The notes under the pieces: model-generated
The model's database searches: none
What the model saw: only the letters and a program-made list of their open reading frames with translations
Told to the model about the DNA's origin: nothing
IMG/VR virus record: IMGVR_UViG_3300000596_000002
Span: 1 to 22,873 of that record
Reading direction: 5' to 3' (one strand)
Source: a virus
DNA: 22,873 nucleotides
Translations under genes and position numbers: made by a program
In this document: positions 1 to 22,873 of the stretch, one piece after another
Layout: each line of letters starts with the position of its first letter
Position numbering within the stretch: the first letter of the stretch is position 1

Positions 1-464
1 TCGAAAGCCCGCTCGGGCTTGATCGTTGTCGGGTAGCCGTTCTTGTCCTTGAAGATCAGCTTGTTCTCTTCCATGTCGAAGCGCTCCGACGTGCGCATCA
101 GGGTCATAAAGGCGTTGATTCGATCGGGCATGACGCCGAACTTCAGCGCCATATCCTTCACCGGCCCCCAGATCGAGTGTTCGCGGACCTGTGTTTTTAG
201 CCCCGCGATCTCCTTATCTCTTTCCTGTAACTGCTTCTCGATGTCGCCCAAGCCGCTCTTGCTTTTCTCTTCGAGCGTCCGGGTGGATTCGGCGAGCTTC
301 TTCTTCTCGTTCAGAAGCTCGGCGTTTTTCTTGAGTAAAGGCGCGGCCTTAATCTCGTGATAGCGATCAGGGTCGAGGATGAACTTGCCTTCCTTCTCGA
401 CGTATGCGGGTCTGACTTCCTCATCAACTCCGTTGATGTCAGTCACTTCAAAATCAATCGGCAT
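1..464 (-). CDS. Scaffold-like head assembly protein, partial (C-terminus off the left edge)
   Basis: An open frame runs from an ATG at 464 to the window edge, giving 154 residues with no stop. A strong Shine-Dalgarno (AAGGAG, about 7 nt upstream) supports the start. The N-terminus begins MPIDFEVTDINGVDEE. A long charged helical stretch (about residues 45-95, rich in K, E, L and Q) looks like a coiled coil, followed by a more globular part with WGPVKDMALKFGV. It is the next gene after the portal in transcription order, where many tailed phages encode the scaffold or capsid-assembly protein just before the major capsid protein. Position plus the helical, highly charged composition suggest scaffolding; no family motif was recognised. 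A generic coiled-coil structural protein is the alternative. Confidence 0.7.
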   Translation of the reverse strand, partial: MPIDFEVTDINGVDEEVRPAYVEKEGKFILDPDRYHEIKAAPLLKKNAELLNEKKKLAESTRTLEEKSKSGLGDIEKQLQERDKEIAGLKTQVREHSIWGPVKDMALKFGVMPDRINAFMTLMRTSERFDMEENKLIFKDKNGYPTTIKPERAF

Positions 465-526
465 GGTTTGTCTCCTTAGCTCAGCTTCGGATTTACCGGC
501 TCAGCCGGGTTGGTGGTTATTCTCCA

Positions 527-553
527 TAGCGCCAATATTTATTTTTGGCGCTA
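527..553 (-). repeat. Intercistronic perfect hairpin overlapping the portal stop codon
   Basis: Arms TAGCGCCAA (527-535) and TTGGCGCTA (545-553) are perfect 9-bp complements around a 9-nt A/T-only loop. The outer arm includes the portal stop codon (551-553). There is no U-tract, so it is not a classic terminator. It may mark an mRNA processing or stability site between the portal and scaffold genes. A shorter GC hairpin (CCGGCT/AGCCGG) lies just downstream, near 497-509. Confidence 0.6.
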
Positions 554-2050
554 CTCTTCAGCCGCCCCGCCGCGATCGAAGTTGCGGGCGAGCGCAGTTT
601 GTGTCTCGATCTCTCGCTCCTGTTTCTTCTGCGCCTCTTCTTCGAGCCGAGCCTTCTCGATCTTAGGATCGAAGTCGTCAGGTAACTTGCCGCCGGCGCT
701 GAACACATCCCACATTGTTTCGACGCTGTATTGACCCTGCGCCACGGCGCTGCTCCAGGCCGTCATCTCTTCTGGCGTCAGCTCCTGCGCGTCGAGCGTT
801 GAGCCGACCTCGACGTTGCCGCCTGTCGTGGCTGTGGGAGTGCGATATTGAACGTGGAATCTGAGCGCCAGCTCTACGGCATCTTTGAGTGAGCGCGCCC
901 AGGTGGCGAGATCGCTGGATTCCTCGATCTGATCGCCCTTTTCCTCCGTGGCCGTGATCGGGCCGCCTGTACGCTTGACGAGCAGGGAGAGGCCCATAAT
1001 GGACATTCGTTCTTCGAGGGTTTTCAGATCCTCAGCCGCGCCGGCGAGCGCTGCGCCCGTCGTTTCCGCATACCAGACGTCACCCTCGACCGCCACATCG
1101 AAGATGGTATAAGGCCCAATGGTCGTGATCGGCTTATTGGCGTCGGCGCCTTTACGGCATAGAAGCGGGCGGGATGCGATATGTAGATAGATCGAGAAGT
1201 CGGAATATTTCTGATAGTGGGTGATGTTCGTATAGGCCAGATCGATTAGAGGCGGGTGTGAATGAAGGATGCCGCATTTACGCGAGTAAACGATGGCGAC
1301 CGGGATCTCGCTCAGACTCGTTGGCCCGCCCGGATTGTCCGGATCGGGCTGGATGCTCGTCTGTAAGTTCTCGCCCTTTACTTCCTTGTAGAGCTCCCAA
1401 CTGCCAGGGCGCAGGACGCGATAGCGCGTCACTTCCTTTTCGCCATACTCGCCGTCAGGTTCTTTCGAGCACTCCTTGAATACGACGAGCGCGAGCCGCG
1501 TCTGCCCGTTAACGACCTCGGTGCGCCAGTTGATGATTTGATCGGCGCAGTAGCTCACCCAATACGGCCGTCGCTTGGCTGTCTTCTCATCCGCCCGCGT
1601 CGCCCCCTCGGGCATTGCGGGCGGCATATCAACCAGAATCGCCGCATGGCCGTCGCGGACGGCGTTCATGAATACTTCCTTGCAAAACACCGTCCCGTGC
1701 GTCCCGGCGTTGTCTATGTTCTCCCATTCGCCCTCGACCGCTGCGCCTTCGCCTTCCGCTTCCCTGCCCCGGATCTGCTCGGGAACGTTGTCCGAGAGCT
1801 TCGGATCGTTGCGAAAAACCATCCCGACCAGACCGGCGAGCGTCAGATCCACGGCGTTGAAGAAGATCGCGCGGTTCAGGCGGTAGTTGTAGGGATCGGG
1901 CTGCTCGGCAGGCTCTTTCGGCAGGTATGCGGCGCCCTTGCCGCGGAGCGCGGGCGTCCCGGCGCAGGTATCGGCCATGATCTGCCAGGACCATTTCATC
2001 GCCTCATAGGCGGCGCAGCAATAATTGGGTTGATTCTTGTCTCCGGCCAC
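551..2050 (-). CDS. Phage portal protein (DUF4055 type)
   Basis: This 499-residue protein forms the dodecameric ring at the capsid vertex through which DNA is packaged and to which the tail attaches. The N-terminal region (GAAYLPKEP, then NYRLNRAIFFNAVDLTLAGLVGMVF at about 40-80), the central Y..ADQIINWR segment and the later LAYTNITHYQKYSDF segment resemble DUF4055 portal proteins from memory. Length fits the family. The C-terminus is charged and helical (KIEKARLEEEAQKKQERE). The start is a GTG with an in-frame TAG a few codons upstream; no good ribosome site is seen, and ATGs near residues 18 and 25 are alternatives. The gene is separated from the terminase large subunit by an oppositely oriented small-gene cassette, which is unusual for this otherwise compact operon. 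Confidence 0.88.
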   Translation of the reverse strand: MAGDKNQPNYCCAAYEAMKWSWQIMADTCAGTPALRGKGAAYLPKEPAEQPDPYNYRLNRAIFFNAVDLTLAGLVGMVFRNDPKLSDNVPEQIRGREAEGEGAAVEGEWENIDNAGTHGTVFCKEVFMNAVRDGHAAILVDMPPAMPEGATRADEKTAKRRPYWVSYCADQIINWRTEVVNGQTRLALVVFKECSKEPDGEYGEKEVTRYRVLRPGSWELYKEVKGENLQTSIQPDPDNPGGPTSLSEIPVAIVYSRKCGILHSHPPLIDLAYTNITHYQKYSDFSIYLHIASRPLLCRKGADANKPITTIGPYTIFDVAVEGDVWYAETTGAALAGAAEDLKTLEERMSIMGLSLLVKRTGGPITATEEKGDQIEESSDLATWARSLKDAVELALRFHVQYRTPTATTGGNVEVGSTLDAQELTPEEMTAWSSAVAQGQYSVETMWDVFSAGGKLPDDFDPKIEKARLEEEAQKKQEREIETQTALARNFDRGGAAEE

Positions 2051-2102
2051 GGCGGGAGAATACGCAGGCTAAAGATTTATTTTGCGAGAGTGAAGATAGT
2101 TA

Positions 2103-2131
2103 TTGACATCCCCCGCTAGAGGGGGTATACT
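2103..2131 (+). promoter_or_regulatory. Near-consensus sigma70 promoter with inverted repeat in the spacer
   Basis: A perfect -35 TTGACA (2103-2108) and a TATACT -10 (2126-2131) are separated by exactly 17 bp. The spacer is almost entirely an inverted repeat, CCCCC-GCTAGA-GGGGG (2110-2125), centred on CTAG. This is the best promoter seen in the window. It points rightwards to the plus-strand cassette whose first start codon is at 2177. The spacer palindrome is a plausible operator. Confidence 0.85.
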
Positions 2132-2176
2132 GCATCTGTCAGTTGGAATTGAAAACAAAACAACACCGGAGGCGAT

Positions 2177-2362
2177 ATGAAAATGACAATCAGCACGACA
2201 GAAGTTAAAGCAGGCGATTACGTGGTGGGCTACAGACAGACAGTTGCCAGCGTTAAGAGTTGGGAGTTTGGTAAGGCTGGTGAGATACAGATTACGTTCG
2301 AGGATGGCTCGAATATTGTGACGATGAAAAGCTGGGAGATGACGGTAATAAGAGGCGAGTAG
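2177..2362 (+). CDS. Small beta-rich protein, first gene of the plus-strand cassette
   Basis: A 61-residue protein of unknown function. The start ATG is preceded by CCGGAGG at good spacing and lies about 40 nt downstream of the promoter's expected transcription start. Alternating hydrophobic and polar residues (VKAGDYVVGY, VASVKSWEF, EIQITFEDGSNIVTM, WEMTVIRGE) suggest a small five-strand beta barrel, like many short phage proteins built on a G-D-x-V core. There are no cysteines, signal peptide or membrane segment. It is oriented against the flanking terminase and portal genes. An antisense frame here (2069-2494, minus) lacks a comparable start and is treated as a shadow. Confidence 0.8.
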   Translation: MKMTISTTEVKAGDYVVGYRQTVASVKSWEFGKAGEIQITFEDGSNIVTMKSWEMTVIRGE

Positions 2363-2376
2363 AAACCGAAACGCAA

Positions 2377-2392
2377 GGGGCGGCATCGCCCC
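2377..2392 (+). other. GC-rich hairpin after the first plus-strand gene
   Basis: GGGGCG (2377-2382), loop GCAT, CGCCCC (2387-2392): a perfect 6-bp stem 14 nt after the stop codon of the preceding gene. No U-tract follows, so it may attenuate or stabilise transcripts rather than act as a standard terminator. Confidence 0.45.
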
Positions 2393-2431
2393 ACTTCCCC
2401 GCTGTTTGACAATCAGTAAATCCCAGAGGCT

Positions 2432-2566
2432 GTGACGCCGCCCAGGTACGTCAGTGATAGTTCTGAGAACGATGTACGGTATGTCTGCGAACAATACCAG
2501 CCGTGGGATTTACCGATTGCCAAGCAGCAAACATCAACGCAGATAACCGGAGGACGAAATGATTGA
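2432..2566 (+). CDS. Possible 44-residue ORF in the plus-strand cassette (GTG start)
   Basis: A GTG-initiated frame on the plus strand encodes 44 residues (VTPPRYVSDSSENDV near the start, ending TGGRND). Its stop overlaps the start of the next gene by 8 nt, the kind of coupling seen throughout this genome, and it fills an otherwise empty gap. A short AGAGG lies only 2 nt upstream of the GTG, which is too close for a typical ribosome site. No family was recognised. Treat it as a candidate only; the gap could equally be non-coding leader for the downstream gene, which has its own strong ribosome site. Confidence 0.35.
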   Translation: MTPPRYVSDSSENDVRYVCEQYQPWDLPIAKQQTSTQITGGRND

Positions 2567-2753
2567 CCACATGCTACCTAGAGACCTGGACGATATTTAT
2601 GGCCCCGGCGCTGAAAACGCCGATGACGGCATTGATTATGATGCTGTTGATATCGCAGACGGCCCTACCGCTTGCGACCACTGCGGTAGCCTGATGCCCG
2701 CAAGCCATCTGCGCGAGGGGCTGTGTTGTGACTGCGATGGGGATAAACAATGA
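2559..2753 (+). CDS. Small acidic zinc-ribbon protein
   Basis: A 64-residue protein with CCGGAGGA upstream of its ATG. The first half is strongly acidic (DLDDIYG, ENADDGIDYDAVDIAD). The second half holds two CxxC pairs, C39-x2-C42 (CDHC) and C56/C57-x-C59 (CCDC), spaced like a minimal zinc ribbon. Such knuckles bind nucleic acid or protein partners; the acidic N-terminus could act as a DNA mimic or an RNA polymerase contact, but that is speculation. The stop overlaps the start of the next gene (ATGA). Second or third gene of the opposed cassette. Confidence 0.8.
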   Translation: MIDHMLPRDLDDIYGPGAENADDGIDYDAVDIADGPTACDHCGSLMPASHLREGLCCDCDGDKQ

Positions 2754-3037
2754 CCAACCCCGAACGCCAACAATCACTGGCCGACGCGCGCAATGCCGTC
2801 TGGTTTCTACGGCTCTACATTGAGTCGCAGATTGTGGACGAGCGGATACGCGCTGAAATCGGCTGCCTGCTCGACGAGTTCGAGCGCCTTGATGCAGGTG
2901 AGCAGAAGCGCAACGCGGCCGGACGCAAAAGCGGGATACTCGGCAAGCAATACGGCGCGCTCGGCGCTGAACACGGCGCGAAGGGCGGATGGCCGAAGGG
3001 TAGAAAAAGGAAGGCTCAACGGAAGAACTCGCCTTGA
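2750..3037 (+). CDS. Small protein with helical N-terminus and basic glycine-rich tail
   Basis: A 95-residue protein translationally coupled (ATGA) to the zinc-ribbon gene. Residues 5-50 look helical (SLADARNAVWFLRLYIESQI, then IRAEIGCLLDEFERLD). The C-terminal 40 residues are basic and glycine-rich with a GR/KGR pattern (AAGRKSGILGKQYG, GGWPKGRKRK) reminiscent of AT-hook-like or RNA-binding tails. Nucleic acid binding is an inference from composition. Its last 22 nt overlap, tail to tail, the end of the terminase large-subunit gene, so read-through from this cassette would be antisense to the terminase gene. Confidence 0.78.
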   Translation: MTNPERQQSLADARNAVWFLRLYIESQIVDERIRAEIGCLLDEFERLDAGEQKRNAAGRKSGILGKQYGALGAEHGAKGGWPKGRKRKAQRKNSP

Positions 3038-4506
3038 CTGAACTGCCCGCCCAGCGCTAATTCGTTGAAAGCGTCTGACGCGCTATCCACTTGATCCATA
3101 TACTTGCCGCGTGGAAACTGGCGCAGTTCTTCAATAAACGGCTTATTCCACGCGGCTTTCAATAGCTTTACATTACCAACGTTCACCTGCGCCGAGAATG
3201 CGAACGCGCGCGTCTCCTTCGATCCTGACGCGGGTTCAGTCTTCACGTTGTAGCCTGCCAGCATTCGCACGAGCGATGTCGCCTGCTTCTTCCCTGCCTG
3301 GCCAGGATCTTGCGGAATGTGGATGCGGACGCTCGTCCCATCAATGCGCGCCGTGCTGATCAATTGCGTCTCAACGTCATCACTCGACCATTGCCCCCGG
3401 GCGACATCCAGCACATACCAAATACCTTTCGGATCTCTGCCGATCTTGACACCTGACGTGAATGCGCCCCCGCCCTCTGTGCTGGCCAGATCCCAGCCAC
3501 GGCAAAGCCTGAGATCCGCCGGCGTGGCTTCGATGATCTCTAGCTTCGACACCTTGAAGAATTCGCCTTCGCGCGCTGTGGGGCGTTGCTGAAAGAGCGC
3601 GTCGAAGAAGTATTCCCCGATCCGCTGCTTGATCTTATTCAGCTTCTCGATCGGCCGTCGCTCGGGACACAGCGCCTCGCCTGTCTGCCGCCAATCGGCC
3701 TCAACCGTGCAAGACGTCGGGAATTGCTCGGGCTCCGGATCTTCGGCAATGGCCGGCATGTTCACGATATGCCAGCGTTCGCGCTCGTCTTCTTCTTCGG
3801 CCTGGCGCTCTTCCTCGATCAGCCAGCCGGCTAGATCGTCCTCGTGCCAGCGGGTTTGCACTACGATCATGGCGCCGTTGGGATCGGTATCGCTCCAGGG
3901 TTCTTCGCGCGTGTACCATGTCGAATTCCACCAATCTTGTAGTTTGGCCCGGATCACTTCCGACGCCGCTTCTTCGGCATTCTTGATGGGATCGTCCACG
4001 ACGAGCAAATGACCGCCCTTACCCGTTGCAGGACCACCGGCGCCGCAGGCCCACAATCCGCCGCCTTCGCCAGTCTCCCAATGCTGGACGCCTGCCGCGT
4101 CTGACTTGATGGCGTTGCCTGCGAGGCGGAAGTTATCGCGCGCGTTTCTGGACAGAGTGTTGGCGAGATCAGCGGAGTAAGAACTGAGACCGACCCAGCG
4201 ATCGGGGTAGCGATGGAGGAAGTATGCGGTGAATAGGCGACTGATCGTTTCGCTTTTGCCGTGGCGGGGTGGTGTGAAGACGAGAAGGCGCTTGATCTCG
4301 CCATTGGCGACGCGCTGCAGGATGTCGGCAAGTACGGCGCAATGGCGGTATTGCTGATACCGAGGGGAAACGCGGGCGATGAAGTCGCGGAAGCTGACGG
4401 GCGACGATTGCCTCTGCTCGCGCTTGCGGCGCCGCAGTTCCAGCTCAGCCTTTGCCCTCAGTATCAACGATTGCTTCGAGTTCCTGATCTGAGAGCTTCG
4501 ATACAT
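3016..4506 (-). CDS. terL: Terminase large subunit (packaging ATPase and nuclease)
   Basis: A 496-residue packaging motor that cuts concatemeric DNA and pumps it into the prohead. The ATPase domain shows Walker A PPRHGKSE (79-86), Walker B LLVVDDP (167-173, D171/D172) and a coupling segment VVQTRWHEDDL (215-225). The RNase-H-fold nuclease domain shows the acidic residues expected: D339 in RGWDLAS, D400 in IPQDPGQAGK and D471/D474 in YMDQVDSASDAF. Length is normal and all key motifs are intact. The ATG at 4506 lies inside the small-subunit gene (62-nt overlap), the usual terS-terL arrangement. The 3' end overlaps a convergent plus-strand gene by 22 nt. Confidence 0.96.
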   Translation of the reverse strand: MYRSSQIRNSKQSLILRAKAELELRRRKREQRQSSPVSFRDFIARVSPRYQQYRHCAVLADILQRVANGEIKRLLVFTPPRHGKSETISRLFTAYFLHRYPDRWVGLSSYSADLANTLSRNARDNFRLAGNAIKSDAAGVQHWETGEGGGLWACGAGGPATGKGGHLLVVDDPIKNAEEAASEVIRAKLQDWWNSTWYTREEPWSDTDPNGAMIVVQTRWHEDDLAGWLIEEERQAEEEDERERWHIVNMPAIAEDPEPEQFPTSCTVEADWRQTGEALCPERRPIEKLNKIKQRIGEYFFDALFQQRPTAREGEFFKVSKLEIIEATPADLRLCRGWDLASTEGGGAFTSGVKIGRDPKGIWYVLDVARGQWSSDDVETQLISTARIDGTSVRIHIPQDPGQAGKKQATSLVRMLAGYNVKTEPASGSKETRAFAFSAQVNVGNVKLLKAAWNKPFIEELRQFPRGKYMDQVDSASDAFNELALGGQFSQGEFFR

Positions 4507-4813
4507 CTATCTTTCCGCTGTGTTCGAGTTGATGGCGCTCGACGTAGCCCCGATCTTTGCCGAGCGTCTTTAATGCGAAGCAGACGGCCCAGCCTTCGCC
4601 AGCCAGGACGGCGCGATTGAGCGCAAGCTCGGCTGTGTCAACGAAGTGGCCGCGCTCGGCGTCGATCGCTGCTTGAACGGACGTATAACGTTTGGCGTAG
4701 TTGTAAACGGTTTTAGGATCACAATTTAGCTTGCGCGCGGCTATATATACCATCCCCTTCGATTCTTTCAGGGCGTCAATCATCTGTTGGGTTGTCCACT
4801 TCTCGTTTTTCAT
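4445..4813 (-). CDS. terS: Terminase small subunit-like DNA-binding protein
   Basis: A 122-residue protein directly upstream of and overlapping terL. The N-terminus carries a helix-turn-helix of the small-terminase/Fis kind (TTQQMIDALKESKGMVYIAARKLNCDPKTVYNYAKRY, about 7-43), where MVYIAARKLNCDPKTVYNY fits helix-turn-recognition helix. The remainder (LNRAVLAGEGWAVCFALKTLGKDRGYVER) is the helical oligomerisation region commonly seen in this group. It would recognise the packaging start site and load the large subunit. No clear Shine-Dalgarno is visible; the start sits 8 nt after the methyltransferase stop, so coupling is likely. Confidence 0.88.
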   Translation of the reverse strand: MKNEKWTTQQMIDALKESKGMVYIAARKLNCDPKTVYNYAKRYTSVQAAIDAERGHFVDTAELALNRAVLAGEGWAVCFALKTLGKDRGYVERHQLEHSGKIDVSKLSDQELEAIVDTEGKG

Positions 4814-4821
4814 GTGTGGAT

Positions 4822-6075
4822 TTATGGAGCCGCGCGCTCTAACAGTTGCGCCGTTTTGCCAGTCTCAGCCTCCCAGCGGGACAGAATTACGTTGACGTAT
4901 TTCGGCTCGATCTCGATTACGCGCGCTTTGCGATTGGTGCGCTCGCAGGCGATGAGAGTCGTGCCGGAGCCGCCGAAGAAGTCGGCAACTATGTCTTGCG
5001 GGCGCGAGCATTTCTCAATGATATGCCCAATCAACTCAAGCGGCTTTTGCGTTGGATGCGTCCCATCACTGCGCTTATTAATCGGCCACCAATTCAAACA
5101 ATGCTCACCATCTGGATAATTAAATGTCGGCTTGCCGCTCTTACCGAAACATACCAATTCAACCGCGAATGTCCATGTATTTTTAGCCAATGAAGGCATA
5201 GGGTTAGGCTTGCACCACACGCAAAAGCTGGCTTTTGCGTGTGCGTTGTTCATCCATTCGACAATGCCGCCAAATAGGTGATGGGCAGTAAACACATATT
5301 GCCAGCAATCAGCAGCGAGGGCGCCCCTTGACGCTTCCAAGAAGGCGATAGGGTTAAAGTCCCGATCCCATTCTGCGCCCGCCAACTCCTTGAGTGACTT
5401 TGATACGTTCTGCGCATAAACATCTGTTTCGCCTGCGACATTATACGGGGGGTCGGTAACCATCAACGGCGCCTTCCGCCCCGCCATCACCCTTTCGATA
5501 TCCTCTGCGTTCGTGCTATCCCCACATAATACCCGATGCTCGCCGCATTGCCAGATATCGCCATATTCGACCCGCGTCTGCGTCTCTTCCGGCGTCGTGT
5601 CGAAGTCGTCACCGCCTGCGCCGATCGGCTTCTCATCAAGCAAAAGCCCAGCGCCGATCGCCAACTCGTCGAGCATATTATTTATGCGCTCGTCGTCGGT
5701 CTGGACCTGGCGCAATAAGCCGCTCAATGCGTCCTTATCGTAAGTTGCCAGCCCGGTGATCGGATCGTATGCAGCCAGGATCAATCGCTCTTCATCCTCC
5801 GTGACCTCGATCTCGACGAACGGAACGGTCATTGATTCATCAACGCTCAGCGCCTCTTCAATCCTGGCGTGGCCATCGAGCAATTTACCGCTTCGGGCCG
5901 AGACCACGGTAGGCGCAATCCATCCCACGGCATCAAGCGAGCCACGCAAGGCTTCGCGCTGTTTGGCGGGATGGCGCCGGGCGTTCATCTCGTGGGCCAG
6001 GAATTGATTGGCGGGCATCTGGCCGTATTTGACGATGCGATTCGTCCACCATTCCTTTTGTTTCGTCTTCGGCAT
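4822..6075 (-). CDS. ParB-like domain fused to a DNA methyltransferase
   Basis: A 417-residue protein with two parts. Residues about 15-140 form a ParB/Srx-like domain (LAHEMNARRHPAKQREALRGSL, then LLDGHARIEEAL at 65-76). Residues about 170-417 form an adenine or N4-cytosine methyltransferase: DPPY at 208-211 (catalytic), THPTQKP at 339-345 and the SAM-binding DFFGGSGTT at 365-373. The order DPPY before FGGSG fits the beta class. Such fusions are common in phages and prophages next to packaging genes and may protect phage DNA from restriction or mark packaging or replication sites. No cognate restriction enzyme is visible. The ATG is preceded by AGGAAA at about 8 nt. Target sequence cannot be predicted from sequence alone. 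Confidence 0.93.
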   Translation of the reverse strand: MPKTKQKEWWTNRIVKYGQMPANQFLAHEMNARRHPAKQREALRGSLDAVGWIAPTVVSARSGKLLDGHARIEEALSVDESMTVPFVEIEVTEDEERLILAAYDPITGLATYDKDALSGLLRQVQTDDERINNMLDELAIGAGLLLDEKPIGAGGDDFDTTPEETQTRVEYGDIWQCGEHRVLCGDSTNAEDIERVMAGRKAPLMVTDPPYNVAGETDVYAQNVSKSLKELAGAEWDRDFNPIAFLEASRGALAADCWQYVFTAHHLFGGIVEWMNNAHAKASFCVWCKPNPMPSLAKNTWTFAVELVCFGKSGKPTFNYPDGEHCLNWWPINKRSDGTHPTQKPLELIGHIIEKCSRPQDIVADFFGGSGTTLIACERTNRKARVIEIEPKYVNVILSRWEAETGKTAQLLERAAP

Positions 6076-6113
6076 TGGTAAATTTCCTGCATAGTATGCA
6101 GCGTTTTTGCCAA

Positions 6114-7127
6114 TTACTTCGGAAACTGCCCCTCACCCGCTAATGCGCGCTTCACGCTCAACTGATAATAGTTCTCGCCCCACAGCGGATTACGGCTCAG
6201 CCCCACGAAGTCTTTCAGCGTCAGATCGCCATTCTTCAGCGCCTTATAGCCTGCGTCAGTCCCTATGATCTCTTTCTGCGTCTCGGCGTCCTGCTTGTTA
6301 AACCAAGTAGTACCCTTATCAGGGTTTATGCCCTTTACGCCAGGAATGAGCGTGCAGCGGCAGCGGGGATGTGGACGCATTGGGTCGCGCACGGTGAAGA
6401 AAACGCCGTCAAGAGCCACGCAGGCCGCACAGCAACGGCGTGAGCGGGATGATCTCCAGTACCAACCGTGGACCACGTCAGCGTTGGCTTGGTAGTTTTC
6501 CAGGGTTGCGGTTCTGTAGGCGCGAAGGGTTTCAGTTCTGCTGATAGTCAGCGCCCGGGTCAGATTCCCGCCGAGGCCTAATTTAATCTTTCTGGCCGTA
6601 GCTGCGGGTCCGATCCCGAGCGCGACTGATTCGAGCAGCGCGTCTTCGACGATCTTTCGTCCGGCGCGGGGTAGTTGATCGAGCAGGGTTTTGAGTGGGG
6701 CGCCGTTCGAGAGAAAGCCGGCCATATTCTCTACGGCGGCGACTGGAAGTTTATTGAAGGTGACGGAGAGATCGGCGACCTCGGCGGCAGTAGTCATCAA
6801 CTCGAATGAATCATTAAGTCCCATCCGTCCCGCCGCCGCTTGCTCTCTAGTAATTCTATTGTCTGCCTGCTCAGAAAATCGTACGAACTCAGTCTGTACC
6901 TGGCGCAAGAGGTCAGCATACCGCTGCTGGCGAAACAGCCATCCGGCATTGATGATTTCGCCTCGTTCTCGGGCCGTGACAATCTGTTGGTTAAGATCTC
7001 CGATTCGTTTTGAGAGTTTGTCCCAGATTGTTCCATAAGCGATTATAAGCCTCAGCGCCGCTTTGCGCTCACGTCTGAGGATTGCGGCGCGGAATTGGTT
7101 AGCGAGTTGGAGTAGAGGATCTGGCAC
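6114..7127 (-). CDS. MuF-like minor head protein (SPP1 gp7 family)
   Basis: A 337-residue head morphogenesis protein. The N-terminal two thirds are helical. The C-terminal MuF module is clear: LTISRTETLRAYRTATLENY (193-212), then WYWRSSRSRRCCAACVALDG with C232/C233/C236, and RPHPRCRCTLIPG (251-263) with H253, C256 and C258. These cysteines and the histidine look like a zinc site. Family members are minor capsid proteins associated with the portal and injected DNA. The start is GTG; an ATG two bases upstream is out of frame. The TAA of the preceding gene ends 2 nt before. Placing MuF before the terminase genes, separated by a methyltransferase, departs from the common portal-MuF order. Confidence 0.92.
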   Translation of the reverse strand: MPDPLLQLANQFRAAILRRERKAALRLIIAYGTIWDKLSKRIGDLNQQIVTARERGEIINAGWLFRQQRYADLLRQVQTEFVRFSEQADNRITREQAAAGRMGLNDSFELMTTAAEVADLSVTFNKLPVAAVENMAGFLSNGAPLKTLLDQLPRAGRKIVEDALLESVALGIGPAATARKIKLGLGGNLTRALTISRTETLRAYRTATLENYQANADVVHGWYWRSSRSRRCCAACVALDGVFFTVRDPMRPHPRCRCTLIPGVKGINPDKGTTWFNKQDAETQKEIIGTDAGYKALKNGDLTLKDFVGLSRNPLWGENYYQLSVKRALAGEGQFPK

Positions 7128-7129
7128 AT

Positions 7130-7420
7130 TTAATCAAACGCTGATTCCCGGACCTGAAATGAATTCTCTTCGGCGCCCTTATTGGCGATCGTCCCTTCCC
7201 ATCTGTACGTCCAGACGCCTTGAACAGTTGGCTCGATGTCGAAATGATAGTTGCCCGTCGAGTCCTTGATTACGCCGTCAGCCGGGTAGTTATACGTGGT
7301 CTTGACGCCGAGCGGGGATTTCACCTTCACCGCTACGGCGCCGGGATCAACGGCAGTGCCTGACTGATTTGTAAAGGCGACGGTCATGCGAACGACGTCG
7401 CCGGAGTCGTAAGCGTTCAT
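7130..7420 (-). CDS. Ig-like small virion protein
   Basis: A 96-residue protein predicted to be all beta: VVRMTVAFTNQSGTAVDPGAVAVKVKSP, NYHFDIEP, VQGVWTYRWEGTIAN and ENSFQVRES fit the strands of an immunoglobulin-like fold of the kind found in phage head decoration and tail proteins. No signal peptide or cysteines. It lies 2 nt before the MuF gene and downstream of the fibre-like genes, which supports a structural role. No strong ribosome site precedes the ATG. Exact position in the virion is unknown. Confidence 0.8.
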   Translation of the reverse strand: MNAYDSGDVVRMTVAFTNQSGTAVDPGAVAVKVKSPLGVKTTYNYPADGVIKDSTGNYHFDIEPTVQGVWTYRWEGTIANKGAEENSFQVRESAFD

Positions 7421-7451
7421 TATGGATACTCTGCAAGGTGATTACCGAATG

Positions 7452-8144
7452 TCAACCTCCGCTCGTGAAAGTCAATCTATAATCGGCCTGAAGTGAATCT
7501 GATCCAGCCACAATGTTGACCACGGAAAAGAGCGTGCGATCAATCATTACGCCGCCGCCCGTGGCGGCCTGATCGAAGACGCCATGCTCCGTGATCGCGC
7601 GCGTTCCGCCTGAGTCGGGCGAATAGGTTGCCACGGTCTGGTAAATATTGGCCGCCGATTCTGTAGTCGAGCCGGTCGGGCGAGTGTTATCTACAGCGTA
7701 CTGCGTGGTTTCCTCGGTCGTCAGCGCCGTATTGCCAACAGCTTCAGCGGCGCCCCCGGTGCCGAATCCGTGGAACTTCATGTTTTCCATTTCCTTCGTG
7801 TTCTGGAAGGCATCCACAATGAAGCCCACGCCGGTATCTGTGACGACCCTGAAGGAAGCCAGGCCGAGATCGAGCGTACTGCCGTCCTTGCGAATGACGG
7901 TAAGGGCGAGCTGGCCATAGTGAGTGGGAATTCCCCAGAAACGCGCCCAGAGTACCCGCCATAGGCCGCGCCATAGGTTCGGAAGGTTCTTCAGCCGCCA
8001 GAGCGCAACCTGTTTGGTGCAGCCGAAGTTGGGAAATCCATATTTTAGGATTTCATAGAAACTCAGTTCGCGGCCCGGCACGACCTGGCGCCGTTTCTTT
8101 TTCAGTATGAGTGTGCCCGTGGGGGCCGTCTGTCCGCCAAACAT
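7452..8144 (-). CDS. Conserved phage structural protein, tail-fibre-like
   Basis: A 230-residue protein with a GGAGGAT ribosome site overlapping the stop of the repeat-protein gene. The N-terminal third is basic with an unusual tryptophan-rich stretch (LPNLWRGLWRVLWARFWG at about 54-71). The remainder is beta-rich and phage-like: FRVVTDTGVGFIVDAFQN, KFHGFGTGG, NTALTTEETTQYAVDNTRPTG, TRAITEHGVFDQAATGGGVMIDRTLFS, ending SGG. This second part resembles a domain often seen in uncharacterised phage genes near tail fibres. The Trp/Arg stretch does not look like that domain and may be a membrane- or virion-contacting insertion. Function is inferred from context only. Confidence 0.78.
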   Translation of the reverse strand: MFGGQTAPTGTLILKKKRRQVVPGRELSFYEILKYGFPNFGCTKQVALWRLKNLPNLWRGLWRVLWARFWGIPTHYGQLALTVIRKDGSTLDLGLASFRVVTDTGVGFIVDAFQNTKEMENMKFHGFGTGGAAEAVGNTALTTEETTQYAVDNTRPTGSTTESAANIYQTVATYSPDSGGTRAITEHGVFDQAATGGGVMIDRTLFSVVNIVAGSDSLQADYRLTFTSGG

Positions 8145-8148
8145 TTAT

Positions 8149-9060
8149 CTATCCTCCGGTTTCGTCATTTGCTGCGCCGCTTGTGAGCGTTGAATCGCTT
8201 ATCGAGGCCCCGCCTATTCGTGAATCGCTTATCGAGGCCCCGCCCACCCTTGAATTGCTCAATGTCAGCGATATGAGCGTCGAGTCGCTTAGGCCCGCCA
8301 TTGTTATCGCCCGATCGCTGATCGTGACCGTTATCTTGGGCGCGATGGCCGGGATCACGAATTTCAGGAAATCACCGGCGAGTGTAATGATCCCTGAGAA
8401 TAATTTTGCAATGGAGCGGGCCAGGGTCCCGGCTGGAGTGATTGAACCTGTCAGTCCTTTGCCTGTTTGCCGCCTCAGCGCTCCGGCCGGGGTGATCGCT
8501 CCGGTGAAGCTCCGGAGAACGAACTTGAGCGCAGTCAATGCGCCTGTGGGCGTAATGGCTCCGGTGAAGCGCCTGGAGGCTGACTTGATGATCGATCCAG
8601 CGGGTGTGAGCGATCCGGCGAGCGCCTTGTTTGCCTGCTTGATCAGGTTTCCAGTGGGAGTGATTGAGCCTGTGAATGTGCGCAGGATCGCCTTGATTGT
8701 GGTCAGGGCTCCAGCGGGGGTAATGGCTCCGGTGAATAGCTTGGTGATCGTCTTGCGAATGGAGCCGGCTGGAGTGAGCGAGCCGGATAACGCCTTCTGT
8801 ACCTGTTTGATCAGGTTTCCGGATGGAGTGATCGCCCCGGTGAATGTCCGAATAACGAGCTTTATCGTTGTCAGGGCGCCAGCCGGGGTGATTCCCCCGG
8901 TGAGCAATTTGGAGACTGATTTGAGAATGGAGCCGGCGGGCGTAACTGATCCAGAAACGGCTTTCTGGTCCTGCTTCAATAACGCGCCCGCCGGCGTAAC
9001 GGTTCCGGTCGGCGTGATATTAAACGTCGTGCCGCCTTGAAATTCAAGCAGGATGGACAT
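8149..9060 (-). CDS. TPAG-repeat virion or fibre protein with higher-order periodicity
   Basis: A 303-residue protein dominated by short tandem repeats with the core (I/L/V)TPxGxL. Cores begin at residues 22, 40, 58, 78, 96, 114, 134, 152, 170, 190, 208 and 226 (the last is TLAG), with a first partial at 16. The spacings 18-18-20 recur exactly, making a 56-residue superunit of three different subunits. The N-terminus MSILLEFQGGTTFNITPTGT and the C-terminal region (240-303; TVTISDRAITMAGLSDSTL, then two copies of a GGASISDS decapeptide) are also beta-like. A regular beta-solenoid or fibrous surface protein is the most natural reading. No catalytic motif or signal peptide. Neighbours are fibre-like genes on both sides. 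A long plus-strand open frame across the same DNA is an artefact of the repeat. Confidence 0.88.
   Translation of the reverse strand: MSILLEFQGGTTFNITPTGTVTPAGALLKQDQKAVSGSVTPAGSILKSVSKLLTGGITPAGALTTIKLVIRTFTGAITPSGNLIKQVQKALSGSLTPAGSIRKTITKLFTGAITPAGALTTIKAILRTFTGSITPTGNLIKQANKALAGSLTPAGSIIKSASRRFTGAITPTGALTALKFVLRSFTGAITPAGALRRQTGKGLTGSITPAGTLARSIAKLFSGIITLAGDFLKFVIPAIAPKITVTISDRAITMAGLSDSTLISLTLSNSRVGGASISDSRIGGASISDSTLTSGAANDETGG
8191..8244 (-). repeat. 24-nt exact direct repeat (two copies, 30-nt period)
   Basis: Positions 8191-8214 and 8221-8244 are identical, with 6 nt between. They encode two copies of the decapeptide R(V/I)GGASISDS near the end of the repeat protein. Exact identity at DNA level suggests a recent duplication or active slippage or recombination. 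Confidence 0.92.
8374..8997 (-). repeat. Tandem coding repeat array (54/54/60-nt units)
   Basis: This covers the twelve regularly spaced TPxG units of the repeat protein (residues 22-229). Unit lengths follow 54, 54 and 60 nt, that is 168 nt per superunit. Units in the same register (for example those carrying GALTTIK, or those carrying GNLIKQ) are more alike than adjacent ones, which points to duplication of whole three-unit blocks. Confidence 0.88.
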
Positions 9061-9063
9061 TGA

Positions 9064-9738
9064 TTAGAATGACGCTATCTCGGCCCATTCCACCTGGAAT
9101 GCCGCCGTCCACGTGCCAGTACCGGGAACGGCGACAGAGCGAATAACGAAGCCTTCATTTTGCGCAAAGACGATCGGATATTCGTCGCCCGTGTCCCGGC
9201 TCCACAGAGCCGTGCCCGGGGCAATGATCTGGCCGTTGAGCGATGCCGTGATCGGGCCCGGCGCCGCAATCATTGCAAAGGGGTTTGTATCGAGCGTCTT
9301 CGTGCCGGCGCCGAGGGCCGCCGTCGTCGCCACGCGAGTCCCGGTGTCGCTCAGCGCTGATAAGGCGAATGATGTCCGCTTCTTATTTGTATTGGCCGTC
9401 GAAAAGACCTGGGCCGTGCCGCCCGTTCCGTCAGCCGACCAGCTTCGGGCGATTCGCGCTTCGATCTGCACCGGCACACCGGCCGCAAAGAAGGTAGTCG
9501 AGACCACTGCCGAGATTCTGATCGAGCGCAGGACGGCCAGATTCGTTGCGTGAATCCACCGAAACTGGAATATCTCAGAGTTGGCGCCGAGCGCGGCGGG
9601 TAAAATGCCGGTAATCGCTCCGAGTGAATATGCGCCCAATGACCCGACATCAAGCGGGCGATCAGTGACGCGCTGCGCTTTTGTATTGGCCTCGACTTCT
9701 ACGATTGTCCCGCCAGATCCTTGTACTTGTATAGCCAT
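9064..9738 (-). CDS. Probable virion structural protein
   Basis: A 224-residue protein, all-beta in appearance, beginning MAIQVQGSGGTIVEVEANTKAQRV. Segments such as EIFQFRWIHATNLAVLRSIRIS, VPVQIEARIARSWSADGTGG, NGQIIAPGTALWS and a closing EGFVIRSVAVPGTGTWTAAFQVEWAE look like a jelly-roll or fibre-head sandwich. No enzymatic motifs. It is packed 3 nt from the repeat-protein gene on one side and from the next structural gene on the other, so it is part of the same late transcript. A neck, baseplate or fibre component is most likely; this is inferred from fold-like pattern and neighbourhood. Confidence 0.8.
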   Translation of the reverse strand: MAIQVQGSGGTIVEVEANTKAQRVTDRPLDVGSLGAYSLGAITGILPAALGANSEIFQFRWIHATNLAVLRSIRISAVVSTTFFAAGVPVQIEARIARSWSADGTGGTAQVFSTANTNKKRTSFALSALSDTGTRVATTAALGAGTKTLDTNPFAMIAAPGPITASLNGQIIAPGTALWSRDTGDEYPIVFAQNEGFVIRSVAVPGTGTWTAAFQVEWAEIASF

Positions 9739-9741
9739 AAT

Positions 9742-10125
9742 TTAAACGTTGTGGTTGAAATGCCCGAATATTGTCACGCGAAAAGTATGCGAGCCGCCTA
9801 AATGGGTGGTCGGTGTAACTATGTTCGCATAGCAATATTCATAGGGGTTGACATTGACCGCCGTATTGATGAGATAGGAGCTCCTGCCCACACCGCCGGC
9901 GAGAGATGTCAATCCGAGGATATTGTTATAATTAGGTGAGTTCGTGCCGAGCGTAAAGGTGCCAGGGACAAGTATGCCCGTAGCCGTCAGCACTTCAACC
10001 GTAACCATGATGGGATGAAGGGTGTCATGATGGCCGTCGTCATCCGTGATCAAAACCGGATCGCCGGATGTGGCGTCAATATCCTGTCCCCCGCTTGCCG
10101 CAAATAGAGTTAAAGGATAGTTCAT
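9742..10125 (-). CDS. Small probable virion protein
   Basis: A 127-residue protein beginning MNYPLTLFAASGGQDID, with beta-type sequence (PIMVTVEVLTATGILVPGTFTLGTN, YCYANIVTPTTHLGGSHTFRVTIFG). The chosen ATG lies 4 nt after the stop of the LamG-like gene; a longer reading of this frame (to 10314) would run far into that gene and loses the compact spacing. No Shine-Dalgarno is evident, so coupling to upstream translation is likely. The acidic loop DDDGHHD could bind metal, but this is only a composition remark. Unknown function, structural by context. Confidence 0.75.
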   Translation of the reverse strand: MNYPLTLFAASGGQDIDATSGDPVLITDDDGHHDTLHPIMVTVEVLTATGILVPGTFTLGTNSPNYNNILGLTSLAGGVGRSSYLINTAVNVNPYEYCYANIVTPTTHLGGSHTFRVTIFGHFNHNV

Positions 10126-10129
10126 AGAT

Positions 10130-11176
10130 TTAAGCCCAGGCCCAAGCCACGGTCCATTGACCGTATATCCTTGTGCCCTTTCGATCGTTGATTGGTTCGC
10201 GCATCGAATCACGGAAAGCCTCATTGCGAACCGGAGGCGGTTCCTCGAGTTCGCTGGTATTGATGCCGTAAATCGTGAATCCCGTTCCTGCGACGATGTT
10301 CCCGGCAAAGACATGAAGCGTCTCGACCATATGCTCGTCTGCCGTGTGATCCGCTGTCGCCGCCGGCCTGATCCACGCTTCGACGAGACTGCCGGAGACG
10401 ATCCCCGTTTGCCCGGTGATGTTTACGCTCGCATCCGACTTTCCGGGGAATGCGCCGAAATCTAAAATATCTGTGCCTTTCAAAGTTTCTGCCTCTTGAA
10501 TAGGAGCGACCATCTGCCGCTGCGGCTGCGACCACGCGATCGGCGGCCCATCAGTGGTGGCGGTGCTCGTTCCCCCGCTCAAATTATTGCCATTGCCGCT
10601 GAAGTCCTGCCTTGCCGCGGCGACCGCGCCCCCATTCACGAACGGATAGAACGCATGCAAGTTCTGAGTTCTACGCGGAAGATACTGAAATCTCTCCCTT
10701 TCGAACTCGGCCTGGGTGAGCCTGACGCCCGCCCATATCTTCACGGCCGCTAGAGTGCCATTGAGCCATTCACCTCCGAATCCAGACTCCCCATATGTGA
10801 GCGTCGAGATACTTGTAGCCTGATTATGGTTTAACGCGCCGCTTGTGCTAAGGCTTGCAGCATTGGCGGCAGCCCAATAGGCCACGGTCTCGCCGTTATT
10901 CGGACCTTTGGCGAACGCTATGAAATACCAAGTCCCAACGGTGGCGGCAAACAAATTGCTGGTTCCATTGGACGAAGAATATATCTGCCAAGTGACCCCG
11001 TCGACATCGGTCTGCAGACCAAACGCGTCCACCCCTGAACTGCTAAAATCGACGAGGGTCGAAAAGGCATTACGATCAACGTCAATCCGCACCCAGGCAC
11101 AGCCGGAGCAGTTGCTGTTATCGAAGCTCGTAACTTGACTGTAATCCTCTCCGTCCGCGTCGAATCGAACTGCCAT
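10130..11176 (-). CDS. LamG/concanavalin A-like lectin domain protein (fibre or adhesin)
   Basis: A 348-residue protein. The first about 215 residues have the pattern of a LamG/ConA-like jelly roll: CAWVRIDVDRNAFSTLVDFSS, WQIYSSSNGTSNLF, TVGTWYFIAFAKGP, then the characteristic WLNGTLAAVKIWAGVRLTQAE and the closing HAFYPFVNGG...DFSGNGNNL signature. Such domains bind carbohydrates, and in phages they sit on surface-exposed tail or head fibres. Residues after 235 (ILDFGAFPGKSDASVNITGQTG..SLVEAWIRP) form a second beta region. It begins 3 nt after the stop of the gene upstream and has a weak ribosome site. A host-surface recognition role is likely but inferred. Confidence 0.85.
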   Translation of the reverse strand: MAVRFDADGEDYSQVTSFDNSNCSGCAWVRIDVDRNAFSTLVDFSSSGVDAFGLQTDVDGVTWQIYSSSNGTSNLFAATVGTWYFIAFAKGPNNGETVAYWAAANAASLSTSGALNHNQATSISTLTYGESGFGGEWLNGTLAAVKIWAGVRLTQAEFERERFQYLPRRTQNLHAFYPFVNGGAVAAARQDFSGNGNNLSGGTSTATTDGPPIAWSQPQRQMVAPIQEAETLKGTDILDFGAFPGKSDASVNITGQTGIVSGSLVEAWIRPAATADHTADEHMVETLHVFAGNIVAGTGFTIYGINTSELEEPPPVRNEAFRDSMREPINDRKGTRIYGQWTVAWAWA

Positions 11177-11179
11177 AAA

Positions 11180-11689
11180 TCAAGTGTCGCTGTAAGCGAG
11201 ACGCCAGGCTACAACTATCGCGTCTCCGGTCATTGTGTCATTGCCTGTGTCGCTGGCGTCCCGGTAGAAATGCAGCCAGGCCACATCGCCGTTGGCCAAT
11301 GAATCGAGATTGCTGATCGTGATGTCTACGCTGTGAAGTCGCTGGCCGGTGGTTCCCAAATGGGTATCTTGTTGCGTCTGAGCTGTGGCGAATGCCTTCG
11401 TCTCGACGTCCTGAGTATCTGTATTGGGCGTGATTACCGCGAGGCGGCAGCCCCAGACGACGTTGCCCGAGCTGGCCGTGTCGGCGTACCAGTAAACCGT
11501 CAGCGTGAGATTTCCGGCGCCGTAGCTCGAGGCCACGAATCTGAAGAAGCAATCCTCATCCGCGGATCCACCATCGAAGGCCAGGCCCGTCACCGGGAAA
11601 TTAGTCCCGAGGTTGCGGACGAACTGTGGAAACGCGGCGGCTAGGAACTGCGCTTCTTCGGGGGCAAAGTGTTGATAGACAGTAGCCAT
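11180..11689 (-). CDS. Probable virion protein, beta-sandwich type
   Basis: A 169-residue protein starting MATVYQHFAPEEAQF, with a GGGGG ribosome site 5 nt upstream that is also the tail of the previous gene. The core alternates strand-like segments typical of a jelly roll (CFFRFVASSYGAGNLTLTVYWYAD, GNVVWGCRLAVITPN, RLHSVDITISN, DVAWLHFYRDASDTGNDTM, DAIVVAWRLAYSDT). Proteins of this look are frequent, unnamed members of late operons of tailed phages. No enzymatic residues stand out. It sits between the paralogous small genes and the LamG-like gene. Confidence 0.8.
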   Translation of the reverse strand: MATVYQHFAPEEAQFLAAAFPQFVRNLGTNFPVTGLAFDGGSADEDCFFRFVASSYGAGNLTLTVYWYADTASSGNVVWGCRLAVITPNTDTQDVETKAFATAQTQQDTHLGTTGQRLHSVDITISNLDSLANGDVAWLHFYRDASDTGNDTMTGDAIVVAWRLAYSDT

Positions 11690-11944
11690 TTATACCCCCG
11701 CTCCCCATCGGCGAAAGAGGACATACATTAACAGCGCCGCCTTCTGCGAAGCCGACATTGCGCCGCGCGCCGGCTGTGGAATGGCCGAATTGTATGAGGC
11801 CGCATTGTCATCTACCCAGGTGTCGGCGGCGTCCACCGCGGCGCGGAATTCGGCCTTCGTCATCGCCCCCGTGATCGGGTCTTTATTCTCTCGCATCCAT
11901 TGAAGCCATACTTGCACGCGATCATTCTCCGATAAAACGCCCAT
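11690..11944 (-). CDS. Small paralogous protein, copy 2 of a tandem pair
   Basis: An 84-residue protein starting MGVLSENDRVQVW, chosen over a longer reading because GAGGG sits just upstream and the start lies 7 nt after the preceding stop. It is clearly related to the gene directly upstream: both share an acidic N-terminus, a helical (T/A)(R/K)(P/A)E(L/F)RAA(V/I)DAAD.WV segment, then NAAS(F/Y)NSA(L/I)PQP.RG, a QKA.LL.YV segment and a final RRW. The shared IPQPARGAMSASQKA-type motif is reminiscent of small head or tail proteins that assemble by short conserved loops. Unknown function. The two copies probably form hetero-oligomers or alternate subunits. Confidence 0.8.
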   Translation of the reverse strand: MGVLSENDRVQVWLQWMRENKDPITGAMTKAEFRAAVDAADTWVDDNAASYNSAIPQPARGAMSASQKAALLMYVLFRRWGAGV

Positions 11945-11951
11945 AGTTCCC

Positions 11952-12212
11952 TCACGTCGAGACGCCGACCAGCCAGCGCCGGCGGACAACATAACTAAGT
12001 AGTAATGCTTTCTGCGGAGTCGTAAGGACGCCCCGGCCAGGTTGCGGCAGGGCAGAATTAAACGAGGCGGCATTGGCGACGACCCAGTCGTCGGCAGCGT
12101 CGATCAATGCGCGAAGCTCGGGGCGGGTGAGCGAGTCAATCTCGCCATCCCGATTCTTGGCGAGCATTTCGCGCCATATCTCTTCCCGGTCCGCTTCCGA
12201 CATTGCCACCAT
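11952..12212 (-). CDS. Small paralogous protein, copy 1 of a tandem pair
   Basis: An 86-residue protein starting MVAMSEADREEIW, with GGAGGG 3-4 nt before the ATG; an internal ATG nine bases later is an alternative. It aligns along its length with the following gene (see that entry): ALIDAADDWVVANAASFNSALPQPGRG here matches AVDAADTWVDDNAASYNSAIPQPARG there. Divergence is well beyond recent duplication while the framework is kept. The region upstream (12213-12327) is non-coding or weakly coding and carries strong inverted repeats. Function unknown; possibly a small tail or head component given the neighbours. Confidence 0.8.
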   Translation of the reverse strand: MVAMSEADREEIWREMLAKNRDGEIDSLTRPELRALIDAADDWVVANAASFNSALPQPGRGVLTTPQKALLLSYVVRRRWLVGVST

Positions 12213-12276
12213 ATACCCTCCAAACTTCGGGCGGGGGCGCAAACTGCCCCGTTATCCTCACGTCCCCGCCCTTCCC

Positions 12277-12318
12277 GATAGCGGCATAAGAAGCTCTCCA
12301 GTCCCCACGGCCGCTATC
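12277..12318 (-). repeat. 9-bp perfect inverted repeat in a module gap
   Basis: GATAGCGGC (12277-12285) and GCCGCTATC (12310-12318) are perfect complements with a 24-nt loop. A second, competing GC-rich pairing (a GGGCGGGG/CCCCGCCC type stem) lies just downstream, before the ribosome site of the next gene. This gap separates the lysis-like genes from the virion genes and could hold an attenuator or processing site; no U-tract was seen. Confidence 0.6.
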
Positions 12319-12327
12319 AGAATTCAA

Positions 12328-12774
12328 TCACCTTGCCGCGCCGAGCAGGATCGCCACCCCGGCGGCGACGCCCGCGATCAGCGCGAATTTACGAGAGCGG
12401 CCGAGTTGCTTTTCAAGACGGGCGATTCGTTTCTCTTGCTCCGCCTTCAGCGTCAGCAAGGCCGTTTTCGTGTCTCGTTCGGCCGCTATAACGTTCTGCA
12501 GTTCGTTGGCGCGGGCGGATTGCAGGAGCGACAAATCTTTGAGGCTGGCGATCTCTTTATTCGCCAGGTCAATTCGCTCGTCGGACGCCGCGATATGCGC
12601 CTCATAGCCTTTGATCAGGTCTCGGGCGGCCCGGAGTTCCCGGGCGGCGCCGGTGCATGCCTTGTTCAGCCCTTCGCACTCACCTGCACGGGTATCCGAG
12701 TCTTGCGAGTTCCGCGCAAATGTCGGCGCAGGACACAGGAGCAGCAGGGAGAGGGGCAATGCGAGTATTCTCAT
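12328..12774 (-). CDS. Secreted coiled-coil protein, possible outer spanin-like partner
   Basis: A 148-residue protein with a cleavable-looking signal peptide (MRILALPLSLLLLCPAPTFA), a long coiled coil (about 38-125; ELRAARDLIKGYEAHIAASDERI, LKAEQEKRIARLEKQLG) and a hydrophobic C-terminal segment (FALIAGVAAGVAILL, 129-143). Its start lies inside the preceding gene (95-nt overlap) with an AAGGAA ribosome site, the arrangement typical of Rz/Rz1 spanin genes. Unlike Rz1 it is not an obvious short proline-rich lipoprotein: Cys14 follows LLL, a poor lipobox, and the C-terminus looks membrane-inserted. So this may be an unusual second spanin subunit or another envelope protein. Confidence 0.72.
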   Translation of the reverse strand: MRILALPLSLLLLCPAPTFARNSQDSDTRAGECEGLNKACTGAARELRAARDLIKGYEAHIAASDERIDLANKEIASLKDLSLLQSARANELQNVIAAERDTKTALLTLKAEQEKRIARLEKQLGRSRKFALIAGVAAGVAILLGAAR

Positions 12775-13129
12775 AGGTTTCCTTCAACGGTAAATAAACT
12801 GTGCGGGTTTGCTGGATCTTCCTGTCGGCAATGGCGACCTGCTTTTCGAGTTCGTTGATCTCGGCATTCTTGGTCTCGATGGCTTCCTGTATTACTGCGG
12901 CGCGGCCTTCGGCGTCCCTGGCTCTCTGCTCGGCGTCTTTGATGACAGCCTCCAGGGCATGGACGCGCTTCTCGTAGTTCCGTCCCTGCGCCCATTCCAC
13001 GACTCCGCGAATGGTTAGGAACACGAGAAGCGCGGCAAGCAGAATCAGGACGGCGCGCCAGACAATGCGCTTATTCTCGCGGAGAATCCGCGACAGATTG
13101 CGGCAGAAGTCGGAAAGAAGGAGCTTCAT
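12680..13129 (-). CDS. Inner-membrane coiled-coil protein, Rz-like (i-spanin candidate)
   Basis: A 149-residue protein with a basic N-terminus, one membrane segment (WRAVLILLAALLVFLTIRGVV, about 24-44) and a long periplasm-facing coiled coil (about 55-108; YEKRVHALEAVIKDAEQRARDAEG, EAIETKNAEINELEKQVAIADRKI). This is the N-in, C-out layout of Rz-type inner spanins, which pair with an outer partner to fuse membranes at lysis. The C-terminal end holds three cysteines (SCADICAELARLGYPC). The ATG overlaps the stop of the holin-like gene (ATGA) and the 3' end overlaps the next gene by 95 nt. Function rests on topology and gene order. Confidence 0.75.
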   Translation of the reverse strand: MKLLLSDFCRNLSRILRENKRIVWRAVLILLAALLVFLTIRGVVEWAQGRNYEKRVHALEAVIKDAEQRARDAEGRAAVIQEAIETKNAEINELEKQVAIADRKIQQTRTVYLPLKETYENTRIAPLPAAPVSCADICAELARLGYPCR

Positions 13130-13458
13130 TCAGTCTTATCCTCCGTGATCCTCAGCGAATATTTGACGCCGTTGATCCATCCGAACAGAAAGAGAGTCAG
13201 CATGATGATACCGACTACCTTCGCCACCCGCCCCAGGATCGTTACAATGATCGCCCATAGCACGAATTGCGCCGGTCTCGGGCCGAGTCCCGATGTGACC
13301 ATTGCTGTCAATCCGAAAATGGCGTTGCCCGCGAAGGTAACGGCGACATAGCGGCCCCACGGATGCGACAGCATGTAAAACTTATAGGCCGCATATGTGT
13401 TGCCCAAAAAATAAATGGCGTGCAGGAAGACCAGAAAGTTGTAGATGAAAATAATCAT
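13126..13458 (-). CDS. Multi-span membrane protein, holin-like candidate
   Basis: A 110-residue, strongly hydrophobic protein with about four predicted membrane spans (IIFIYNFLVFLHAIYFLG at 2-19; YVAVTFAGNAIFGLTAMVTSG at about 37-57; FVLWAIIVTILGRV at about 65-78; VVGIIMLTLFLFGWI at about 81-95) and a charged C-terminal tail (RITEDKTE). ATGA overlaps on both sides tie it to the membrane genes before and after. Small multi-span proteins in front of spanin-like genes are often holins. No endolysin gene is visible next to it, so the assignment stays tentative; a superinfection-exclusion membrane protein is an alternative. Confidence 0.72.
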   Translation of the reverse strand: MIIFIYNFLVFLHAIYFLGNTYAAYKFYMLSHPWGRYVAVTFAGNAIFGLTAMVTSGLGPRPAQFVLWAIIVTILGRVAKVVGIIMLTLFLFGWINGVKYSLRITEDKTE

Positions 13459-13823
13459 TTTCCGTTAGTGTTTCGCAACCGGCGATCTAGAATCTCTAGC
13501 TTTTCAGCTATTTTATTTTGTGACTTCATTGACTCACGGTGAGTCTCGGCCGCTAACACCTGCTGACCCCTTAACGCCTCCATGAATATCCGACCTTGAT
13601 CGTCGAAACGCCGCGCATTGTCTTCGCGCTCGGCTTTCAGCGCCTCGGCAAATAATTTCCCTTGCTCTTCCCAGCGGTTCAGGTTCTCTTTTTCCCTGAT
13701 GTCCGCCTCGGCAAGGCGTTTTTCAATGATCGGCCATAGTTTTTTATAAATAAACCACCCCACCGCGAGCAGGACGAGCCCGGATAAACCGAATTTTGAG
13801 GCGGTATCTATCCATTGTTCCAT
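13455..13823 (-). CDS. Membrane-anchored coiled-coil protein
   Basis: A 122-residue protein from the ATG at 13823; a TTG at 13874 would add 17 residues. Neither start has a good ribosome site, and the ATG was preferred because similar phage proteins begin shortly before the membrane segment. One membrane span (FGLSGLVLLAVGWFIYKKLW, about 11-30) is followed by a long charged coiled coil (IIEKRLAEADIREKENLNRWEEQG, then KIAEKLEILDRRLR). First gene of the membrane-protein set, coupled to the next by ATGA. Possibly part of the lysis cassette or a holin-like or antiholin component. Confidence 0.72.
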   Translation of the reverse strand: MEQWIDTASKFGLSGLVLLAVGWFIYKKLWPIIEKRLAEADIREKENLNRWEEQGKLFAEALKAEREDNARRFDDQGRIFMEALRGQQVLAAETHRESMKSQNKIAEKLEILDRRLRNTNGK

Positions 13824-13969
13824 TTGAGTGTTTAGGTCTTTGATGTCAGAGATCGAAGGGAAAGCGTAAGGCAAAGATTGGCTTTATTTTGCAGGCGGGA
13901 TAAAGGGCGCCGACCTCGACGCCCCCAACAACAATAGGAGAAGTATGAACGGCGGGATGATAGCGCGGA

Positions 13970-14902
13970 TCAGGAATCTATTTCTCGGTAGCCGGTCCTG
14001 GCCTGGCCACGGGCGCCGGGAGCGCGCTCCTTCTCGAATGATTCCAGCTTGCCGACCTCGGTGAGACGGTTCAGCCAGACGATCACGTAGATCCGGTCGC
14101 GCTTCATCCGGGCGGCGATCATGTCGGCTTCGTCGTAGCCCTGGCGGATCAGTTCGAAGATCGTTATTTCGACGGATTGCGGCGGCATGGAGAGTTCGTA
14201 TTGAACTTCTTCCTGATAGCCGTTGATCAGGTTTTGCAGGCGGGGCGCGACGCTGATCATCTTGCGAAAGGCCGCCTGTAATTCGGCCCAGGCGGCGACT
14301 ACCTCGGGCTCGTCGCACAGCGCGGCGATCGTTGAATCGAGTGGGGGTGTCTTCTGTTCCTTTGTCATTCGCCAAGCGTCCCTCGTTGAAAAGAATGGGT
14401 TTTTCGCCTTTTCTTGAGCGAACCTCTCAATAGTAGCGTGCGGATCATCGGTATACAGCGCGGCGCGAAAAAAGTCCTTGTCGTCGAGATCCTCCAGCGA
14501 TCCATCTGATTCGTTATTTCTTTTAGCGCTAAAAGAATTAAAGAATGTTTTATGAATCGAGGCGTTCTGATAGATCAGATTGGAACTGACGCCGATCTCT
14601 GCGGCATGCTTCTTCACGGCGGCGTCAATCCCTTTGCCTTCCGTGTCCTTCATTCCCCGACCTCGGCGCTGTGACTCTCGATTTAAAATCTCGGCATCGC
14701 AAGCGATTTCGATCCGCCAGGACACACGGCCGAACGCTCGCGCCTGCATTCGGATTTCGAGAACTTCCATATCGTCCATTTTCGGCAGTTCCGAGATTAT
14801 CTGATCCGCCGTAGATTCCACCTTGTTGAAAAACTGGATCGCCGACGTGGCGATCGGTGAGGGGTTCGACATTGTAGTTACTCCAGTTGTTGTTAATTGC
14901 AT
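13970..14902 (-). CDS. Putative DNA-binding regulator with HTH and winged-helix regions
   Basis: A 310-residue protein from the ATG at 14902 (GGAG 5 nt upstream); an ATG at 14872 with GGAG at 8 nt is an alternative. A longer frame upstream runs through the structured leader and is not believed. Residues about 92-119 (IDAAVKKHAAEIGVSSNLIYQNASIHKTF) fit a helix-turn-helix. Residues about 243-290 (VEITIFELIRQGYDEADMIAARM, then VIVWLNRLTEVGKLESF) fit a winged helix. No family was recognised. It stands alone between the terminated replication block and the lysis and virion block, the place for a late-gene regulator. A 20-bp perfect palindrome lies within its own coding sequence (14518-14537), possibly its binding site. 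Confidence 0.8.
   Translation of the reverse strand: MQLTTTGVTTMSNPSPIATSAIQFFNKVESTADQIISELPKMDDMEVLEIRMQARAFGRVSWRIEIACDAEILNRESQRRGRGMKDTEGKGIDAAVKKHAAEIGVSSNLIYQNASIHKTFFNSFSAKRNNESDGSLEDLDDKDFFRAALYTDDPHATIERFAQEKAKNPFFSTRDAWRMTKEQKTPPLDSTIAALCDEPEVVAAWAELQAAFRKMISVAPRLQNLINGYQEEVQYELSMPPQSVEITIFELIRQGYDEADMIAARMKRDRIYVIVWLNRLTEVGKLESFEKERAPGARGQARTGYREIDS
14518..14537. repeat. 20-bp perfect palindrome inside the regulator gene
   Basis: TTCTTTTAGCGCTAAAAGAA reads identically on both strands, with A/T-rich arms around AGCGCT. It encodes part of the SFSAKR segment of the putative regulator. Perfect 20-bp symmetry is rarely random and may be a dimer binding site. Confidence 0.85.
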
Positions 14903-14925
14903 AAATTCTCCGGTTATTAGGTTAT

Positions 14926-14986
14926 GCGCGCTCCGGGAATTGCACCCGGCGTCGGGGAAATGACGCCCTGACTGCACTAAGCGCGC
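14926..14986 (-). ncRNA. tRNA-like structured element in the regulator leader
   Basis: On the minus strand this 61-nt stretch can fold with a 7-bp acceptor-like stem (GCGCGCT, 14986-14980, with AGCGCGC, 14932-14926). Directly stacked on it is a 5-bp T-arm-like hairpin CCGGG-TGCAATT-CCCGG (14949-14933), whose loop matches a T loop except for G in place of T55. There is also a CGTC/GACG hairpin in the anticodon position with an 8-nt loop. The D region (TAGTGCAGTCAGG) resembles a D arm in sequence but has lost its 3' half. No CCA follows. It is too short for a normal tRNA: either a tRNA-derived remnant or a tRNA mimic in the 5' leader of the gene starting at 14902. Confidence 0.35.
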
Positions 14987-15001
14987 GGCGCCAGCGTGAG
15001 T

Positions 15002-15025
15002 AAAAACCCTGCGAGCGTGGCAGGG
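15002..15025 (-). terminator. Rho-independent terminator ending the replication block
   Basis: On the minus strand CCCTGC (15025-15020), loop CACGCTC, GCAGGG (15012-15007) is followed directly by TTTTT (15006-15002). It starts 19 nt after the stop codon at 15044. An outer complementary pair (CTCACGC/GCGTGAG, 15032-15038 and 14994-15000) encloses the whole hairpin. Confidence 0.85.
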
Positions 15026-15043
15026 GGAAACCCTCACGCGATC

Positions 15044-15511
15044 TCATTTGTCTTTCTTTGGGATAAGCTCGACAAGCGTGCGCGTAATGACATCCATCGG
15101 CCTATTGCGCGCCCATTCCAATACTTCGTCCATATTGCATGGATCACCTTTAAACGGCGTCTGTTTCTCGATCTCCCCCACCTTCTCGATCGCCGCATCA
15201 ACCACGGCCTGCTTGCCTGGCGAGAGCGGGGCGGCGACGGGCCTCACATGGACAGGAAGGCAAACGAAGCCATCCGCATTTGCTCGGGTAATCGGGTCCG
15301 GGTCAACGCAACCGTTGGCAAAGAAGCGCCATGAGTCTTCTTCGCTCGGCGCAAGCGACCACCAGCACCAGACATCGGGGACGATTCGCACGCAATATAA
15401 AATCTCAGCCTCGTCCACCTTCTTCGCGGCTTCGAGTTCGGCGCGCAGGCGGGCGTTTTCGGCTTCCAGATCCTTGATTCTCTCAAGTTGAACTGTCTCA
15501 ATGAATGTCAT
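15044..15511 (-). CDS. Hypothetical protein with N-terminal coiled coil
   Basis: A 155-residue protein from the ATG at 15511, which overlaps the preceding stop (ATGA) and has GGAGAAGG upstream; an in-frame TTG 27 nt further upstream is rejected. Residues 9-33 form a short leucine-heptad coiled coil (LERIKDLEAENARLRAELEAAKK). The middle has a tryptophan-rich beta region (VPDVWCWWSLAPSEEDSWRFF) and the C-terminus is mixed. No family recognised. Last gene of the replication block: a rho-independent terminator follows within 40 nt. Such small proteins with a coiled-coil start are common as uncharacterised early phage genes. Confidence 0.8.
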   Translation of the reverse strand: MTFIETVQLERIKDLEAENARLRAELEAAKKVDEAEILYCVRIVPDVWCWWSLAPSEEDSWRFFANGCVDPDPITRANADGFVCLPVHVRPVAAPLSPGKQAVVDAAIEKVGEIEKQTPFKGDPCNMDEVLEWARNRPMDVITRTLVELIPKKDK

Positions 15512-15666
15512 TTCTTCACCTTCTCCTTCCGCAGCCAAATCCCTAGAGGCGCGTGCTTTCGCACCTTCTTCGGCACGCTCGCGTCAATGCGGCGGCGGGC
15601 GGCGCGGAGACGGGCGTAGATGGCCCTAAAATCGTCGTGGTTGGGTTTTTCCGTGTTATCGCTCAC
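15508..15666 (-). CDS. Small basic hypothetical protein (GTG start)
   Basis: A 52-residue protein. The GTG at 15666 is chosen because it overlaps the stop of the DUF1064 gene (GTGA) and has GGAGGT 6 nt upstream; longer readings of the frame lack this. The C-terminal half is strongly basic (IYARLRAARRRIDASVPKKVRKH, ending RKEKVKK), suggesting nucleic acid contact, though no motif is recognised. Both ends are coupled to neighbours by 4-nt overlaps. Confidence 0.75.
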   Translation of the reverse strand: MSDNTEKPNHDDFRAIYARLRAARRRIDASVPKKVRKHAPLGIWLRKEKVKK

Positions 15667-16082
15667 GCTAGCACCTCCTGCCATATCCATTGCCCCCCAG
15701 AGTATTTGTAGAGAAAAAAGCGGCAGCGCTTGTACTTGTTCGCCGCGACTTTCAGAGACTTCAACGCGTCTTCCCAAACGTGCGCCCCCTTCACCTCGTA
15801 GAAGGTCAGTTTGTCGCCCTTCCAGGTTGGGAAGTCAGGGCGATACCTGAGACCGTTCGCCAGGCGCAGGGTGATCGATTCATGCTCCCCGATCTCGTCA
15901 ATTTCGCCGGCCGCCAACATTGGCTCTAAGAATGTCAGTTTGAATCGGGTTTCTGTCTTGTTCATACCGCGGCTCGACTGTCTAATAATCTGAGTCGCCC
16001 CGCCGTGCGGCATCGGCTCGGCTACCGCCTTGGCGCTGCGGCGCGCTATAAAGTCGGTGTAGATGTCGTCTTGCCAGCTCAT
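15663..16082 (-). CDS. DUF1064-type PD-(D/E)XK nuclease-like protein
   Basis: A 139-residue protein with the signature of phage DUF1064 proteins: NKTE (41-44), LRLANGLRYRPDF (72-84) and FYEVKG (94-99). The catalytic set E44, D83, E96 and K98 is intact, as in Holliday-junction-resolvase-like and Cas4-like folds, so endonuclease activity on branched or single-stranded DNA is plausible. The N-terminal 35 residues are an extra, weakly conserved-looking extension. GAGGAG lies about 8 nt upstream of the ATG. It follows the primase-helicase gene after a 164-bp gap carrying iteron-like repeats. Confidence 0.87.
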   Translation of the reverse strand: MSWQDDIYTDFIARRSAKAVAEPMPHGGATQIIRQSSRGMNKTETRFKLTFLEPMLAAGEIDEIGEHESITLRLANGLRYRPDFPTWKGDKLTFYEVKGAHVWEDALKSLKVAANKYKRCRFFLYKYSGGQWIWQEVLA

Positions 16083-16198
16083 GCCTGCTCTCCTCTAGAC
16101 TGTCTTCCTATCGAATGTCGAATAACGACCCTGTTTTTCTAAAATCCTGTAAGTGTTCACTCACTTCGTCCCTCTAACTCTTTTGTTATCAATACCCG

Positions 16199-16301
16199 TA
16201 GGACAGCTAGGACAGTTAGGACACGAATACAAGTATCTATTTACCTCTACTCACGTGAGTAATAACCTGTACTTCTGTCCTGACTGTCCTGACTGTCCTG
16301 A
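16199..16301. repeat. Opposed iteron-like repeats around a palindrome (candidate origin or control site)
   Basis: Three 9-bp direct repeats (TAGGACAGC, TAGGACAGT, TAGGACACG; 16199-16225) face three exact copies of the reverse-complement form CTGTCCTGA (16275-16301). They share the core AGGACAG. Between the two sets, close to the centre of symmetry, lies the perfect palindrome TACTCACGTGAGTA (16248-16261). The right set is inside the primase-helicase coding sequence, where it encodes a QDSQDSQD tail; the left set is in the non-coding gap. The layout suits a replication initiator site; a long imperfect hairpin in the transcript is an alternative role. Confidence 0.75.
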
Positions 16302-18655
16302 TAGGTCAAAATGACACCAAAATAATAGACATTTCCGCTCTCTTTTCTCTTCACAAAACCACGCTCTGACATCGCATTTCCGAACCTCGTTTGATTGAGA
16401 ACGTACTCGCCGTTGTCTTCACACCATCGGCAATAAGCCTTATAAATCTGTCCTGCGACTGCCCCGCGCTGCGACTTATCCGGCATCTGCTCGAGTCTCT
16501 GCTCGATGAACATCCCGAGGACATCGGAATCCTTGCGGTACTGCTCCGTGGCCTCCCTGACCTGCTGAGGTGGCGTCAACCCCTCTGTCTTCCAAAGCCG
16601 ATAGCCTTCGATCGCCCAATTGAGTATCCCCGGCAACTCGAGCATCAGCTTGGTCTCGAGAAACTTGTCAGCGATCTTCAAGTTGTCGCGCTTCGCCTTC
16701 TCCGTGTCTTTCTCGAACTGTACGAGAAATGGGATCATCAGCGGGCGCCGCCATATGCCCTCATCCGTCCCGCGGATCACCGGCTTATGATTGGCCGCGA
16801 GCCACAGCTTGAAGACCGGGGTAAACGTGATGGAATGCTCGTGTTTGTAGGAGGCCGTTACCGGATCGCCGCCCGTAATCTGTTTGATCAGAGCCTCGGA
16901 TAGCCTCTTTGACTCCTCGGTCTCGATCGCCGTGATCAGCCGGGCGCCGCACAGCCTCGCCAGGTCTTCGTTATGGCCGCCGCTCGAGCGATTCTTGGCC
17001 GTAAAGACCTCCATCTGTGCGTGAGTGGCGTATTCGCCTATTAGGCGGCTCAGGACGTTGATAAACGTCGTCTTGCCGTTCCTACCTACCCCGTAGAGCA
17101 AAAAGAACACCTGCTCCACTGACAGCCCCGACAACGAGTACCCTACGGCCTTCTGGATGAACCGAATGAGCGCTTTGTCCTTGTTGAAAACCCCGATCAG
17201 GAATCGAAGCCATTTAGGACACTTGGCGTCCTTCTGATACTCCACCTTTGAAAGTTTCATGCAGAGGCGCGCGGGATCGTGCGGCAGCAACTCACCCGTC
17301 GCCAGGTCTACGGTCCCGTTTGAGACGTTGAACAGCTCGGGATTAGCGTCGAAACTCTCGAACTCGATCCTCACCTCGGCCCGGATCAACGTCAGGATGG
17401 CGTTGCGGCGCTCTGGCTTCTGAGAGGCGACATAGTGTTTAAACGCCTTCTCCTGCGCCTCCAAGGTAATCGCGTCGATATGCCGTAGCCCTTGAACGAC
17501 TTTATTCGCCCGGTCCTCGACGATCCCTTGATCGTCGCTCCATCTCTTCCCGTCAAAAGACATGAATTTCTTGCGCGCGTAAACGTATTTGGTTGTCTGC
17601 CTGTAAGCGTTCAGGAATCGCGCGGCGTTGCCGTGATCGGCTAGCAGGTCTTCATCATCGAATACGGTGTCGATCTCCTCGGACTGAATCTCGCCGGGCC
17701 ACTCTTCGACTTCGGGCGGTGTTTCCGGTTTAACCACGCGAAACTGCAGCCGCGGCTTCTCGGGCGCCCGCCGTGGCTCCCTCATCCCCGCATCGATGCC
17801 GCTCCTGATCGTGTTGCGGATCTCCGACTTGTCCAGCCCTGCCCCCACCGCCGCGCGCTCGAGCGCTGATTCCACATCCGATCTGTACAGCACGCCGCCG
17901 CCGACCAACTGCCCGAGCGCGAATGCCGACTTATTGAGCTGCGCGTTCCGTTCGCCCGTCGACGCCAGTAAAACTGCGTTGACTTCCGCCTGCAGCGCTG
18001 CCTGACCATAAGCATCGGTATTTACGGGCTTGGTATTCCTTGCCGGCGGCGGTTGCTGCTCATCCTCTTCAAGTTTGATTGCACGCCAGTCGAGCAACTC
18101 ACCTTCGTGGATCTCATAGCGGTAGCGTGCCCCCTCTTCCGGGACCGCCGGCGTGTAGAACATCCGACTAGCATCCTTGGCCTGCTCGTCAATCCTCCCT
18201 TGGGCGACTTCTGCGGCCCATCGCCAGAGCTTCGGGAACTCGCCCGCCGGGATCGGCTCCAACAATGGGATGATCACCCGGAATCGCTCCTCAGCGTCCG
18301 GGTTGCTCTCGGTCTCGCGGTAACTCGAATGCGTGGTGTAGGCGGCGAAAGATAATCCGAACATTCGCCAGACCTCGAGGTCGATGTCAAAGTCGGCTCC
18401 GTGGTCGTAGTCAAGGACCAGTTCAGAAATACATTTGACGTTCTCTTTCTTCCTCGCCGGCGGATCGAACAGCGCCGGCGCGAATAGCGGTCCGTCTTTC
18501 TCGGCGCGGATCTGAGGCTTGGCTATTCGCTCGCAAATCTCCCCCCACGAGCGCTCCACACGCTTCGGCGTCTTGTCGAATTTGTTCTTAAAGAGCGACA
18601 GGCAGAAGACGCTGGGGCTTTTCTTATGGCCGTTTGTTGTGAGGTCAGGTGTCAT
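16247..18655 (-). CDS. Primase-helicase (AEP-type primase plus SF3 helicase)
   Basis: An 802-residue replication protein. The N-terminal region (about 70-185) fits an archaeo-eukaryotic-type primase: LVLDYDHG with D82 and D84, YTTHSS with H109, RFRVIIPL, and KDASRMFYTPA with D161 and R164. A linker follows, then the D5_N-type region with the typical LFNVSNGTVDLATGELLPHDP (441-461). The SF3 helicase carries Walker A GVGRNGKT (522-529), acidic Walker B ITAIETEE (574-581), motif C KLWLAANHKP (616-625) and the arginine pair in DEGIWRRP (631-638). All motors look intact. The C-terminus ends in a QDSQDSQD repeat encoded by iteron-like DNA. The start overlaps the preceding stop (TAATG). It would prime and unwind phage DNA. 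Confidence 0.93.
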   Translation of the reverse strand: MTPDLTTNGHKKSPSVFCLSLFKNKFDKTPKRVERSWGEICERIAKPQIRAEKDGPLFAPALFDPPARKKENVKCISELVLDYDHGADFDIDLEVWRMFGLSFAAYTTHSSYRETESNPDAEERFRVIIPLLEPIPAGEFPKLWRWAAEVAQGRIDEQAKDASRMFYTPAVPEEGARYRYEIHEGELLDWRAIKLEEDEQQPPPARNTKPVNTDAYGQAALQAEVNAVLLASTGERNAQLNKSAFALGQLVGGGVLYRSDVESALERAAVGAGLDKSEIRNTIRSGIDAGMREPRRAPEKPRLQFRVVKPETPPEVEEWPGEIQSEEIDTVFDDEDLLADHGNAARFLNAYRQTTKYVYARKKFMSFDGKRWSDDQGIVEDRANKVVQGLRHIDAITLEAQEKAFKHYVASQKPERRNAILTLIRAEVRIEFESFDANPELFNVSNGTVDLATGELLPHDPARLCMKLSKVEYQKDAKCPKWLRFLIGVFNKDKALIRFIQKAVGYSLSGLSVEQVFFLLYGVGRNGKTTFINVLSRLIGEYATHAQMEVFTAKNRSSGGHNEDLARLCGARLITAIETEESKRLSEALIKQITGGDPVTASYKHEHSITFTPVFKLWLAANHKPVIRGTDEGIWRRPLMIPFLVQFEKDTEKAKRDNLKIADKFLETKLMLELPGILNWAIEGYRLWKTEGLTPPQQVREATEQYRKDSDVLGMFIEQRLEQMPDKSQRGAVAGQIYKAYCRWCEDNGEYVLNQTRFGNAMSERGFVKRKESGNVYYFGVILTYQDSQDSQDRSTGYYSRE

Positions 18656-19689
18656 TATCTTGATCCGAATCTACGCTGAAGCGAATCCTTGCGCCCATCC
18701 TCGACGCCGTTGATCTGCGACCAAATGATGTGGTCTCCATTCTTCACGAGGCTCCAGCCTCCGCGCTTCGTTAGTTTCAACTCGCCCACACCAAGCTGCG
18801 CCATCATTCGCGTAAATGTGCCGTCGAAATACCGAAGCAATACATCAGAACCGGGGAGGGCGCCGATCAGATCAGGACAGGCAAAGACATAGATATATCC
18901 GGCGTCGTGCCAGGTCTCGCCATCCTCTGAGTATTCCCAAGGGGTCTGGGCATAGTCGGCGCACTGCCCCAGCCACTTCATAACTTTGTTGGTTTGATTG
19001 AGCGCTGCGCGATTCTTAATCTCGACACCGAATATCACCTGCGGATCTTTCCATCTGCTCAAATCGCGCGGGAGAATTATCAGGTCAATTCGCTTGACCC
19101 CCTTCTCCGCATCGTGCCGACCGCGCACGCGCGTATAGACGAAGAACTCAGGGCTAAGAATTTCGACAATACAGCGCTGAAAATCTTTTTCTTTCTCGTA
19201 GATGTCGGGATCAACGGTCAGCACGTCGCCAGTAACCGTCTCTTTAGCAATCTCCCATTGCCGTTGGATGTAATCGCCTGCCTTTCGCTTGTCCGTGGGC
19301 GTTTCGGTCAGTCCTCGCAAGCCATTGTGGTGATGCTGCAAGATGACCTTTCTGCCCGCCTTGTCGATTTGGGCAGGCTGCCAGGTCCAGCCGCTACCAT
19401 TCCTGACGCGCGCCCATCCGAGGGCATATTTGTAATCGTGGCCGTTGACATCCGGCACCGGCGCCGCCTCGGTGACGATAAGGGCTTCATAGGGGCAATC
19501 GCTCTTATCGATATAAGCCATTGCCTTTTCTGGGAACTCCCAGAGAGGCACGACGGCCACATAGACCGAGCGGGAGCCACACAGCATAAAATCCGGCTGC
19601 CACCCTTCGAACGGTGCCGGCCTGCGCTCGTAATCCCAGCCAAGCAGTTCGAACATTGCCGCCCAATAGCTTTCGAATATTGATGTCAT
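18655..19689 (-). CDS. Nuclease-like protein with two PD-(D/E)XK-type regions, the first degenerate
   Basis: A 344-residue protein. The C-terminal half has a convincing PD-(D/E)XK core: KRIDLIIL with D202, FGVEIKNR with E223 and K225, and WLGQCADY with Q242. The N-terminal part (GWDYERRPAPFEGWQPDFML, D33; then VYVAVVPL) follows the layout of phage single-domain PD-(D/E)XK proteins, but the expected E-x-K is A45-V-V47, so that copy should be inactive. The protein may be an active nuclease with a pseudo-domain for DNA or partner binding. It is coupled to the gene before (ATGA) and to the primase-helicase after (TAATG), suggesting a role in replication or recombination. Not recognised as a named family. 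Confidence 0.75.
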   Translation of the reverse strand: MTSIFESYWAAMFELLGWDYERRPAPFEGWQPDFMLCGSRSVYVAVVPLWEFPEKAMAYIDKSDCPYEALIVTEAAPVPDVNGHDYKYALGWARVRNGSGWTWQPAQIDKAGRKVILQHHHNGLRGLTETPTDKRKAGDYIQRQWEIAKETVTGDVLTVDPDIYEKEKDFQRCIVEILSPEFFVYTRVRGRHDAEKGVKRIDLIILPRDLSRWKDPQVIFGVEIKNRAALNQTNKVMKWLGQCADYAQTPWEYSEDGETWHDAGYIYVFACPDLIGALPGSDVLLRYFDGTFTRMMAQLGVGELKLTKRGGWSLVKNGDHIIWSQINGVEDGRKDSLQRRFGSR

Positions 19690-19931
19690 ACCCTCTCAAC
19701 CTCCCTCTTCTTCGTCTTCTTCCCCTCGATCAAATGAAACTTCACACCCCTCACCTTCAACCCCTCAATCAACGCCTTCCCTCTCAACTCCGTAATCCCT
19801 CGCACCTCGAGCCACGGCCAATCCGCCATCACGAGGTGAACGCGCGGGTTAAGCGCGACCACCTCAGCGCGGACCTCCTCAGCCTCCATCGGCGTCAGGT
19901 AGGGTTTAAAGAGTTGAAGCAACACGTTCAT
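19686..19931 (-). CDS. Small hypothetical protein
   Basis: An 81-residue protein starting MNVLLQLFKPYLTPMEAEE. The ATG at 19931 has AGGAAG upstream and overlaps the end of the exonuclease gene by 26 nt; a longer reading of this frame to 20081 would be out-of-frame low-complexity sequence inside the exonuclease gene. The middle is beta-like (RVHLVMADWPWLEVRGITELRG) and the end is lysine-rich (LIEGKKTKKREVERV). No family recognised. Between two nucleases, so a replication or recombination accessory is the context guess. Confidence 0.72.
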   Translation of the reverse strand: MNVLLQLFKPYLTPMEAEEVRAEVVALNPRVHLVMADWPWLEVRGITELRGKALIEGLKVRGVKFHLIEGKKTKKREVERV

Positions 19932-20469
19932 CGACTTCCTGCCTCGCCAACCATCGCAACACTTCCCGCGCGGCCTTCGCGTCACCGAGCGCACGATGTC
20001 CGCCCGCCTCGACGCCGATCTCGTAGCAAACGTTTTCGAGCCGCTGCCAGCGCCGGAGGCCGTGGTACTGCATCCAGTCATTCATCAGGCAATACCAGCG
20101 GAAAGATTCCTCAACTTCGTAGAGCTGGCAGGTCTGAACGATCATCCGGCTATCGAAATCGCTGTTGTATGCGAGCAGCGGGCGCGAGCCGACGATCTCC
20201 CTGACGATCGGCAAGACTTCCGGCCAGCGCCTGGCCTGTGCAACCATTTCGTCGGTGATGCCGTGAACGTTCGTCGCCGCCTCTGGGATCGAATCCATCG
20301 GCTTCACAAGCGCCGAGAACTCCAAGCCCCCGAGCGCGTCCACAATGGCGACTTCGACGATCTCGTCGTCCTCGCCTAGTCCCGTCGTCTCCGTGTCGAG
20401 GATCAGGGCGTTTACCTCCATGCAGTGCTTGGCGGTCGCGACGATGTTGTGTCTATGGTTTTCAGACAT
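19906..20469 (-). CDS. DnaQ-like 3'-5' exonuclease (DEDDh)
   Basis: A 187-residue exonuclease with all DEDDh motifs: ExoI ALILDTETTGL (D25, E27), NVHGIT (68-72), ExoII LLAYNSDFDSRMI (D106) and ExoIII GGHRALGDAKAA (H158, D163). It would remove 3' nucleotides from DNA (proofreading-like or recombination role) or RNA. No polymerase gene is visible in the window, so it may serve a host polymerase or act with the neighbouring RecA-like ATPase. The start overlaps the upstream small gene by 8 nt. Confidence 0.94.
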   Translation of the reverse strand: MSENHRHNIVATAKHCMEVNALILDTETTGLGEDDEIVEVAIVDALGGLEFSALVKPMDSIPEAATNVHGITDEMVAQARRWPEVLPIVREIVGSRPLLAYNSDFDSRMIVQTCQLYEVEESFRWYCLMNDWMQYHGLRRWQRLENVCYEIGVEAGGHRALGDAKAAREVLRWLARQEVDERVASTL

Positions 20470-20638
20470 TCGCGCTCACCCCCTTCTCGGCCTCAACCTT
20501 GACCTCGGCCTCGATGATCGTGGAGAAGACGGCACAGACAAGCGCCTCGCGCTCCTTGTCCGTAATCTCGCACTGGGTATCGATCAGAGTGTTCTCGAGC
20601 GCCCTTAGCGCCTCGATGGTGTCGTTAATTGACCTCAT
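20462..20638 (-). CDS. Small hypothetical protein
   Basis: A 58-residue acidic, helical protein (MRSINDTIEALRALENTLIDT, later IIEAEVKVEAEKG). The ATG at 20638 overlaps the end of the RecA-like gene by 14 nt, and its own stop overlaps the exonuclease start by 8 nt, so the three are translationally linked. No motif recognised; possibly a small adaptor for the ATPase or the exonuclease. Confidence 0.7.
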   Translation of the reverse strand: MRSINDTIEALRALENTLIDTQCEITDKEREALVCAVFSTIIEAEVKVEAEKGVSANV

Positions 20639-21587
20639 TCGGCCCCTCCTCTTGTGGTTCGCTAGTCGCAGCGGCGGCCTTGGCCTTCGTGGCAGCCTTC
20701 TGCCAGCGGGTAAGCAACGCCTCGATTTCCTCGACTGGCTTATCTAAGAGCTTGGCCTCGAACACGTCCCATTCGCTCTCACTCTTGCCCATCGAGAGAA
20801 AAACGTCTCGAAATTCATGGATGATCTCCCCGCGCGCCTCTTCATAGGCGGGATCAACCGCGGGCGCTGTTGGTTTCGGCGCAGGCTCAACGCCATCACT
20901 CAGCCAGGCATTGAGGATCTGGGCGAGGTCGGCGCCAGGGCGCTTGAATACCTTCCCATCCAGGGCGTTGCAGCGGGTTTTCATAACAACGCCGTTATGA
21001 TTGAGGTCCATCTCGATCATCACGTCGTATTCGTAATCCATCCCCTCGCGCTGGATGGACGCCATCCCGACCTTGCGTATCTCTGTTTTGCCCTGCTCGT
21101 TTTTGTCCTGAACGTAATCGGACTTGGACCGGACGGATGCGATAACGTGGCATTTCGAGCCAAGGATCGCGTCAACGAATTTCTGATGCAGCGGCGTGAC
21201 CTCGGCCCAGGCTGTATAGCTGTTCTTCGATCTCGACTTCTGGACAGCGGCTTCGTGAAGCTCAAGAATGCCGTTCTTGCCGTTCCATTCGTGGGTCGTG
21301 CTGTCGATGATCAGAAACTCGTATCCGGCCCGCTCGGCTGCCTTCATCGCCTCGACGTAGTTGTCAGGGTGAAAGTCGTCGAGGTTCAAAACGTCGAACT
21401 CGAACAAGTCCGAGTATTTCGACGCTGAGCCGCGCTCCGTATCAATGACAGCGATCTTGCCGCCCGAGATCGTCGCCATTTCGGTTGCTATTTTCAGAGC
21501 TGTAAACGTCTTTCCTGACCCGGCCGGGCCGGCGATTGACAGTCTCAGCCTGCTTTGTTCTTTCGTGGCCTTACGAAACTGAATCAT
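20625..21587 (-). CDS. RecA-fold ATPase, AAA_24/Sak4-like
   Basis: A 320-residue P-loop ATPase. Walker A GPAGSGKT (20-27), a RecA-like second strand KIAVIDTERGSA (44-55) and Walker B YEFLIIDS (89-96, D95) are clear, followed by HVIASVRSKSDYVQDK (about 166-181), the sensor-like region seen in phage nucleotide-binding proteins of the AAA_24/Sak4 group. Sak4-type proteins act in single-strand annealing or recombination alongside phage SSB and nucleases. The C-terminal 90 residues are helical and end in an A/K-rich, acidic tail. The ribosome site AAGGAG sits 6 nt before the ATG, after a structured leader of about 218 bp. First large gene of the replication block. Confidence 0.9.
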   Translation of the reverse strand: MIQFRKATKEQSRLRLSIAGPAGSGKTFTALKIATEMATISGGKIAVIDTERGSASKYSDLFEFDVLNLDDFHPDNYVEAMKAAERAGYEFLIIDSTTHEWNGKNGILELHEAAVQKSRSKNSYTAWAEVTPLHQKFVDAILGSKCHVIASVRSKSDYVQDKNEQGKTEIRKVGMASIQREGMDYEYDVMIEMDLNHNGVVMKTRCNALDGKVFKRPGADLAQILNAWLSDGVEPAPKPTAPAVDPAYEEARGEIIHEFRDVFLSMGKSESEWDVFEAKLLDKPVEEIEALLTRWQKAATKAKAAAATSEPQEEGPNEVN

Positions 21588-21745
21588 AAAATCTCCTTGG
21601 TTGTTGTTTTGCGTTTAACCGCCCCGCCGCGACCGTTGCCGGATTTGTTTGAGTTCAGCACTTATTGATGCGCACTACTCAAAGCCTTTGTAAGAACAAC
21701 ACGGCGGGGCTTTTGCCTTTTCTGACTCGATTAATCGGACTTGAA

Positions 21746-21796
21746 CCAGCGCCCCCACTGCGCTGCATGCCGCCGGTCGGGCGCTGGGCCGGCGGC
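21746..21796 (-). promoter_or_regulatory. Interleaved inverted repeats in the RecA-like gene leader
   Basis: Two perfect pairs interleave: CCAGCGCCC (21746-21754) with GGGCGCTGG (21779-21787), and GCCGCCGG (21769-21776) with CCGGCGGC (21789-21796). They could form an H-type pseudoknot or switch between alternatives. A third hairpin, CAGCGC (21747-21752)/GCGCTG (21760-21765), competes for the first arm. GGACTTGAACC (21737-21747; T-loop-like on the minus strand) abuts it, but no acceptor stem was found. Placed between a small-gene stop (21806) and the RecA-like start (21587). Confidence 0.45.
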
Positions 21797-21805
21797 GGGA
21801 AATGG

Positions 21806-22105
21806 TTAAATCGTCTCTGTGAGCTGGCGGATTTCCTCGTCGTCCTTAAAATCCCCCTCGAACACGTCGCCCTTCGCCTTGTAATACTCATCTGCCTCGT
21901 TGAGTAACGCGCAAACGTCTTCTGAGAGGTAATAGAGCCGCTTGGGGCAGTTGTAATCGTGAGTCAGGGCTTGAAGGCGCTCGTGCAATTCCTGAAGCGC
22001 CGCGAGCGCTGTCTCGTCGTTGACCACAAACTTCTTAACCGCTTGAGCGAACTCGCCCCGTATCTGCGCGGCGTCGTATTGTTTGTTGAAGTCTTCCTCG
22101 CTCAT
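21806..22105 (-). CDS. Small acidic hypothetical protein
   Basis: A 99-residue helical, acidic protein (MSEEDFNKQYDAAQI, ALAALQELHERLQALTHDYN, VCALLNEADEYYKAKGD, FEGDFKDDEEIRQLTETI). The ATG overlaps the preceding stop (ATGA). No motif recognised. Last of the run of small early genes before the structured leader of the RecA-like gene. Confidence 0.77.
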   Translation of the reverse strand: MSEEDFNKQYDAAQIRGEFAQAVKKFVVNDETALAALQELHERLQALTHDYNCPKRLYYLSEDVCALLNEADEYYKAKGDVFEGDFKDDEEIRQLTETI

Positions 22106-22479
22106 ATTGTCCTCATTTCCGCATCCGCCTTAGCTTCAGCCTCGCGCTGTTCACAGTTAATGCAGTCGCGGACTTGCAACAGTTCTTGGTTGTTCGCCTC
22201 GGCGACGATCTGGCGCGCGACCTCGACAATCTCGCGCTTGTTCTCGGCCACTTGCCGCGCGGCGTGGTTGACTTCGTTCGTTATGCGGTCGCGTTCGCCA
22301 GGGCTGACAAACCAGTTATGAGGCCGGTCAAGCGCGCGCAGGACCAATTCCCTGCGTTCCAATCGCTTCAGCGCGCAATGACGTTCGACTAAGAGCCGTT
22401 CCATGCGGTTCAGCGTGTCATTCGTCGGCAGCGCTTCGACGAACGTATCGGCGTATTCAATCTGAGCAATGCTGTTCAT
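22102..22479 (-). CDS. Helical hypothetical protein
   Basis: A 125-residue protein, mostly helical and rich in Arg, Glu and Asn (RLLVERHCALKRLERRELVLRAL, then ITNEVNHAARQVAENKREIVEVARQIVAEANNQELL), possibly a coiled coil. A CINC pair (VRDCINCEQRE) near the C-terminus could bind metal in an oligomer. Coupled on both sides by ATGA overlaps. Function unknown. Confidence 0.77.
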   Translation of the reverse strand: MNSIAQIEYADTFVEALPTNDTLNRMERLLVERHCALKRLERRELVLRALDRPHNWFVSPGERDRITNEVNHAARQVAENKREIVEVARQIVAEANNQELLQVRDCINCEQREAEAKADAEMRTI

Positions 22480-22622
22480 GCTTCCTCCACCTTGATCACC
22501 GAGCCGCCCCGGTGTTTTAACTGCAATTCGGCGTGTTTCCGCGCTGCTTCTTTGCTTGGGGCGGGAAACGTCCAGACAGTTATGCGGTTACCGATCCGCA
22601 CAGTGACTTTCCAATCCCTCAT
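22476..22622 (-). CDS. 48-residue small protein
   Basis: A 48-residue protein starting MRDWKVTVRIGNRITVWTF, followed by PAPSKEAARKHAELQLKH and ending VIKVEEA. The beta-beta-alpha-beta pattern with a basic surface resembles a compact double-strand-helix fold seen in many tiny phage early proteins. ATGA overlaps at both ends support its reality although it is short. Function unknown. Confidence 0.72.
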   Translation of the reverse strand: MRDWKVTVRIGNRITVWTFPAPSKEAARKHAELQLKHRGGSVIKVEEA

Positions 22623-22873
22623 GTTTTGTTCCTGGCCGGCCCGCCAGTGATCTCTATAATCCTTTCCGCCAATGTGCGGGCCTCGTCTGCCACGCGCAGC
22701 GCCTCGATCAGCTTGTCGCGGCCTTGAATGCTGTCAGCCTCGGCCAACTGGCATTCAAGCCACTTGTGGATTAGCCAAGCGCCATCGGGGGATTGCGCGT
22801 ATACGGCGAGGATCAGGGAAACAAATTCATATATGAGTCCGCGCCGTCCGTTTGCGTCATGCGTCCCGCCACC
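22619..22873 (-). CDS. Small hypothetical protein, partial (N-terminus off the right edge)
   Basis: The frame is open from the window edge to a TGA at 22619, giving 84 residues with no internal stop; the true start lies outside or close to the edge. Helical segments include LIYEFVSLILAVYA and AWLIHKWLECQLAEAD, then KLIEALRVADEARTLAERIIEI. The stop overlaps the next start (ATGA). No motif recognised. Confidence 0.65.
   Translation of the reverse strand, partial: GGGTHDANGRRGLIYEFVSLILAVYAQSPDGAWLIHKWLECQLAEADSIQGRDKLIEALRVADEARTLAERIIEITGGPARNKT

Follow-up and report, generated by a model that had tools for sequence, protein, structure and literature searches.

The phage DNA analysed here (the window, 22,873 nucleotides) carries a 103-bp element at positions 16199-16301 that is very probably the replication origin of the phage and would be bound by the product of the adjacent primase-helicase gene. 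The element is situated at the 3' end of this gene and consists of two opposed sets of 9-mers separated by an AT-rich spacer. It is taken as an origin because of the annotated origin of Streptococcus phage Sfi21, the binding of iterons by the SaPI Rep and Cch2 proteins, and the cis element of plasmid pRN1. As judged from sequence, the layout recurs at the 3' ends of homologous genes in many phages and plasmids, while the repeats themselves differ. This recurrence, together with the Sfi21 origin in the equivalent place, supports the origin assignment proposed in an earlier, sequence-only reading of the window. A testable origin is thereby supplied for an unclassified phage, and a pattern defined in DNA alone can find origins of a widespread class.

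The element and the adjacent proposed initiator gene

The contig belongs to a tailed phage (portal, terminase). Re-reading of the sequence bore out the coordinates of the opposed triple 9-mers and their description in the sequence-only reading, as well as the placement of the right-hand set in coding sequence, where it gives the protein its QDSQDSQD tail (YQDSQDSQDRSTGYYSRE). The gene-proximal copies are exact; the third distal copy reads AGGACAC, with one mismatch (Table 1). Opposed 3+3 6-mers, 3+2 7-mers and 3+3 5-mers were each found in none of 200 dinucleotide shuffles of the whole window, and by the same repeat criteria the element is the sole such array in it. The AT content of the spacer is in the top 0.5% of the 50-bp stretches of the window.

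The central palindrome, on which the sequence-only reading had laid emphasis, is present close to the centre of the element (16250). The emphasis is not justified: chance alone would give about 1.4 palindromes of 14 bp in a sequence of this size and the window contains a longer one, so the palindrome alone is weak evidence. The longest perfect palindrome of the window, TTCTTTTAGCGCTAAAAGAA, measures 20 bp (14518-14537) and lies within the ORF at 13970-15037(-). A cumulative GC-skew minimum, which had been suggested as a check, was absent from the locus when the window was analysed; this result is uninformative because the window is a contig with nearly all genes on one strand.

Table 1. Features of the candidate origin and of the genes next to it
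Feature	Position	Strand	Remarks
Gene-proximal iteron set	16275..16301	-	3 exact 9-mers, CTGTCCTGA, starting at 16275, 16284 and 16293; AGGACAG core on the primase coding strand; 9-bp period; lies in the CDS, at its 3' end
Gene-distal iteron set, opposite orientation	16199..16225	+	TAGGACAGC (start 16199), TAGGACAGT (16208), TAGGACACG (16217)
Putative degenerate 4th copy, AGTACAG (+ strand letters CTGTACT)	16267..16273	-	8 bp inside the gene-proximal set; suggested by sequence
Putative degenerate 4th copy, AATACAA	16226..16232	+	8 bp inside the distal set; suggested by sequence
AT-rich spacer, 50 bp, presumed unwinding region	16225..16274		66% AT, 44% in the window
14-bp palindrome TACTCACGTGAGTA in the spacer	16248..16261		Overlaps the stop codon (16247-16249)
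D5_N/DUF5906/Pox_D5-type primase-helicase, 802 aa, proposed initiator	16247..18655	-	
Predicted C-terminal winged helix, proposed iteron reader	16307..16456	-	About residues 734-783
Next gene downstream	15663..16082	-	Weak match to Holliday junction resolvases (phrog_190)

The primase-helicase matches the D5_N, DUF5906 and Pox_D5 families (Pox_D5 at residues 708-773) and phage DNA primase families. Its relatives of solved structure, as identified by sequence, are the SaPI5 primase-helicase (7ola) and the viral primase C962R. The predicted model of residues 333-802 (pLDDT 92) has a fold that matches the D5-type hexameric helicases and 7ola. The predicted winged helix consists of helices followed by a two-strand wing, and the repeat-coded tail that comes after it is predicted to be disordered. 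Among the other genes of the contig, the one at 4822-6075(-), located among the head genes, has a ParB-like N-terminus and a DNA methyltransferase C-terminus (phrog_498, phrog_8071).

No relative above about 45% identity was found in the collections searched, so the element is not trackable over short distances. The primase-helicase protein found one relative in the viral contigs, at 37% identity; the search with two neighbouring genes yielded no close relatives, and blastn against phages returned only a 173-bp exonuclease match.

Recurrence of the layout behind homologous genes

The loci compared come from viral and genome contigs and from named phages. Of the 134 loci, 93 have opposed exact 7-mers, with at least two copies per strand, where the gene ends; the corresponding figures are 4.8% for shuffled sequences and 10 of 134 for coding controls. 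A strict test was also applied, in which redundancy was removed (<80% identity) and both exact repeats and tandem spacing on both strands were demanded. Strict opposed tandem arrays were found in 32 of the 89 non-redundant loci, versus 7 of 4450 shuffled sequences and 1 of 315 windows elsewhere in these loci. The remaining 57 loci fail this test, but clear cases such as Lactobacillus phage EV3 are missed because exact repeats are demanded, and the true share of loci with arrays is higher than the strict test shows. Along the loci the array score peaks at the gene end only. A one-mismatch 8-mer score was noisy (53% of shuffles reach 5) and was retained for this positional peak alone. No evident array was seen behind some of the homologues, namely those of BIP-1, Floof, Enterococcus IME_EF3 and vir555.

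The same plan, with repeats of their own, is found in EV3 (GGTGAGCAGTT), Listeria phage PSA (GGTGGATAGTT), Bacillus phage phi105 (TGTTACT), Acidithiobacillus AcaML1 (TCTGACGGG, three copies facing two), Enterococcus 4995_2 (GGTAGACAGTT) and a Methanoculleus virus. Same-strand spacings cluster at 8-12 and 17-21 bp, and only 2 of 91 fall at 13-16 bp. Such distances correspond to one or two turns of the helix, as for subunits that share a face of the DNA. The spacers between the facing sets measure 53-87 bp (median 72) and are richer in AT than the loci (0.64 vs 0.51, p=2e-10). Polarity is fixed to a large extent: the gene-proximal set is G-rich on the sense strand in 32 of 38 decided cases (32:6, p=2e-5). 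Pyrimidines tend to prevail in the left part of the spacers and purines in the right part (p=3e-4), and the words TTTCC, CTATA, ATAGA and GGAAA are enriched in them. The spacer of the window contains TAGAGG, also a word enriched in the relatives' spacers, and is without a long alternating run. A palindrome beyond shuffles (p<0.05) occurs in just 9% of the spacers, which rules out the central palindrome as a general component.

A search of related genomes for the same array after the primase gene had been proposed in the sequence-only reading. A pattern taken from the window alone, GGACA-N4-GGACA-N(42-72)-TGTCC-N4-TGTCC, was run blind over viral contigs and matched at least 119 stretches. Among the 119 matches listed, the fetched DNA of 17 contains a primase-helicase gene, and in 14 of these 17 the array lies within -200 to +400 of the 3' end of the gene, where 1.1 would be expected (P=5e-15); the 14 include a few near-identical contigs, so that the independent number is about 10, and the P value ignores this kinship. 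Most of the other 102 listed stretches lack a visible primase-helicase gene and are probably chance or unrelated matches. A one-way tandem scan with AGGACAGNNAGGACAGNNAGGACA was rejected as a diagnostic: it returned 31 viral contigs (L185-L215) with hardly any facing copies and with a primase-helicase in none of the fetched DNA. Tandem copies alone are therefore not diagnostic, and these one-way 9-bp AGGACAG arrays are probably coding repeats.

The placement of one set inside the gene raises the question whether DNA or peptide is conserved. In contigs L304, L334 and L257 a set of three repeats is opposed by one of two or three, at a 9-bp period. L252 and L300 likewise have their first set inside the gene, where its translation gives other peptides (...GDSGTGYGTGY and ...RTVRTDRTE, respectively) rather than QDSQDSQD. 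In L304 both sets of the array (1459-1550) are inside the primase-helicase ORF, 1222-4194(-), and further coding sequence comes after them. Most loci with in-gene copies have spacings of 8, 10 or 11 bp, so in most relatives these copies are not peptide repeats. These observations indicate that the repeats are conserved as DNA and that the QDS tail is a by-product. Selection on DNA had been suggested in the sequence-only reading, with retention of the tail and scrambling of the repeats named as the refuting outcome; in L252 and L300 the opposite is found, the repeats being kept and the tail lost.

The similarity of repeat motifs tracks the similarity of the initiators (permutation p=0.0005). 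When the winged helix was compared with the rest of the protein, it showed no extra association with motif similarity (partial p=0.14), and for this reason the reader domain is not pinned by covariation. On the initiator tree the GGACA motif is clustered (5 changes versus 11.5 in shuffles), in part because some of the rows had been chosen by motif; several rows are on long branches.

Known origins and competing explanations

The SaPI and Sfi21 origins are known examples of the kind of origin to which the element very probably belongs. The window shows several features of these gene-adjacent iteron origins: short tandem repeats where the proposed initiator gene ends; two facing sets around an AT-rich core, as also in Sfi21; an initiator with a D5_N/SF3-type helicase homologous to SaPI5 Rep; and a DNA-binding winged-helix C-terminus, as predicted from the structural model (pLDDT 92) and the Pox_D5 match. 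In the Sfi21 record (NC_000872) a 302-bp region after the primase gene is annotated as the origin of replication. The sequence of this region comprises two copies of TTAGTTAC, an AT-rich core and two copies of GTAACTAA, and the Sfi21 primase is a homologue of the primase-helicase of the window (E=9e-12). Both have, where a homologous primase-helicase gene ends, opposed tandem repeats with an AT-rich core between them; Sfi21 differs in its 8-bp period, its TTAGTTAC motif, its core of about 71 bp, the larger region with extra copies and the distant relationship of its initiator.

The C-terminal domain of the SaPI Rep and Cch2 proteins binds iterons directly 3' of the genes that encode them, and two hexamers may be involved (PMC7581432). 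Origin activity is likewise described in the literature on these relatives. The likeness to the window lies in iterons directly downstream of a helicase or primase-helicase gene (for Cch2, at a putative SCCmec origin) and in recognition by the C-terminal domain (PMC7581432); the SaPI5 primase-helicase 7ola matches the protein of the window by both sequence and fold. These elements, however, are satellite islands and cassettes, not tailed phages, and have other iterons (AAGTG for Cch2). The alpha protein of phage P4 is, as cited in PMC4234260, a primase-helicase-initiator whose winged helix binds the ori and crr repeats. Compared by that citation alone, it resembles the proposed initiator in its winged helix that binds origin repeats and differs in having a Toprim primase.

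In the Sulfolobales plasmid pRN1, 100 bp located 3' of the P4-type primase-helicase gene are necessary for replication, are sufficient together with the replication operon, and function when relocated (PMC4234260). Gel shifts and footprints showed no specific binding (PMC4234260). The pRN1 family resembles the window in its symmetrical cis element of about 100 bp 3' of a P4-type primase-helicase gene and in the 9-bp-spaced GGACA of the pRN1 arms (GGAC in the pRN2 arms). It differs in being archaeal, in the perfect inverted-repeat arms, in its description as a stem-loop and in the lack of specific binding in vitro. The arms of pRN1 (L174, about 5083-5182) contain the 9-bp-spaced direct repeats TGTCCATAG and TGTCCAACT (TGTCC..), and those of pHEN7 (L180) contain GTCACCACT and GTCACAACT (GTCAC..), likewise 9-bp-spaced. 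The pRN stem may be a symmetrical facing-iteron array; as each arm has two short repeats, the idea is a lead rather than a result. BIP-1 has been reported with a pRN-like stem-loop (PMC4234260), and inspection of its region for iterons revealed none; pSSVx was left out of the comparison.

The functional feature of the origin could instead be a long hairpin (a cruciform or a single-stranded stem-loop), as proposed for pRN1, with the repeats inside each arm incidental. The mirror register of its two sets allows the element of the window to fold, and a 107-nt stretch folds far better than shuffles (z=-5.8 as DNA, z=-8.3 as RNA). The arms of Sfi21, pRN1, pRN2 and pHEN7 are highly complementary, and an arm mutation in pRN1 blocked replication unless symmetry was restored in the other arm (PMC4234260). 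A stem, however, has no need of direct repeats within each arm, and the pRN1 and pHEN7 arms themselves carry them. In 16 of the 32 strict arrays of the relatives a single stem register never accommodates two repeat pairs, yet the facing orientation and the helical spacing are retained. Since half of the strict arrays cannot form one stem and there is no terminator, the hairpin is probably not the conserved feature, and this explanation is considered quite unlikely. The long transcript hairpin that the sequence-only reading gave as its main alternative can thus be folded from the window sequence but does not seem to be what is conserved in the relatives.

It is most improbable that the element is a transcription terminator or another RNA structure at the junction of the primase-helicase gene with its downstream neighbour, despite the strong RNA hairpin at the gene end. 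An intrinsic terminator combines a G+C-rich stem, a short loop and a T-run; there is no T-run and no terminator-like site at the element, and a 50-bp AT-rich loop and repeats duplicated within the arms are atypical. An Rfam search of the element gave no match, and the arrays of the relatives vary in position with respect to the stop codon, to the point of lying wholly in the ORF (L304). A repressor operator or a ParB-like partition site in place of an origin is as improbable as a terminator. Facing repeats are typical of operators and centromeres, and a ParB-like domain is encoded in the window, in the methyltransferase fusion described above. That gene, however, is far from the element, the array accompanies the primase-helicase gene in phages and plasmids where the neighbouring genes differ, and the equivalent place is annotated as an origin in Sfi21.

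Proposed mechanism and a possible common grammar

Initiation at the candidate origin would begin with the winged-helix C-terminus of the primase-helicase, which is proposed to bind both facing iteron sets. Copies about one helical turn apart would bring several subunits onto the same side of the helix. With the two sets opposed, two helicase rings would be positioned head to head, flanking the AT-rich spacer. The spacer would then be melted and primed, and forks would leave in both directions.

It is quite possible, though somewhat short of probable, that most replicons with D5/P4-type primase-helicases (phages, satellites, and bacterial and archaeal plasmids) share one origin grammar. Its components would be opposed iterons spaced by one helical turn; a motif that is specific to the initiator and constant in polarity; an AT-rich core of 50-85 bp, often centred on an alternating tract (CGCGCG/TATATA); and TTTCC/CTATA and TATAG/GGAAA shoulders. 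The pRN 'stem-loop' would be the symmetrical case. If this is true, origins could be read off genomes and many phage, satellite and plasmid origins annotated by sequence, and cross-reactivity between elements would be predictable from the motif. The choice between iterons and a stem-loop at pRN1-type origins, which is open in the literature, would be testable with arm mutants.

An alternating purine-pyrimidine run beyond shuffles (p<0.05) is present in about a quarter of 53 spacers. Long alternating tracts are located near the centre of the spacers of L006, L069, L140, L165, L167 and L302. They are of the CGCGCG/CACACG type (up to 30 nt) in G+C-rich replicons and of the TATATA type in A+T-rich ones. 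One might guess at a role in strand opening, as Z-DNA or as a gyrase site.
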